NCBI RefSeq assembly: GCF_000613805.1 | Contig: NZ_BAJR01000016.1 | Span: 1 to 64,000, forward strand | From: Phocaeicola paurosaccharolyticus JCM 15092 | GTDB lineage: Bacteria > Bacteroidota > Bacteroidia > Bacteroidales > Bacteroidaceae | DNA: 64,000 nt | Reading direction: 5' to 3' | Made by a program: the position numbers and the translations under genes | Part shown: one piece after another, positions 1 through 64,000 of the stretch | Position numbering within the stretch: position 1 is the first letter of the stretch | How the letters are laid out: each line of letters starts with the position of its first letter | Notes under the pieces: model-generated | The model's input: the letters and a program-made list of their open reading frames with translations, nothing else | What the model was told of the DNA's origin: nothing | The model's database searches: none

Positions 1-685
1 CAGGAAGCATCTCACCATTTATATTTTGCATTGTAATACCACAATCACCTATCACCTCCCCTGAACTCTTAAGCACAACTGGCCATAATCCAAATCCATC
101 GTCATCATAACGCTTTATATTGCGATTAATCCAATTAATAGTCTCCTCTTTAGAAAAAGCATGAGGATAATGCTTCATTGTATCAGGATTAGAAAAAATA
201 CTGTATACAGCCTTAAAATCATCAATCTCATATCTTTTAAGTCTCAATCGTTCACTTTCAAGAAGAACCATTGGTGTATACTTAATTCCATTGGTTATTC
301 TCTCAGCAGAGATAGGCATAAAACCTAAACGTTTATATATATCAACAGCGTATGGCGATGAGTTTACAGTGAATATCTGTTTCTCATAATCCTCTCTCAC
401 TCTATTAAAGATTAATCGACCTATTCCCTTGCGCTGATAAGCAGTTTTTATAAAGAAAAGAGAAATGTGCTGATAATCACGTATAGCAATCATGCCAACT
501 AATTCGGCAACCTCATAAGCTCCATAGAAAGAGAGCTTACTGTTAACTCTATTGGCATCAATAAATGATTTGAACTCATCTATACCCTCTTGTGAGTAAA
601 CAGGAGCCTCGTACTCCATAAATACTTCCAAAGCTAGATCAAGGGCGATAGAGATACAATCTGAACTTATCCTCACTACTTCCAT
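1..685 (-). CDS. tandem GNAT-GNAT acetyltransferase (3' end outside window)
   Basis: One uninterrupted frame runs from an ATG at 685 to the left edge, about 228 codons so far. Residues about 1-140 form a GNAT N-acetyltransferase with the acetyl-CoA loop QRKGIG followed by an alpha-helix, and a C-terminal strand ending KYTPM. A second GNAT domain of the RimJ/RimL type follows at once (LLESERLRLKRYE, then TINWINRN and GEVIGDCGI). The enzyme should transfer acetyl groups from acetyl-CoA to an amine; the substrate cannot be read from sequence. I checked codon by codon that the two domains are in one frame with no stop between them. Its start lies just beyond the secG terminator, so it is probably transcribed separately. 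Confidence 0.8.
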   Translation of the reverse strand, partial: MEVVRISSDCISIALDLALEVFMEYEAPVYSQEGIDEFKSFIDANRVNSKLSFYGAYEVAELVGMIAIRDYQHISLFFIKTAYQRKGIGRLIFNRVREDYEKQIFTVNSSPYAVDIYKRLGFMPISAERITNGIKYTPMVLLESERLRLKRYEIDDFKAVYSIFSNPDTMKHYPHAFSKEETINWINRNIKRYDDDGFGLWPVVLKSSGEVIGDCGITMQNINGEMLP

Positions 686-713
686 AATAGTTTATTATTA
701 TTTAAAACAGAAA

Positions 714-736
714 AAGGCGATACTAAGTATCGCCTT
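714..736 (-). terminator. Rho-independent-like hairpin after secG
   Basis: Perfect 10-bp stem (AAGGCGATAC / GTATCGCCTT) with a 3-nt loop, just downstream of the secG stop. It ends the leftward sigma-54 activator-lptE-TPR-secG transcript. Confidence 0.75.
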
Positions 737-761
737 AAAATATCTTCAGAAAATCGTTTTG

Positions 762-1157
762 TTATTTTGCAGGAGCGCTCTGTTGAACTGGTGTCTGAGC
801 AGGAGCTTGTTGAGCAGGTGCTTGTGCAGGAGTTTCAGTTGCTTTAGGAGTCGCAAAACCAGCAGGTGTGTTCAATGGGTTTGTTGTACTCTCCTTAAGA
901 GCCTCATCCATTATAGCAGATGAGCTTGTTTGAGCAGTTGGCACTACATAAGCAGTAGCGATAGAAAGAACTACCAAGAACAAAGCCAAACCCCAAGTCA
1001 ATTTTTCTATAAAGTCGGTTGTCTTACGTACACCCATTATCTGATTTGAAGAAGCAAAACTAGATGATAATCCGCCACCTTTTGAATTTTGAATCAGAAC
1101 AACGAAACACATCAAAAGAGATGCTAATACGATTAATCCAATTAATAATAAATACAT
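762..1157 (-). CDS. secG: SecG subunit of the protein-export channel
   Basis: 131-residue inner-membrane protein, subunit of the SecYEG translocon that works with SecA (encoded at 38.6 kb). The first membrane helix is at residues about 3-23, followed by the SecG signature region with Gly-Gly-Gly (QNSKGGGL) and a Ser-rich loop. A second helix is at about 54-72 (WGLALFLVVLSIA). The C-terminal 60 residues are an Ala/Pro/Gln-rich, low-complexity tail. This tail is longer than in E. coli SecG but usual in Bacteroidales. It is the last gene of a packed operon, 2 nt after the TPR gene. Confidence 0.93.
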   Translation of the reverse strand: MYLLLIGLIVLASLLMCFVVLIQNSKGGGLSSSFASSNQIMGVRKTTDFIEKLTWGLALFLVVLSIATAYVVPTAQTSSSAIMDEALKESTTNPLNTPAGFATPKATETPAQAPAQQAPAQTPVQQSAPAK

Positions 1158-1159
1158 TT

Positions 1160-1945
1160 TTATTTTGATTTAGTGTTAATAATCAATTTTTCAAGAAATC
1201 TTATTTGGTCGACAAAGTAAACATTTTTTTTTGGATATTTCAAATTTAATTTTTTAATAATTTCAATAGCTTTAGAATACTTTCCTTGTTTAACATATAT
1301 CTTTGCCAAAGTCTCTGTAAAATAGCTTTCTTCGTCATCATCGTACTCACTTTGAGCACTATCCAAATTATTATCTAAATCATTATCACTATCTACTTCA
1401 CTTACTATTTCATGAGCTTTATCCTCCTCTACAATGACGCTCTCACTTTCGATTTTGTTATCCTTTCTTACAAAATCGTCAATCAGTTTCTGTCCTCTCA
1501 TCTCTAACTGTTCTATATCCGAATCTTTTAGCAGTAACGATGTATAGTCAGTAGTCGCCTCGATAGACAACCTTATCTTCTCAACATCTTCCTCATTTGT
1601 AGATAAGAATGCATCAATAAGAGACTCTGTTCTGTCTTGTGAAATATTCTCATCTTTATGCTTTATCTCTTTTACAGAATCATCATAATATTTATTGCCT
1701 TCAATAATAGAAAAAAGCACTTTTCGCTCGTTCAAATATATAGCAGACTTATGAAGTTCTTCATCAAAATCCTTATCACCCAATATATAAAGATTATTAA
1801 GGTATAGTAATCTCAGAGTCTGGAAATAAGGATATCGTATCAATAAACTTCTAATCTCGTACAAGCTCTCTTTGTCAAGAAGCTCCGGATGTTCCATATA
1901 TTTGTATATACTATTTATCATATCACCAGTTTGCCACTGTTGCAT
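1160..1945 (-). CDS. conserved Bacteroidales protein with C-terminal TPR-like motif
   Basis: 261 residues, soluble, with no signal peptide. The N-terminal helical part (residues about 10-75) contains IRSLLIRYPYFQTLRLLYL. The middle is acidic and low-complexity. Residues about 205-255 contain a single TPR-like helix pair (ETLAKIYVKQGKYSKAIEI). The function is unknown. It sits between lptE and secG, an arrangement conserved in Bacteroidales, so a role connected with envelope biogenesis is plausible but only inferred. The start at 1945 overlaps the end of lptE by 23 nt, which implies translational coupling; a later Met (residue 9) is possible. Confidence 0.75.
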   Translation of the reverse strand: MQQWQTGDMINSIYKYMEHPELLDKESLYEIRSLLIRYPYFQTLRLLYLNNLYILGDKDFDEELHKSAIYLNERKVLFSIIEGNKYYDDSVKEIKHKDENISQDRTESLIDAFLSTNEEDVEKIRLSIEATTDYTSLLLKDSDIEQLEMRGQKLIDDFVRKDNKIESESVIVEEDKAHEIVSEVDSDNDLDNNLDSAQSEYDDDEESYFTETLAKIYVKQGKYSKAIEIIKKLNLKYPKKNVYFVDQIRFLEKLIINTKSK

Positions 1946-2447
1946 TGAATACCTGATCTACAATTTCCTTAACCATCTGCTTAACCAGCTCATCCTGTAC
2001 CGATGATAGAGGCTGACTTGAATCATATTCTCTACTAGCCGAGAAAGTTTTCTCGAAATCCTCTGTATGATTTGAATTATTAACGAAACGTACATTTACT
2101 GTCATCCTCAATTCAGCCATATTAGAGTAACCATCCGATCCTACTCCTTTGTTTATAGCATCATAATTTGTTATCTCCCCCGAAAGTTGCAGGTCACCAT
2201 TACGTTTTAACTGTTTCAAACGAGTCTGCTGTACATATATATCCTGAAGTTCTGAATTGAACATACCCTCCATAGGACCATAAACAAAACCTACTGATCT
2301 GTTTGCAAAGTTTTCAAAAGAGATGGTTTTTGTCTTGGTATAGTCTATTGAAGATCCATTGAATTTGTAAGATATGGAACACGAAGTGATAACCATTATC
2401 AATGTTGCCAATAGCAGTTTTATTTTAAATTGTTTATTCAAGATCAT
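1923..2447 (-). CDS. lptE: LptE-family LPS-assembly lipoprotein
   Basis: 174 residues. A lipoprotein signal with Cys at about residue 23 (VITSC) predicts anchoring to the outer membrane. The rest matches the LptE-like family of Bacteroidetes (SYKFNGSSIDY near the N terminus). In other bacteria LptE plugs the LptD barrel that places lipopolysaccharide on the cell surface. LptC, another member of this transport chain, is encoded at 48.3 kb. The gene overlaps the sigma-54 activator by 14 nt and the TPR gene by 23 nt. Confidence 0.85.
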   Translation of the reverse strand: MILNKQFKIKLLLATLIMVITSCSISYKFNGSSIDYTKTKTISFENFANRSVGFVYGPMEGMFNSELQDIYVQQTRLKQLKRNGDLQLSGEITNYDAINKGVGSDGYSNMAELRMTVNVRFVNNSNHTEDFEKTFSASREYDSSQPLSSVQDELVKQMVKEIVDQVFNATVANW

Positions 2448-3687
2448 ATTCTTTAATTTTTCTGTATAATGTTCGCTCTGATATATTTAAATCTTTCGCA
2501 GCTAGTTTTCTTCGTCCGTGATGGCGTTCAAGTGCTTTCTTGATCATCTCTTTTTCTACCTCATCCAAAGAGAGAGATTCCTCTTCTACATACTCGTCAG
2601 TATCCTGAATATACTCATTCACAGTTTTTTTAGGAGTGAGATTTATTGTAGGAAGTTGATTAACTGGTGATGGCACAATACTTCTTTCAGGCTCATGATA
2701 ATAGCCCACAGCATTATTAGGTTTATGCAGAGATGTATCATCTTCCTTTTCTTTCATAAGATGGTTGACCAGTTTTTTCAACTCTGTCACATCACGTCGC
2801 ATATCGAAAAGAACCTGATATAATATCTCCCTCTCATTATGGAACTGTTGACTATCCATCTTATCCCCATAAATCATAGGCATACCTGATGAATTGGGTA
2901 CTTTAGGAAGATAATTATTTAGTATATCTAATGATATTTCTCTATTTGGCTCAATTATAGATATCTGCTCTGTTATATTTTTTAACTGACGTACATTACC
3001 TGGCCAAGGATAGCTCACTAAAACATGACGTGCATCAGCTGTAAGTTGGATTGATGGCATGTGATATTTTTCTGCAAAATCGGAAGCAAATTTTCTGAAA
3101 AGCAACAATATATCACCACCTCTCTCTCTCAATGGTGGCACAAAAATAGGCACTGTATTTAATCTGTAGTATAAATCTTCTCTAAACTTGCCTTTTGCTA
3201 TTGCATCAGTAAGGTTCACATTTGTAGCAGCAACAATACGTACATCTGTTTTCTGTACCTTAGATGAACCTACCTTAATATACTCTCCACTTTCGAGTAC
3301 ACGTAGCAAGCGAGCCTGTGTTGCAAGAGGTAACTCTCCTACTTCATCCAGAAAAATTGTTCCGCCGTCAGCTTCTGCAAAATATCCGTTTCTGTCGCTT
3401 ATAGCTCCTGTAAAAGCACCTTTTTCATGACCAAACAGTTCAGAATCAATAGTACCCTCAGGAATTGCACCACAGTTTACTGCAATATATTGGTTATGCT
3501 TCCTTCTACTGAAGCTATGAATAATTTTTGGAAAAGTCTCCTTACCAACACCACTCTCACCAGTAATAAGTACCGATAAATCAGTAGGAGAAACCTGAAG
3601 TGCTACATCAATAGCTCTGTTAAGTCCTTCATAGTTTCCAATAATTCCAAATCTTAACTTAATATTTTGAATATCTATCTTACTCAT
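2434..3687 (-). CDS. sigma-54-dependent transcription activator (no receiver domain)
   Basis: 417 residues. The AAA+ activator domain spans about 18-245. Its Walker A is GESGVGKE, the sigma-54-contacting loop is GAFTGA, Walker B is GGTIFLDE, and the sensor/R-finger region includes FREDLYYRLN. A linker of about 120 residues leads to a C-terminal Fis-type helix-turn-helix (residues about 375-417, KLAAKDLNISERTLYRKI). No N-terminal receiver, GAF or PAS sensor is present, so activity is probably controlled by level or by a partner protein. It is first in the lptE-TPR-secG operon; this position next to lptE is common in Bacteroidales. Its targets are unknown. Confidence 0.9.
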   Translation of the reverse strand: MSKIDIQNIKLRFGIIGNYEGLNRAIDVALQVSPTDLSVLITGESGVGKETFPKIIHSFSRRKHNQYIAVNCGAIPEGTIDSELFGHEKGAFTGAISDRNGYFAEADGGTIFLDEVGELPLATQARLLRVLESGEYIKVGSSKVQKTDVRIVAATNVNLTDAIAKGKFREDLYYRLNTVPIFVPPLRERGGDILLLFRKFASDFAEKYHMPSIQLTADARHVLVSYPWPGNVRQLKNITEQISIIEPNREISLDILNNYLPKVPNSSGMPMIYGDKMDSQQFHNEREILYQVLFDMRRDVTELKKLVNHLMKEKEDDTSLHKPNNAVGYYHEPERSIVPSPVNQLPTINLTPKKTVNEYIQDTDEYVEEESLSLDEVEKEMIKKALERHHGRRKLAAKDLNISERTLYRKIKEYDLE

Positions 3688-3755
3688 AAATAGTACACAT
3701 TATATGACAAATTTACAAAATAGTAACCATAAGACAAGTAATAATGGCAGAAAAA

Positions 3756-3788
3756 ATAAGGCATACACCGCACTGATGTATGCCTTAT
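3756..3788 (-). terminator. hairpin terminator after ino1
   Basis: 12-bp perfect stem (ATAAGGCATACA / TGTATGCCTTAT) with a 9-nt loop, 17 nt after the inositol-phosphate synthase stop on the minus strand. Confidence 0.7.
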
Positions 3789-3804
3789 AATATGTATAAA
3801 AATA

Positions 3805-5112
3805 TTAATCTATTTCTTCGTCAGCTTCATAACCACCCATTTCACGGATAGCATTCTTAAGAATTACATACTGCTGGAAAAGATGATTTATAGGAACCTC
3901 ATTTTCAGTATAGTCATGCATAGGACTCTTCAAGAAGAAGCTCAAGAATCTCTGTATACCAAAACGTCCTGCTCTTGCTGCAAGGTCACTCAATAATACC
4001 AAGTCAAGTAAAAGAGGTGCTGCAAGAATTGAATCACGGCAAAGGAAGTTGATCTTTATCTGCATAGGATAACCCATCCATCCAAAGATGTCAATGTTGT
4101 CCCAACCCTCTTTATTATCATTGCGAGGAGGATAGTAGTTAATACGTACTTTGTGATAATAGTCTGTATAGAGATCAGGCTGATCTTCTGGGACAAGGAT
4201 AGACTCAAGAGTAGAGAGTTTGCTCACCTCTTTTGTGTGGAAGTTTGCTGGCTCATCAAGAACAAGTCCGTCACGATTACCTAAGATATTTGTTGAGAAC
4301 CAACCAGAAAGACCAAGGCAACGAGTGCCGATAATTGGAGCAAAACCTGATTTAACAAGTGTCTGACCAGTTTTGAAGTCCTTACCTGCTATAGGCATTT
4401 TTGTAATTTCTGCCAACTCCCACATAGCTGGTATGTCTACTGTTGTATTAGGAGCACCCATAATGAAAGGAGCACCTTCAGTAAGAGCAGCATATGCATA
4501 GCACATAGATGGAGCTACATTTTTTGTGTCGTTTGATTTCATGGCATTCTCTAATGCCTTAAGTGAGCCATGTACTTCTTCGTTTACAGGAACATAAATC
4601 TCAGTTGATGCTGCCCAAATAACTACTATACGATCACAGTTGTTCTTCTCCTTGAAGCTTTTGATGTCCTCACGAATCTGCAAAACCATATCCCAACGTG
4701 TTTTACAATCCTTTACGTTATTTCCATCAAGACGGTTTGCATAATTGTGATCGAACGCTGCCTTCATTGGGACAATCTGTTCAAGCTCGTCTTTTACAGG
4801 ATTAATATCCTTTTCTTTGAGAACTTCACAATTAATAGCAGACTCATAAGCATTAGCAGGAAAGACATCCCAGGCTCCAAAAACAATATTCTTAAGATCT
4901 GCTAAAGGAACAATCTCACCATAATGTTTGTATTGCTTTTTTACACCTTTACCAACTCTTATCTTATCATATTGAGTCATTGAACCTACAGGTTTTGCCA
5001 ATCCTTTGCGAGCCATTAGGACACCTGTAATAAAAGTAGAAGTGACAGCGCCTAAGCCAACGCATAGTACGCCCAATTTGCCGGTTGCCGGTCTTACACT
5101 AATTTTTTCCAT
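3805..5112 (-). CDS. ino1: myo-inositol-1-phosphate synthase
   Basis: 435 residues, the usual length for prokaryotic/Bacteroidetes synthases. It converts glucose-6-phosphate to inositol-1(3)-phosphate with NAD+. The N-terminal Rossmann fold carries the Gly-rich motif GVLCVGLGAVTSTF. The C-terminal half has the family segments GWFSTNILGNRDG and NFLCRDSILAAPLLLDL, which hold the active-site lysine and asparagine region. Inositol synthesis is unusual in bacteria but found in many Bacteroidales, where it feeds inositol lipids. Nearby genes for a nucleotidyltransferase, CDP-alcohol phosphatidyltransferase and HAD phosphatase fit that use. It is transcribed leftward, divergent from the PfkB kinase gene. 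Confidence 0.93.
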   Translation of the reverse strand: MEKISVRPATGKLGVLCVGLGAVTSTFITGVLMARKGLAKPVGSMTQYDKIRVGKGVKKQYKHYGEIVPLADLKNIVFGAWDVFPANAYESAINCEVLKEKDINPVKDELEQIVPMKAAFDHNYANRLDGNNVKDCKTRWDMVLQIREDIKSFKEKNNCDRIVVIWAASTEIYVPVNEEVHGSLKALENAMKSNDTKNVAPSMCYAYAALTEGAPFIMGAPNTTVDIPAMWELAEITKMPIAGKDFKTGQTLVKSGFAPIIGTRCLGLSGWFSTNILGNRDGLVLDEPANFHTKEVSKLSTLESILVPEDQPDLYTDYYHKVRINYYPPRNDNKEGWDNIDIFGWMGYPMQIKINFLCRDSILAAPLLLDLVLLSDLAARAGRFGIQRFLSFFLKSPMHDYTENEVPINHLFQQYVILKNAIREMGGYEADEEID

Positions 5113-5219
5113 TCGAGTTTTTTTGTTTTTATAGTATTATCTAAATTTTTATTTTAAGACAATATATTCAAAGTTACATCTTCTTTTGAAAACTGCGACA
5201 ATTTTATTAGTTTTTTTGC

Positions 5220-5227
5220 TACTTTTG
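5220..5227 (+). promoter_or_regulatory. Bacteroides-type -7 box for pfkB
   Basis: TACTTTTG fits TAnnTTTG, 25 nt before the pfkB start, in the 140-nt divergent space between ino1 and pfkB. No clear -33 box at normal spacing. Confidence 0.55.
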
Positions 5228-5252
5228 CCCTTAAATTAGAGAAATCGATAAA

Positions 5253-6182
5253 ATGAACGATATTTGTTGCATTGGTCACATAACACTTGACAAGATAGTA
5301 ACGCCGGAAAAGACAACTTATATGCCTGGAGGAACATCGTATTATTTTTCTCATGGCATAAGCCATTTGAATAATACTCAGCACTATAAGCTTGTCACTT
5401 CGATAGCAAACACAGAGATACAGGCGGTAGAGGAGATTAGGTCAAAAGGAATTAATGTAAAAGTTATTCCAACTAATAAGACAGTATATTTTGAAAATAT
5501 ATATGGCCATAATCAGGATGAGCGTACTCAAAGAGTATTGGCAAAAGCTGATCCTTTTACTGTAGAAGGTTTAAAGAATGTTGAGGCTCATATATTCCAT
5601 CTAGGTAGTTTACTGGCTGATGACTTCTCTCTGGATGTTGTTAAATATCTATCTGGAAAAGGAATTCTTGCAGTAGATGCTCAAGGATATCTTAGAGAAG
5701 TTAGAGGCGAGAATGTATATGCTGTTGACTGGACTGATAAGATTGAGGCCCTTAAATATGTTGATATTTTAAAGGTCAACGAACATGAGATGGAAGTTCT
5801 CACCGGTTCTGAGGATGTAAAAGAGGCCGCCAAGATTTTGGCAGGATGGGGGGTAAAAGAGGTACTTATAACCCTAGGTAGTCTAGGTTCTGTGGTTTAT
5901 GCAGAAGGTAAATTCTATGAGATTCCGGCATATCCGCCAAAGAAGGTTGTTGATGCAACAGGATGTGGAGACACATATGCTACGGGGTATCTATACCTTA
6001 GAAATCAAGGAGCTCCTTATGATGAAGCCGGTTGCTTTGCTGCAGCAATGTCTACACTAAAGTTAGAACATCACGGGCCTTCTCGGGGACAGAAGAAGAT
6101 ATATGGAAGATTATCAGAAATAGCAATTTTCATCCAAAACAGCTCTAAATTAGAGCTGTTTTTTATTACTGTAAAGGCATAA
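5253..6182 (+). CDS. PfkB-family sugar/polyol kinase (frame break near the 3' end)
   Basis: PfkB (ribokinase-like) fold: the substrate-side GG motif is at about residue 26 (MPGGTSYYF), and the anion-hole/catalytic signature is DATGCGDTYATGY near residue 233, whose second Asp is the expected base. It phosphorylates a hydroxyl of a sugar or polyol with ATP; the neighbouring inositol synthase makes inositol a candidate substrate, which is inference. At about 6080 the frame seems to lose one T. Adding it turns the odd tail into GPFSGTEEDIWKII...HPKQL with a stop at 6146-6148, inside the terminator hairpin. As sequenced, the frame runs through the hairpin to 6182 and overlaps the convergent transporter gene. 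Confidence 0.85.
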   Translation: MNDICCIGHITLDKIVTPEKTTYMPGGTSYYFSHGISHLNNTQHYKLVTSIANTEIQAVEEIRSKGINVKVIPTNKTVYFENIYGHNQDERTQRVLAKADPFTVEGLKNVEAHIFHLGSLLADDFSLDVVKYLSGKGILAVDAQGYLREVRGENVYAVDWTDKIEALKYVDILKVNEHEMEVLTGSEDVKEAAKILAGWGVKEVLITLGSLGSVVYAEGKFYEIPAYPPKKVVDATGCGDTYATGYLYLRNQGAPYDEAGCFAAAMSTLKLEHHGPSRGQKKIYGRLSEIAIFIQNSSKLELFFITVKA

Positions 6183-7348
6183 GCCATAACTACACAAAAA
6201 CCGAGAAATGGAATCATGAATGAGAATGACATAGATGTATTGTCAGCAACATAGCCCATTAAAAGCGGACCTACTGCTCCACCTATAGGAGTCATCATAA
6301 GATATGAAGATGCCTTCTTAGTCAAATTACCTAGGTTTCTCAATGATAGAGCAAAGATTGTAGGAAACATTATTGATTCGAAAATATAAACTCCAATAAG
6401 TCCTACCTTAGATATATTACCCAAGTTCAACACAATAGCCAGAGTAGAAACTACAGTCATGATACCACATACAAATAGTACTTTTTGTGCATCTATGCGA
6501 CTCATTATCCAGCTTCCCGCAAAACGTCCAAGCATAAACAGGCCTAATCCACCGAAAGAGAGTAACACAGAAGCATCTTTTGCATTCATACTGTTATCTT
6601 CAACTACATAGTTTATAAAGAAGCTGTTTATAGATATTTCAGCAATTTCATAAGCAAAAAGAGCTGTGATACCGAAAAGAAACATCCTGTCTTTCCATAC
6701 ATTAGTAACCTCTATATGCTTCACATCATCATCATCCTCATGATTAATCTCAGGCAACTTAATCTTAGAGAATATAAAAGCAACTATCAATACTATTGCC
6801 CCCATTACTGTATAAGGCAGAGCTATTGATGGTTCTTTATCGCCAGAGAAAAGTAATGCACCTCCAATAAGTGGACCACAGATACAACCCAGACCATTAA
6901 AAGATTGAGCAAGATTAAGACGACTGGCAGCAGTAGATTTATGACCAAGTTCAGTCATATATGGATTAGCAGCTGTCTCAAGGAATACAAGTCCACAAGC
7001 TATTACAAAGAGTGAAAAGAGGAAGAAGTTAAACGACATCATCCTTTCTCCCGGTATGAATAAAAATGCCCCAAGTGCATATAGTAGCAGACCGGCAACT
7101 ACCCCTTTTCTGTATCCATGTTTTGTTATGAACAGTCCGGCAGGTATAGCCATGATGAAATATCCAAGGTAGAACATCACCTGTATCATTGCAGAGTGTG
7201 TTCTTGTAATTTCTAAATTTTCCTGGAAATGTTTGTTGAGTACATCTAAGATGGAGTGAGCAAATCCCCACAAGAAAAACAGAGATGTAACTAATATAAA
7301 TGGTAGTAAATATTTACGTGCGACTAAAGAATGATTTTCTTCTTTCAT
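6071..7348 (-). CDS. FHS-family sugar MFS transporter (fucose-permease type)
   Basis: About 400 residues with 12 predicted membrane helices, of the fucose/glucose-galactose:H+ symporter (FHS) subfamily. Family marks are FFLWGFAHSILDVLNKHFQ in helix 1, FLETAANPYMTELG, and NLAQSFNGLGCICGPLIGG. The substrate is probably a monosaccharide or possibly inositol, given the neighbours; only the family is certain. Last gene of the nine-gene leftward operon, 1 nt after the HAD gene. The C-terminal tail after helix 12 reads through the terminator hairpin to 6071. One extra A in the run at 6159-6164 would instead end it at 6150 as VIKKQL-stop, which is the likelier true end. Confidence 0.85.
   Translation of the reverse strand: MKEENHSLVARKYLLPFILVTSLFFLWGFAHSILDVLNKHFQENLEITRTHSAMIQVMFYLGYFIMAIPAGLFITKHGYRKGVVAGLLLYALGAFLFIPGERMMSFNFFLFSLFVIACGLVFLETAANPYMTELGHKSTAASRLNLAQSFNGLGCICGPLIGGALLFSGDKEPSIALPYTVMGAIVLIVAFIFSKIKLPEINHEDDDDVKHIEVTNVWKDRMFLFGITALFAYEIAEISINSFFINYVVEDNSMNAKDASVLLSFGGLGLFMLGRFAGSWIMSRIDAQKVLFVCGIMTVVSTLAIVLNLGNISKVGLIGVYIFESIMFPTIFALSLRNLGNLTKKASSYLMMTPIGGAVGPLLMGYVADNTSMSFSFMIPFLGFCVVMAYAFTVIKNSSNLELFWMKIAISDNLPYIFFCPREGP
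6136..6162. terminator. bidirectional terminator between convergent pfkB and transporter genes
   Basis: 12-bp perfect stem (AAAACAGCTCTA / TAGAGCTGTTTT) with a 3-nt loop, A-rich before and T-rich after, so it works on both strands. Because it is symmetric, both flanking genes can end with the same residues, Gln-Leu-stop, inside the hairpin once probable single-base errors are repaired. Confidence 0.8.
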
Positions 7349-7349
7349 G

Positions 7350-8078
7350 TTATTTTTCTAATAATATAGCAGATAATTGTTTAAAATCGGTTATTATGAA
7401 ATCAGGCAAAGAGTTATCAATCTCCTCATTTCCCCATCCTTTACCTTGGAGCCATACAACCTTGCAGCCTACTTTTTTTGCAGGAACAACATCCTTTGAG
7501 AATGAGTCGCCTACAACCAAAACCTCATCAACTTTAAGACCTATTGCATCGACTCCCAACTGATATATTGCAGGATCCGGTTTGCGAACTCCTACTACTG
7601 ATGACTCAACTATAGATTTAAAGTAACTGTCAAGTTTAAAATCCGCAAGGATAGTCTCTATATTTCCATAGAAATTGGAAACTAGAACCAAAGGATAGCG
7701 ATGCGATAGCTCATCTATAATAGGACGAGTAACCGCAAGCACATCTAGTACAAAACCATAGCATCCTTCAGCTATATTAATTGCCAATTGCTGCAGTTCG
7801 ATAACATCCATATCAATTATGTGCTCAGTTAGCAGATATTCTAACTCAAGATTTACCTTTATCTTAAGTAAATCGAGGAAATTATGATAAGGCTGGATAT
7901 ATGGATATTTTGCTAAAGCTCTCTCTGCAAATACATAAGCATCACGAAAATCCTGATACTCCACAGGAGCTTTGCACTCCTTATAATATCTCCACAACAC
8001 CTCAGCCCAATGGATACTGTTTGTATCTATAGTGCCTCCGAAATCAAAAATGATTCCTTTTACTTCTATGTTATTCAT
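7350..8078 (-). CDS. HAD-superfamily phosphatase
   Basis: 242 residues, HAD class IA with an alpha-helical cap. Motif I is IFDFGGTID (the first Asp is the nucleophile; the usual second Asp is Gly). Motif II is LVSNF, motif III contains the lysine of RKPDPAIY, and motif IV is VVGDSFSKDV. The Gly at motif I +2 occurs in some HAD subgroups, so activity is not excluded. It overlaps the UPF0104 gene by 4 nt (coupled) and is followed 1 nt later by the transporter. In an inositol-lipid operon the obvious role would be removing a phosphate from a phosphoinositol lipid or inositol phosphate. This is inferred from context. Confidence 0.8.
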   Translation of the reverse strand: MNNIEVKGIIFDFGGTIDTNSIHWAEVLWRYYKECKAPVEYQDFRDAYVFAERALAKYPYIQPYHNFLDLLKIKVNLELEYLLTEHIIDMDVIELQQLAINIAEGCYGFVLDVLAVTRPIIDELSHRYPLVLVSNFYGNIETILADFKLDSYFKSIVESSVVGVRKPDPAIYQLGVDAIGLKVDEVLVVGDSFSKDVVPAKKVGCKVVWLQGKGWGNEEIDNSLPDFIITDFKQLSAILLEK

Positions 8079-9085
8079 TTATTTGAATCTTTATTACCTA
8101 CACCAGTTCCTACCTTCATCAGAGTAACTCCTATGCATATCCAGACCAATTCGCGCACTCTTGTGATAAGCCCGGTGTATATTCCGAAAGCACCTGGTAT
8201 AGCTAATCCACCTGTAGCAAGAGCAAAACCTCCTTCACGTGCCCCAAGTTGCATAGGAGAGAAAAAGAACAAATTAGCAAAGAGTGATGTAAATGCCATG
8301 ATAAGTATACATGATGCAAAGCTTACATCCGAAGTCAATATATTAAGTATGAAATAGACCTCCAGACATCCAAGTATACGAGCTATAAATTCGAATGAAA
8401 GAGAGGCATAGAATGTAGATTTTCTCTGTTTATGCAGTTCTGCTATCTGAGAGTCTATTCTTTTTAAAGTATCGTACTTCTTCTCCAAAAAATTTGCTGC
8501 CCATCGCTTTACAAAAGGCATTCTACACAATATTCTAAGAGTCTTTACAGTCATTCCATTCCTATATCCCTTTACAAAGAAGTAAATTGCAATAAGACAT
8601 AATGACCCTATTATGGTAAGCAGTACTCCCATGAAGAGACTGACAGGACAAATCACTATATATAGGAATATCGATGCAAACCAAAAACAGAAATGAGAGA
8701 AGATATGCATCATAACATAGAGAATTACTGATGAAGTAGCCTTACTTGCTCCTGTATAAGGAGTAAGTTCCATTATCCTATATGGTTCACCACCCATAAG
8801 ACCACACGGGGTAGCATAGTTGAGTGCAAAACCGGAGACTGTTAGCTTGTATACTTTCCAAAAAGGAATAGGAGAACCTTTCTCACCATCACGAATAATA
8901 AAGTACCAAGAGAAGGTATTTAAAAGATATATTATTACCCACAATGCCAACACTGCCGGCAACCACATTCCTGCTCTCTTCAGGTTATTCCAAAGCTCCT
9001 CATACTCCATGTCGAATGTTAGGAACATGATAACTATTGCAGCAATTCCAAAAAGGATGAATATATTTCTATATTTATTTTTCAC
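8075..9085 (-). CDS. UPF0104 / lysylphosphatidylglycerol-synthase-TM-like membrane protein
   Basis: 336 residues with about 8 hydrophobic helices. It matches the membrane part of the LPG synthase/flippase family (UPF0104, AglD-like), with the family segment ALNYATPCGLMGGEPYRI at residues about 88-105 and PMQLGAREGGFALA near 275. Members act in transferring or flipping lipid-linked groups. There is no soluble transferase domain. It overlaps the preceding CDP-alcohol phosphatidyltransferase by 11 nt and the following HAD gene by 4 nt, so the three are almost surely co-translated. A role in moving the product lipid across the inner membrane is a reasonable guess, not shown. Confidence 0.8.
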   Translation of the reverse strand: MKNKYRNIFILFGIAAIVIMFLTFDMEYEELWNNLKRAGMWLPAVLALWVIIYLLNTFSWYFIIRDGEKGSPIPFWKVYKLTVSGFALNYATPCGLMGGEPYRIMELTPYTGASKATSSVILYVMMHIFSHFCFWFASIFLYIVICPVSLFMGVLLTIIGSLCLIAIYFFVKGYRNGMTVKTLRILCRMPFVKRWAANFLEKKYDTLKRIDSQIAELHKQRKSTFYASLSFEFIARILGCLEVYFILNILTSDVSFASCILIMAFTSLFANLFFFSPMQLGAREGGFALATGGLAIPGAFGIYTGLITRVRELVWICIGVTLMKVGTGVGNKDSNK

Positions 9086-10025
9086 CTCTGAAATATTTAT
9101 GATATAATGTGATACTCAATTTTTCATGTTTGAAGTGCATATATACAAAGATAGCACTCATTACAATAATTTCGAATACAAAGTAAAGCCATGGTTCACC
9201 AATAAGCATACTTATATATAATGCAATTGCACGAGTATTAAATGTAAGTATGTTAGTATATTTCATCAATGGACGACTACCGGCAAGGAACTCCTCTTTG
9301 AAATCTGCAGGAATATTATCTCCATATCCTTTTACCTTTAAATAAAGTTTCTGAAAATAAGGGGTCATCTGTTCCTGCTGACGGGTGTAATTTCCGTAAA
9401 AATATAAGAATAACTTCCACCATAAGTTCTTTTTCCATGGCAAAGAAGAAAATATTTCTCTTTGTTGTTTGAAGTTATCCAGTTCACTTCCGGAAGTTCC
9501 TTTGAGAAAAAATAGATGTATATTCCTGTAATAGTCAGCAAGTGTGCTCTGCTTGCTATGACAAAGTGTCCCAGCCAAAAAAGCTAAAAGCCATATATAT
9601 ACTCCCCATTTCACATCACCTTCAATAAATGGTATATTCTGGTTCATAAGACGAAGAGAGATAGCAGCATAAATGGTTATGAACCACAAATCTCCGGCAA
9701 AGCCATCAAGCATACGTCCCCATCTTGTCTTCTTACCTGTCATACGAGCAAGTTGCCCATCGCAACTATCATAATGATTAGCCCAAATAAGGAAGAATAT
9801 ACCCAATAAGGTATGTTTCATGTCAGGGAAATAGAACATTATACCTGCTGCAACCCCAAGTATTATTGAAAATATAGTAACAACGTTAGGGTGAACATTC
9901 AGTTTCTGAAAGAAAAGTGCCCAAACATATCCTATCGGGCGATTAAAATATATATCAAGGAATTCTTCTGTATCCATTGACTTAAATGATGCCTTTAAGC
10001 CACTCTTTGTTTTATCATCACTCAT
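9075..10025 (-). CDS. CDP-alcohol phosphatidyltransferase family membrane enzyme
   Basis: 316 residues, longer than typical phosphatidyltransferases (about 200). The CDP-alcohol signature lies near residues 82-110: D-x2-DG-x2-AR (DSCDGQLAR), eight residues, G, three residues, D, then GFAGD. The last Asp is one residue further than the usual D-x3-D spacing. The enzyme class swaps CMP from a CDP-activated alcohol for another hydroxyl compound in the membrane. Beside a nucleotidyltransferase and an inositol-phosphate synthase, it may use CDP-inositol or CDP-diacylglycerol to make an inositol-phosphate lipid. The C-terminal 100 residues hold extra helices (LYISMLIGEPWLYFVFEII). Starts 1 nt after the ATP-grasp stop. 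Confidence 0.82.
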   Translation of the reverse strand: MSDDKTKSGLKASFKSMDTEEFLDIYFNRPIGYVWALFFQKLNVHPNVVTIFSIILGVAAGIMFYFPDMKHTLLGIFFLIWANHYDSCDGQLARMTGKKTRWGRMLDGFAGDLWFITIYAAISLRLMNQNIPFIEGDVKWGVYIWLLAFLAGTLCHSKQSTLADYYRNIHLFFLKGTSGSELDNFKQQREIFSSLPWKKNLWWKLFLYFYGNYTRQQEQMTPYFQKLYLKVKGYGDNIPADFKEEFLAGSRPLMKYTNILTFNTRAIALYISMLIGEPWLYFVFEIIVMSAIFVYMHFKHEKLSITLYHKYFRGEK

Positions 10026-10026
10026 C

Positions 10027-10901
10027 TTACGAATTCTTTATCTCATTTATCTTATGTAAAATGTACTCTGCAATCTTCGCTCCAGCCTCTTCACGACAAC
10101 GAGCAAAACTAGGCCAGTCATTGAAATCAATAATCTTTATATCACCGTTCTCGGAAACGACACAGTCGCCTCCATAAATAGGGACATTAAGAACTTGCGC
10201 AGCCAAATCGCTATATTTCTTCAAATCGGATAGAGAAAACTCAAATCCTTTTGAAACACCATTTATTTTCTCGAGTCCGAACTTACTATGTGAACATGGA
10301 GATGGATAGAACCAATAGAAGAAATCAGTATCCTTAACACCATAAAATTTAATCAGATCACCTTGCAGATGCTCGTTTATAACAGCAGAATGAATACCGC
10401 GTGAGCGAAAGTCCTCAAATACTCTATCAAACTGAGCTTGGTCCTTTGCATACGACACATCATCTTTTACCATTGCATGAGAATCTCCCCTCTTTATCCA
10501 GCAAGGAAAGACATCCTGTAGAATATTCTCGTCTGTACTTACAATAGAACTTTTTGGATGAGGTATATTGTTATCCAGTAATAGCCTTGTCATTTCACTG
10601 CGACTACAGTTTTCAATGCCAAAAGCTGAATTGACAACTGTTATACCGCTGTTCTCAAGTTCTTTAAGACGTTTCAAACTACTCTTGTCACGAGCCATAT
10701 CAAAAATAAAATCGCACTCTATCTCTTCAGCAACAAACTCCTTCTCACTTATAACTCTACTCTTAATTCCATTTTTCTTGAGGTTATTAACTACCTCGGT
10801 TAGAATTGCCGCGTCATTATTTATATGATTTGGAGAAAACTCACTTCCTCGCTTACTGCCACCACATTAAGTGGAGTTACCTCTCTCTTATCTTTCTCCA
10901 T
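10027..10901 (-). CDS. ATP-grasp enzyme in inositol locus (broken by a one-base frameshift)
   Basis: The intact downstream part reads from about 10866 to 10027. It shows a pre-ATP-grasp segment (RGSEFSPNHINNDAAI), then ATP-grasp elements: the nucleotide lysine in CWIKRGDSHAM, and the metal-binding end DIKIIDFNDWPSF. There is no ATG in that frame before 10698, which would cut off half the N-terminal domain. A second frame begins with ATG at 10901, 4 nt after the previous stop, and gives MEKDKREVTPLNVVAVS, a normal first beta-strand, before stopping at 10823. Joining the two by a -1 shift between 10823 and 10866 yields a complete protein. ATP-grasp enzymes ligate or phosphorylate; inositol-phosphate kinases of the ITPK type share this fold. 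The substrate is unknown. Confidence 0.75.
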
Positions 10902-10905
10902 ATCT

Positions 10906-11613
10906 TTAATTTTTCTCTGCTATGAATTGTTCAGCCTTAAAAATATCTTCTGCATGGTCAACATCAATAATCTTTGTAAAAGGCCATGCTTGAAGAGAGA
11001 GCCCATGTTCAACAAGGGCACGTTGGAAGTTTCTCATTCTTGATACTCCCTTGTCCATACACTCAGTTAACACATCTATGGCTTTAGGTCCCAAACAATA
11101 TATTCCTCCAGAGATATATTTGCATCCTCCTTCATTTTTATCGAAGAATCCAGTAATATTCATCTGCTCGTTTGTACAAACGTACAGCGGCTTCTCATCA
11201 TCAATATAGTCAGTTACTCCCATCATACCATCTGATTCTGACTTTTTGAAATCAGATATATATTTCGCGAACTCTTTCTCCCTGAAAATTGTATCAACAG
11301 TTGTAAGACAGAACTTATCCCCTTTAAGATATTTGCTCAATTCAAAGAAGCTGTGCATTGAACTTGGTGTACTCTTAACCAACAGAGTAAATGGCACCTC
11401 TATCTTATCACTAAGTTCTTCAAGAAAATTCTTAGTCAATACATTCTCTTCATTAACAATTACAACTATCTCATCAGCACCATTATCTACAAAGATGCGT
11501 ATAAGTCGTTCAATCATAGCTGTTCCAGCAAGAAGAGTTAATGGCTTTGGCAGTTTTGCACCCTCTTGTGATAATCTCGATCCCTCTCCTGCCGCAATAA
11601 TAGCAAATTTCAT
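10906..11613 (-). CDS. MobA/GlmU-like nucleotidyltransferase (candidate inositol-1-phosphate cytidylyltransferase)
   Basis: 235 residues. The N-terminal signature AIIAAGEGSRL with PKPLTLLAG is the sugar-1-phosphate nucleotidyltransferase motif that binds NTP. A metal-binding Asp is present in LTTVDTIF, and the C-terminal strand contains IIDVDHAEDI. The reaction should be NTP plus a phosphorylated sugar or polyol to NDP-compound plus pyrophosphate. In hyperthermophiles, inositol-1-phosphate cytidylyltransferase is this fold fused to a CDP-alcohol phosphatidyltransferase. Here both types are separate genes of one operon beside an inositol-phosphate synthase, so CDP-inositol is a plausible product (inference). 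It starts 4 nt after pdxA. Confidence 0.8.
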   Translation of the reverse strand: MKFAIIAAGEGSRLSQEGAKLPKPLTLLAGTAMIERLIRIFVDNGADEIVVIVNEENVLTKNFLEELSDKIEVPFTLLVKSTPSSMHSFFELSKYLKGDKFCLTTVDTIFREKEFAKYISDFKKSESDGMMGVTDYIDDEKPLYVCTNEQMNITGFFDKNEGGCKYISGGIYCLGPKAIDVLTECMDKGVSRMRNFQRALVEHGLSLQAWPFTKIIDVDHAEDIFKAEQFIAEKN

Positions 11614-11617
11614 TATT

Positions 11618-12712
11618 CTATTCTTCTTCTATTGTATCCAACTTAAGTTTATCGCTGTCATCACGCTTTTCGTAATACTGTTTTCTAAGTGGATGAGCAG
11701 AAATTTCTTTCTCTATTATTCTATTTCTAAATACATCAAGAGCAATATAGATTGCTTGACGGAATGAGCTTTCAGAAGCTTCTCCGGTTCCGGCAATATC
11801 GTATGCTGTACCATGTGCAGGTGAAGTGCGGACAATAGGTAATCCAGCTGTATAGTTGACGCCATCATCCATAGACAACGTTTTGAATGGAGCAAGTCCC
11901 TGATCGTGATACATTGCTAATATTCCATCGAAATGAGTATAGTTTCCAGACCCCATAAATCCATCTGCCGGATATGGTCCGAAGCATAAAACACCCTTTT
12001 GAGCCATATCTTCTATTGCTGGTTTTATAACCTCTTCTTCTTCATTACCAATAAGTCCATTGTCACCGGCATGAGGATTTAGAGAGAAGAGTGCAATTCT
12101 TGGAGCATCTATTCCAAAGTCTACCTTTAAAGATCTATTGAATATATCAAGTTTCTGCTTAATCAAATCTATTGTAATGGTAGAAGAAATATCTCTTACA
12201 GGTATATGTCCTGTAACCAGAGCTACTCTAAAATCATCCTTAAGCAAAATCATCAATGACTTTGCACCGTCACCCACTCTGTTCTCTATATACTCAGTAT
12301 GACCTGGGAAATTAAACTCGTCAGACTGTATAGTATTTTTGTTTATCGGTGCAGTGACTATTACGTCAATCATACCATTTCGATAATCAGCAAGCGCCAT
12401 CTCAAGGGCATCTAGAGCAGCCTTTCCCGATTCAGTTGTAGGTTTGCCGATTTCAACTTTAAGTTCATCATCGCAACAGTTTATAATATTCAATCTATCA
12501 TCCTGAATCTCATTAGCCGAAGTTATAATGCTAAAGTTTGTCTCTATGTCCATACTCTTTCTATAGTATGCAGCAACCTTTGGGGAGCCATATATTACAG
12601 GTGTACAGAGTTCAAACATAGAAGAGTCCGAAAAAGTTTTCAGAATCACTTCATATCCTATACCATTGATATCACCATGAGTAATACCAACTATTACTTT
12701 TTTATTTTCCAT
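11618..12712 (-). CDS. pdxA: 4-hydroxythreonine-4-phosphate dehydrogenase (PdxA)
   Basis: 364 residues. NAD-dependent oxidation of 4-phosphohydroxy-threonine in vitamin B6 (pyridoxal phosphate) synthesis. Recognised by the opening VGITHGDINGIGYEVI, TAPINK, the substrate/metal region FPGHTEY, TGHIPV, SLNPHAGDNG and MYHDQGLAPFK, and the C-terminal SPAHGTAYDIAG; the His residues in these segments bind the divalent metal. Third gene of the operon starting with rlmN. The order rlmN-DUF4837-pdxA is common in Bacteroidales, and the inositol genes follow it without a gap. Confidence 0.95.
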   Translation of the reverse strand: MENKKVIVGITHGDINGIGYEVILKTFSDSSMFELCTPVIYGSPKVAAYYRKSMDIETNFSIITSANEIQDDRLNIINCCDDELKVEIGKPTTESGKAALDALEMALADYRNGMIDVIVTAPINKNTIQSDEFNFPGHTEYIENRVGDGAKSLMILLKDDFRVALVTGHIPVRDISSTITIDLIKQKLDIFNRSLKVDFGIDAPRIALFSLNPHAGDNGLIGNEEEEVIKPAIEDMAQKGVLCFGPYPADGFMGSGNYTHFDGILAMYHDQGLAPFKTLSMDDGVNYTAGLPIVRTSPAHGTAYDIAGTGEASESSFRQAIYIALDVFRNRIIEKEISAHPLRKQYYEKRDDSDKLKLDTIEEE

Positions 12713-12744
12713 TATATAGATTTTATCTATTTTCAGTTATTTGT

Positions 12745-13791
12745 CTATCTATTCTTCTCTTCTGTGACATTGTCATCCACAGGTATCTCATGTGAAGGCT
12801 TTTCATCAGATAATTGAAGTGTATATAGTGAAGCTTCCAACTGGCGCATTATATTTCTCTTAAGCTTCTCAGGAGAATATATAAACCCTTCCACAACAAT
12901 TATTCTGCCATTAGCTCTATCTACTCGTGCATGAGCTACAAACGGACCACCCATCATGTCATTTTCCATTTGCCATAAGCCACGAGCTTCAAAGCCATAA
13001 TCACCTTTTACCACTATATCCTTAACATCAACAAAGTCCTTGTCGGTTGCCATGTACATTCCCTCACGTTCACCTGGAATATTAATCTTCATAACAGAGT
13101 CACGCTTATTAATAAAATATTCCTTGGTAAAAGTCTTTTTGTCTGTATAAGGGTAAGAATATATTACGAAATTCATATCTCCAGAAGCACGATTGGTAGA
13201 TGCCCATAGGAAATCCTTGCCAACCTTATATTTATCCAGTTCAACAGGAACCCATACATCAACGTCGAAGAGGCTCTTTATCCTTGCTGATACTGCTTTA
13301 TTATGTTTTTCTTTGAGGTTATTTATCTGACGATTCATCTCACTCTTTACAAAGAAGTCGATGATAACTTGTGAATTCTTCTGAACATAGTTCTGAAAAC
13401 TCTCCTCATTTGGTGCCTGAATCCTCATGATAATCTGAGGAGATGAATATACATCTCGTGAGAATTTAAACTTAGGCTGAGAGTAAATATCTTGAATGTC
13501 AACAATGATTATATTGCGGAAAATCTTGAAAGTCCTGTCGAAACGATCAGGAGCAACTGTAGATATGCGAAAAGACCTCTCAGATTGAGGAAGTCCCGGA
13601 ACATCTTTGTCGAGTACATTGAATAAAGCTCTGCCAACCGGTTTTTCCCATTGAGTCTTATCAACAACTACAAGCACTTCGTATGGACGGCCACTTGATG
13701 CTGGTGTAAAGAGACTTTTACCATCTTTTTTACACGACATCATAAGCGCCATGACCATAAGTATAGATAAATATAGGCCTACTTTTTTCAT
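12745..13791 (-). CDS. DUF4837 family lipoprotein
   Basis: 348 residues. Lipoprotein signal peptide with Cys at residue 20 (ALMMSCKK). The body matches DUF4837, a Bacteroidetes-specific family of unknown function, including the region RPYEVLVVVDKTQW near residue 35 and RIQAPNEESF near 130. It is likely anchored to the outer or inner membrane facing the periplasm. It lies 33 nt before pdxA and 26 nt after rlmN in the same operon. No catalytic motif is visible. Confidence 0.85.
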   Translation of the reverse strand: MKKVGLYLSILMVMALMMSCKKDGKSLFTPASSGRPYEVLVVVDKTQWEKPVGRALFNVLDKDVPGLPQSERSFRISTVAPDRFDRTFKIFRNIIIVDIQDIYSQPKFKFSRDVYSSPQIIMRIQAPNEESFQNYVQKNSQVIIDFFVKSEMNRQINNLKEKHNKAVSARIKSLFDVDVWVPVELDKYKVGKDFLWASTNRASGDMNFVIYSYPYTDKKTFTKEYFINKRDSVMKINIPGEREGMYMATDKDFVDVKDIVVKGDYGFEARGLWQMENDMMGGPFVAHARVDRANGRIIVVEGFIYSPEKLKRNIMRQLEASLYTLQLSDEKPSHEIPVDDNVTEEKNR

Positions 13792-13816
13792 ATAATCTCT
13801 TGTTAATTTTCAGTTA

Positions 13817-14857
13817 TTAATCTCTATTTTCTTTTGATTGTTCAGCAGTAGAGAGCATGCCACAAGCAGCAAAGATATCCTCACCTCGTGATGCTCTGAT
13901 GGTAGTGAATACTCCATGTTGTGTCATATAATCACGGAAAGCTACTACCCTATCCATCTCAGAAGGAGCAAACTCAGAGTCAGGAATTTCATGGAATCGA
14001 ATCAAGTTTACTCTACAATCTAATCCCTTCAACAATTTCACAATCTCTTTTGCATAAACAAGCGAATCATTCATTTTGTCAAAGATGATATACTCAAAGG
14101 AGAGACGTCTTTGCTTACTGAAGTCATACTTTTTGAGTACCTCTACAATATCTTTTATAGAGAACGCAGTCTCAGCAGGCATCCACTCCTTCCTCTGTGA
14201 AGGGATAGGAGAATGCATACTTACAGCAAGATGACATTCACTCTCATTAAGGAATCTTTCAAGTCCTTTTTGCAATCCTACTGTAGACACTGTAATACGC
14301 TTAGGACTCCAAGCACAACCATAATCCGATGTCAATATCTCAAGAGACTTGAGAACTTCATCAAGATTATCAAAAGGTTCTCCCATACCCATATATACAA
14401 CATTTGTAAGTGTATCACTCTCTGGAATTGAGAAAATCTGATTTAAAATCTGATTTGCTGATAGACTTGCAGTATATCCTTGACGTCCGGTCATACAGAA
14501 CTTACATCCCATTTTACAACCTACTTGAGATGACACACAAAGTGTAGCTCGTTCTTTGTCCGGAATATAAACTGCTTCAATGAAGTGATTTTGTGGAGTT
14601 TTAAAGAGATATTTCACCGTTCCATCAATAGACCTCATCTCCTCTACAGGGGCTGACAAGCCCACTTGATAACTCTCATTGAGGGCATCTCTTGTCTTCA
14701 ATGAAAGATTTGTCATCTCATCTATTGACTTTACCCTCTTTACATATAGCCATGAAGCAATCTGCTTTGCTGCAAACTTAGGCAAACCAAGATTTTCAGC
14801 TATTATCTGAAGTTCAGATAAAGTCTTACCAACTAATGATGTTTTAGATGTATCCAT
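13817..14857 (-). CDS. rlmN: 23S rRNA / tRNA adenine-C2 methyltransferase RlmN
   Basis: 346 residues. Radical-SAM enzyme that methylates A2503 of 23S rRNA and A37 of some tRNAs. The [4Fe-4S] cluster motif CxxxCxxC is visible in GCKMGCKFCMTG (residues about 116-127). The SAM-binding MGMGEPFDN follows. The C-terminal catalytic cysteine is expected in DIFAACGML near the end. Normal length. First gene of a nine-gene leftward operon that continues into the inositol-associated genes. Confidence 0.95.
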   Translation of the reverse strand: MDTSKTSLVGKTLSELQIIAENLGLPKFAAKQIASWLYVKRVKSIDEMTNLSLKTRDALNESYQVGLSAPVEEMRSIDGTVKYLFKTPQNHFIEAVYIPDKERATLCVSSQVGCKMGCKFCMTGRQGYTASLSANQILNQIFSIPESDTLTNVVYMGMGEPFDNLDEVLKSLEILTSDYGCAWSPKRITVSTVGLQKGLERFLNESECHLAVSMHSPIPSQRKEWMPAETAFSIKDIVEVLKKYDFSKQRRLSFEYIIFDKMNDSLVYAKEIVKLLKGLDCRVNLIRFHEIPDSEFAPSEMDRVVAFRDYMTQHGVFTTIRASRGEDIFAACGMLSTAEQSKENRD

Positions 14858-14972
14858 TAAAAATTCTATAGAAAATTAGGTACAAATATATATAAAACAG
14901 ATTAGTTATAAAAAAAATTAACCAATAATAGGTCTAATAACCGCAAGATTTAACCACTCAATATTGAGTTTA

Positions 14973-15009
14973 TTTGTTTCCCATATGACTTTTTTTTTAT
15001 TTACCTTTG
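14973..15009 (+). promoter_or_regulatory. Bacteroides-type promoter for the glycosyltransferase-DUF4922 gene
   Basis: -7 box TACCTTTG at 15002-15009 and a possible -33 TTTG at 14973-14976 (spacing 25, a little long). The start codon follows 22 nt after the -7 box. Confidence 0.5.
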
Positions 15010-15030
15010 TTTTTCTAAAAAAATATATAA

Positions 15031-17502
15031 ATGGAAGGCATAGTAAATTGTTTCATTTTATACAGCGATAAGACAACTATTGGCATTGCAAATGAGCTAC
15101 TTAATGAAGTAAGCGTCAATAAAGTATTCATACTGTCGTCACACGATATTATTGATTGCGACTCATTGAAAGGTTGTGAGATTATCAGATGCAATAATCC
15201 ATTCTCAGGAGAAACTCTTAGAAAAATAGCCCAATTATCAAATACTCCATACTCTCTAATCCAAACCCGAAACGTTCCAATAAGCATTGGGTATAAAGGG
15301 ATAAAGAGAATGACTGATTACTTACAAGAGAGAAATGCCGGATTTGTATATTCCGATTATTTCGAAATAAAAGAATCTCAGACTAAAAAACATCCTGTTA
15401 TTGATTATCAGATTGGAAGTGTAAGAGACGATTTCGATTTCGGCTCTCTTATAATGGTTAAGAGCAGTCTGATTGCTGAATGTGTTGAAAAGATGGACGA
15501 TAATTACGATTATCCATACTCTTCTCTCTACTATTTGAGGCTATATGCATCAAGAGTTTCCAAAATCATCCATATAAATGAATATCTGTATACAGAGCAT
15601 GAATTGGACAACCGCGCATCAGGTGAAAAACAATTTGACTATGTAAATCCACGAAACCGTGAAGTACAGATAGATATGGAGAGAGTCTTTACAGATTATC
15701 TGAATGACATTGACGCAAAACTCTATCCATTCTACCAAGAGGTTGATTTTATAGATGGTGAATTCCCGGTAAAAGCCTCGGTTATAATTCCTGTAAGAAA
15801 TAGAGAGAGGACTATAAAAGATGCTATTGAGTCGGCTATAAATCAGAATACAGAATTCAGATATAATATTATCATAGTTGATAACCACTCAACGGATAAT
15901 ACTACAGAGATAATTGACTGTTTCAAAAATGATAAAGTAATCCATATCATTCCTGAAAGAAACGACCTTGGAATAGGTGGTTGCTGGGATCTTGCTGTAA
16001 ACGACAAGAGATGTGGACGATTTGCTGTACAACTTGACAGTGACGACTTATATAGTTCTGAAAACACTCTACAAAAAATAGTTGACTGCTTTTATCAAGA
16101 GAAATGTGCCATGGTTATTGGTACATACAATATGACAGATTTCAAGCTGAATACTATTCCTCCAGGTATAATTGATCACAAAGAGTGGAGTGAAGATAAC
16201 GGAAGAAATAACGCGCTTAGAATAAATGGTCTCGGCGCTCCAAGAGCCTTTCTAACATCACTTCTTCGTAATATCGGTGTTCCAAATGTGAGTTATGGTG
16301 AAGATTATGCTTTGGGATTGAGAATTTCCAGAGAGTATAGAATAGGACGAATCTATGAAATACTATACCAATGCAGAAGATGGGAAGGGAACTCCGACTC
16401 CGCGCTATCGGTAGAACAGATAAACATCAACAACAGATACAAAGATGGCATTCGTTCACTTGAATTATCTTCAAGAATTGAATTGAATAAAAAGCATCAC
16501 TCTATAAAAAATAATGATAATCCTGACAAATTTGATATTGACAGTTTCATTAAGAGACAAATGCAACAATGGCCACTTGCTAAGGAGAACCATGAAGCAT
16601 TATCAATGATTGATGTGAAAGAGTTCACTCTTAACGGATTCAACATATCTGTTGAACATAACCCCAAAAGGATTATCTCCTCTGGAGCAAAGCTTGACAA
16701 AGATAGCATAAGTAAAAGAGCTTGCTTTCTTTGTGAAAAGAATCAACCTGAAGAGCAGATGCATTACTATATAAACGGTAATAGACCCTACAATATATGT
16801 ATCAATCCATATCCTATATCACAAGGGCATATCACTATACCGGCAAAATCACATTCAGACCAATATATTCAGGAAAACGAGTATCGTGATATGCTAGCAA
16901 TGAGTGAGATAATACCTCAATATGTAATCTTCTACAATGGTCCTCAATGTGGAGCTTCTGCACCTGATCATTTCCATTTCCAAGGTGCACCTCTGAAAGA
17001 TATCGACTTATGCAGAAATATCCAGGGTTATTCACAAAGAGACAATTTAAAAAGAGTAAAGAATATATATAGAGGCGAAGAGAGAGAAGAGTTCTCGTCA
17101 CTATTTCTTTGTGAATCATATATTACTCCTCTATTTTTATCTGTAGGCAACTCCATTGACCTAATGGCAAGCACATTTGTGACTTTCCAGAAGGTTGTAA
17201 ATAAGAATTTGGGCAGAGACATGTTCAACATATTTACATGGAGTAGTACAATAACAAAAGACAACACAAAGAGATATTTTTCTCTTTTAATACCAAGAAG
17301 CAAGCACAGACCAAATTGTTACTTCGCCAGTGGAGAGAAAAATATGCTGATAAGTCCGGGAGCTCTTGATATGGCAGGACTAATTATTACTCCAAGAAAA
17401 GAGGATTTTGATAAAATAGACTCAGAAGAGATTAAGAATATTATTAATGAAGTTGGAATAGACAACAAAACACTAAAAATAATTATCGATGAACTTAAAT
17501 AG
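15031..17502 (+). CDS. tandem GT-A glycosyltransferase fused to DUF4922 (GalT/HIT-like) domain
   Basis: 823 residues in three parts. Residues about 1-235 form a degenerate GT-A-like domain (GFVYSDYFEI). Residues about 250-480 are a GT2 transferase (ASVIIPVRNRERTI, then the metal-binding DSDD in QLDSDDLY). Residues about 560-820 are DUF4922: two cysteines in ACFLCEKN (possible zinc site), the segment NPYPISQGHITIPAKSH, and HFHFQ, a histidine-triad-like H-x-H-x-Q as in galactose-1-phosphate uridylyltransferases and HIT phosphorylases. So one chain joins a sugar transferase with a likely nucleotide-sugar-handling enzyme. No membrane helix. SpoIID-like protein follows 24 nt later. The glycan is unknown. 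Confidence 0.82.
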   Translation: MEGIVNCFILYSDKTTIGIANELLNEVSVNKVFILSSHDIIDCDSLKGCEIIRCNNPFSGETLRKIAQLSNTPYSLIQTRNVPISIGYKGIKRMTDYLQERNAGFVYSDYFEIKESQTKKHPVIDYQIGSVRDDFDFGSLIMVKSSLIAECVEKMDDNYDYPYSSLYYLRLYASRVSKIIHINEYLYTEHELDNRASGEKQFDYVNPRNREVQIDMERVFTDYLNDIDAKLYPFYQEVDFIDGEFPVKASVIIPVRNRERTIKDAIESAINQNTEFRYNIIIVDNHSTDNTTEIIDCFKNDKVIHIIPERNDLGIGGCWDLAVNDKRCGRFAVQLDSDDLYSSENTLQKIVDCFYQEKCAMVIGTYNMTDFKLNTIPPGIIDHKEWSEDNGRNNALRINGLGAPRAFLTSLLRNIGVPNVSYGEDYALGLRISREYRIGRIYEILYQCRRWEGNSDSALSVEQININNRYKDGIRSLELSSRIELNKKHHSIKNNDNPDKFDIDSFIKRQMQQWPLAKENHEALSMIDVKEFTLNGFNISVEHNPKRIISSGAKLDKDSISKRACFLCEKNQPEEQMHYYINGNRPYNICINPYPISQGHITIPAKSHSDQYIQENEYRDMLAMSEIIPQYVIFYNGPQCGASAPDHFHFQGAPLKDIDLCRNIQGYSQRDNLKRVKNIYRGEEREEFSSLFLCESYITPLFLSVGNSIDLMASTFVTFQKVVNKNLGRDMFNIFTWSSTITKDNTKRYFSLLIPRSKHRPNCYFASGEKNMLISPGALDMAGLIITPRKEDFDKIDSEEIKNIINEVGIDNKTLKIIIDELK

Positions 17503-17526
17503 TTATAACCAAAATAGCATTACAAA

Positions 17527-18843
17527 ATGAAAGAGCCAGATATTAGTATAGGAATAGTTAACGCCCAGAAAATACATTTTTCTTTAAATGGACAATTTTC
17601 TGCTAAAGGTGAGACTGTTTGCGGCAACCAAGTAGTGTCATTCAGTGAAGGAGGCATTCTTTGGAACAATACTCTATATAAAGAACTGACTTTTACTCCT
17701 CAAGAAGGGAAATCATTTTTTTCTTTATATGATGTTACTATAGGAATTAATTTTCATTGGGAAAGACAGGAGACACAAAGTTTCATGGGTACATTGAAAC
17801 TTGTTGTCGATGAAGGTAAGATAACAGCTATCAACATATTGCCGGCAGAAGATTACCTTATAAGTGTCATCTCCTCTGAGATGAACGCTACATCTTCTAT
17901 AGAGTTTCTGAAAGCTCATGCAGTAATATCCAGAAGCTGGCTTTTTGCTCAGATAAAGAAAAGGAAAGCTTTGGAGAAGAAAGACAGCGGATTCTTCTCA
18001 ATTACTAAGACAGATACTGAATATATCAGATGGTACGACAGAGAAGACCATACCATCTTTGATGTCTGTGCAGATGACCACTGCCAGAGATACCAGGGAA
18101 TAACTAAGGCATCTAATGAATCGGTAGTAAAAGCTGTTGAACAGACCAGAGGCCAGTTGCTAATGCAGGGAGATGGAATATGTGATGCACGATTCTCTAA
18201 ATGTTGCGGAGGAATAAGCGAAGAATTCGAATACTGCTGGGAGGATAAGAAATATCCATACCTAGCCGCTATCCGAGATATTAACCATGAGAGCGGAGAA
18301 ACAATGCCTGATCTTACAAATGAGCAGGAGGCAGAGAAATGGATAAGAAATTCACCAGCTGCATTCTGTAACACACACAACAAAAGGATTATATCACAGA
18401 TACTGAATAACTACGATCAAGAAACTACCGACTTCTATCGTTGGAAGATGGAATATTCACAGGAGGAAATCTCAGAACTGATACGCGATAATACAAAAGC
18501 CGATTACGGAGATATCATTGACCTGATACCTATTGAAAGAGGTAAATCAGGCAGAATCTGCAAACTCAAGATTGTAGGAACTAAGAAGACTCTTATCATA
18601 GGAAAAGAGCTTGAGATACGACGTACTCTATCAAAGACTCATCTGTTCAGCTCTGCTTTTGTTGTTGACAAAGGGGAGGCACAGAATGGCATACCAAGCA
18701 GCTTCATACTTACAGGTGCCGGATGGGGTCATGGAGTAGGCCTTTGCCAGATTGGCGCTGCAGTAATGGGTGAGAAAGGCTATACATATGATCATATACT
18801 GTTACACTATTATAAAGGAGCAGAAATAAAATCACTATATTGA
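17527..18843 (+). CDS. SpoIID/LytB-domain protein
   Basis: 438 residues. SpoIID fold, known in Bacillus as a lytic transglycosylase of denuded peptidoglycan strands. Family segments: VISSEMNATSSIEFLKAHAVISR (shown in part), where the Glu is the expected catalytic acid, the middle RFSKCCGG, and the C-terminal GWGHGVGLCQIGA. No signal peptide is visible at the chosen start, which is odd for a cell-wall enzyme, and the organism class does not sporulate. It is probably co-transcribed with the glycosyltransferase-DUF4922 gene; this pairing recurs in Bacteroidales and suggests a shared glycan substrate. A convergent terminator follows. Confidence 0.85.
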   Translation: MKEPDISIGIVNAQKIHFSLNGQFSAKGETVCGNQVVSFSEGGILWNNTLYKELTFTPQEGKSFFSLYDVTIGINFHWERQETQSFMGTLKLVVDEGKITAINILPAEDYLISVISSEMNATSSIEFLKAHAVISRSWLFAQIKKRKALEKKDSGFFSITKTDTEYIRWYDREDHTIFDVCADDHCQRYQGITKASNESVVKAVEQTRGQLLMQGDGICDARFSKCCGGISEEFEYCWEDKKYPYLAAIRDINHESGETMPDLTNEQEAEKWIRNSPAAFCNTHNKRIISQILNNYDQETTDFYRWKMEYSQEEISELIRDNTKADYGDIIDLIPIERGKSGRICKLKIVGTKKTLIIGKELEIRRTLSKTHLFSSAFVVDKGEAQNGIPSSFILTGAGWGHGVGLCQIGAAVMGEKGYTYDHILLHYYKGAEIKSLY

Positions 18844-18895
18844 TTATAAAATTGATTGATTTTTAAGAGAATTATTTGCTTAACTTTTAAATAAA

Positions 18896-18930
18896 AAGAG
18901 TCCGAAATTTATGATAAATTTCGGACTCTT
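18896..18930. terminator. bidirectional terminator between spoIID-like and alpha-galactosidase genes
   Basis: 16-bp perfect stem (AAGAGTCCGAAATTTA and its complement) with loop TGA, A-rich before and T-rich after. Confidence 0.8.
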
Positions 18931-18949
18931 TCAATATTATAATATCTTA

Positions 18950-21133
18950 TTAAAGTGCTGTAAGCTTAAGTACTCTACTTGAGTATTCGCTGTTTAGAGG
19001 AAGCTCAACTCCCTGATTCATAAGTATAGAACCTTTAATCTTCTTTCCATCTAAAAAGACCGGTTTACCGTCAACATTCATCTCAGTAATCATGTATGTC
19101 TTATCTGGATTTAGTCCTTTCATTGTAAATCTTGGAATAGACTGATTACAGAAGTGTTCTAGTTTATAAGCAAAGAACACCGCCTGACTCTTGTCTTCAG
19201 TAGTATACATAAGTGATGATACACCCTTCTTATCATATGGTGAAATCAGACGATAAAGTTCGCCTTGCTGTACGATAGGACGAATCTGCTTATATCCTTC
19301 AATAGCTTTTTTAGAGAACTCTTTCTCCTTATCTGTCATATTCTTAGGCTGTATCTCCATTCCAAGACGTGCTGTCATAGCAACATCAAAACGGAATTTT
19401 ATAGGAATAATCCTTCCTGTCTGATGGTTTGGCGCAGCGCTTACATGACTTGCCATTGCATTAGATGGGAAGAAATATGAAGTACCCCACTGCATGTATA
19501 TTCTCTGAAGTGCATCAGTATCATCACTAACCCAAAACTCATCGAAATATGGAAGGACTCCATATGTAGCTCTACCGCCTCCGCTGGCACATGCCTGAAT
19601 TACAAGATCAGGATATTTAGCACGTATTCTCTCAAGAACTTTTCTCAATCCTCTATGATAATCTATCATAAGATGTGACTGTTTGTCGGCAGTAAGATAT
19701 GAGGAACCCCAGTTTGCTACACTCATATTAGCATCCCATTTTATATAATATAGATCAGGATTCTCTTTCATCAGGTTATCTACAATACTGAAAATAAAAT
19801 CCTGTACTTTTGGATTTGACACATCAAGAACTAGCTGGCTTCCTCCTCTACCCGTACGCAGTGGACGGTTACTCTGATGAATTACCCAGTCAGGATGTTT
19901 CTCATAAAGTTCACTTACAGTATTTGTCATTTCAGGCTCAATCCATATACCGAATTTTATGCCATGCTTTTTTGCAGCTTCAACAAGTCCCGGGACTCCG
20001 TTAGGAAGTTTGTTTTTATCCACACTCCAGTCGCCCAATGAACTTCTGTCATCTTTTCTTGGATACTTTACTCCAAACCATCCATCATCCATAACGAATA
20101 ATTCACCACCCATAGATGATATATCACCCATCATCTGGTCCATGCCCTTCTCATTGATATCGAAGTATACACCTTCCCAGCTGTTCAGCAGAATATCACG
20201 TAACTTCTTTCCATTGTGAAGTTTGTTTTCTACCCTTGCCCATCTGTGGAAGTTACGGCTAACTCCGCTTAAACCTTCATTACTGAATGTAAGAGCAAGT
20301 TCAGGAGTTACAAAAGTCTCTTTTGATGTAAGCTTGTATTCCGAATTTTCCTCGTTTATACCAGCCATGAATTGATGCTCTCTGTTATTGTCGGTATCAA
20401 TACTGAGTTTATAGTTTCCGCTCCAACAAAGGGCCGCACCTATAACTCTTCCGCTATTTTCCTGAGGTTTTCCATCCAATGAAAACATAATCTCACCATG
20501 GTCAGTTGTTGAATTTCTTACGCCATCCTTATTCTTTATGACCTTCATTCCTGGAGTCAATTCTTCCTGCACCAGCCTGCCTTCGTCTGCCCAAGAGCCA
20601 TAAAGATGAGAAAGCCAGACATCTCCTTTTCTTATAGGAAGATATCCAGATGCAAATTTCCTCAGCAGAACCGGCTTTTTCTCATTATTGGTTATTTCAC
20701 TCCATGTCTCAATAATATCTGTATTATTGTATGCTTTGTAGTTTATCTTAACAATAAATGGATAAACTTTATCCTTCATGGTTACAGTAGTAATAGTAGC
20801 ATTTGTCTCTTTAGCAGTAGTGACATCGCTAATTTCCAGATCAAGCGACATATTTCCATCAGGATGTGTTACAGAAAGAGCAGGTTCCGTTTGGCAATCT
20901 ATGCCAAATACAGGATATGCTGCACGATGACTGGCTATTCCACTATCGTAAATCTGAGAAATCTCAGAATTATCGATCTTTTCACCAAAATAAACGATTT
21001 TCAACTCTCCACCTTTTGGTGCATTAAGCAGCAGAGATGTATTAGGGGTAGATACTATTATGTCATTATTCCAAGCAAACAGTGATGATGCTGAAAAAAG
21101 TAACAGTACCGAAAGAAGTGATTTGATTTTCAT
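18950..21133 (-). CDS. GH36 alpha-galactosidase, secreted
   Basis: About 727 residues from the start MKIKSLLSVLLLF, which gives a clean signal peptide cut near LFA-WNND; the upstream Met at 21172 would spoil it. Family GH36: an N-terminal beta-sandwich, then a (beta/alpha)8 barrel with the nucleophile Asp in YIKWDAN and the acid/base Asp in FWVSDDTD. WDDGW-like loop seen as VMDDGWFG. It hydrolyses alpha-1,6-galactosides such as raffinose or melibiose, probably in the periplasm. It stands alone, with no SusC/D pair nearby. Divergent from the BadF-type kinase. Confidence 0.92.
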   Translation of the reverse strand: MKIKSLLSVLLLFSASSLFAWNNDIIVSTPNTSLLLNAPKGGELKIVYFGEKIDNSEISQIYDSGIASHRAAYPVFGIDCQTEPALSVTHPDGNMSLDLEISDVTTAKETNATITTVTMKDKVYPFIVKINYKAYNNTDIIETWSEITNNEKKPVLLRKFASGYLPIRKGDVWLSHLYGSWADEGRLVQEELTPGMKVIKNKDGVRNSTTDHGEIMFSLDGKPQENSGRVIGAALCWSGNYKLSIDTDNNREHQFMAGINEENSEYKLTSKETFVTPELALTFSNEGLSGVSRNFHRWARVENKLHNGKKLRDILLNSWEGVYFDINEKGMDQMMGDISSMGGELFVMDDGWFGVKYPRKDDRSSLGDWSVDKNKLPNGVPGLVEAAKKHGIKFGIWIEPEMTNTVSELYEKHPDWVIHQSNRPLRTGRGGSQLVLDVSNPKVQDFIFSIVDNLMKENPDLYYIKWDANMSVANWGSSYLTADKQSHLMIDYHRGLRKVLERIRAKYPDLVIQACASGGGRATYGVLPYFDEFWVSDDTDALQRIYMQWGTSYFFPSNAMASHVSAAPNHQTGRIIPIKFRFDVAMTARLGMEIQPKNMTDKEKEFSKKAIEGYKQIRPIVQQGELYRLISPYDKKGVSSLMYTTEDKSQAVFFAYKLEHFCNQSIPRFTMKGLNPDKTYMITEMNVDGKPVFLDGKKIKGSILMNQGVELPLNSEYSSRVLKLTAL

Positions 21134-21237
21134 CTGCATTAGTATTAAATTAGTTACCACAAAGATAAACAATTTCGTTTTTTAAACATAACATTTGCTT
21201 TTTTTATAAATTTGTAAATAAATATAATCCTAAAATA

Positions 21238-22062
21238 ATGATACTGATAGCCGATAGTGGTTCAACAAAAATAGATTGGTGCTTTAAAAGCAGCAAAGAA
21301 GATTATAGAATCGTAAATACAAAAGGTATAAATCCGTTCTACCAAAACAAAGAAGAGATAAGTCATACAATAGAAGAGGTATTGAATATGTGCCCCTCAC
21401 CTGAAAAGATATATTTCTATGGTGCTGGTTGTACAAAGGAGAAATCTTCTATTATTTATGATATATTTTCAACATTAGTTCCATCATGCAAAACAATAGA
21501 AGTTGATAGCGACCTGCTTGGAGCAGCTAAAGCAGCATGCGGATTAAAAGCAGGTATAGCCGCTATACTTGGTACAGGATCCAATTCATGTGAATATGAT
21601 GGTAACAGTATAGTAAAAAATATACCACCATTAGGGTTTATACTTGGAGACGAAGGCAGCGGTGCTGTGTTGGGAAAAAAATTCGTCGCAGATGGAATGA
21701 AATCAATACTTTCAAAAGATATATTCGATAAGTTCCTCGATGAGTATGGACTATCTGTCTCTGTAATAATGGATAAGGTGTACAGAGAACCATTTCCTAA
21801 CAGATTCCTGGCATCTTTATGCCCCTTTCTAAATAAGAACAGAGACAATGAAGAGATACACAATCTGTTGGTTAATAGTTTCAGAGAGTTCTTCAACAGA
21901 AACATTAAAAAATATAATTACTCTGAATATGATGTAAATTTTGTAGGTTCAATTGGCTACCACTTTAAAGATGAGGTAAAAGAGGCCGCAGAGATTGAAT
22001 CAATTAAAACAGGCTCTTTTATAAAGTCGCCTATGGAGGGACTTATTGATTTTTGTTCTTAA
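21238..22062 (+). CDS. BadF/BadG-type ATPase, N-acetylglucosamine-kinase-like
   Basis: 274 residues, actin-like ATPase fold. The phosphate-1 motif ADSGSTKIDW is at the N terminus, phosphate-2 is ILGTGSNS (residues about 116-123), and the loop LGDEGSGAVLGKK follows. This is the family of eukaryotic-like N-acetylglucosamine kinases, abundant in Bacteroidetes. The natural substrate is probably an amino sugar, unproven. A -7 box (TAAATTTG) lies at 21207-21214. SIMPL gene follows after 28 nt and may be co-transcribed. Confidence 0.85.
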   Translation: MILIADSGSTKIDWCFKSSKEDYRIVNTKGINPFYQNKEEISHTIEEVLNMCPSPEKIYFYGAGCTKEKSSIIYDIFSTLVPSCKTIEVDSDLLGAAKAACGLKAGIAAILGTGSNSCEYDGNSIVKNIPPLGFILGDEGSGAVLGKKFVADGMKSILSKDIFDKFLDEYGLSVSVIMDKVYREPFPNRFLASLCPFLNKNRDNEEIHNLLVNSFREFFNRNIKKYNYSEYDVNFVGSIGYHFKDEVKEAAEIESIKTGSFIKSPMEGLIDFCS

Positions 22063-22090
22063 TGTAAAACTTATTTAAAACTGTTTGAAT

Positions 22091-22792
22091 ATGAAGAATT
22101 TGAAATTTGAAGCCGTTATATTGGCTGTAGGTTTTGTACTATTAGGCCTTTTTATTAAGTCAGGGCTTAATAATGTATCCGGTAACGACAGAGTTGTGAA
22201 CGTTAAAGGATTAGCAGAGATGGAAGTTGAAGCCAATAAGGTGATATGGCCGCTCATGTATAAAGATTTGGGAGACAACCTTATCACACTCTACGATAAT
22301 ATAAATTCAAAGAATAAGACTATTGTAGGATTTCTGAATTCTAAAGGCATTACCAATGAAGAGATAACTATCAATGCACCTGAAATTATAGATATGCAGG
22401 CAGAAAGATATAACAGCAATCCTGCCCCATACAGATATAATATTACATCTGTAATAACAGTCACATCAAAAAAGGTATCACTTGTCAGGAAACTTATCAG
22501 TGAGCAAAGTGAACTTTTGAAACAAGGGATAGCAATTACCGGTGGAGACTATAGATATAATGTAGTTTACGAGTTTACAGGCCTTAACTCCATAAAACCC
22601 GGAATGATAGAAGAAGCTACAAAAAATGCCCGCAGTGCAGCAGAGAAATTTGCCAAGGATTCTGAAAGTGAACTTGGTAAAATAAAATCAGCATATCAGG
22701 GACAGTTCAGCATTGAAGATAGAGATGCAAACACCCCTTATATAAAGAGAGTAAGAGTCGTAACCACAATAGATTACTCATTGGAGGAATAA
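22091..22792 (+). CDS. SIMPL-domain (DUF541) protein
   Basis: 233 residues from the ATG at 22091 (a TTG two codons earlier is less likely). One N-terminal membrane helix at about residues 8-25 (AVILAVGFVLLGLFI), then the SIMPL domain typical of periplasmic DUF541 proteins (VVNVKGLAEMEVEANKV near residue 37). E. coli members are linked to oxidative-stress tolerance; the biochemical role is not established. The domain should face the periplasm. Confidence 0.85.
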   Translation: MKNLKFEAVILAVGFVLLGLFIKSGLNNVSGNDRVVNVKGLAEMEVEANKVIWPLMYKDLGDNLITLYDNINSKNKTIVGFLNSKGITNEEITINAPEIIDMQAERYNSNPAPYRYNITSVITVTSKKVSLVRKLISEQSELLKQGIAITGGDYRYNVVYEFTGLNSIKPGMIEEATKNARSAAEKFAKDSESELGKIKSAYQGQFSIEDRDANTPYIKRVRVVTTIDYSLEE

Positions 22793-22869
22793 ATATATTT
22801 TTCTCCTGCTTATATTGCACTTTTTTATAATAATTTTCATAAAACTATTTATGATTCAGTTATTTATTG

Positions 22870-22877
22870 TATCTTTG
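22870..22877 (+). promoter_or_regulatory. rpsA: -7 box of rpsA promoter
   Basis: TATCTTTG followed by GCG, a strong match to TAnnTTTG, 65 nt before the rpsA start. Confidence 0.65.
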
Positions 22878-22941
22878 CGCCCGAAATTGATACAATCAAT
22901 ATAATGTCTAACATAATTAATTTAGTATTAACAATTTATTA

Positions 22942-24729
22942 ATGGAAAATTTAAAGAACATTGCCCCTATTGATGATTTCAACTGGGATGCTTATGAAAA
23001 TGGTGAAGCTGTAACAAGTGTTAGCCAGGAAGAACTTGAAAAAGCTTATGATGGTACTCTTAACAAGGTAAACGACCGTGAAGTCGTTGACGGTACTGTA
23101 ATCTCAATGAACAAACGTGAAGTTGTTGTAAACATTGGTTACAAGTCAGACGGTATCATTCCATTGAGCGAATTCCGTTACAATCCAGAACTTGCTATCG
23201 GTGATACAGTTGAGGTATACATCGAGAATCAGGAAGACAAAAAAGGACAATTGATCCTTTCACACAAGAAAGCTCGTGCTACCCGTTCTTGGGATAGAGT
23301 TAACGCAGCTCTTGAATCAGAAGAAATTATCAAAGGTTTCATTAAGTGTCGTACTAAGGGCGGTATGATCGTTGACGTATTCGGCATCGAGGCATTCCTT
23401 CCAGGTTCACAAATTGATGTTAAGCCTATCCGTGACTACGACGTATTCGTAGGAAAAACTATGGAATTCAAGGTTGTTAAGATCAACCAAGAATTCAAAA
23501 ATGTCGTTGTTTCTCACAAGGCTCTTATCGAAGCTGAGCTTGAACAACAGAAGAAAGACATTATCGGTAAACTTGAAAAAGGACAGGTACTTGAAGGTAC
23601 TGTTAAAAATATCACATCTTACGGTGTATTCATCGACCTTGGTGGCGTAGATGGTTTGGTACATATCACAGATCTTTCTTGGGGACGTGTTAGCGATCCT
23701 AAAGAGGTTGTTGAACTTGACCAAAAACTTAACGTTGTTATCCTTGACTTCGATGATGACAAGAAACGTATCGCACTTGGTTTGAAACAGCTTACTCCAC
23801 ATCCATGGGATGCTCTTGATCCAAACTTGAAAGTTGGTGACACTGTTAAGGGTAAAGTTGTTGTTATGGCTGACTACGGAGCATTCATTGAAATCGCTAC
23901 TGGTGTAGAAGGTCTTATCCACGTATCTGAAATGTCTTGGTCACAGCACTTACGCGTTGCTCAGGACTTCATGAAAGTTGGTGACGAAGTAGAAGCTGTA
24001 ATCCTTACACTTGACCGTGACGAACGTAAGATGTCTCTTGGTATCAAACAACTTCGTCAGGATCCATGGGAAACTATCGAAGAGAAATACCCAATCGGTT
24101 CTAAGCACACTGCAAAAGTTCGTAACTTCACAAACTTCGGTGTATTTGTAGAGATTGAAGAAGGTGTTGACGGATTAATCCACATCTCTGACCTTTCTTG
24201 GACTAAGAAAGTTAAACACCCATCAGAGTTCACTCAGATTGGTGGTGACATTCCAGTAATTGTTCTTGAGATAGACAAAGAGAACCGTCGTTTGAGCCTT
24301 GGCCACAAGCAACTTGAAGAAAATCCTTGGGATGTATTCGAAACTGTATTCACAGTAGGTTCAATACACGAAGGAACTATCATCGAAATGCTTGATAAGG
24401 GTGCAGTTATCGCTCTTCCTTATGGCGTTGAAGGTTTCGCTACTCCTAAACATCTTGTAAAAGAAGATGGTTCACAGGCTCATTTGGATGAGAAACTTGA
24501 CTTCAAGGTAATCGAGTTCAACAAAGACGCTAAGAGAATCATCCTTTCTCACAGCCGTATATTCGAAGATGCTGTAAAGGCAGAAAAGAAGGCTGAGAAG
24601 AAAGCTTCTTCAAAGAAAACTACTAAGAAAGAAGATTCAGCAAATATCCAGAACCAGGCAGCTTCTACAACTCTTGGTGATATTGATGCACTTGCTGCTT
24701 TGAAAGAACAGATGGAAAACGGTAAATAA
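22942..24729 (+). CDS. rpsA: 30S ribosomal protein S1
   Basis: 595 residues with six S1 RNA-binding repeats at roughly 45-115, 130-200, 213-283, 298-368, 385-455 and 470-540; repeats such as SYGVFIDLGGVDGLVH and NFGVFVEIEEGVDGLIH show the OB-fold pattern. S1 binds mRNA on the small subunit. This matters here because most local genes lack Shine-Dalgarno sites. A Lys-rich tail follows the last repeat (KAEKKAEKKASSKKTTKK). The codons are strongly biased, unlike the neighbours (CGT, GGT, CTT preferred), as expected for a highly expressed gene. It has its own promoter and terminator. Confidence 0.97.
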   Translation: MENLKNIAPIDDFNWDAYENGEAVTSVSQEELEKAYDGTLNKVNDREVVDGTVISMNKREVVVNIGYKSDGIIPLSEFRYNPELAIGDTVEVYIENQEDKKGQLILSHKKARATRSWDRVNAALESEEIIKGFIKCRTKGGMIVDVFGIEAFLPGSQIDVKPIRDYDVFVGKTMEFKVVKINQEFKNVVVSHKALIEAELEQQKKDIIGKLEKGQVLEGTVKNITSYGVFIDLGGVDGLVHITDLSWGRVSDPKEVVELDQKLNVVILDFDDDKKRIALGLKQLTPHPWDALDPNLKVGDTVKGKVVVMADYGAFIEIATGVEGLIHVSEMSWSQHLRVAQDFMKVGDEVEAVILTLDRDERKMSLGIKQLRQDPWETIEEKYPIGSKHTAKVRNFTNFGVFVEIEEGVDGLIHISDLSWTKKVKHPSEFTQIGGDIPVIVLEIDKENRRLSLGHKQLEENPWDVFETVFTVGSIHEGTIIEMLDKGAVIALPYGVEGFATPKHLVKEDGSQAHLDEKLDFKVIEFNKDAKRIILSHSRIFEDAVKAEKKAEKKASSKKTTKKEDSANIQNQAASTTLGDIDALAALKEQMENGK

Positions 24730-24752
24730 TCAATTTACATATACCAAAACTC

Positions 24753-24782
24753 AAAAGGATGCATAATATTATGCATCCTTTT
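24753..24782 (+). terminator. rpsA terminator
   Basis: 15-bp perfect palindromic stem (AAAAGGATGCATAAT and complement) followed by a T run. Confidence 0.85.
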
Positions 24783-24824
24783 TTTTTAATTCACTGATAA
24801 TTAGGATAAGAATTATTTTATACC

Positions 24825-24832
24825 TATATTTG
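24825..24832 (+). promoter_or_regulatory. -7 box of the cold-shock/RRM operon
   Basis: TATATTTG followed by GCG fits TAnnTTTG. It lies about 335 nt before the first gene, giving an unusually long leader. Confidence 0.6.
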
Positions 24833-24839
24833 CGCAGAA

Positions 24840-25167
24840 CATTAGAGTTATTTTGACTATCCTTTATGTCAGTCTATTCCACTCCCGCCCTATTCGGAAT
24901 AATCATCCATGAAAAGAAATCATACTAATTCACTTGTTTAATACATCTATTCCTAATAAATGATGTATTCTTGTTGGAAACATAATGGTAGATTATAATA
25001 TACAGAACATCAATCCCAATACCGGCAATTGATATATAATCAACAGACAGATTTTTTTCGATAAGTCAGTTTAAATACATTATTTTTCACAAGATAAGGA
25101 TGAAATCGTTAACAAAATGAATGATGCTCATATTTTATGTTCATCTATTCAAAGGAGAAATATATAA
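24840..25167 (+). promoter_or_regulatory. long 5' leader of the cold-shock gene, with possible 16-codon leader ORF
   Basis: About 330 nt with no larger gene. It holds an 8-bp hairpin (AATACATC / GATGTATT at about 24941-24970) and several A/T-rich pairing stretches. At its end, 25117-25167, a 16-codon ORF (starting MNDAHILC) stops with TAA directly against the next ATG. Inside that ORF lies AAAGGAG, a real Shine-Dalgarno sequence, rare in this window. Long structured leaders are typical of cold-induced genes; whether this one senses temperature is unknown. Confidence 0.45.
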
Positions 25168-25602
25168 ATGGCAATAACAACAGGAAAAAGAGAAAGAGAA
25201 AAATTAAAGCAACAGAAACGTCTTGAAAAACAGAAAAAAAAAGATGAGCGCCAAAGCAAAGGGTCAGATTCTTTTGAAGATATGATTGCTTATGTAGATG
25301 AAAACGGACAACTATCTTCAACACCACCAGACCGTCCTTCAGCAAAGATTGATGCTTCTCAAATTGAGATATCAGTACCAAAACTTGTAGCAGAGGAAGT
25401 GGAGCCAGAGAATGGAATAGTAGACTTCTATAATAGCTCTAAGGGATTTGGCTTTATTAAAAGTAGTGACAATAGAAATAAATATTTCTTTCACATATCA
25501 TCAGCTCCTGAAAATATCAAAGAGGGTGATAAAGTTTCATATGAATTAGAAAAAAATGCGCGCGGAATAAATGCTGTACGTATATCAATAATTAACAAAT
25601 AA
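25168..25602 (+). CDS. cold-shock domain RNA-binding protein with charged N-terminal extension
   Basis: 144 residues. Residues 1-35 are very basic and coiled-coil-like (KREREKLKQQKRLEKQKKK). Residues about 86-143 form a cold-shock domain with RNP1 GFGFI in SSKGFGFIKS and RNP2-like YFFHIS. It should bind single-stranded RNA or DNA as a chaperone. The start is supported by the AGGAG site 13 nt upstream. It is co-transcribed with the RRM gene 12 nt downstream. Confidence 0.88.
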   Translation: MAITTGKREREKLKQQKRLEKQKKKDERQSKGSDSFEDMIAYVDENGQLSSTPPDRPSAKIDASQIEISVPKLVAEEVEPENGIVDFYNSSKGFGFIKSSDNRNKYFFHISSAPENIKEGDKVSYELEKNARGINAVRISIINK

Positions 25603-25614
25603 TATTTAGAACAA

Positions 25615-25923
25615 ATGAACATTTATGTTTCACATTTAAGCTGGAATACACAGAATGACAGCTTACAAAATTTATTTTCTCAGTTTGGAGAAGTTACTTC
25701 TGCAAATATCATTACAGACAGAGAGACTGGTAGATCACGTGGCTTCGGTTTCGTTGAAATGGTTAATGATAACGAAGGACAAGAAGCTATCAACAGCCTT
25801 AATGAGACTGAATTCGAAGGGAAAGTAATCAATGTAAGCGTTGCTCGCCAAAGGGAAGAAAGAAGCTCTAATGGTGGTGGCTTCAACAGAAACAACAACG
25901 GATATAATAGCAGAAGATATTAA
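25615..25923 (+). CDS. RRM-domain RNA-binding protein
   Basis: 102 residues. One RNA-recognition motif with RNP2 IYVSHL (residues 3-8) and RNP1 RSRGFGFVEM (about 40-49), then a Gly/Asn/Arg-rich tail. Bacteroidetes encode several such small RRM proteins (Rbp type), which act as global RNA-binding factors in the absence of a clear Hfq. Paired with a cold-shock protein in one operon. Confidence 0.9.
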   Translation: MNIYVSHLSWNTQNDSLQNLFSQFGEVTSANIITDRETGRSRGFGFVEMVNDNEGQEAINSLNETEFEGKVINVSVARQREERSSNGGGFNRNNNGYNSRRY

Positions 25924-25959
25924 TATATAGCTCGCTGTATTATTACGGAACAGTATTGA

Positions 25960-25987
25960 CCTGCTAAATGTTTAAGCATTTAGCAGG
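25960..25987 (+). terminator. terminator of cold-shock/RRM operon
   Basis: 11-bp perfect stem (CCTGCTAAATG / CATTTAGCAGG), 6-nt loop, followed by TCTTTTTTT. Confidence 0.85.
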
Positions 25988-26100
25988 TCTTTTTTTGTTA
26001 ATAGTTTAAATAATGATTCCTTATCAAAAGATATAACATTACTATTCATTAATAATACTTTGAATCGTTGGTTGGTATAAATAAATAATGGCACAATTTA

Positions 26101-26145
26101 TTTATCCAAAGCTTTAGGATATTAATCCTAAAGCTTTGGATAAAG
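26101..26145. repeat. two quasi-palindromic ~21-bp units forming a 20-bp perfect inverted repeat
   Basis: Unit a at 26104 (ATCCAAAGCTTTAGGATA) and unit b at 26125 (ATCCTAAAGCTTTGGATA) are inverse complements, giving a 20-bp perfect stem with loop ATTA. There is no T run, so it is not a normal terminator. It lies between a terminator and the RNase Z promoter. Related units occur at 62128-62189. The rest of 25988-26312 shows nothing else. Confidence 0.6.
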
Positions 26146-26312
26146 ATTTAATCACTAAATAATTCATTATTCATAGTAACATATCATTTATAATATATTA
26201 AGTAAGATCATTTGAGATTCTGGATTACGAAATTGTTTATATATTTGCTTAATAAAAACACGCTGGATCCTTTAAAAAACAAAAGCTAATATTATTTGAA
26301 TCCGGTTTTCAT

Positions 26313-26320
26313 TATATTTG
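26313..26320 (+). promoter_or_regulatory. -7 box of RNase Z gene
   Basis: TATATTTG, only 8 nt before the ATG at 26329, predicts an almost leaderless mRNA and rules out the upstream start at 26296. Confidence 0.5.
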
Positions 26321-26328
26321 TAATAATT

Positions 26329-27242
26329 ATGGAAAAATTCGAGATAAATATATTAGGATGCGGATCAGCTCTTCCAACTACAAGACATTTTCCATCGAGT
26401 CAGGTCATCAACTTCCGAGACAAGTTGTTTATGATAGATTGCGGTGAAGGATCCCAACTTCAGTTCAGAAAATCTAAAATAAAGTTTAGTCGTCTGAATC
26501 ATATATTTATTTCTCATCTACATGGAGACCACTGTTTCGGCCTTATTGGCTGATATCCACTTTCAGTCTTCTTGGTCGTACAGCAACACTGCATATATAC
26601 GCTCATAAAGACCTTAAAATGATACTTCAGCCTCAACTGGACTATTTCTGCAAAGGAATGACATACGAAGTAGAGTTTCATGATATAAACACGAACTCTT
26701 CTGATGTGATATATGAAGACAGATCTCTGTCTGTATCAACAATTCCACTTAAACATAGGATTCCTACATGTGGTTTCCTCTTCCAGGAGAAGCCTGCATT
26801 AAGACATATAAAGAGAGAAATGATTGATAGGTATAGTATACCAATAGCATATATTAATTGTATAAAGAACGGCTATGACTTCATAACAGAAGATGGTGAG
26901 ACAATACCAAATGACGTTCTTACCTCTGATCCAGAACCAACTAGAAAATATGCATATTGCTCGGATACAAAATACAATCCATCTATTATTGATCAGATAA
27001 GAGGATGCAATCTTCTTTTTCATGAAGCAACATTTGCAGAAAGTGATAAGAAGCGTGCAGAAGAGACTTTCCATACAACAACTAAACAGGCAGCATCTAT
27101 TGCAAATGATGCTAATGTAAAAAGATTGATTATAGGCCATTTCTCTGCAAGATATGAACAGGAAGAGCTTCTGTTAGATGAGGCAAAGACAATATTTGAA
27201 GAGACTATCTTAGCAAAAGAAAACTTAAAAATTAATTTATAA
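26329..27242 (+). CDS. rnz: ribonuclease Z (frame broken by one missing base)
   Basis: Metallo-beta-lactamase-fold tRNA 3'-processing endonuclease, about 304 residues when repaired. N-terminal part INILGCGSALPTT and the zinc motif HLHGDH (in FISHLHGDHCFGL). After LIG the frame hits TGA at 26551; one base added (GGC-xTG-ATA) continues with STFSLLGRTATLHIYAH and on to 27242. The second part carries the remaining ligands, including LLFHEATFAE, FHTTTKQAA and IGHFSARY. Both halves are well conserved, which argues against a long-dead gene. Confidence 0.85.
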
Positions 27243-27296
27243 ATTAAACCAATGATTCTTTTTAATATCTAAACTTAAAATCCAGATATCGACCTA

Positions 27297-27848
27297 ATGG
27301 GGAAAAACAAAGAAAAAGAAATAGCACAATTGTTGCAAGAGCCCGATCGACAGAAAGAAGCCTTTGAATGTATTGTAAACGAATATAAAGAACAATTATA
27401 TTGGCAAATAAGAAGACTTGTCTTCTCGCATGAAGATGCAGATGACGTACTTCAAAATACATTCATAAAGGCATGGATGAACTTAGAATATTTCAGAGGC
27501 GATGCAAAAATCTCAACATGGCTATACAGAATAGCTTTTAATGAGAGTATTGCTTTTTTAAATAAACAGAGAGCAACAGAAGCAATATCTATAGATGATG
27601 CTGAAACAACTTTGATTAATAAGCTAGAGAGTGACACATACTTTGACGCAGATGAGTCACAGCTTGAGTTTCAAAAAGCTATAAACTCTCTTCCGGAAAA
27701 ACAGAAGATTATCTTCAATCTGAAATATTTTCAAGAGATGAAATACGATGAGATGTCTGAGATATTGGGGACTACTGTAGGGGCTTTGAAAGCATCTTAT
27801 CACCATGCAGTAAAAAAAATCGAGAACCTTTTAAAAGATTCTCTTTAA
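27297..27848 (+). CDS. ECF-type RNA polymerase sigma factor
   Basis: 183 residues. Sigma region 2 at about 25-90 (DADDVLQNTFIKAW, RIAFNESI) and region 4 at about 125-180 (LPEKQKIIFNLKYF, MSEILGTTVGALKASYHHAVKKI). No region 1 or 3, as in extracytoplasmic-function sigmas. It is the first of three packed genes with a single-helix membrane protein and a Spy-like periplasmic protein. This order recurs in Bacteroidales and resembles an envelope-stress module. Confidence 0.92.
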   Translation: MGKNKEKEIAQLLQEPDRQKEAFECIVNEYKEQLYWQIRRLVFSHEDADDVLQNTFIKAWMNLEYFRGDAKISTWLYRIAFNESIAFLNKQRATEAISIDDAETTLINKLESDTYFDADESQLEFQKAINSLPEKQKIIFNLKYFQEMKYDEMSEILGTTVGALKASYHHAVKKIENLLKDSL

Positions 27849-27896
27849 ACCTTTTATGAAAATTGTTGTCTAAAGAAAAGAAAGGAACTTAAAGTT

Positions 27897-28277
27897 ATGA
27901 AAGAAGAAGATAAATTAATTGAGAAATTTGGTAAGAAAAACCAATTTAAGGTTCCTGAAGGCTATTTTGAGAATTTCACTAATAATCTCATGGATAAGCT
28001 TCCACCGAAAGAAATTGGACCTGAACCAAAGATCACTACATGGCAACGAATCAAGCCATGGATTTATATGACTGCAATGTTTTGCGGGTTGATGTTAAGT
28101 GTAAAAGTTATATTGGAAAAGCCAGAGAACGAAAATTCAACATTGACAGAAAAAAGTACTGACGAATTTTCGGATGCTGAGTTAGAGATTATGATTGATA
28201 ATACAATGACCGATGATTATTCGTTGTATACATACATAACTGGAGCAGATAATAATATTTCAAATAAGCAAGAATAA
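27897..28277 (+). CDS. single-pass membrane protein, possible anti-sigma factor
   Basis: 126 residues. The cytoplasmic N terminus has a motif typical of the family (FKVPEGYFENFTNNLMDKL). One membrane helix is at about residues 58-75 (WIYMTAMFCGLMLSVKV). A short acidic C-terminal part faces the periplasm. Directly after the ECF sigma gene, the usual place for its anti-sigma; no zinc-binding ZAS motif is present. Function inferred from position only. Confidence 0.6.
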   Translation: MKEEDKLIEKFGKKNQFKVPEGYFENFTNNLMDKLPPKEIGPEPKITTWQRIKPWIYMTAMFCGLMLSVKVILEKPENENSTLTEKSTDEFSDAELEIMIDNTMTDDYSLYTYITGADNNISNKQE

Positions 28278-28283
28278 AAAATT

Positions 28284-28733
28284 ATGCAAAAACTATTTAC
28301 AATCTTTTTCATGGCAATCATTACCCTATGCACTGCAAATGCACAATGGCAGGGTAATAATCTCTCTAAAGAAGATTTCAGAGAGAGACAGCAAAGATAT
28401 TTTATGGAAAAGAGTGGTATAACTGAAGATGAAGCAAGCAAATTCTTCCCGTTATATTACGAGCTACAGGATAAAAAGGCTGATATCAACAATAAAGTAT
28501 GGGGAAGAGCCAGAAATATGAGAAATCAGAACTTATCTGAAAAAGAGTGTTCAGACATGATACAAAATTTTGCTGAAGCAAAAATAGCTTCAGACAAGCT
28601 TGATTTAGAATACATTCATAAATTTAAAAAAATAATATCTGCTAAGAAACTTCTGAATTTGCAGATAGCAGAGATGAAATTTCATAAGGATATGCTCAAG
28701 ATAATGCATCGCCCCCCGATGAAGAGAGACTAA
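28284..28733 (+). CDS. Spy/CpxP-like periplasmic protein
   Basis: 149 residues. Signal peptide ending CTANA-QWQ. The mature part is helical and charged (FRERQQRYFMEKSGITEDEA, LYYELQDKK), like Spy/CpxP-type periplasmic chaperones and the Bacteroidales sensors paired with ECF sigmas. The gene lies 6 nt after the membrane-protein gene. It may be a target or a modulator of the sigma factor. Confidence 0.65.
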   Translation: MQKLFTIFFMAIITLCTANAQWQGNNLSKEDFRERQQRYFMEKSGITEDEASKFFPLYYELQDKKADINNKVWGRARNMRNQNLSEKECSDMIQNFAEAKIASDKLDLEYIHKFKKIISAKKLLNLQIAEMKFHKDMLKIMHRPPMKRD

Positions 28734-28740
28734 TTCAGAT

Positions 28741-28776
28741 ACAAAAAGCAACATCAATTATGATGTTGCTTTTTGT
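28741..28776. terminator. bidirectional terminator between ECF operon and mazG
   Basis: 16-bp perfect stem (ACAAAAAGCAACATCA and complement), loop ATTA. Confidence 0.8.
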
Positions 28777-28798
28777 ATTGAATAATCAAATTGGTTTT

Positions 28799-29581
28799 TT
28801 ATTCATTCGCCTTTGCCTCATTCCATATCTCATCCATCTCAGAAAGAGACATATCAGTAAGGCTCCTACCCTTTTTAATTGTTTGATCTTCCAGATAGTT
28901 GAAACGCTTAATAAATTTCAGATTTGTTCTTTCTAATGCATTATCTGGATTAATTTTATATAAACGGGCAGCATTTATAAGACTAAATAGAACATCTCCG
29001 AACTCAGCCTCAGCCTTATCCTTATCCATTTTATATATTTCGGCTTCAAACTCACCTATCTCCTCTTTTACCTTATTCCAGACCTGGCTTCTATCTTCCC
29101 AGTCAAATCCAACACTTCTTGCCTTATCTTGAATTCTATATGCTTTGATTAATGAAGGCAAAGAATCCGGAACTCCACTTAAAACTCGTTTATTTCCATC
29201 TTTTTCATTCATTTTAAGAAGTTCCCAATTTTTAATCACAGTCTCTGCACTATCGGCTTTAACTTCACCAAAGACATGAGGATGACGATAAATAAGTTTG
29301 TCGCATAACTGGTCACAAACATCTTTTATATCAAAATCTCCTGTTTCACTACCAATCTTAGCATAAAAGCAAACATGTAAAAGAACATCCCCTAACTCTT
29401 TACAGATATTCTTCTTATCATCTTTCATTATAGCATCACAAAGTTCATATGTCTCCTCAATGGTATTTGGCCTTAGTGACTGGTTAGTTTGTTTTTTATC
29501 CCATGGGCATTTCACTCTGAGTTCATCCAATATATCAAGAAAGCGTCCGAAGGCTTCTATCTTTTCTTCTCTTGTATGCAT
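28799..29581 (-). CDS. mazG: nucleoside triphosphate pyrophosphohydrolase MazG
   Basis: 260 residues with two MazG domains. The first has CPWDKKQTNQSLRPNTIEET, then ELGDVLLHV, which supply the acidic Mg2+ ligands (EExxE...ExxD). The second repeats the pattern (EEIGEFEAEI, AEFGDVLFSLINAARLY). It hydrolyses non-canonical and canonical NTPs to NMP and pyrophosphate, a house-cleaning role. Stands alone on the minus strand, convergent with the ECF operon. Confidence 0.93.
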   Translation of the reverse strand: MHTREEKIEAFGRFLDILDELRVKCPWDKKQTNQSLRPNTIEETYELCDAIMKDDKKNICKELGDVLLHVCFYAKIGSETGDFDIKDVCDQLCDKLIYRHPHVFGEVKADSAETVIKNWELLKMNEKDGNKRVLSGVPDSLPSLIKAYRIQDKARSVGFDWEDRSQVWNKVKEEIGEFEAEIYKMDKDKAEAEFGDVLFSLINAARLYKINPDNALERTNLKFIKRFNYLEDQTIKKGRSLTDMSLSEMDEIWNEAKANE

Positions 29582-29866
29582 TACAGTATTTTTTTTTAAA
29601 CAAAAAATATAATATTATTATAAGAAACACTACATTTGTTACAAATATTAAAAATATAAATTTAAATATACTGAATCAAGACACAAGTAAGAAACATCTT
29701 TGCTATACAATTAATATTATTATGAATATAATATTTCATATCGCATTTAACTGATAGCTATACCCAAAGCTTCATTATATAATAAAACATTTTCAGACAC
29801 ATCTTTAGTCATATATTTTAACACAGACTAAACAAAATATTAATCAGATTAATCAACAAAAAAAAC

Positions 29867-30385
29867 ATAGAAATCATTATTAGACTAATTAAAATTTGTA
29901 CCATTTCAGCCATCTTATATGCTGCATATTATTTCTTAATCAGAGAAGATTCTCAAGACAAACCTACTGTATACAATATAGACTCAGGAACACCGGAAAG
30001 AGTTATAGAATCACCAAAATCTATAGTTGGAATGACCTTCACATCTGATGAGGGTATTGAAGTCTATTTTGAAAAGGATAAACGATGCAAAGTATATGGT
30101 ACAAATGAAGAGAATGGTTTTAAAATCAAAGGCACTCCAAATTACAATTACAAGAAGAAAAATAAGACTGAAGCTGACCTTAGAGTAAATTTCACTGTAT
30201 CCAGAGAAAAAGGAAGAGAAATAATAGAAACTGAATATCGATATAATTATGAAATCGATTTCACTAAGCCTTCAGGTGGAAAGGCACATTGTAACTATGT
30301 TTTTACCCATAAAATGGGAGCTGGTGACAAAGTAAAATCTTTTGTTGAAGCAGATACACGTCCTACATGGTTTGAACTAAAATAG
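29867..30385 (+). CDS. small membrane-anchored protein of unknown function, start uncertain
   Basis: The first ATG in frame is at 30032 (MTFTSDEGIEVYF), but the frame is open further up and encodes a hydrophobic anchor (ICTISAILYAAYYFLI) preceded by IEIIIRLIK. The natural N terminus would start at an ATA at 29867; no ATG, GTG or TTG is in frame there. Either an unusual start codon, a base error, or a damaged gene. The downstream 120 residues are beta-rich and soluble, probably periplasmic. I do not recognise a family. From 29582 to 29866 I see no other gene. Confidence 0.45.
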   Translation: MEIIIRLIKICTISAILYAAYYFLIREDSQDKPTVYNIDSGTPERVIESPKSIVGMTFTSDEGIEVYFEKDKRCKVYGTNEENGFKIKGTPNYNYKKKNKTEADLRVNFTVSREKGREIIETEYRYNYEIDFTKPSGGKAHCNYVFTHKMGAGDKVKSFVEADTRPTWFELK

Positions 30386-30465
30386 TTGTTAGTTAATTTG
30401 TATAGGTTTATAACTTTTTTCTATATTACTGATTGCAAAATAGACTATTTTCCCGCTACTTTTAT

Positions 30466-30473
30466 TAATTTTG
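30466..30473 (+). promoter_or_regulatory. valS: -7 box of valS
   Basis: TAATTTTG followed by CAC, 43 nt before the valS start, fits TAnnTTTG. Confidence 0.55.
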
Positions 30474-30515
30474 CACCTAATTATGTGATAATAAATTAAT
30501 AAATGATATAATATA

Positions 30516-33157
30516 ATGGAATTAGCAAGTAAGTATAATCCCACAGATGTTGAGGGAAAATGGTATCAGTACTGGCTGGATAATAAACTATTCAGTTCAA
30601 AACCTGATGGTCGTGAACCATATACCATAGTTATCCCTCCTCCAAATGTTACAGGTGTTCTGCACATGGGGCACATGCTTAACAATACTATTCAGGATAT
30701 TCTTGTACGTCGTGCAAGAATGCAAGGGAAAAATGCTTGCTGGGTACCAGGTACTGACCACGCTTCTATAGCTACTGAAGCAAAGGTAGTAAACAGACTT
30801 GCTCAGCAAGGGATAAAGAAGACAGATCTTACACGCGATGAATTTCTTAAACATGCATGGGACTGGACTGATGAACATGGAGGTATTATCCTTAAGCAGT
30901 TACGTAGACTAGGTGCTTCTTGTGATTGGGATCGCACAGCATTTACTATGGATGAAGAACGTTCTGAGAGCGTTATAAAAGTCTTTGTTGACCTATTCAA
31001 CAAAGGACTTATATACCGTGGCGTACGTATGGTAAACTGGGATCCAAAGGCTCTTACAGCTCTTAGCGACGAAGAGGTAATCTACAAAGAAGAGAATAGC
31101 AAACTTTTCTATCTTAAATATAAAGTTGAAGGAGACAAAGAAGGACGTTACGCTGTAGTGGCTACTACCCGTCCAGAGACAATCATGGGTGATACAGCTA
31201 TGTGCATCAATCCTAATGACCCTAAGAACAAATGGTTGAAAGGTAAGAATGTTATCGTTCCATTGGTAGGAAGAGTTATTCCTGTTATAGAAGATGACTA
31301 TGTAGACATTGAGTTTGGTACTGGATGTCTTAAAGTTACTCCGGCTCATGATGTAAACGACTATATGCTGGGTGAGAAATACAACCTTAAGACCATTGAC
31401 ATCTTTAATGATAATGGAACAATAAGCGAGGCTGCAGGACTTTATGTCGGAATGGACAGATTCGATGTCCGTGAGCAGATTGAGAAAGATCTTGATAAAG
31501 CAGGACTACTTGAAAAAGTTGAAGCTTATACAAACAAGGTAGGTTTCTCTGAGAGAACAAATGTTGCAATAGAGCCTAAATTGTCTATGCAGTGGTTCCT
31601 AAAGATGGAACATCTTGCAAAACCTGCTTTGGAAGCTGTAATGAATGATGACATAAAATTCTATCCTTCAAAATATAAGAATACATACAATCATTGGATG
31701 GAGAACATAAAAGACTGGTGTATTAGCCGTCAGTTATGGTGGGGACATAGAATCCCTGCATATTTCCTTCCAGAGGGTGGATATGTTGTTGCAGAGAATG
31801 CTGAGGAGGCTCTACAATTGGCTAAGGATAAGACCGGTAATTCATCTCTTACTATAGATGACTTGCGACAAGATGAAGATTGTCTTGATACCTGGTTCTC
31901 ATCATGGCTATGGCCTATCTCTCTGTTCGATGGTATAAACAATCCTAATAATGAAGAGATAAAATATTACTACCCTACTAGTGATCTTGTAACAGGTCCG
32001 GATATAATATTCTTCTGGGTAGCACGTATGATCATGGCTGGTTACGAATATGAAGCGAGATGCCATTCAAAAATGTATACTTTACAGGCATTGTACGCGA
32101 CAAACTTGGACGTAAAATGTCTAAATCTCTTGGTAACTCTCCAGATCCATTAGAACTTATTGATAAGTATGGAGCCGACGGAGTTAGAATGGGTATGATG
32201 TTAGCAGCTCCTGCAGGTAATGATATCCTCTTCGATGATTCTCTATGTGAACAAGGACGTAACTTCAACAACAAGATATGGAATGCTTTCCGCCTGGTTA
32301 AAGGATGGAATGTTGCTGATATTGAACAACCTGAATATGCTGCTCTTGCAACAGAATGGTTCGAAAAACAATTAATTGCTGCAACTGCAGAAATAGAAGA
32401 CCTATTCTTAAAATATCGTCTTAGCGAAGCTCTTATGGTTGTTTACAAACTATTCTGGGATGAGTTCTCAAGTTGGTATCTGGAAATGATTAAGCCTGCA
32501 TATGGAGAACCTATTGATAAGAAAACTTATGAAAGTACTCTTCATTTCTTCGATGTGTTACTTAGACAATTGCATCCGTTCATGCCTTTTATCACAGAGG
32601 AACTTTGGCAACATATCCTTGACAGAAAAGAGGATGAAAGTATTATGACTGCTCAGGTTGAAAAGTATACAGAGAAGGAGTCTGACGAATCTATTAAATT
32701 CATTGCTTCATTCAACAAGATTAAAGAGGTAGTAAGTGGAATACGTACTATAAGACTTCAAAAGAATATTGCTCAGAAAGACTCTCTTGAGTTGCAGGTT
32801 ATAGCTGCTGATGCTGAGGTCTTGAAATATTCAGAAGTAATCAAGAAACTTTGTAATATATCGTCTATAAGTGTTATTGAACAGAAACCTGAAGGTGCAT
32901 CATCATTCATGGTAAATACCACTGAATATTTCATTCCATTGGGTGACCTAATTAATGTAGAGGATGAAATAAAGAAACTTGAGACTGAGCTGAAATATCA
33001 GGAAGGTTTCTTGATTAGCGTTATGAAGAAGTTAAGTAATGAAAAGTTTGTAAATAATGCTCCTGACAAAGTTATTGAGATGGAGAGAAAGAAACAAGCT
33101 GACGCTGAAAGTAAGATTTCAACATTAAAAGAGAGCATTGCTTCTTTGAATAAATAA
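30516..33157 (+). CDS. valS: valyl-tRNA synthetase (frame broken by one missing G)
   Basis: About 880 residues when repaired, the normal length. Class I synthetase that charges tRNA-Val. HIGH motif as HMGHM in [11 protein letters not shown], editing domain (residues about 190-340, [13 protein letters not shown]), KMSKS in [11 protein letters not shown], anticodon domain, and a C-terminal coiled coil (about 815-880). At 32055 GAAGCGAG lacks one G: adding it gives [16 protein letters not shown] and joins the frame 30516-32153 to the frame ending at 33157. Since the gene is essential and I see no second copy here, a sequence error is likelier than a null allele. Confidence 0.92.
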
Positions 33158-33180
33158 TATTATTTCAATTTAATGATAAT

Positions 33181-33209
33181 AAAAAGGATACCAATTTGGT
33201 ATCCTTTTT
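33181..33209. terminator. bidirectional terminator between valS and lipoprotein gene
   Basis: 12-bp stem (AAAAAGGATACC / GGTATCCTTTTT) with a short AT loop, T-rich on both strands. Confidence 0.8.
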
Positions 33210-33226
33210 TATTGTTTATATTATAC

Positions 33227-34921
33227 TTATTTATTTACTATAAATGGAGTATAAGGAGGTATCTGAATTGTTGATACAAACTCAGAATAATCAGCAGGGT
33301 CAAACTCAACATACATATTAAGTTTCAGATAAGAACCGTTAGCAAGGCCATCTCTATGTTTGTATATCAGCTCTTTCACTAATTCAGCAGGAGATTTGTC
33401 ACCACTATATGTAATGAATGACCTTGAAGCTTCATCAGCAGAATAGCCCATCTCTTTTACTGTTGTATGCCAAAGGTGTAATTGCTCTTTTTCTTCTCTT
33501 GAGAAGAAGTCACTAACAGATACAAAAACATTAGTCTTGAGATAGTCAACCAAATTTGCGAAATCAGAATATAGTAGATTCTTTATATTAGCTCCAGAGC
33601 CAACATAAATTTCATCGCTTACTCTAATAACATTACCATTTACTGTTCTGAAATTTGACTTGGTATAGACAAACATATCTTTCAGAGCTGGATCATATTT
33701 AGCTGACTCAACAATATCCGATAGATTCCTCACTGCTCTGTTAGTTTCTAGAACAGCAATATCACTATCGTCTGATTCAATACTAGCTAGATTGTTGCCT
33801 ATAGCAGCAGGAGCATCAGACTTTACATGAACAATAATATCATTGCAATCATTATCACCTAATAATCGTTCATTGTTCATATCTTCAAACCCTACAATAA
33901 CATTATCATTTGATGTTCTAAAGATTGAGCAATGACTCTTATTATCAGTCTCTTTATTCCATAAAGAGTTTGAGTAGAACTGTGAATTACCTGAAGAGAT
34001 AACTCCATTATTAAATGAAGAAGTTCTCAAGATAAATCCAATATTAGTACCTGCAGGGAAAATATCAGACATGCTACCTGTTGCAGGATCGCAATACTTC
34101 AATTTAATATACTCACCTTTCTTTAATCCATTTAGAAGACTATAAGTTCTTGTTGAAGGGAAAGCGACAATCTCTTTAACATTATCTTTATCAATATTGC
34201 TATTATAGCAATAATAGCCTATAGAGTTATTGAAAAGAGATTTATCACTTAAAATGCTCAACCATATCTCTGTATCCTCTTCAACAAAAATAGAAGATTG
34301 AGATGTGAACATCTTATTAGCTTTTTTCCATTCAGGAAGAGCCTTGGAAATTGATTTATACTCATTTGATGTTAATTTAAAATCTACTTTATTATCTACA
34401 TAATCAGGTTTTCCTAAAGAATTCCAACGTCCCAAAGACAAATATGAGAAATTACCTGATCTTGATGCATCATTTCCTGTATTATTAAACTCAAATGGTT
34501 TAAGTTCTACTGTACCATTAACTATTGTACCATATAGAATAGCAGGAACTCCAGCACAATCAGAAAGAATATATACCTCCTTTACACCACCAGGAATTTT
34601 TCTCAATAACTTGTAATCTCCTTTTTCATCTGTCATTCCTGACATTATAGGAGTGATAGCTGATTTTGTAATAGTTCCATCTGCATTTACAGAATAAGGA
34701 TTCTCTGAATAAACATCGAAAGTAACATTATAACCTGATGTCACATCGTAATCAATGTCAAAATTGACAGACTGCTCATTATTTGACAATAGAAACTTTT
34801 CTATTGTAGCCTTTCCATCATTTTCTCCATTTATTGTCTCATCCTGTGATGAGCATGAAAACAGAAAAAACGAGGCAAATGTAGCACAGATAGCAGCACT
34901 AAAAAGTTTTTTGTTTTTCAT
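33227..34921 (-). CDS. surface lipoprotein with DUF4114/LruC-like domain
   Basis: 564 residues. Lipoprotein signal with Cys at about 23 (LFSCSSQ). Middle part is beta-rich; residues about 300-385 match DUF4114, with the typical acidic end GFEDMNNERLLGDNDCNDII that may bind calcium. The C-terminal part (LruC-like repeats) includes YSADEASRSF. Such proteins are exported to the cell surface in Bacteroidales; function unknown. It follows the histidine-kinase gene closely (5 nt), suggesting one transcript. Confidence 0.75.
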   Translation of the reverse strand: MKNKKLFSAAICATFASFFLFSCSSQDETINGENDGKATIEKFLLSNNEQSVNFDIDYDVTSGYNVTFDVYSENPYSVNADGTITKSAITPIMSGMTDEKGDYKLLRKIPGGVKEVYILSDCAGVPAILYGTIVNGTVELKPFEFNNTGNDASRSGNFSYLSLGRWNSLGKPDYVDNKVDFKLTSNEYKSISKALPEWKKANKMFTSQSSIFVEEDTEIWLSILSDKSLFNNSIGYYCYNSNIDKDNVKEIVAFPSTRTYSLLNGLKKGEYIKLKYCDPATGSMSDIFPAGTNIGFILRTSSFNNGVISSGNSQFYSNSLWNKETDNKSHCSIFRTSNDNVIVGFEDMNNERLLGDNDCNDIIVHVKSDAPAAIGNNLASIESDDSDIAVLETNRAVRNLSDIVESAKYDPALKDMFVYTKSNFRTVNGNVIRVSDEIYVGSGANIKNLLYSDFANLVDYLKTNVFVSVSDFFSREEKEQLHLWHTTVKEMGYSADEASRSFITYSGDKSPAELVKELIYKHRDGLANGSYLKLNMYVEFDPADYSEFVSTIQIPPYTPFIVNK

Positions 34922-34926
34922 TGAAG

Positions 34927-36950
34927 TTAGTTTATAGGATGAATAAAAATAATTCTAGTTCCATTCTTATATGAAGAGTCAACAGCGACACTTCCGCCTA
35001 GTTTTATTGATATAAGTTTTACTAATGTAAGTCCTAAGCCAAGACCTTGTCCAAAAACATCTAATTTCTGAAATGACTCAAAAATAATCTTCTGCATCTC
35101 TTCTGGTATACCCTTTCCTGTATCTTCTACAGAGAATATGACCTGATTACACACATAATCAATCTTGTAACGTAGATAGATATCTCCTTTCTCAGTAAAC
35201 TTAACTGAGTTCAATAATAAGTTACTTAAAAGCTGAGACAATCTGATGGCATCGGTTCTAAGATAAAATTCACCTTCAACATCTGGAATAAAATGTAATA
35301 TTACCCCATCTTTCAAATTGTGTTTCATCTCTTCAATTAGCGAAGAACACGTTGAATTAATATCAACTTGTTCATAATCGAAAGATAGTAAACCTGTTTG
35401 AAGTGAAGATGCATCTAAAGTATCATTTATAAGTTTAAGTAGTAAATCAGTATTATATTTAATAATATTGACATACTCTTGAGATGACCCATCCTTATAC
35501 AAATCTGTTAATAGAGAAGAGAACCCTACAATTGCATTTAAAGGCGTCCTAACTTCATGGTTCATATTTGCCAAGAATATATCTTTATACTTTAATGATT
35601 TCTCTACTTTATCTTTCTCAGCAATAAGTTCTTTTTCAGAATCCAATAATCTCCTCTTATCCTCTTTCAACATTTTGTCGGATATTCGAAGTTTATTCCT
35701 TATTTTCCTAATTCTGATAATATAGACAAAGCTTACTACTGAAACTGCTAAAAGAATAACTGCCAGCGAAACAACAATCTTTAATTTCAAAGTCCTTGAT
35801 TCAATCTCTAACTCCTTATTTTTTATCTCTAGCTTATCAACTTCATGAATTGTCCTTAACTGATTAATCTGTTTAGAGAAACTCTCACAGTACATTGAGT
35901 CCAGTTCATTAAGTGCAAAATCATAAGCAAATGCAGCTTCTTTGTACTTTCCAGATTCTAATAATATTTTCCCTTTAAGTTGTAATGCTGGTTGATAAAT
36001 AAAGATAGATGAAGCTTTATCAATATTATTAATCGCTTCAGTATAATTCTTTATTAACTGATAGTATGATGCACAAGTGTAATAAAAGTAATAATAAACA
36101 TAAGAATCATTTACTTTATCTACATACTTTTTAGCTGATTCAATATATTTTTCTGCATTTTTCGGCTGATTTAAACCCACGTACATTGCTATATAGTAGC
36201 AATCAATTAACCAAGCACATCTATCATAAGGAAGACTTTTTTTCTTGCTTTTCCATTCATGCAAAATTTTCTTTGCATCTTCCACGCTCTCTTTAGCCCC
36301 ATTATAATCTCTTAATTTAAGATCGCTTTCAATTATATACGTAGTAAGTTGAAATTCATAACCATATCTTCTATTATTACTTTTTTTCAACAAAGCAAGT
36401 CCTTCATTAAAGGCTTTTATTGCTTCAACATATCTGAAAGTCTCCATATAAATGATTCCGGAATTCTCATAAGATGCTATAAGGCCATCTGTATTGTTTA
36501 GCTCTTTAGCATGAAGATAAAGTTTATTGGCATTTTCTATAGCTTCATCATATTTTTGCTCATATACATCAACTGTACACAACAGGTTATAAGAATCAAA
36601 ATACACTTGATATAGTTTATTTTCAAGCGCTATCTTCTCCAAGATATTAAACCAATATCTAACACTATCGCATTCTGTTCTATTATAGTAATTCTTAATC
36701 ATATTAGAAAGGATAAAGCCTTGCATGGCTACACTATCTTTCTTCAATGCATAAGAATACATTTTCTTGAGATATACAATTTCATTGGGAGTATTAAACA
36801 ACTGATTACATCTGTTGGAAATTGAATCTCTATTCAACTCTTTCTGACAATTAAAGACAATAGTCTTTGTACGATTATTTGCATATGATGTCATATGTGC
36901 TGACAACACAAATATGATACCTAATATAAAAATATATTTTTATTATACAT
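34927..36950 (-). CDS. TPR sensor histidine kinase (frame break in signal peptide)
   Basis: About 674 residues. The frame as sequenced lacks a good start, but an ATG at 36950 followed by one added base gives a clean signal peptide: MYNK, a hydrophobic stretch with ILGIIFVLSAH, then TSYA. Periplasmic TPR repeats follow (residues about 60-340; e.g. YEQKYDEAIENANKLYLHA), then a membrane helix near 390 (VVSLAVILLAVSVVSFVYII), a coiled coil, HisKA with the phospho-His in NHEVRTPLNA, and HATPase with N box NLLLNSVKF and G boxes DTGKGIP and GLGLGLTL. No receiver domain and no response-regulator gene adjacent. Confidence 0.87.
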
Positions 36951-36980
36951 AGAGTGAATAAGCTAGCTCTATTAACTAAA

Positions 36981-37424
36981 CTATTTTTCCAATAAGTTCT
37001 TTAAGAAATCATCTAATTCTTCATCTAAGCCTTTCAAAAGTTCTTCATTTAACAATAACGTATCGTCGTCAACAAGAAATACCTCACATATGGTCTCCTT
37101 ATCATCATCTACCATTACAAAAGAGAATGGCTTAATTATACACAACTTATCAATACACCCTGTTGATTCAAGGTTTTCTAATTCATTATGTAATATAACT
37201 TCAACTTTACTATAAAAATCATCAGCACTATAATCAACCCACTCCTCAATCACAGTTCGCGATAATTCATCATCATCATCATTATATATTATAAGTTCTC
37301 CACTCTCTTGCTTTGGCTGAATATGAATATCAGTTATAGCAAAATTGTCAAGATTTATATAATTATTAAGAGCTTCTTGAAAAGAATTCTTTATGTTTTG
37401 ATAAGATTGAGAGGTAAGTTTCAT
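36981..37424 (-). CDS. small acidic protein of unknown function
   Basis: 147 residues, no signal peptide or membrane helix. Very acidic (NDDDDELSRT, MVDDDKETICEVFLVDDD). I do not recognise a family. It lies upstream of the histidine-kinase gene on the same strand, with about 30 nt between them. The context suggests a separate small cytoplasmic protein. Confidence 0.6.
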   Translation of the reverse strand: MKLTSQSYQNIKNSFQEALNNYINLDNFAITDIHIQPKQESGELIIYNDDDDELSRTVIEEWVDYSADDFYSKVEVILHNELENLESTGCIDKLCIIKPFSFVMVDDDKETICEVFLVDDDTLLLNEELLKGLDEELDDFLKNLLEK

Positions 37425-37495
37425 ACTTAATTAATATTTTTTAATGATGGATACATCAAAATTACAAAAAAAATCAAATAAACAATTTTTATTAA

Positions 37496-38473
37496 TTAAT
37501 TATTTGAATCAAACCTGTTCATTTGAAGCTTTAACTTAGACAATTGATTATCTCTTTCTGACAAAATATTTCTATATGTTTTGATTAGTACACCCAAATC
37601 AGAATCTTGTTTTATATTTTCATCTGCTAAATCAAGCCATTTTAAGGCTTCAGGTACATTGTCCTTGATCTCATTGTATAGAGCTATATTGAATGCAGAA
37701 TAGCTACGCAATTTTCCTTTTTTACTATCATATACAACCTTCCATAGATGAAATGCATTATCCCAATCATTTTCCTTTACAGAAACATCTGCATCTCTCA
37801 TTTCATATGAACCTCCTACGTAATAATACCTAACAATACTCTTCCAGTGAGGCAATATCATTTCTACCGTCTTTTTTATAGCACTATCGTAAGCATATGA
37901 AAAAGCGGCTTGATGATCAATTAAATCAATTACGCTAAAGAACAATGTATCATTCTTTGCTATAGTATATATAGGACCATTCTTCTTAGGTATGTAAAAT
38001 TTTATTTCCGGCTTTGTTATGAACCTCAATATATCCATAGGATATTCTGAAGACGTTTTTAACTTTTCTATCGTTAAATTCATTTTATCCAGAGATATGA
38101 TCATCTCCGAATTAAAATCATTAAGCATTTCATTGACAGCTTCTGTAGATAGAGTATTGACATTCTGCTCATCAAACCTATTTGATACAACAGTATCGTA
38201 TACTATGACATGTTCAAAATAGTTTGCATCTGCAATTCTTTTAGCAATAATCTCTTTTGAAATACTCTGATCACCTACAAGCGAAGAGTTTTTGTCTAAT
38301 TTGATGGTATCCAAATTATTTTGTGGAATCGTTGAGATAACAGCAACACTCTTTATCTGTTCAGGAAAGCATATTTCCGCAGGTTGCAATTGGTCTAGTG
38401 ATATTTCTCTTATAGAAATACAACTAGATAATAAAACAATTAATAATAATATTACAATTGTATTTTTATACAT
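37496..38473 (-). CDS. putative lipoprotein, DUF6340-like, with TPR-like C terminus
   Basis: About 325 residues from MYKNTIVILLLIVLL, with lipobox LLSSC (Cys near residue 18); an upstream Met at 38497 is less likely. N-terminal half resembles Bacteroidales lipoproteins named DUF6340 (SVAVISTIPQNN). C-terminal half is helical with a TPR-like part (NDWDNAFHLWKVVYDS, NIALYNEIKDNVPEALKWLD). Likely anchored in an envelope membrane. Function unknown. Confidence 0.65.
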   Translation of the reverse strand: MYKNTIVILLLIVLLSSCISIREISLDQLQPAEICFPEQIKSVAVISTIPQNNLDTIKLDKNSSLVGDQSISKEIIAKRIADANYFEHVIVYDTVVSNRFDEQNVNTLSTEAVNEMLNDFNSEMIISLDKMNLTIEKLKTSSEYPMDILRFITKPEIKFYIPKKNGPIYTIAKNDTLFFSVIDLIDHQAAFSYAYDSAIKKTVEMILPHWKSIVRYYYVGGSYEMRDADVSVKENDWDNAFHLWKVVYDSKKGKLRSYSAFNIALYNEIKDNVPEALKWLDLADENIKQDSDLGVLIKTYRNILSERDNQLSKLKLQMNRFDSNN

Positions 38474-38550
38474 AGTCTTTAGCTTTAGTATATACAAATA
38501 TATATTAATTGTATAAATAACTATACCACGACTTTATAATATTAAAACAA

Positions 38551-38581
38551 AAATAGCATCATTTAATAAATGATGCTATTT
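38551..38581 (-). terminator. terminator after secA
   Basis: 15-bp perfect stem (AAATAGCATCATTTA and complement) just beyond the secA stop on the minus strand. Confidence 0.75.
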
Positions 38582-38601
38582 TAAAGTTATAAGATTAGAG
38601 A

Positions 38602-41600
38602 TTATAAGTTACTGCCGTGACAATTCTTATACTTCTTTCCACTTCCACAAGGGCAAGGGTCATTTCTTCCTACTGTCTTTTCTGAACGGATTGGTTCACG
38701 TCTTACCTCACGTGTATCATGAGAAGCTGCCTCACTTTGATCAAGATCATTCAGATCCTCCTTTTCTTCTCTATATTGATTTCTAGCTGGACGTTGTTCA
38801 GGAGCTGCTTCACGCACTTGTTCAGGTTCTTGAACCGGTATCTGTCCTCTCATAAGAACAGCAACAGTATTGTTATTAATTTTGCTTACCATTGAGTCGA
38901 ATAAGCCAACAGATTCAAGTTTGAAAATCAACAATGGATCTTTCTGTTCGTAGCTAGCATTCTGTACTGAATGTTTCAACTCATCAAGTTCACGCAAGTT
39001 TTCTTTCCATGCGTCATCAATTGTATGAAGTAATATTGCTTTCTCGAATGATTTAACAATCTCCTTACCTCCTGATTCATAAGCAGCCTTAAGGTTTACA
39101 GAGATATTATACATATGTTTACCATCAGTGATAGGTATCATTATATTTTCATACATATGACCCTGATTTTCATACACTTGCTTAATAACCGGTGTAGCGA
39201 TCTGTGCCATTCTCTCTGTCTTTCTCTTGAAGTTTGCCATAGCATCCTGAAATGCCAATTCAGATAGTTCTTCCTGATTCTTTGCATGGAACTCGTCTTC
39301 TGTAAATGGAGGTTCTATAGCAAGAGTCTGAAGCATTTCCATCTTCACATTTTCGTAATCGCCTAGTTCAACAGAGTAAGCACTGCGGTCCCATATCATG
39401 TTGACGATATCCATACCTATACGTTCACCCATAAGAGCATGACGGCGTTTAGTGTAAACCACAACACGTTGTTTATTCATTACATCATCATATTCCAGCA
39501 AGCGTTTACGAATACCGAAGTTATTCTCCTCAACTTTCTTCTGAGCACGTTCAATAGAGTTAGAAATCATTTTATGTTCAATCATCTCTCCCTCTTGGAA
39601 TCCTAATCTATCCATTACTGAAGCAATTCTTTCAGAAGAGAACAGACGCATCAAATCATCTTCAAGAGATACAAAGAATACAGATGAACCCGGGTCACCC
39701 TGACGTCCTGCACGACCACGTAACTGACGGTCTACACGGCGGCTTTCATGTCTCTCTGTACCAATAATTGCAAGACCACCTGCAGCCTTAACCTCAGGGC
39801 TAAGTTTAATATCGGTACCACGACCAGCCATATTTGTTGCGATAGTAACAATACTCTTTTGACCAGCCTGAGCAACGATGTCGGCCTCTTTTTGGTGCAA
39901 CTTAGCATTCAAGACATTATGTTCAATCTTACGCATAGCAAGCATCTTGCTAAGCATTTCTGATATTTCAACAGATGTGGTACCAACCAATACTGGTCTT
40001 CCCTCATTTACCATCTTCTCTATCTCTTCTATTACTGCTTTGTACTTCTCCCTCTTTGTCTTGTAAACCCTGTCGTTCATATCATTACGTGAGATAGGAC
40101 GGTTTGTTGGTATTACAACAACATCAAGTTTGTAGATATCCCAGAATTCTCCAGCTTCTGTCTCTGCTGTACCAGTCATACCTGATAACTTATGGTACAT
40201 ACGGAAATAGTTCTGAAGAGTGATTGTAGCGAAAGTCTGAGTAGCAGCTTCAACTTTTACTCTCTCCTTTGCCTCAATAGCTTGGTGCAATCCATCAGAA
40301 TAACGACGACCTTCCATAATACGTCCGGTCTGCTCATCAACGATTTTAACCTGCCCGTTTATAACTACATACTCATCATCCTTCTCGAACATTGCGTAAG
40401 CCTTAAGAAGCTGATTGATTGTATGAACACGTTCAGATTTAATAGCATAATTTGTAAGAAGTTCATCTTTCTTCTCAATCTTCTGTTCTTCAGAAAGAGA
40501 ATTCTCATTTTCAAGAGCTGAGAGCTGAGAAGTGATATCAGGCAAAACAAATAGAGTTGGATCTTCAGAATTACCGGTAATCAAGTCAATACCTTTATCG
40601 GTAAGGTCAACACTATTCAATTTTTCATCTATTACGAAATATAGAGGATCAGTAGCCTCAGGCATACGCTTGTTGTTCTGTTCCATATAAATCTCCTCTG
40701 TCTTGAGCATACCGGCCTTAATGCCCTGCTCACTCAAGTATTTAATAAGAGGTTTATTTTTAGGAAGTGCCTTGTGGCTACGGAAAAGAGCTAAGAATCC
40801 TTCTTCCTGTTCTTTCTTATCTTCTGAAGCTATAAGACGTTTTGCATCTGCAAGATACTGAGTAGCTAACTTCTTCTGAGCCTCAAACAAACGTTCAACC
40901 AATGGGCGGAACTCTTCGAAGAGTTGGTCATCACCCTTTGGCACCGGTCCTGAGATAATCAAAGGAGTACGAGCATCATCAATCAATACAGAGTCTACCT
41001 CATCGACAATAGCATAGTTGTGAGGACGCTGAACAAGATCTTTTGGACTTACCGCCATGTTATCACGCAGGTAGTCGAAACCAAATTCATTATTTGTACC
41101 GAAAGTGATATCAGCATTGTATGCTTCTCTTCTTGCATCAGAGTTTGGCTGATATTTATCTATACAGTCTACACTTAATCCATGGAACTGATAGAGAGGG
41201 CCCATCCATTCAGAGTCACGTTTTGAAAGGTAATCATTTACTGTTACCACGTGTACACCATTTCCTGTAAGGGCATTAAGGAATACCGGCAAAGTAGCAA
41301 CGAGAGTCTTACCCTCACCTGTTGCCATCTCAGCAATTTTTCCTTTATGTAGAACGACACCACCAAAGAGCTGAACATCATAATGAACCATGTTCCATGT
41401 AATTTCATTACCTCCTGCTAGCCAGTGGTTTCTCCAAATTGCTTTATCACCATCGATGGTAAGGAAATCCTTACCTTGACTTGCTAACTTGCGGTCGAAA
41501 TCAGATGCTGTTACTATAATTTCTTCATTTTCATTAAAACGACGAGCTGTATCTTTTACTATAGCAAATGCCTCTGGAAGTACATCGTCAAGAGCCTTTT

Positions 41601-41898
41601 CGTACTTATCAAGAACCTCTTTATCTAGTTTATCAATCTGAACAAAAACAGTCTCTCTCTCTTCTAATTCTATAGTCTCAATAGTAGCTTTTAGCTCTTC
41701 AATCTTATTGCGTTCTTCTGCAGCCGAGTCAAAGATATATTTTCTCAACTCCTGAGTCTTTGTACGCAATTCATCATTACTTAGCTTACTTATTTCAGGA
41801 TATACTGCCTTGACTTTATCAACCCATGGCTTTATTTCCTTCATGTCGCGGGTGGCCTTGTTTCCAAACAACATGCCAATTACTTCATTAAATCCCAT
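38602..41898 (-). CDS. secA: protein translocase ATPase SecA
   Basis: 1098 residues, longer than E. coli SecA (901), as usual in Bacteroidetes because of insertions in the motor region. Walker [14 protein letters not shown]-like [16 protein letters not shown], motif with GTATE after SGMTGT, and the helicase end [13 protein letters not shown]-terminal linker then a zinc-binding tail [16 protein letters not shown] that contacts SecB or ribosomes. Drives preproteins through SecYEG; SecG is encoded at 0.8 kb. It has its own terminator. Confidence 0.97.
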
Positions 41899-41980
41899 TG
41901 TATATTATTTAATTATTTTCAAAAAGTATTATAAAGCGCAAAAATACAATAAATTAATGATTTATTGCAAATAGAGAAAT

Positions 41981-43570
41981 TTATTCTTTGCGCAAGTCAA
42001 TTAGCGGAGATGAATTAGAGGCATTGGGGGCTCTTATCCTCATTGAATGAGAAATAGTGGAGGAAATTTTCTCAACTTTTACTGGAGTATTTATTATAGA
42101 GGGGTTAACATTCCATCCAAAGAAGAACAATGGAGAGGATGTGTATATATCACGGACTACTTTATAGTCCAAGGAATGTTCTCTTGCAATAGACCATCCT
42201 GGCAAAATTTCCAACCAGAAATCAGCCGATGTACCTATATAGAAACTATTTCTTATAATATTCAGTTCAGGATTCCATGCACCCAGATAGATATCTTTTG
42301 ATGAGTATACATTTTTCACACCACTGAATTCAACAAGGAATTCCGACGCTTTTCTCATCAAATCATCTTTATCGAGTTTTTTCTGTTCGATGAGTTTGTT
42401 ATTTAGATATATCTCCTGATCGTGATCGGCCTCTACATATTTGCCCTGGCCATAAATTGCACCAAGATAAATGTTCAACAGTGCCGAGCATCTCTTTATA
42501 TTGAACTCCCCTGTAGGTATTCTGAACTTTATATTATCTGCTGGTTCTGAATCTGAATACCCTGTTGACGTAATGAAAATAAGCGTATTATTGAGACCTA
42601 CCTTGCTATCTATCATATCAATGAGCTCACCGATACTTTTATCAAGCCTTACATAAGTATCCTGTATCTCCATAGAAGCTTCAGCTACAGATTTGTGATC
42701 ATAATTACCTGCATAGTATCCCAAAGAGAGGAAATCAGGTATATTATCGCTACCAATCATAGTAGAGTTTAAGCATCTGTTTACAAGCTTATTTACCTCT
42801 TCATTAGCAAAAGGACTAGTCTTCAGCCTCCTATATTTATTCTTCTTCTCATCATCAAAATCATATTTGAATGTTATCTGATTATTACCTGATGTTATAT
42901 TATCATACATAGTAACGGGTAGAGAAGGAGCCCATTCAATATTGCCAATTCTTAAATCAAGTCCCTGATTATCATTATAGTCGGAAACCCATTTGGGAAA
43001 ATCTGTATAATATGTAGAACCGCTCCATTTTCCTGTCTCGTCATTTATCCAGAAAGCGCCATTAGAAGCATGGCCTCCCATCATTACAGACATTTCTCGG
43101 AACGGAGATATTGAATATGTTAAAGACTTTCCATTTGTTGCAGCCATCAGTTCATCGGTGATATTTGAAACCTTAAGTTTCTCAGCCGATGTTGCCTCAG
43201 AGGTATAAATACCCATATAGTTCTTATCATCTACACTGCTTGTCAAAGTAAGTGTCTTTCTGTCGAACCATGAATCACCTAAGATTCCGTTGAGTGATGG
43301 AGTGGTACCTGTAAATATTGCAGCTGTTGCAGAAGATTTATCAACATTTTTAAAATCAAACTCCACATTAGAGTATAGACGTCCCTCCTTTAGCAATCTC
43401 TTAAAGCCCTTCTCTCCATACAAAGAAGAAAAAGCCTGAATATAGTCTGTTCGAAGCTGGTCTACCGTAATACCAACAACTAGTTTGGGTGCTCCTTTTG
43501 AGTTGTTTTGAGCACTAAGACTAGTTAGTGATATGACTATTAAAAGTGATGATAAAAAACGTTCTTTCAT
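41981..43570 (-). CDS. alkaline-phosphatase-superfamily protein, metal site poorly kept
   Basis: 529 residues with a signal peptide (SLTSLSAQNN). It starts like a PafA-type phosphodiesterase (GITVDQLRTDYIQ) with the segment TAAIFTGTTPSLNGILG where the nucleophile Ser/Thr and a His normally lie. The region that usually reads D-H-G in active enzymes is ITSTGYSDSEP, without the metal-binding Asp-His. So it may bind a substrate or partner without hydrolysis, or use a different site. It overlaps the DUF4105 gene by 4 nt and lies just downstream of it, forming a two-gene unit. Confidence 0.7.
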   Translation of the reverse strand: MKERFLSSLLIVISLTSLSAQNNSKGAPKLVVGITVDQLRTDYIQAFSSLYGEKGFKRLLKEGRLYSNVEFDFKNVDKSSATAAIFTGTTPSLNGILGDSWFDRKTLTLTSSVDDKNYMGIYTSEATSAEKLKVSNITDELMAATNGKSLTYSISPFREMSVMMGGHASNGAFWINDETGKWSGSTYYTDFPKWVSDYNDNQGLDLRIGNIEWAPSLPVTMYDNITSGNNQITFKYDFDDEKKNKYRRLKTSPFANEEVNKLVNRCLNSTMIGSDNIPDFLSLGYYAGNYDHKSVAEASMEIQDTYVRLDKSIGELIDMIDSKVGLNNTLIFITSTGYSDSEPADNIKFRIPTGEFNIKRCSALLNIYLGAIYGQGKYVEADHDQEIYLNNKLIEQKKLDKDDLMRKASEFLVEFSGVKNVYSSKDIYLGAWNPELNIIRNSFYIGTSADFWLEILPGWSIAREHSLDYKVVRDIYTSSPLFFFGWNVNPSIINTPVKVEKISSTISHSMRIRAPNASNSSPLIDLRKE

Positions 43571-44742
43571 TTAAATCTTTTTCTATAACATAATATATGT
43601 CTCAAGGAACATACAAGTAAAGAGGCCGTCAAAGGTAATATAGTTAAATCAAATTTTTGACTGATAAACGGCATTATCAAAATAAAAAGTGTTAAATAAG
43701 CAATATTTATATAGTGAAATAGATCTTTTTTCTTCTTTACAACATTACGTATCATAAATGGAAGATATAAAAGTGGTATAGGATTAAACAGTATCAATAT
43801 CCAATTTGAATCAACCGTAGGGTGTACTGAAAAGAAGAAAAGAAAAGCCACTATACAACCTGCAACACCTTGCGCAGAAAACATAAAAATATCCCATCCC
43901 CAATAGATTTTATTATGTCGCACCTCAAAATATGCAACGCTTATACATAAAATAAGCAGTAAACATGCTGTTGCAAATGGAGAAAGGGGAAAACCTTTTT
44001 CAGCCACTTCCGGTTCAACCTCTACAATGTATTTCTCACTCTTAACCAACGTACGAATAGAGTCTCCTGTAGATATCTTTGCACTTTTCAGAGCTTCCAG
44101 CAGGTAGAATGGTGAGAACATTTTCTCCCTATCACTTATATCTCTGTCAGCTTCAGATCCCAAGCAAAGATCAATACCAAACTGATCCCACTCATTATTC
44201 TTTGTGAACTTATGGATTATAGAGCGGAAAGACTCTTTAGTATTACTTTCAGTGTATATTACTTTCCCATTTATACTCTCTTCTATTTTGTCCCTTGCCC
44301 TTGTAGTACAATTATCATAGAAATAATTATATCTATATACCCTATTATTAGGTTCATAGTTTTCATCGAGCAACGTTTTCAACCTATCTTTCTCATCGTA
44401 TGTCAGATTAAGGTTCTGTTGGTATACAGAAGAACCTCTCATGGCATATTCTGATTCAAAATAGTAGAATGGTATAACGCCTAGTTCATAATCCGTCTCC
44501 CCTTTAACAAATCTCATTACAAAGTTGGGAGTTTTGAAGCTAAACATTCCATAATTATATACTAGGTCAATATTCTTGTCAAAGTTTTGATATCTAATTG
44601 CGGTATGACCAAAAAGCGAGTATATCTCATTACCTGGATTACATGTAAGTAAACTTATCTCTATACTATCCCTTTTCTCTGATTGTGCAAACAGATTAAC
44701 ACTTAATAAAGCGAATAGAAATATTAGAAAGCATTTTTTCAT
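43567..44742 (-). CDS. DUF4105 (Lnb N-terminal-like) membrane protein
   Basis: 391 residues. Signal peptide (SVNLFAQSE), then DUF4105 at residues about 22-205, whose conserved features include NPGNEIYSLFGHTAIR and YNYFYDNCTTRARD (Cys and His like a papain-type site). C-terminal 150 residues have five or so membrane helices (FATACLLLILCISVAYF). Related domains occur in lacto-N-biosidase maturation and lipid/peptidase-like roles; the function is not established. It is translated together with the phosphatase-like gene. Confidence 0.78.
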   Translation of the reverse strand: MKKCFLIFLFALLSVNLFAQSEKRDSIEISLLTCNPGNEIYSLFGHTAIRYQNFDKNIDLVYNYGMFSFKTPNFVMRFVKGETDYELGVIPFYYFESEYAMRGSSVYQQNLNLTYDEKDRLKTLLDENYEPNNRVYRYNYFYDNCTTRARDKIEESINGKVIYTESNTKESFRSIIHKFTKNNEWDQFGIDLCLGSEADRDISDREKMFSPFYLLEALKSAKISTGDSIRTLVKSEKYIVEVEPEVAEKGFPLSPFATACLLLILCISVAYFEVRHNKIYWGWDIFMFSAQGVAGCIVAFLFFFSVHPTVDSNWILILFNPIPLLYLPFMIRNVVKKKKDLFHYINIAYLTLFILIMPFISQKFDLTILPLTASLLVCSLRHILCYRKRFK

Positions 44743-44866
44743 TTTGTCATTATTAAAGCTCTATATGAAATTGCAACAAAAATAGTTCTATTTTGGAACA
44801 CGAGCCATACAAAATAGAGCTTTTTTATCCAACTTGTTATTTTTTTATTTTACTTTGTCACTCAAA

Positions 44867-45604
44867 TTGAATCGAGTGGAACTAGTTATTGACATTGGAA
44901 ATAGTAGTGCAAAACTTGCCGTTTTCGACAAAAATGAAATTGTAGATATATTTTACGATTCAAACAGAGATATTTCACAGCTTGATAATCTATGCAAAAA
45001 ATATAAAATCACAAAAGGGATAGTATCTTCAGTGGTAAAAATAAGCGACACAATAAATAGACAAATAAACAGTCTTCCTTTTAAAGCCCTTATTTTATCA
45101 CACTCCACATCAATACCAATTATAAACGACTATAAGTCACCTCAGACTTTAGGGATGGATAGAATAGCTGCCGTTATAGGTGCAGAGGAGATCAAGCCCG
45201 AAAGAGATTTGTTGATTATTGATGCTGGAACTTGCATAACTTATGATTTCATAGATTCAAATGGACATTACAAAGGTGGTAATATATCACCAGGAGTTGA
45301 GATGAGGTTTAAAGCTCTGAAACACTATACAGATAAATTACCATACATCGACAAAGATGGGAAAACATTGTTAATAGGAGAAGATACTGAAACGGCGATA
45401 CGCTCTGGCGTTACTTTAGGGGTAGAGCATGAAATCGTTGGGTATATTTCATTGATGCGGAATAAATATCCACAACTTTTGGTTTTTTTAACGGGAGGCA
45501 ATGATTTTTCTTTTGATACAAAATTAAAAAGTATCATCTTTGTGGACAAATTCTTAGTATTAAAAGGATTAAACAGAATAATACATTATAATGAAGAATT
45601 GTAA
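44867..45604 (+). CDS. coaX: type III pantothenate kinase
   Basis: About 245 residues. First step of coenzyme A synthesis. Actin-like ATPase fold: phosphate-1 VIDIGNSSAKLAVF, the family segment TLGMDRIAAVIGA, phosphate-2 DAGTCITYDF, and GGNISPGVEMRF. I chose a TTG start at 44867 (or GTG at 44876) rather than the ATG at 44834. A promoter-like TTTACTTTG lies over 44848-44856, and the added residues (LFFYFTLSL) do not belong to the family. Overlaps the next gene by 14 nt. Confidence 0.85.
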   Translation: MNRVELVIDIGNSSAKLAVFDKNEIVDIFYDSNRDISQLDNLCKKYKITKGIVSSVVKISDTINRQINSLPFKALILSHSTSIPIINDYKSPQTLGMDRIAAVIGAEEIKPERDLLIIDAGTCITYDFIDSNGHYKGGNISPGVEMRFKALKHYTDKLPYIDKDGKTLLIGEDTETAIRSGVTLGVEHEIVGYISLMRNKYPQLLVFLTGGNDFSFDTKLKSIIFVDKFLVLKGLNRIIHYNEEL

Positions 45605-46865
45605 AAAACTGATTGGCATATTAACAGTATTATCAATCACTCTAACAGCAGTAGGACAAACAAGCACAAATTCTCCATACACCAGATATGGATTCGGTCA
45701 ATTGGAAAATCAAGGCTTTGGTTTTAGCAAAGGTATGGGTGGCATTGGATACGGTATGCGTAACGGTTCACAAATAAACATATTAAACCCTGCATCATAT
45801 AGTGCAGTTGACTCATTGACAATGCTATTTGATCTTGGTATTTCATTACAGAACACCAATTTTAAAGAAGGAAGCACTCAAACTAATGCCAAAAATTCTA
45901 GTCTTGACTATATAGCTATGCAGTTTAGATTAAGAAAAGATTTAGGCTTTACTATTGGTTTCGTGCCTTTCTCTACTGTAGGATATAACCTTTCAAGTAC
46001 AAAAGAGATTGATAAAGATGTTGATGGAAACTCTATAAATGCTATCAGTACATACAATGGAACAGGAGGATTGCATCAGGTCTTTGTCGGAGTTGGTTAC
46101 AAGTTTATGAAGAACTTGTCTGTTGGAGCAAATCTGTCATACCTTTATGGAGATATTGACCACACTATTTCAACAACATTCAATAGTACTTCAGCTTATA
46201 CAAGTGCTATATTGAATAACATATCTGTAAACGATTATAAGCTTGATTTGGGTCTTCAGTATAGCTATAACTTGAGTAAAGAAGAGAGAGTAAACTTAGG
46301 TCTTACCTACTCTTATGGACATAATCTTAACAGTACATTGGATGTGCACAAGCAGGTATATGCCTCTTCATCATCTGCAATTTCAGATAGTTTAGTAACA
46401 ACAAAAAATGCATTCAGCCTTCCTAGCACATTTGGAGCTGGTTTCACATATGTGAAAGATAATAAGTTAACTATTGGTGCAGACTATACTTTCCAGAAAT
46501 GGAGTAGTGCAAAATATAATGGCACCTCTGGTTCATATTACTCTGACCTATCTAGAATTTCATTAGGTGCTGAGTATATTCCAAGTATGTACAGCCGCAA
46601 CTATTTGAATAGAATAAAATATAGAATTGGTGCTTATATGAGCAATTCATATACTAAAGTAAATGGCAATGATGCAGCTAAAGAATATAGTGTAAGCGCC
46701 GGTTTTGGATTACCTATTTTCAGAAGCAAATCAATGCTGAATATCTCTGGACAATACATAAAAGTAAGTCCAAAGGTAAAAGGCATGCTTGAAGAAAATT
46801 CGTTAAGAGTGAATGTTGGTATAACATTCAATGAAGACTGGTTTAGAAAGTACAAGGTAGATTAA
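45591..46865 (+). CDS. outer-membrane beta-barrel protein
   Basis: 424 residues. Signal peptide ending TAVGQ, then the Bacteroidetes marker TSTNSPYTRYGFGQL and NILNPASYSAVDS. Many alternating hydrophobic strands and a C-terminal aromatic ending (FNEDWFRKYKVD) suggest a barrel of the outer membrane. Co-transcribed with coaX, the TPR protein and lptC, an order found in other Bacteroidales. A transported molecule cannot be named. Confidence 0.78.
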   Translation: MKNCKKLIGILTVLSITLTAVGQTSTNSPYTRYGFGQLENQGFGFSKGMGGIGYGMRNGSQINILNPASYSAVDSLTMLFDLGISLQNTNFKEGSTQTNAKNSSLDYIAMQFRLRKDLGFTIGFVPFSTVGYNLSSTKEIDKDVDGNSINAISTYNGTGGLHQVFVGVGYKFMKNLSVGANLSYLYGDIDHTISTTFNSTSAYTSAILNNISVNDYKLDLGLQYSYNLSKEERVNLGLTYSYGHNLNSTLDVHKQVYASSSSAISDSLVTTKNAFSLPSTFGAGFTYVKDNKLTIGADYTFQKWSSAKYNGTSGSYYSDLSRISLGAEYIPSMYSRNYLNRIKYRIGAYMSNSYTKVNGNDAAKEYSVSAGFGLPIFRSKSMLNISGQYIKVSPKVKGMLEENSLRVNVGITFNEDWFRKYKVD

Positions 46866-46910
46866 ACACACATAGAGATAATAAATAGAGAACAACTAAA
46901 TTTACATACA

Positions 46911-48266
46911 ATGAGAACAAAATTGATAGCACCGCTGCTCATGCTTTTTATTGGTGTGACAGCATCTATGGCACAGAAAGGTGTCACAGATGGTTCTAGA
47001 TTCGGGCATGGTCTAGATAGCATTGAGTGCCTAAAGCACATAAGCATCTACACTGAATATGTTAAGACTAATAATTTCAAAGATGCTTACCCTTCTTGGA
47101 AGAGTGTATTTAATGATGCACCGGTAGCTCAGGTAAGTACATATACAAATGGAACAAAAATCCTTCGTTGGTTTATTGCAAATGAGAAGGATGCTGCTAA
47201 GAAAAAATCCTACTTTAATGAGTTGATGGGTGTTTACGATCAGAGAATTAAATACCTCGACGTACTTAACACTTACGTCAGAAATCCAAATTCAAAAGGT
47301 TCAATAATCGCATTAAAAGCTCATGATTACTATACTATGGGCAACCCTGATAATAATGTTGCATATGCAATGTTTAAGGAGTCTATTGAAGCGGAGAAAG
47401 ATAAATCAGATTACTTTATCCTTCAGGAATTTATGGAGTCGGCTACAAAGAAATTAAAAGCTGATCCAAATCATAAAGAACAGTTTATACAAGATTATCT
47501 TTTTGCTTCCTCTACTGCTGATGCTGCACACAAAGCTGCTACCAAGGAGAAAGAGAAAGCAAATCTTAAGCTTACAAAAGATAATATTGATGCATTATTC
47601 ATCAATAGTGGAGCTGCAAGTTGTAAGAACTTGCAAGCTATCTATGGTCCAAAGGTTGCTCAAAATAAGACAAACCTTGAATACCTGAAACAGGTTCTAT
47701 CTGTAATGGAAATGCTGGGATGTACAGAAGAACAGGCATACTTTGACGCTGCAGAAGCCGCTAATGCTATTGAACCAACTGCTGCTACAGCAATCGGATG
47801 CGGTTATATGTATTATAAGAAAGGGAACTTGGATAAAGCTCTTGAATACTTTGATCAAGCAATAAGCCTTGAGACTAATGTTGAAAAGAAAGCAGATTAC
47901 GCATATAAAGCAAGTGCTATGTTATTCAGCAAGAAACAGTTGAGCCGTGCTAAACAGTATGCTAACAGATCTATAGCATTAAATCCAAACAATGGTAACC
48001 CATACATCCTTATTGCACAACTTTATGCCTCTAGCCCAAACTGGAGCAATGAACCAGCATTAAACAAATGTACATTCTTCGCTGTACTTGATAAATTGTA
48101 CAAGGCAAAAAGTGTAGATTCAAGTGTTGCTGCAAAAGCTAACGAATTAATCAACACTTATAGCCGTCATACACCAAAAGATTCTGACCTATTCTTTATT
48201 GGCTTAAAGAGAGGTGATAAAGTTACAATTGGTGGATGGATAGGCGAAACTACCACTATCAGATAA
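46911..48266 (+). CDS. periplasmic tetratricopeptide-repeat protein
   Basis: 451 residues. Signal peptide (SMAQKGVT), an N-terminal helical region conserved in Bacteroidales (ECLKHISIYTEYVKTNNFKDA), and TPR repeats between about 275 and 400 (GCGYMYYKKGNLDKALEYF, SKKQLSRAKQYANRSI). Likely a protein-protein adaptor of the outer envelope. The gene ends 2 nt before lptC, which suggests coupling. Confidence 0.8.
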   Translation: MRTKLIAPLLMLFIGVTASMAQKGVTDGSRFGHGLDSIECLKHISIYTEYVKTNNFKDAYPSWKSVFNDAPVAQVSTYTNGTKILRWFIANEKDAAKKKSYFNELMGVYDQRIKYLDVLNTYVRNPNSKGSIIALKAHDYYTMGNPDNNVAYAMFKESIEAEKDKSDYFILQEFMESATKKLKADPNHKEQFIQDYLFASSTADAAHKAATKEKEKANLKLTKDNIDALFINSGAASCKNLQAIYGPKVAQNKTNLEYLKQVLSVMEMLGCTEEQAYFDAAEAANAIEPTAATAIGCGYMYYKKGNLDKALEYFDQAISLETNVEKKADYAYKASAMLFSKKQLSRAKQYANRSIALNPNNGNPYILIAQLYASSPNWSNEPALNKCTFFAVLDKLYKAKSVDSSVAAKANELINTYSRHTPKDSDLFFIGLKRGDKVTIGGWIGETTTIR

Positions 48267-48268
48267 TC

Positions 48269-48895
48269 ATGTTATCAAAAGAAAGATTAAACATTAAGAA
48301 AAACAATATCGGCATAACATTCACTATTTTGGTGAATGTTATGCTTGTTTTATTTTCGTCATGTTCAGACAAAGACAAGAACCTTGCAAAAGCAATCTCT
48401 GATCGTGACTCATTACCTACCCTACATACTATTGGAGTAAATACATTAATATCCGATTCAGGAATAACAAAATATAAGATTATCACCGAAGACTGGAAAA
48501 TTTTCTCCAAGAAGGAGCCACCATACTGGGCTTTTGAGAAGGGAGTCTATTTGGAGAAGTTCGATTCTCTATTGAATATAGATGCCAGTATAAAAGCAGA
48601 TACTGCTTACTACTATGAGAGGCAAAAATTATGGGAACTGAAAGGTAATGTACATATTCAGAACCTAAGAGGCGATAAATTTGATACATCACAACTCTAT
48701 TGGAGCGAACAGGAGAGAAAAATATATTCTAAAAGGCCTATACGTATTGAACAGAATGACAAAAGCATCATTAATGGTAAGTTTGGATTCGAATCAAACC
48801 AAGAACTTACTCAGTATACAATCTTCAACAGTTCAGGTGTATTCACTGTAAAAGACACACCCCCTGACTCAACAAAGACAGATAGTATTAAGTAA
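48269..48895 (+). CDS. lptC: LPS export protein LptC
   Basis: 208 residues from the ATG at 48269; a Met 33 nt upstream lies inside the previous gene. An N-terminal helix with lipobox-like LFSSC is followed by the LptC beta-jellyroll (ITEDWKIFSKKE, LWELKGNVHIQNL, KFDTSQLYW). LptC passes lipopolysaccharide from the LptBFG pump to LptA in the periplasm. It works with LptE, encoded at 1.9 kb. Confidence 0.85.
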   Translation: MLSKERLNIKKNNIGITFTILVNVMLVLFSSCSDKDKNLAKAISDRDSLPTLHTIGVNTLISDSGITKYKIITEDWKIFSKKEPPYWAFEKGVYLEKFDSLLNIDASIKADTAYYYERQKLWELKGNVHIQNLRGDKFDTSQLYWSEQERKIYSKRPIRIEQNDKSIINGKFGFESNQELTQYTIFNSSGVFTVKDTPPDSTKTDSIK

Positions 48896-48906
48896 CATCT
48901 ATTTTA

Positions 48907-50167
48907 ATGAATATCTTATTTCAAATTCTTATTTCCATAGGCTTTTCCGCTTTTTTCTCCGGCATGGAAATGGCCTTTGTTTCATCTAATAAACTCAGGT
49001 TTGAGATGAAGAAGAATGATAATGACTTTACTTCCAAAATAATCTCACTATTTTATAAGAATTCTAATAATTTTATCTCCACAATGCTCGTGGGCAACAA
49101 TATATCACTTGTTGTATATGGTATATTGATGGCGAAGTTCATACAAGAGAATATCTTGTCGGATACATTAACCAATGAGCCGATGATGCTCCTTACTCAG
49201 ACTGTTATAGCAACTCTTATTATACTTGTAACGGGAGAGTTCTTACCGAAAACGATATTCAAGATAAATCCAAACTTTACTTTAAGACTTTTCGCACCAA
49301 TAACTTATCTATTTTACATCATCCTCTTCCCTATAAGTAAGTTATCATCTTCCATTTCAACTCTTATTCTCCGTCTTTTCGGAACAAAAATAAATAAAGA
49401 AAAACAGTGAAAAAGCCTTCTCTAAAGTTGATCTAGATTATTTTATACAGAACAGTATAGCCGAAAACGAGGATAATCAAAAGATAGACTCAGAGATAAA
49501 GATCTTCCAGAATGCACTAGATTTCTCTAAGATAAAGATAAGAGACTGCATGATTCCAAGACCTGAAATAATCTCAATGGAGAGGAATTGCACACTCGAA
49601 GAGCTGAAAGATAGATTCATTGAAAGTGGAAAGAGCAAGATAATTATATACGATAAGAATATTGACAATATTATTGGCTACATACACTCCTCAGAGCTAT
49701 TCTACGACATCAATGAGTGGAAGGATAGAATAAGAGAGATACCTATTATCCCGGAAACTATGGCAGCCAACAAACTGATGCAGTTATTCATGCAACAGAA
49801 AAAATCAATTGCTATCGTTGTCGACGAATTTGGAGGGACATCGGGAATTGTCACCCTTGAGGACTTAGTAGAGGAGATATTCGGAGAAATAGAAGACGAA
49901 CATGACAGCAAATCTGATATAGCTAAGAAGATTAGTGAGAACGAATATATATTCTCAGGAAGGAGCGAAATTGAGTATCTCAATGACCTGTTCGACCTTG
50001 ATCTACCCGAGTGTGAAGAGTACAAGACTATAGGCGGATTAATATTAAACGAGTATCAAAGTTTCCCTAAAGCGCACGATATCATCAGTTTAGGAAAGTA
50101 TAAATTCAAGATTATAAAGACCAGCAATACCCGCATAGAATTGGTTAAAATGAATGTTTTAGAATAG
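48907..50167 (+). CDS. CNNM/CBS-domain transporter-like protein (hemolysin C family), frame broken by one extra A
   Basis: About 420 residues when repaired. N-terminal DUF21/CNNM membrane domain with the start GFSAFFSGMEMAFVSS and later VGNNISLVVYG and VTGEFLPKTIF. After KINKE the frame stops at 49408-49410; removing one A from the run at 49401-49405 gives NSEKAFSKVDLDYFIQNS and links to the second half. That half has two CBS domains (RDCMIPRPEIISME; IAIVVDEFGGTSGIVTLEDLVEEI) and a CorC/HlyC C-terminal domain (SGRSEIEYLNDLFDL). Homologues act in Mg2+ or cobalt movement. Confidence 0.85.
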
Positions 50168-50268
50168 TATATTTTTTACAAAATAAAATAGTAGATAATA
50201 TCTTTTTTTGTATCTTCGTGCACTAAATCTACGAACATAGAAAAACAAATAAATAAAATAGAGTAATA

Positions 50269-52398
50269 ATGGCAACATTACAAAAAATCAGAAGCAAAGG
50301 TCCTTTATTGGTCATAGTTATTGGCTTAGCCCTCTTTGCCTTTATTGCCGGAGATGCATGGAAAGTATTGCAACCACATCAAGGCAAACAAGAAGTTGGA
50401 GAAATCAATGGAAAATCAATTTCAGCACAAGATTTTCAGAAGATGGTGGATGAATACTCCGAAGTTATTAAGATGACTCAGGGTGTAAACTCACTTAATG
50501 ATGATCAACTTTCACAAATTAAAGATCAGGTATGGCAGACTTACGTAAACAACGAGTTGATTTCAAAGGAAGCCGAAAAACTTGGACTTAAAGTTAGCGA
50601 TGCTGAAATACAGTATATCATCAACCAAGGTACTCACCCATTGTTAATGCAGACTCCTTTCAGAAACCCACAGACTGGTGCTTTTGATAAGGATATGTTG
50701 AAGAAGTTCCTCATTGACTATGCAAATCTTGATGCATCAAAAATGCAGCCACAATATGTAGAGTACTATCAGAAACTTGGTGCTTTTTGGAATTTTATTG
50801 AAAAGACTCTTAGAGAGTCATTACTTGCTCAGAAATACCAGGGACTTATAAGCAACTCTATCATCTCAAACCCTATTCAGGCTGATGATAACTTTAAGTC
50901 TAGAACAGAACAAGCAGATGTTCTCTTAGCTGCTATACCATACTCTTCTATCAGTGATTCTACTATCTCTGTAAGTGATAGTGAAATTAAGGATCGCTAC
51001 AACGAAAAGAAAGAGATGTTCAAACAGTATACAGAGACACGTAGTATCAAATATGTAGACTTCCAGGTTCTTCCTTCAGATAAAGACCGTAAAGATCTTC
51101 TTGATGAGATAACAGAATATGCTACTCAGATAAACACTACAACTGATATGAGCAATTTTGTTCGTTCAACAAACTCTACCGTTCCTTTCTCTGCTGTAGC
51201 AGTAAAGAAAGCAACACTTCCTTCTGACATTGCAGCAAGAGTTGATTCTGTAGCATTGAACCAAGTTTACGGTCCATACTTAAATCAGGCAGACAACACA
51301 TACAACTTATTCAAAGTTATTGCTAAAGAGTCTCTTCCTGATTCAATTCAGATGCGTCAGATTCAGGTAGCTGTTGAAAACGAAGAGAAAACAAAAGTTG
51401 TTTCAGACAGTATCATGAATGCATTGAAAGCTAATGGTAACTTTGAAGAGATTGCTAAAAAATATGGTCAGACAGGTGAATCTATCTGGGTATCATCTGA
51501 TAGTTACGAAGGTGCTAGTCTTGATGCAGAGAATGCAAAATTCTTAAAATCTGTTCTTAATGCTAATGTTAATGAGTACAACAATATAAAAGTTGGTCAG
51601 GCTAACATTATAGTTCAGGTTCTGAACAAGAAAGCTTTCCAACCTAAATATCAGGTTGCAGTAGTTAAGCGTCCAATCGAATTCAGCAAAGATACTTACA
51701 ACAAGGCATACAATAATTTCAGCCACTTCGTTGCACAAAACACAACAGTGGATAAGCTTAGTAAGAATGCTGAAGAGAACGGTTACAAGCTACTTGAACG
51801 TAATGATTTAAGCAGCGCTGAACACTATGTTGGTGGTGTAAAGAATACTAAAGAAGCTATGAAATGGATCTTCAGTGCTAAAGAAGGTGAAATTTCTCCA
51901 CTTTATGAATGTGGTGAAAGCGACCATTTGATGGTTGTAACACTTACAAAGATCAATCCTGAAGGTTACAGAGATTTAGCTCTTGTATCTGATATGCTTA
52001 AGTCTGAGATTATCAAAGACAAGAAAGCTGAAAAGATTACTAACGATATCAAGGGTATGGACTTCGATAAAGTTAAGACTCTTCCTAGCGCCGTTAACGA
52101 CACTGTAAAACATATCACATTCTCTGCTCCTGCATATGTTGCTGTAACAAGAGCTAGTGAACCTGTTTTAGGTGCTTACACAAGCAAGACACAAGTAAAC
52201 AAGAGCACTGCTCCTATAAAAGGAAATGCAGGTGTATATGTTCTCAAAGTTTACAATAAAGAAAAGAGCGCTGAGAAATTCGATTCTAAGAGCGAGCAAA
52301 CATCTATAAATGCGATGGCTCAACGTTATGCAAGTAATTTCATTAACGATCTTTACAAGAAAGCTGAAGTAAAAGACAAACGTTATTTGTTCTTCTAA
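50269..52398 (+). CDS. PpiD/SurA-like periplasmic peptidyl-prolyl isomerase chaperone
   Basis: 709 residues. One N-terminal membrane helix (LLVIVIGLALFAFIAG) anchors it; a SurA-N-like chaperone part follows (VGEINGKSISAQDFQKMVDEY), then a PpiC-type parvulin near 355-450 (IQMRQIQVAVENE, GNFEEIAKKYGQTGES) and a second parvulin-like region near 520-580. It assists folding of exported and outer-membrane proteins. A weak -7 box TATCTTCG lies at 50211-50218. Own terminator follows. Confidence 0.9.
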   Translation: MATLQKIRSKGPLLVIVIGLALFAFIAGDAWKVLQPHQGKQEVGEINGKSISAQDFQKMVDEYSEVIKMTQGVNSLNDDQLSQIKDQVWQTYVNNELISKEAEKLGLKVSDAEIQYIINQGTHPLLMQTPFRNPQTGAFDKDMLKKFLIDYANLDASKMQPQYVEYYQKLGAFWNFIEKTLRESLLAQKYQGLISNSIISNPIQADDNFKSRTEQADVLLAAIPYSSISDSTISVSDSEIKDRYNEKKEMFKQYTETRSIKYVDFQVLPSDKDRKDLLDEITEYATQINTTTDMSNFVRSTNSTVPFSAVAVKKATLPSDIAARVDSVALNQVYGPYLNQADNTYNLFKVIAKESLPDSIQMRQIQVAVENEEKTKVVSDSIMNALKANGNFEEIAKKYGQTGESIWVSSDSYEGASLDAENAKFLKSVLNANVNEYNNIKVGQANIIVQVLNKKAFQPKYQVAVVKRPIEFSKDTYNKAYNNFSHFVAQNTTVDKLSKNAEENGYKLLERNDLSSAEHYVGGVKNTKEAMKWIFSAKEGEISPLYECGESDHLMVVTLTKINPEGYRDLALVSDMLKSEIIKDKKAEKITNDIKGMDFDKVKTLPSAVNDTVKHITFSAPAYVAVTRASEPVLGAYTSKTQVNKSTAPIKGNAGVYVLKVYNKEKSAEKFDSKSEQTSINAMAQRYASNFINDLYKKAEVKDKRYLFF

Positions 52399-52421
52399 GA
52401 GAATAAATATATATTATAAGT

Positions 52422-52454
52422 AAAGGGGGTATCTAGTATTAGATATCCCCTTTA
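52422..52454 (+). terminator. terminator of ppiD-like gene
   Basis: 13-bp stem (AAAGGGGGTATCT with AGATATCCCCTTT, one G-T pair), followed by a short AT stretch. Confidence 0.7.
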
Positions 52455-52533
52455 TTAATAATATTTAATTTAAGACTTAACAAGTTATAACGAGCACTTT
52501 AATTTGCTTTATTTGAGGAAACAAATTAATACT

Positions 52534-52968
52534 ATGCTTAAACTACTTTTAGCCACTGCCGCAATGATGGGGCTTACCTTTGTTATAGGATTCATTGTGG
52601 CTTTTATAATTAAATCAATAGCCTGGTTTGCCGACAATATGGACTACTTTAGCTCTCATAGGGTTGAGCTTGAAAGACTAAAGAAAATGAAACGTATGAG
52701 GCTAAAACTCATACAAATTCTTGAAGTTTCAGACAATAAAAAGTTCCACTTAGCCAATGACAAAAGAGATGATTGGAGCAGAGGAATAAATAATGACCAC
52801 CTTTATGTAAGAGACCCGGGATACTATCATGGCGTCAGCAATGGCGAATCAAAATTTGACTTATTAGACTACTACTATCCCGACACAAAACTGCTTTATC
52901 TGAAAAAGCAATCTGAACTTATCGAAAGTCAGAAAAAGAGTATCCGCAAACACAGTTTTAAAAAATAA
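52534..52968 (+). CDS. small single-helix membrane protein, possible OadG-like gamma subunit
   Basis: About 144 residues from MLKLLLATAAMMGLTF. One N-terminal membrane helix, then a basic and acidic soluble tail (LERLKKMKRMRLKLIQ). OadG-type gamma subunits of sodium-pumping decarboxylases have this layout, and the beta subunit gene follows 13 nt later. But the sequence carries no clear OadG motif, so this is a context-based guess. Confidence 0.5.
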   Translation: MLKLLLATAAMMGLTFVIGFIVAFIIKSIAWFADNMDYFSSHRVELERLKKMKRMRLKLIQILEVSDNKKFHLANDKRDDWSRGINNDHLYVRDPGYYHGVSNGESKFDLLDYYYPDTKLLYLKKQSELIESQKKSIRKHSFKK

Positions 52969-52981
52969 ATCTATCATACTA

Positions 52982-54196
52982 ATGGAAAGCATTGATTTTG
53001 GTGTATTGTTCCAAGGCTTTGGAACAATGATGGCTAATGGGTGGCTACTTGCTAGTGCACGTATTTTTCTAGTCCTTTTAGGATTTCTTCTTATTTACTT
53101 AGGATGGAAAGGAGTTTTAGAACCTATGGTTATGATACCTATGGGTATGGGTATGATTGCAATCAATTGCGGCACACTCTTTATGCCAGGTGGAGGCCTT
53201 GGTAACCTCTTTCTTGACCCTATGCTTACAGACACTGATGAACTTATGAATGTGATGCAGATTGACTTTCTGCAACCGGTGTATACACTCACCTTCAGTA
53301 ACGGCCTTATAGCCTGCTTGGTATTCATGGGAATCGGAACACTTCTTGATGTTGGTTTCCTGCTTCAGAAACCTTTTGTAAGTATTTTCCTTGCCCTTTG
53401 TGCTGAACTTGGAACATTCCTCACTCTACCTATTGCATGTGCTATCGGACTTACCCCACAAGAGGGAGCGTCAATAGCTATGGTTGGTGGAGCAGATGGC
53501 CCTATGGTACTGTTCACATCACTTATAATGGCAAAGCATCTCTTTGTACCAATCACTGTAGTGGCATATCTATATTTGGGACTTACTTATGGAGGTTACC
53601 CATATTTGGTAAAACTTCTTGTACCTAAAAAATTGAGAGCCATAAAGATGGTAGAGAAGAAAACACCAAAGAATTATAATCCTAAGGTTAAACTTGCTTT
53701 TTCTGCAGTTTTATGCGCAGTACTATGCTTCCTCTTCCCAGTTGCTTCTCCCCTATTCTTCTCTCTTTTTGTAGGAGTAGCTGTAAGAGAATCAGGAATG
53801 AAACATATTTATGATTTTGTTAGCGGTCCGTTGCTTTACGGATCAACATTCATGTTAGGTCTTCTACTTGGAGTTCTTTGCGATGCAAAGTTACTTCTTG
53901 ACCCCAAAATATTGAAACTCCTTGTTCTTGGAATAACAGCACTACTCTTATCCGGTATAGGAGGAATAATGGGAGGATATATTATGTACTTTATCAAAAA
54001 GAAAAATTTCAATCCTGTTATAGGTATTGCAGCCGTAAGTTGCGTCCCTACTACCGCAAAGGTTGCACAGAAAATTGTCAGCAAAGATAATCCAGATTCA
54101 TTTATTCTAGGTGATGCACTTGGAGCAAATATATCGGGAGTAATCACCTCGGCAATTATTACCGGTATATATGTCACAATAATACCGCTTCTATAA
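52982..54196 (+). CDS. Na+-translocating decarboxylase beta subunit
   Basis: 404 residues, about 10 membrane helices. OadB/MmdB/GcdB family: the sodium-site region reads ITVVAYLYL, and GGADGPMVLFTSLIM holds the conserved Asp involved in Na+ binding; NPVIGIAAVSCVPTTAKVAQ and LGANISGVITSA close the family pattern. It couples decarboxylation of a biotin-bound carboxyl group to Na+ export. No alpha (carboxyltransferase) or biotin-carrier gene is in this window, so the catalytic partner must lie elsewhere. Confidence 0.88.
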   Translation: MESIDFGVLFQGFGTMMANGWLLASARIFLVLLGFLLIYLGWKGVLEPMVMIPMGMGMIAINCGTLFMPGGGLGNLFLDPMLTDTDELMNVMQIDFLQPVYTLTFSNGLIACLVFMGIGTLLDVGFLLQKPFVSIFLALCAELGTFLTLPIACAIGLTPQEGASIAMVGGADGPMVLFTSLIMAKHLFVPITVVAYLYLGLTYGGYPYLVKLLVPKKLRAIKMVEKKTPKNYNPKVKLAFSAVLCAVLCFLFPVASPLFFSLFVGVAVRESGMKHIYDFVSGPLLYGSTFMLGLLLGVLCDAKLLLDPKILKLLVLGITALLLSGIGGIMGGYIMYFIKKKNFNPVIGIAAVSCVPTTAKVAQKIVSKDNPDSFILGDALGANISGVITSAIITGIYVTIIPLL

Positions 54197-54213
54197 CTCT
54201 TAAGATATAAACC

Positions 54214-54245
54214 AAAAAAGGATGTGCATATGCACATCCTTTTTT
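54214..54245. terminator. bidirectional terminator between decarboxylase and ilvC
   Basis: Perfect palindrome (AAAAAAGGATGTGCA / TGCACATCCTTTTTT) with A and T runs on both sides. Confidence 0.85.
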
Positions 54246-54295
54246 ATTTATAGTACCATAATAGTTCTGAACTACTTAGATATTAATCTTCATAA

Positions 54296-55339
54296 TTAGT
54301 TGTTTTCAGGACGAAGTTGCCTTACTGTCTCAGCAGTTCTCCACATTTCACTATCATGCAAAGCTTTAAGTTCTGCATTAAGTTTAACACGGTAATCAGG
54401 TTTAGAGTTACTGTCGATTGAGATCTGTGCTTCGTTACCACATTTTACGCTTGCATATAGTTTCTGCATCACAGGTTTGATAGCATCGTGGAATGGGCCC
54501 ATCCAGTCTAGTGCACCTCTCTGAGCAGTAGTAGAACAGTTTGCATACATCCAGTCCATACCATTCTTAGCAAATAGAGGCATAAGTGACTGTGTAAGTT
54601 CTTCTACAGTCTCGTTGAATGCTTCAGAAGGAGTATGTCCGTTTTCACGCAAAGTCTCGTATTGAGCAAGAAGAAGACCCTGAATAGCTCCCATCAAAGA
54701 ACCACGTTCACCTGTTAGGTCAGAAGTTGCTTCACGAATAAATGTTGTCTCGAACATATATCCAGAACCAATACCGATTCCTAATGCAAGAGTTTTATCA
54801 AGAGCGTGTCCTGTAGCATCCTGATAAACTGCATATGATGAATTCAAACCGCGTCCTTCAAGGAACATTGTACGTAGAGATGTTCCTGAACCCTTTGGTG
54901 CAACCATAATAACATCAATATCTGCTGGAGGAACAACGCCTGTGCGATCATTCCAAGTAATAGCAAAGCCATGTGAGAAATATAGAGCCTTACCTGCTGT
55001 AAGTTCTGGTTTGATAGTTGGCCATACAGACATAACTGCTGCATCTGAAAGAAGGCACATTATAATAGAACCTTTCTTACAAGCCTCCTCTATAGAGAAT
55101 AGAGTCTCACCTGGAACAAATCCATCAGCTACTGCCTTGTCAAAAGTCTTACCCTGACGCTGTCCAACGATTACATTAAATCCGTTGTCACGGAGGTTCA
55201 ATGCCTGACCAGGACCCTGTACACCATAACCTATAACTGCAATAGTCTCATCTTTCAATACTTCGCGTGCTTTTTCCAATGGAAACTCTTCACGTGTTAC
55301 AACGTTTTCTGTAACACCACCAAAATTCATCTTTGCCAT
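54296..55339 (-). CDS. ilvC: ketol-acid reductoisomerase
   Basis: 347 residues, class I. NADPH-dependent second step of valine/isoleucine synthesis. The Rossmann motif IGYGVQGPGQALNLRDNG is at about residues 36-53. Mg2+-binding acidic residues are expected in DLTGERGSLMGAIQG and SEAFNETVEELTQSL. Last gene of the ilv operon, 20 nt after the repaired thioesterase stop. Confidence 0.95.
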   Translation of the reverse strand: MAKMNFGGVTENVVTREEFPLEKAREVLKDETIAVIGYGVQGPGQALNLRDNGFNVIVGQRQGKTFDKAVADGFVPGETLFSIEEACKKGSIIMCLLSDAAVMSVWPTIKPELTAGKALYFSHGFAITWNDRTGVVPPADIDVIMVAPKGSGTSLRTMFLEGRGLNSSYAVYQDATGHALDKTLALGIGIGSGYMFETTFIREATSDLTGERGSLMGAIQGLLLAQYETLRENGHTPSEAFNETVEELTQSLMPLFAKNGMDWMYANCSTTAQRGALDWMGPFHDAIKPVMQKLYASVKCGNEAQISIDSNSKPDYRVKLNAELKALHDSEMWRTAETVRQLRPENN

Positions 55340-55359
55340 TTTCTAATAGATTTTATTGT

Positions 55360-56108
55360 TTAAATAAATATAATTTTACTTCTTACTACCGTTTCGGTAT
55401 CATTTTTTATTATCTCTATATCATACTCATTCTCATTTCTCATCTCCCTATTGAAAGAGAGTTTGTCACCGTAGTAACTTCGGCTACATAAGCCATCTCA
55501 AATCTCTTTATTCTCTTCTCTTTGAATAGTTCAATAGGGAATAAGTCGAGGATATGTTCTATATATTTTATGGAGTTTACATGTCCATTTATATCAATAT
55601 CACTGTACTTAGCTACATAATCGGACAACCTCTCCGGATTATCGAGTTTTATACGTCCTGGTTTATCAATAGGACACTCTTTATCGGATACATAATCCAC
55701 TATCTTTCCACCATGAAGAGATAGTAGGTCAGCAGGTTTACGACTGGATAAGTCTATCATTGCCCATATAGAGCGAGCATATCCTATCGTTTTACCATCC
55801 TCATTAATTATCTCAAAGTTACGATCTGTAAATAGTCTGTATACATTCTCGACCCATGTACTGATAGTAAACTTCTTATACTGATGTGGCATCTCATCCA
55901 TCTCTATAGCAAGACGTGACAGAACCCATGTATACGAATTCTCATTAAGTTCTGCTATTCCAAATCCTCTGTCGGTAGAATGAAATCCGGCACAATTCAG
56001 CAGATGATTACCTAACACTCCCATTGTCAGCGAACCTGTAAAGTCAACATGAAAAGGTTCCGCTACAAATTGGTATGTTCCAACTTTATCACTGTTCATT
56101 TTTTTCAT
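55360..56108 (-). CDS. acyl-ACP thioesterase (frame broken by one missing base)
   Basis: About 249 residues. Hotdog-fold thioesterase that frees fatty acids from acyl carrier protein: VAEPFHVDFTGSLTMGVLGNHL, then DINGHVNSIKYIEHIL with the Asn-His pair of the active site. As sequenced the frame ends early at 55440 (AEVTTVTNS). One base added near 55479 gives AYVAESYYGDKLSFNREM and continues to a stop at 55360. The start is taken at MKKMNSDK (56108), overlapping ilvN by 20 nt. Its place between ilvN and ilvC is a Bacteroidales habit and may link branched acyl synthesis to membrane lipids (inference). Confidence 0.85.
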
Positions 56109-56655
56109 TTCTTGTTCGGGCATATTTTTCTTCGCGCATGCTAAGATACTCATTTACCCTTTCAAAACAGCTTGTTGTTATAGCAACTCTTCCTGAACGT
56201 ACAAACTGAAGTATGCATCCCAGTCCTTTCAGTTCGTCATAGAGTGCTGTAATATCCTCACTCATACCATTTTTCTCGACAATACAGAATACCTCGTTCA
56301 CCTCAACTATTCTTGCTGAATATTTTCTGATAACCTTTGAAGCCTTTGGATTACTCTGAAAATCAGGTGTAGATACTTTATAAAGAGCAATCTCGTGAAA
56401 GTATATCTCATCATCTGTAAAGTAATGTGCCTGAAGAACATCAATTTTCTTATCTATCTGCTTTACAACCTTCTCAATTATATCTTGAGTTGCCAAAGTG
56501 GTGATAGTATACTTATGCACACCTTTTATAGAGGAGGCTGAAACATTTAGCGACTCAATATTTATCTGTCTTCTTGTAAATACGGCAGTTATCTGATTAA
56601 GAAGACCTGCTATATTCTCTGAGTGGACTATTAATGTATATAGTTTCTTATCCAT
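56089..56655 (-). CDS. ilvN: acetolactate synthase small (regulatory) subunit
   Basis: 188 residues from MDKKLYTLIVHSEN (56655); the upstream Met lies inside ilvB and is rejected. N-terminal ACT domain (IAGLLNQITAVFTRRQINIESL) senses branched-chain amino acids and controls the large subunit. The C-terminal half matches the ALS_ss_C domain. Starts 11 nt after the ilvB stop, overlaps the thioesterase start. Confidence 0.92.
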   Translation of the reverse strand: MDKKLYTLIVHSENIAGLLNQITAVFTRRQINIESLNVSASSIKGVHKYTITTLATQDIIEKVVKQIDKKIDVLQAHYFTDDEIYFHEIALYKVSTPDFQSNPKASKVIRKYSARIVEVNEVFCIVEKNGMSEDITALYDELKGLGCILQFVRSGRVAITTSCFERVNEYLSMREEKYARTRNEKNEQ

Positions 56656-56666
56656 ATTATCTTTGA

Positions 56667-58363
56667 TTAGCATTCCAATAACATCTCGTTTACTGAACCT
56701 CCAGGAGGAGTCATAGGCAATACATTTCCCTCTTCTGCCACACAAACCTCCAATATGAATGGGCCATCACTGTTTACCATCTCATCTATAGCACTTAAAA
56801 GTTCATCTCTCTCAGCAACTCTTCTTGATGGTATGCCATAAGCCTCACCAATCTTCATATAGTCAGGGTTCATCATAGGTGTAAATGAGTAGCGCCTGTT
56901 GAAGAACATAGCCTGCCACTGACGCACATTGCCCAAGTAGTTATTATTCAGAACTATTATTTTTACAGGAGCATTCTGTTCCATAACTGTTCCCAGTTCC
57001 TGGATGTTCATCTGTATTCCTCCGTCACCCATAAAAACACACACTTTTCTGTGTGGTGCTCCAAAAGTTGCACCTATAGCTGCAGGAAGTCCGAAACCCA
57101 TTGTTCCAAGTCCACCCGAAGTTACCATACTTCTGTTTTTTGTAAACTTGAAATATCTGGCAGCCATCATCTGATTCTGCCCTACATCTGTTACAAGAAC
57201 AGCACTGTTGCCTGTTGCCTGGCTTACTGCCCTAACCACTTCTCCCATATTAAGTGGTCCCGATTCGGGGTTTATCTCTTTCGATACTACCTTTTCGAAC
57301 TCCTCTTCTCTATATTTATTGAAGCTATTTATCCATTCTGAATGATCACCCTTATTCATCTTATCGATGATTAGAGATAGAGTACGTTTACAGTTTCCTA
57401 AAACAGGAACATCAGCCTTTATATTCTTATCAATCTCCGAAGAGTCTATATCAAGATGTATAATCTTTGCCTGTTTTGCATAAGTAGCAAGCTTTCCAGT
57501 AACTCTGTCATCAAAACGCATTCCTATGGCAATGATAACATCGCATTCATTTGTTTTTACGTTTGGAGCAAGATTACCATGCATACCCAGCATTCCTTTA
57601 TTAAGACGATGATCTGATGGAATTACCGACAAACCAAGCAGAGTACAGCCGCAAGGGATATCACCTTTTTCAAGAAAAGTGAGCAGCTCATTCTGAGCAT
57701 TTCCAAGTTCAATTCCCTGACCAACTAGAGCAAATGGTCTCTTTGCACTGTTTATCAAAGCTACAGCTTCATCAACAGACTCATCCTCGGATCCGGATCC
57801 GGATCATAACTTCTTATGAAATCAAATACTTTAGGAATAAATTCACACTTTTCAACCTGAGCATCTTTGGCAAAGTCAAGTACAACCGGTCCCGGTCTTC
57901 CACTATTTGCTATATAGAATGCTCTTGACACTGCCCAAGAGACATCCTCAGCTCTACGGATCTGATAGCTCCATTTTGTGATAGGCTGTGTTATGCCAAC
58001 GAGGTCAACCTCCTGAAAAGCATCAGTTCCAAGGAATGGTGTTCCAACCTGTCCTGCTATAACTATTATAGGAGTACTGTCTATCATTGCATCAGCAATA
58101 CCTGTTATAGTATTAGTGGCACCCGGTCCACTAGTTACAAGACACACACCAACCTCACCCGACACGCGGGCAAAACCTTGCGCAGCATGTGCAGCTCCCT
58201 GTTCATGACGTACAAGTATATGGTTTAAAGTCTCGCGATGATCGTATAGAGCATCGAATACAGGCATGATAGAACCACCGGGATATCCGAAAATAGTCTT
58301 TACACCATTGTATTCCAACGAGCGCATGAGCGCCTCTGCTCCTGATATAGTCTCTTTACTCAT
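56667..58363 (-). CDS. ilvB: acetolactate synthase large subunit (frame broken by one missing G)
   Basis: About 566 residues when repaired. ThDP enzyme that condenses pyruvate to acetolactate. N-terminal PYR domain (GYPGGSIMPVFDALYD, the cofactor Glu in ILVRHEQGAAHAAQG), central FAD-type domain, and C-terminal PP domain with GDGGIQMNIQELGT for ThDP-Mg. At 57788 the run CCGAGGATG lacks one G after a repeated GATCCG stretch. Adding it gives DPEDESVDEAVALINSAKRP and joins the frames 57761-58363 and 56667-57758. Confidence 0.92.
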
Positions 58364-58386
58364 ACTTATATTTAATATTGCTTGTA

Positions 58387-60186
58387 TTACTTAACTATCC
58401 TAACTCCACCTTTATCAGCCGAGCTTACCATACTTGCATATGCTTTTAAGCTCTTTGGGATAACTCTGTCACGTGTAATAGGTGACATCTCCCTCTCTGA
58501 TAGCTCTTTATCTGTAAGTCGTACATTTATCGTACGTGATGGAATATCAATATCTATTATATCACCATCAATAAGTTTTCCTATATTACCACCTGCTGCA
58601 GCTTCTGGAGAGACATGACCTATACTTAGTCCTGATGTACCTCCACTGAAACGTCCGTCGGTTATCAATGCGCACTCTTTACCTAGATGTTTGGATTTTA
58701 TATATGATGTAGGATAAAGCATCTCCTGCATACCAGGTCCACCTTTAGGTCCTTCATATATTATAACCACTACATCACCACTTACAACTTTTCCTGCAAG
58801 TATGCCATCGCATGCAGTCTCCTGTGAGTCAAAGACCTTTGCAGGTCCTGAGAATTTCCATATACTTTCGTCCACTCCTGCAGTCTTGACAACACATCCG
58901 TCCAGTGCAATGTTTCCTTTCAGTACAGCCAGACCACCATCCTTGCTGTAAGCATGTTGCAAGTCTCTTATACAACCTTCAGCTCTGTCGGTATCCAACT
59001 CTTTATATCTGTTATCTTGTGATCCAAGAGTGATATTGAATTTCCCTCCTGGTGCACTTGAATATATTCTCATAGCTTCACTATCAATGCTGTCTGTGAT
59101 ATCATATTTCTCTATGGCATCTTTCAGACTCAGTCCATCTACTCTTACTGTCTTAGTATCAAGTAATCCTCCTTTATCCAGTTGAGAAAGTATATTAAGT
59201 ATACCACCAGCTCTGTTTACATCCTGTATATGGTATTTCTGAGTATTTGGAGCAACTTTGCAAAGGCAAGGCACACGTCTTGACAACATATCTATATCGT
59301 CCATTGTAAAGTCAACCTCAGCCTCATGAGCTATTGCCAGAAGATGAAGTACTGTATTTGTAGATCCACCCATTGCAATGTCAAGAGTCATTGCATTCAG
59401 AAAGGCACTGCGGGTTGCAATAGATCTTGGTAGAACGCTATCATCACCATCTTGATAATATCTATATGCATTATCTACAATCAGCTTTGCAGCATCCTTG
59501 AATAGTTGTTTTCTGTTTGCATGGGTAGCCAATATTGTTCCATTTCCGGCTAAAGCTAATCCCAAAGCTTCATTCAGACAGTTCATTGAGTTTGCAGTAA
59601 ACATACCCGAGCAACATCCACATCCTGGACAAGCTCTCTCCTCTATCTGTAATACTTCGCTGTCGGAGACTGTAGAGTCGGCCGATTTTATCATTGCATC
59701 AATAAGATCCAGATGTTGATTGTTAAGTTCACCAGCCTCCATAGGTCCACCGGATACAAAAACTGTAGGAATATTAAGCCTCATAGATGCCATAAGCATA
59801 CCAGGAGTAATCTTATCACAGTTACTGATACATATCATAGCATCAGCCTTATGTGCATTCACCATATATTCAACACTGTCGGCAATAATATCTCTACTTG
59901 GTAAAGAGTATAGCATGCCATCGTGTCCCATTGCAATACCATCGTCAATTGCAATAGTATTGAATTCGGCAGCAAAACAGCCTAACTTTTCTATCTCTTT
60001 CTTAACTTCCTGGCCTATTTCATGAAGATGAGTATGCCCAGGGACAAATTGAGTGAACGAATTAACTATAGCTATAATAGGTTTGCCTATCATCTCTTTT
60101 TTCATTCCATTAGCCATCCATAGAGCTCTTGCTCCTGCCATTCTTCTGCCTAATGTACTTGCTGAACTGCGTAATTGGTTTTTCAT
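58387..60186 (-). CDS. ilvD: dihydroxy-acid dehydratase
   Basis: 599 residues, third step of the valine/isoleucine pathway. Fe-S-cluster cysteines are in [12 protein letters not shown] and [16 protein letters not shown]; later [19 protein letters not shown] near the active site. First structural gene of the operon, preceded by the attenuator region. Confidence 0.96.
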
Positions 60187-60206
60187 GTCAACCTACTGTT
60201 TAAATT

Positions 60207-60237
60207 AAAAAAAGCCTTACTCATAGCTGAGAAAGGC
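60207..60237 (-). terminator. attenuator terminator of the ilv operon
   Basis: 10-bp stem with one mismatch (in RNA sense GCCTTTCTCA / TGAGTAAGGC), loop GCTA, followed by seven T. Its 5' arm is also complementary to TGAGAAAGG at 60279-60287 in the leader, which would form the antiterminator instead. So this stop is conditional. Confidence 0.75.
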
Positions 60238-60271
60238 CTTTACTTATATTCTTAATTATATGTTACTATAA

Positions 60272-60358
60272 TCACAAACCTTTCTCATTCCCACGGCAGA
60301 CCACCACGAGGTTAATAATGTTAATAATAGATAGGTTTGAATAAATAGAAACAATCAT
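60272..60358 (-). CDS. leader peptide of the ilv operon (branched-chain amino-acid attenuation)
   Basis: 28-codon ORF (MIVSIYSNLSIINIINL, then VVVCRGNEKGL). Twelve codons are Ile, Val or Leu, with Ile-Ile-Asn-Ile-Ile and Leu-Val-Val-Val clusters. It lies between ilvD and the upstream region on the coding strand. The segment AGGTTTG at 60275-60281 can pair with CAAACCT (60333-60340) as a protector; TGAGAAAGG (60279-60287) pairs with the terminator's 5' arm. Scarcity of charged Ile/Val/Leu tRNA would stall the ribosome, free the antiterminator, and let ilvD to ilvC be read. Too short for usual gene finders. Confidence 0.8.
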   Translation of the reverse strand: MIVSIYSNLSIINIINLVVVCRGNEKGL

Positions 60359-60537
60359 AATATACTTCTTTTGTTGTTTACGATTGCAAAGTTACAGCGT
60401 TTTTTAAATATAGCAAACAAATCATCATCTTTTTTTGAAATAAATTATCAATCGTAACAAAACAAGGTCGAATATTATCATTTTATTACTTAATATATAA
60501 GTTAAATCACTTCAGACATTTAATTTATAAACAAAAA

Positions 60538-60663
60538 ATCCCTAATATCATCATGATATAGGGAAGTCAAACAAATAATGACTGAGCCGCCATTACTAAT
60601 ATAGAATCTGTACTTTATAGACAAAAAAAATCCCTAATATCATCTGCGATATAGGGAAGTCAA
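60538..60663 (-). repeat. tandem copies of a terminator-like hairpin
   Basis: Two near-identical hairpins: copy 1 at 60538-60571 and copy 2 at 60630-60663, both with ATCCCTAATATCAT / GATATAGGGAAGTCAA and a poly-A before (poly-T on the minus strand). They sit after the small secreted gene on the minus strand. The 58 nt between hold no gene. The second copy is adjacent to the stop; the first is a diverged duplicate. I see nothing else between 60359 and 60537. Confidence 0.7.
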
Positions 60664-60677
60664 TTAATTAGTCAGGA

Positions 60678-61052
60678 TTAATCCTGTGGCAGGCTTTCAA
60701 CGTATGAATCAAGACCTTTATTTCTCAAAGTCACATTCATAAGATATAAATATTTCTTATACTGTGCATCTGATAAAGCCTCTTTCATAAGCTTAAAGTT
60801 TCCATAAACAGCTTCACGTAATTTCTTGGTCTGCTTTGCATCTTTTGATAAATATGCACTGTACATCTTGTCTGAGAAGTAAGTGGTGATATTTTCTACA
60901 TCATTGTATTGATTTGATGTAAGATCCAAATACTTACCAAGTTTAGCTACGTTTAAGCTAATTGTCCAATCTTTTGCATTAACATTGTTGTCTGCAACTG
61001 CTGTAGCTGACACACCTAGTGCCACTGCAGCCATAATAATAAAACGTTTCAT
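60678..61052 (-). CDS. small secreted helical protein, Bacteroidales-specific
   Basis: 124 residues. Signal peptide cut after ATAVA-DNN. The mature part is alpha-helical (WTISLNVAKLGKYLDLTSNQYNDV) and resembles Spy-like or heavy-metal-sensing helical folds only in general shape. I do not recognise a named family. Preceded by an A-rich repeated leader (61087-61140) and followed by tandem terminators, so it is a stand-alone gene. Confidence 0.65.
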   Translation of the reverse strand: MKRFIIMAAVALGVSATAVADNNVNAKDWTISLNVAKLGKYLDLTSNQYNDVENITTYFSDKMYSAYLSKDAKQTKKLREAVYGNFKLMKEALSDAQYKKYLYLMNVTLRNKGLDSYVESLPQD

Positions 61053-61086
61053 AATACCTAAATTAAAATTGTTATACCTAAAAACT

Positions 61087-61140
61087 AAAAAAACTTCTAA
61101 AAAAACTTCTAAAAAAACTACTTAAAAAACTACTTAAAAA
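61087..61140. repeat. A-rich tandem repeats in the 5' leader of the small secreted gene
   Basis: Two copies of AAAAAAACTTCT (12 nt) followed by two copies of AAAAAACTACTT. They lie between the start codon (61052) and the likely promoter region; on the mRNA (minus strand) they read as T-rich AAGTAGTTTTTT units. Remaining sequence to 61368 shows no gene. Confidence 0.6.
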
Positions 61141-61368
61141 TTCCTTCTGAAACAATCTTTTTCTTTTTACCTTTTTGATGATGCAAATATAAACATGTTT
61201 TACAACATATTATCATATTCACATAAATATTTTTATTATTTCTATCATTTTTCTCAATTTATTGACCTACATCAACGAAACACACATAAAATGATGTAAC
61301 AGAAACGACATATTGTCATAATTTCTAAATATCAGTTTATATATAAATGGAATAAGCACATTATTTTG

Positions 61369-61376
61369 TATCTTTG
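61369..61376 (+). promoter_or_regulatory. -7 box of the FKBP gene
   Basis: TATCTTTG, good match to TAnnTTTG, 52 nt before the start codon. Confidence 0.6.
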
Positions 61377-61427
61377 TCACCTTATTAATATAAGGAAGTA
61401 TAAACAATAACTATAATAATTCTATTT

Positions 61428-62012
61428 ATGGATAATAAGTACATTACAGTAGCATATAAATTGTATGTTGACAATCAAGGAAAAGAAGAACTAGTGGAAG
61501 AGGCAACAGCAGAACACCCATTCCAATTCATCTCAGGAGTAGGATCAACATTAGATCGTTTTGAGAATGAGGTTGCTTCACTAAACCAAGGTGATACATT
61601 CGAATTCATCATCCCATCTGAAGAGGCTTATGGCGAATATATGCCTGAAGGTGTTAAATCAGTATCTAAGGATATGTTCAATATCGATGGTAAATTTGAT
61701 TCTGAAAGAATATTCCCTGGAGCAATAGTTCCTCTTCAGGACAGCGAAGGACATCAGTTCTATGCAACAGTTGGAGAGGTTACTGACACTACAGTTACAG
61801 TAGACTTGAATCACCCACATGCTGGCAAGAACCTTAAGTTCGTTGGTAGCGTAATCATTTCACGTGAGGCTACAAATGAAGAGATTCAAGAGATTGTAAG
61901 CTCAATGAGCGAAGAAGGCGGATGTTCAGGTTGCGGTGGCAGTTGCGGCAATGGTTGCGATTGCGATGGCGGTGACGAAGAAGAAGGCTGCTGCGGTGGA
62001 AAATGTTGCTAA
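61428..62012 (+). CDS. SlyD-like FKBP peptidyl-prolyl isomerase with Cys/Gly-rich metal tail
   Basis: 194 residues. FKBP domain split by an inserted flap, as in SlyD (TLDRFENEVASLNQGDTFEF, then PSEEAYGEYMPE, and the later GKNLKFVGSVIISREATNEE). The C terminus (about 162-194) is rich in Cys, Gly, Asp and Glu (GCSGCGGSCGNGCDCDGG, GCCGGKCC), likely binding Ni2+ or Zn2+. E. coli SlyD has a His-rich tail instead and delivers nickel to hydrogenase. No hydrogenase gene is near. Confidence 0.9.
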   Translation: MDNKYITVAYKLYVDNQGKEELVEEATAEHPFQFISGVGSTLDRFENEVASLNQGDTFEFIIPSEEAYGEYMPEGVKSVSKDMFNIDGKFDSERIFPGAIVPLQDSEGHQFYATVGEVTDTTVTVDLNHPHAGKNLKFVGSVIISREATNEEIQEIVSSMSEEGGCSGCGGSCGNGCDCDGGDEEEGCCGGKCC

Positions 62013-62041
62013 TTGATAATTTAGTAAATATATAATAGAAT

Positions 62042-62074
62042 AATAGGCTGTCATTTTAATAATGACAGCCTATT
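62042..62074 (+). terminator. terminator of the FKBP gene
   Basis: 14-bp perfect stem (AATAGGCTGTCATT and complement) followed by TTTTCTTTTT. Confidence 0.85.
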
Positions 62075-62127
62075 TTCTTTTTATTTAGATAATAACTGCT
62101 TTACTCTATTTCCTAGAGATTTTCATT

Positions 62128-62189
62128 ATCCTAAGCCTTTGGATATTTGTCCTAAGGTTGGGATATTAATCCTAAGCCTTAGGATTAAT
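62128..62189. repeat. three quasi-palindromic ~21-bp units
   Basis: Units at 62128 (ATCCTAAGCCTTTGGATA), 62149 (GTCCTAAGGTTGGGATA) and 62169 (ATCCTAAGCCTTAGGAT), spaced 21 and 20 bp. The first matches unit b at 26125 in 16 of 18 positions. Found between the FKBP terminator and the MerR promoter. No gene, no T run. Confidence 0.6.
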
Positions 62190-62325
62190 AAATAGACATT
62201 ATAGATCTATTATAATATAATAACCTCTGAAATTTGTCTAAAGATTCTCTTTTTTACTTTCTTACCTCCGACAAAAATTGCCCAATTTATAACTCTATTC
62301 ATTTTACATTATTTAACTCTTTACT

Positions 62326-62359
62326 TTTGACTCATACCTAAGGTATGAGTATATCTTTG
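62326..62359 (+). promoter_or_regulatory. MerR-type promoter with operator between the boxes
   Basis: -33 box TTTG at 62326-62329, -7 box TATCTTTG at 62352-62359, spacing 22. A perfect inverted repeat ACTCATACCT-A-AGGTATGAGT fills 62330-62350, exactly between them. MerR regulators twist such over-long spacers to activate. It lies directly before the merR-type gene, so autoregulation is likely. Confidence 0.7.
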
Positions 62360-62391
62360 CAATATCATAACCGAAAAGCGCTTTAGGTCAG

Positions 62392-63231
62392 ATGGATAAA
62401 AAAAATAGTATTAACAGTTTCAGATTTAAAATTGGAGAGTTCTCCAAACTATGCAGGGTCACCGTAAAGACTCTCAGACATTATGAGGCTATAAGCCTGT
62501 TAACTCCTAATGAGATAGACGAGTGGACAGGGTACAGATATTATAATGTTTCACAGAGTCAGAAGATGGCTACCATTCAGCATCTCAAAAGACTGGGTTT
62601 CTCTTTGGAAGAGATTTCAGATATTTTTTCTACAGGTTCTGACAGACCGGATATAGATAGAATTGAAAAGAAACTTGAAGAATGTAGAGATGAGATAGAA
62701 AAACTAAAGCATAGAGCTACTGAACTATCCTGTTTATCTGAACAGATAAAAAGTAAAACTAACATGGATAAAATATTCATAAAGACAATTCCTTCAAGAA
62801 TAGTTGCAAGCCACCGTCAAATAATAAAGAGCTATGATGAGTTGTTCAACCTTTGCCCAAACATCTTGGGTCCGGAGATGATGAAAATTGGATGCACATG
62901 TCCCGAACCACAATATTGTTATACAGTAGAGCATAACAAAGAACACTGTGATTCAAACATCGACCTTGAATACTGTGAAGCAGTAGGCGAATGGCACGAG
63001 GATACTCCTTTACTGCACTTTTATGAATCAGCAGAGTTGAAAAATGCTGTTTGCATGAACCATATAGGAAGTTACGAGCGTTTCGGAGAAACATTTGCGG
63101 AACTTCTAAAGTACCTTGAGGAGAACGATATACATATTACCGGTTCACCAAGATTCTGCTACATTGACGGTATCTGGAACAAAGAGTCTGAAGATGAATG
63201 GCTAACAGAGATTCAAGTCCCTGTAGAATAA
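62392..63231 (+). CDS. MerR-family regulator with GyrI-like ligand-binding domain
   Basis: 279 residues. N-terminal winged HTH of the MerR family (FKIGEFSKLCRVTVKTLRHYE, TGYRYYNVSQ), a dimerising coiled coil at about 90-125, then a C-terminal GyrI-like (BmrR-type) effector domain (residues about 125-279) ending IWNKESEDEWLTEIQVPV. The closing Glu-rich motif is typical for binding amphipathic cations. The visible operator upstream suggests self-control. No efflux gene is adjacent, so a target outside the window is likely. Confidence 0.88.
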   Translation: MDKKNSINSFRFKIGEFSKLCRVTVKTLRHYEAISLLTPNEIDEWTGYRYYNVSQSQKMATIQHLKRLGFSLEEISDIFSTGSDRPDIDRIEKKLEECRDEIEKLKHRATELSCLSEQIKSKTNMDKIFIKTIPSRIVASHRQIIKSYDELFNLCPNILGPEMMKIGCTCPEPQYCYTVEHNKEHCDSNIDLEYCEAVGEWHEDTPLLHFYESAELKNAVCMNHIGSYERFGETFAELLKYLEENDIHITGSPRFCYIDGIWNKESEDEWLTEIQVPVE

Positions 63232-63242
63232 ATAAACAATAG

Positions 63243-63279
63243 TAAGTTGCAGAGTTAACAACAAGAACTCTACAACTTA
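63243..63279. terminator. bidirectional terminator after merR-type gene
   Basis: 14-bp stem with one mismatch (TAAGTTGCAGAGTT / AACTCTACAACTTA), T-run after it on the plus strand. The stop codon of the minus-strand gene lies within its 3' arm. Confidence 0.65.
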
Positions 63280-64000
63280 TTTTTTTGATATTATCACATA
63301 TATCTGATATAGTGTATATTCTTCAACTCTTGTAAGCGACATGTATCCCGACTCTATCATACTATCATCAATAACCAAAGGATACTTCTCTCTCATCAGA
63401 TTATCATTCTCTACTGCATCACCTTTTTCAAAGAAGTGTTCAATATGGTATTCTCCTTTAGAATAAGGAGATACGAATTGATTATAAAAGCGGTGTGCAA
63501 CTATTCCCATATTCATTCTTAGATTTACCTCAACACATGGATGTACCCAATAACAATCGCTACTGTTGCAAATCATCATATCCACTCCCAATACTCCTTC
63601 ATAACGTGGAGCATATAAACGAGATATAAGAGTCACCAACCTCTGCTTAACCTCATTCAAAGCTGACAATGAGACATAAGCTGATATTTTATTTTCAAGA
63701 ACAGCATCACTATCCAGAATATTACACTTATAAGCTCCCTGGCTATCGGTATCGAAGACAGAATATCCTGAAAAAAAAAGCTTTAGAGTCTCTACAGACA
63801 AACTCCATTGCAAAATCAAGCACCTTGCTGTAATATGGCTCTCCTATCACTGCTCCTTGAGTACGTATTATCCTTTGAATCCATCCGGAATCAGAATCCG
63901 ACATCTCTGAGACAACTCTTCGGACTCCCCTTCCACTGCCTGACCATGGAGCTTTGAGCATTACATCATTATATTTTTCTATAAAATCATGAACTTCATT
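63277..64000 (-). CDS. ATP-grasp-like protein, cut by right edge and broken in a T run
   Basis: The visible part begins off the window and ends at 63277. VMLKAPWSGSGRGVRRV is an ATP-grasp nucleotide-binding segment; later VEVNLRMNMGIVAHRF holds the metal-binding Glu/Asn pair. The frame breaks at a run of nine A (63771-63779 on the plus strand): with ten, AFFFSGYSVFDTDSQG continues in one piece. The two frames as given are 63743-63961 and 63277-63819. This looks like a Bacteroidales family of unknown substrate. Confidence 0.7.

Follow-up and report, generated by a model that had tools for sequence, protein, structure and literature searches.

A candidate ribosome-stalling attenuator upstream of ilvD in Phocaeicola paurosaccharolyticus

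The ilv locus and its leader region

We analyzed 64,000 nucleotides of the Phocaeicola paurosaccharolyticus JCM 15092 genome (contig NZ_BAJR01000016.1, positions 1 to 64,000), referred to here as the window. Near its end, on the minus strand, lies a run of ilv genes preceded by a short leader with several inverted repeats. The features considered here, in the direction of transcription, are as follows.

60414..60420, minus strand: TTGTTTG, −33 element of a putative Bacteroides-type promoter (sequence)
60387..60394, minus strand: TAACTTTG, the −7 box, fitting TAnnTTTG (sequence and genus comparison)
60207-60358, minus strand: candidate attenuator region, 5′ of ilvD
60272..60358, minus strand: leader ORF, 28 codons plus TGA, ATG start, predicted peptide MIVSIYSNLSIINIINLVVVCRGNEKGL (sequence)
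60333..60339, minus strand: segment 1 (protector), CAAACCT, pairing with AGGTTTG in segment 2
60299..60328, minus strand: control codons 11-20, ATT ATT AAC ATT ATT AAC CTC GTG GTG GTC (sequence)
60275..60287, minus strand: segment 2, TGAGAAAGGTTTG, which overlaps with the final codons of the leader (12 pairs formed with segment 3 on folding; inverted repeat)
60228..60241, minus strand: segment 3, AAAGGCCTTTCTCA, antiterminator 3′ arm or terminator 5′ arm (folding and alignment A1)
60207..60223, minus strand: segment 4 and T7, TGAGTAAGGCTTTTTTT, 3′ arm of the predicted intrinsic terminator (folding and alignment A1)
58387..60186, minus strand: ilvD, dihydroxy-acid dehydratase, first gene downstream (NCBIfam NF009103, 1038.6 bits, and TIGR00110, 769.9 bits, both over the cut-off)
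56667..58363, minus strand: ilvB, acetolactate synthase large subunit, frame-interrupted (ORFs 58363-57761 and 57758-56667)
56089..56745, minus strand: ilvN, acetolactate synthase small subunit (TIGR00119, 90.7 bits, cut-off 56.9)
54296..55339, minus strand: ilvC, ketol-acid reductoisomerase, presumed last gene of the operon (TIGR00465, 317.4 bits, cut-off 226.15)

Gene order and strand suggest that ilvD to ilvC are transcribed as one unit. An ORF between ilvN and ilvC resembles an acyl-ACP thioesterase by eye and gave no NCBIfam match. The second ilvB ORF aligned to positions 197-555 of TIGR00118 with 399.7 bits, which is under the whole-protein cut-off of 538.35. The ilvB frame changes at 57758-57761, close to a tandem GATCCG repeat; in the nine relatives examined, ilvB is one open frame of 566-585 codons. 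The frame change in the window may be a sequencing error or a real lesion. A valyl-tRNA synthetase-like gene (named by eye) is also split in the window, into ORFs at 30516-32153 and 32060-33157 that overlap at 32060-32153.

Between the gene upstream (60678-61052) and the ilv promoter are two near-identical tandem inverted repeats with T-runs on the minus strand (60526-60577 and 60618-60670), about 92 nt apart and absent from the output of a simple terminator scan. They are perhaps a duplicated terminator.

The leader ORF ends 85 bases before ilvD. As the earlier note had stated, it has 28 codons; its figure of twelve Ile/Val/Leu codons was one short, since the window holds 13 in 28 codons, or 12 without Leu28. 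A short ORF rich in codons for the end products is thus read directly from the sequence, and its translation is predicted. Upstream of it, TTGTTTG and TAnnTTTG were assigned as a putative Bacteroides-type promoter from the consensus. TAnnTTTG occurs no more than 110 nt 5′ of the leader ATG in 54/54 genus loci, compared to 85 of 1080 shuffled sequences, at a median distance of 28.5 nt (range, 1-36; 28 nt in the window). A −33-like element was also found at 54/54 genus loci by a lenient script test run without a control. A sigma-70 promoter scan is uninformative for promoters of the Bacteroides type. The rarity of Shine-Dalgarno sites that the earlier note had mentioned was borne out, with an SD-like 4-mer 5′ of the leader start in a single genus leader of 54.

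The RNA after the control codons can pair in alternative ways. The protector CAAACCT (60339-60333) is complementary to AGGTTTG (60281-60275), and TGAGAAAGG (60287-60279) forms nine perfect pairs with CCTTTCTCA (60236-60228), both as first described; an inverted-repeat search recovered the second pair independently. The terminator is likewise present, its arm at 60223-60211 continuing into TTTTTTT at 60213-60207. Its stem carries one U·U mismatch, which the earlier note had missed. Placed between the leader and the first structural gene, the 3:4 hairpin with its T7 run is a predicted intrinsic terminator. A simple terminator scan of 60150-60720 returned 0 sites and so did not list it. A pattern search of the same genome for a perfect terminator palindrome also found 0 places; because of the mismatch, this pattern is unable to match even the terminator in the window.

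Conservation, co-variation, and spacing

Relatives were then compared at the level of the genus and of the order. ilvD is present in 56 of 61 Phocaeicola genomes, that of P. paurosaccharolyticus included. At the 55 other loci, some of which have leaders identical to one another, a script found a leader and a terminator 5′ of ilvD in 54. A misplaced gene start and a 12-nt loop hid the 55th (L039) from the script, and its leader and terminator are visible by eye. Pairing of segments 2 and 3 beat shuffled sequences at P ≤ 0.05 in 51 of the 54 script-positive loci.

We aligned 45 sequences (alignment A1), comprising the window, 40 genus loci, and 4 loci titled Bacteroides; the 15 of 55 genus loci left out were mostly near-duplicates, and some had a script-placed ORF start further upstream. 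The leaders in A1 are homologous and share the core peptide NLAVLHIIRVVVV. At its eight core control positions, Ile, Leu, or Val is kept in 42-45 of the 45 sequences (43/43 at one position). The leader pN/pS was 0.43 in frame versus 0.54 and 2.5 in the shifted frames, and the coding signal is therefore modest. The GCCTTTCTC core of segment 3 is invariant across all 45 sequences. Paired cells made up 99.6% of the 3:4 helix, 92.5% of 2:3, and 84.8% of the 5-pair core of 1:2. The 2:3 helix showed no covariation within A1 (0 pairs changed on both sides); pair counting yielded nothing in this alignment, where the core hardly varies.

A side observation from A1 concerns columns 64-69, where two leader Val codons are nearly fixed as GTC (40/45) and then GTG (42/45), with synonymous change far rarer than at the Leu codons. 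It is possible that two Val tRNAs are sensed or that the RNA itself is constrained.

For wider comparisons we used a detector that calls a branched-chain amino acid (BCAA)-rich ORF followed by a terminator. We chose its thresholds on the loci of the genus, named, and phylum sets and then applied them to the order sample with a shorter maximum ORF. These sets overlap, as some named loci and order regions belong to genomes already represented among the genus or named loci. In the order sample, ilvD was matched in 84 of 197 genomes, and of the 83 matches in other genomes that exceeded the cut-off we used 80 (79 genomes; G266:C3, G288:C12, and G310:C3 were left out). A BCAA leader with a terminator was found in 55 of these 80 upstream regions, compared to 0 of 240 dinucleotide shuffles and 0 of 80 reverse strands. 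The conserved leader that the earlier note had proposed to look for in relatives is thus there in 54/55 genus loci and 55/80 order regions. The 2:3 pairing was also significant (P ≤ 0.05) in 45 of the 80 regions; 10 of the 55 matches had P > 0.05. In the remaining 25 of 80 regions no leader with terminator was found, and 10 of the 25 have a BCAA-rich ORF with no terminator by the detector criteria.

Of 80 named loci, the detector accepted 38, and in 28 of these P was ≤ 0.05. It accepted none of the 12 named loci that have a related IlvD and lie outside Bacteroidota (Spirochaetes, Desulfobulbaceae and relatives, Fibrobacter, and Akkermansiaceae; two have less than 200 nt of upstream sequence). 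One of 10 records titled Prevotella or Prevotellaceae was convincing (L078). From the phylum sample we took 40 upstream regions, a part of those with matches; 7 passed, 4 with P ≤ 0.05. The 1:2 helix was significant in 16 of 45 order-level loci, and the protector is, as far as these sequences go, the least general part of the element.

We asked of each segment 2 how well it matches its own terminator arm. Across 42 distinct arms, segment 2 scored 12.9 against its own arm and 10.1 against foreign arms, and 0 of 20000 permutations did as well; 38 of the 42 beat the foreign mean and 4 did not. With the 21 divergent arms that lack the common CCTTTCTC core, the scores were 11.5 and 8.4, again with 0/20000 permutations as good. 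One position takes part in both helices and can be followed in all three segments. Where segment 3 has T at this position, segment 2 has A in 22 of 31 order loci and segment 4 has A or G in 31/31; with A in segment 3, T is found in segment 2 in 8/9 and in segment 4 in 9/9. The eight A-T cases are spread over five family labels. Among the named loci with T in segment 3, 15/24 have A in segment 2. With C in segment 3, the expected G in segment 2 appeared in none of the 3 order loci and in 1 of the 6 named loci, where the motif reading is crude. The motif did not fit 11 of the 55 order matches and 6 of the 38 named matches, and as related loci are counted separately, these changes are not independent events. 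Read from sequence in this way, covariation of 2:3 is found between families only. The swap test, the three-way position, and the 45/80 significant regions together point to a 2:3 antiterminator that excludes the terminator.

The spacing of the element is also constrained. In the order sample, the distance from the first base of the last control codon to the start of segment 2 has a median of 13 nt (IQR, 12-15), and it falls within 10-17 nt in 89% of the 55 loci versus 17.5% of 2200 shuffles. If the last control codon occupies the A site, the ribosome would extend to about the start of segment 2, so that the spacing geometry, as measured on these sequences, fits the needs of a stalling mechanism. 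The leader stop lies near the start of segment 2 (IQR, −3 to +2 nt; range, −9 to 21; 45 loci); in the window, it is found at the opposite end of this segment.

These data bear on the simplest alternative, namely, that the region is an ordinary 5′ untranslated region with an insulating intrinsic terminator and that the BCAA-rich ORF is a chance codon run in AT-rich DNA. The 25 of 80 order regions that have ilvD but yielded no leader with terminator would agree with such an origin. Chance, however, predicts neither the contrast of 55/80 with the shuffled and reverse-strand controls nor a segment 2 that matches its own terminator arm, a fixed spacing, and control positions that remain Ile, Leu, or Val in 42-45 of 45 sequences. 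We consider this explanation very unlikely.

A second alternative accepts the leader and changes what stops the ribosome, which would be arrested by its nascent peptide rather than by a lack of charged tRNA. The A1 core NLAVLHIIRVVVV is conserved at residues outside the control set as well (N in 41, A in 32, H in 34, and R in 32 of 45), and the near fixation of the GTC (40) and GTG (42) Val codons could be taken the same way. RNA pairing may account for part of that conservation, however, and across the order the peptides have, by eye, little in common beyond their Ile/Leu/Val content. Peptide arrest is therefore improbable in our estimation, and we retain sensing of charged tRNA as the preferred reading.

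Folding and the proposed mechanism

The 161-nt leader folds with −39.2 kcal/mol (z = −3.02), with 1 of 200 shuffles equally stable, into the 1:2 and 3:4 hairpins. In the window these hairpins have energies of −15.4 kcal/mol (1:2) and −15.2 kcal/mol (3:4), and the helix-only energies are −16.6 kcal/mol for 2:3 and −14.5 kcal/mol for 3:4. The earlier note had suggested folding the region with and without a ribosome on the control codons. We did so by masked folding, in which only the RNA ahead of the ribosome folds, with growing 3′ ends and with the ribosome assumed to occupy 12 nt counted from the start of the A-site codon.

For a ribosome placed at codon 12, a 12-pair 2:3 helix formed and persisted to the end. 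On Val18 or Val20, 2:3 formed first and was overtaken by 3:4 once segment 4 was nearly or wholly made, 3:4 being the final equilibrium. With Val20 in the A site, 2 nt were left before segment 2 under the assumed footprint. At the leader stop codon, 3:4 alone formed. The outcome thus agrees with what had been expected, namely, 2:3 with the ribosome held at the control codons and 3:4 with the ribosome at the stop. Geometry and masked folding together indicate in silico that, with the assumed footprint, a stalled ribosome would leave segment 2 free and a ribosome at the stop codon would cover it.

Without a ribosome, the complete RNA folded into 1:2 (10 pairs) and 3:4 (13 pairs). When the RNA extended only as far as segment 3, the equilibrium fold was 2:3 and not 1:2, which implies that protection by 1:2 requires this helix to form first. 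Taken with the final 3:4 equilibrium at Val18 and Val20, these equilibrium folds imply that the switch must be partly kinetic.

We propose that a classical ribosome-stalling transcription attenuator sets read-through into ilvD-ilvB-ilvN-(thioesterase-like ORF)-ilvC in response to how far the Ile, Val, and Leu tRNAs are charged, and from the sequence evidence we put the probability of this reading at about 93%. RNA polymerase would start shortly 5′ of the leader ATG, and a ribosome would load on the leader with no Shine-Dalgarno site to guide it. When charged tRNA runs short, this ribosome would stall at the control codons with its front edge just short of segment 2, leaving 2:3 to pair and transcription to go on. 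If charged tRNA is plentiful, the ribosome would reach the stop codon and cover segment 2, and the 3:4 terminator would form. Should the leader stay untranslated, 1:2 could form and the terminator would form too. Termination, stalling, and the amino-acid signal are predictions of this model. The attenuator first read from this stretch is supported by conservation, pairing, spacing, and masked folding.

The same hairpins might instead belong to a metabolite-binding riboswitch or a protein-bound (PyrR-like) leader, with the ORF incidental. A weak Rfam PyrR match does overlap the leader (25.2 bits; gathering score, 54; E = 0.14), but an Rfam 15 search of the window gave 0 families at the gathering score, and families that differ in sequence still share the type of codon, the 2:3:4 alternative, and the spacing. 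We give little credence to such an RNA, about as little as to a chance ORF, and keep to the ribosome-stalling attenuator. Eight sub-threshold Rfam matches in all (PyrR, Bacteroid-trp, Yfr10, and others) were set aside as due to chance or shared architecture.

Other amino-acid leaders and known systems

Leaders of a similar kind precede other amino-acid operons in the P. paurosaccharolyticus genome. Bacteroid-trp (RF01692) matched at C83:50114-50250 with 61.2 bits, with the trp leader MNKNMQNMYWWRYLQLIKS. The leader MVIITTHHHHYPND and a terminator lie upstream of hisG (L260, C77, 1348-1453). Upstream of leuA is the Leu/Ile-rich leader MIISIHILLCGIIILLARSAGSECCA (L264, C75, reverse complement 1319-1452), and the leuA terminator, AGCCTTTCTCACT..AGTGAGAGAGGCT, resembles the genus ilv terminators. 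The prephenate dehydratase gene pheA is preceded by the Phe/Tyr leader MKSLYNTYFFFYYFYFSNKVKREFVCVR and a terminator (L263, C53, reverse complement 1325-1471). A Thr-rich ORF, MTIYYLFTTTTISMWNMATTMSTSTTMTLRG, followed by a TTTT run, lies 5′ of a thrA-like aspartate kinase (L261, C76, reverse complement 1275); the script found no terminator at this locus, and we therefore count a thr leader as possible only.

In the genus, a leuA leader with terminator was found at 30/30 loci examined, with 2:3 at P ≤ 0.05 in 19 of the 30. A Phe/Tyr leader ORF was present at 31/31 pheA loci, 20 of which have a terminator, all 20 with 2:3 at P ≤ 0.01. The leu and phe scans used looser thresholds, with an ORF step run without a shuffle control, and covered 30 of the 35 genomes in which leuA exceeded the cut-off and, for pheA, 31 of 37.

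These leaders speak to one more alternative, in which the ilv leader encodes a small protein with a function of its own and the hairpins serve only to end its mRNA. The in-frame pN/pS of 0.43 does indicate some coding constraint. Yet the leaders of leuA, pheA, hisG, and trp each contain the amino acid of their own pathway, the ilv leader sequence is, by eye, not kept between families, and its stop codon is located at segment 2. A small protein is the last explanation we would turn to, and a regulatory leader remains the one we adopt.

We lean slightly toward a broader proposal, that Bacteroidota control most of their amino-acid operons (ilv, leu, phe, his, trp, and probably thr) through leader peptides that attenuate transcription, with a ruler of about 13 nt set by the ribosome edge and without use of Shine-Dalgarno sites. 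This would be an order-wide, perhaps phylum-wide, regulon of which we found no description. Bacteroidales are major gut bacteria, and we found little in print on how their amino-acid synthesis is regulated. A sensor of tRNA charging that is readable from sequence and recurs before several operons would offer a testable regulon in genetically tractable bacteria. If the proposal is true, the first ribosome must reach the nascent RNA reliably in time, and transcription and translation would be closely coupled in Bacteroidota. According to the available part of PMC9976891, the ribosomes of this group fail to recognize Shine-Dalgarno sequences. Widespread ribosome-stalling attenuation, which needs fast ribosome loading, would argue for such coupling in a group of this kind.

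The earlier note had singled out a complete attenuator of this type in Bacteroidales as worth describing. Leader-peptide attenuation itself is not new to Bacteroidetes, given the trp element RF01692, which appears in a table in the available part of PMC2864571, and the Flavobacterium psychrophilum work, whose available part reports strong clues of leader peptide attenuation 5′ of amino-acid operons, with conserved 5′ elements before pheA and hisG (PMC9723704). In the literature searched, mainly through titles and the starts of abstracts and with few subscription papers covered, we found no ilv attenuator described for Bacteroidales. A 2010 comparative study (Lopatovskaya, Seliverstov, and Lyubetsky) may list Bacteroidetes cases, which limits any claim to priority. 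The main text of PMC9723704, as far as it was available, contains neither "ilvD" nor "branched-chain". Small ORFs reminiscent of leader peptides are described for Bacteroides thetaiotaomicron in the accessible portion of PMC7366714, and PMC8305728, in the portion at hand, mentions his attenuation as general background only.

Among known systems, the Corynebacterium glutamicum ilvBNC attenuator, from what is available of PMC11857589, is alike in its position before BCAA genes and in its alternative hairpins; it differs in belonging to Actinobacteria, in the ilvBNC operon, and in its three-hairpin model. The putative F. psychrophilum attenuators belong to another group of the phylum. Bacteroid-trp (RF01692; in Rfam, the Bacteroidete tryptophan peptide leader) is of the same phylum and the same element type but has Trp codons and another terminator sequence. 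The ilv leader scored 23.7 bits against this family, below the gathering score of 49, and is therefore not a member of it.

The ilv attenuators of Enterobacteria (ilvGMEDA and ilvB) are alike in their BCAA-rich leader, in the alternative 1:2, 2:3, and 3:4 helices, in the terminator before the ilv genes, and, under the proposed model, in a single leader that senses three amino acids. The Phocaeicola leader differs in its sequence, which is not known to be related, in being without a Shine-Dalgarno site, and in its Bacteroides-type promoter boxes. It differs further in the order-wide placement of the leader stop, at or just past the start of segment 2, and in the gene order ilvD-B-N-x-C.
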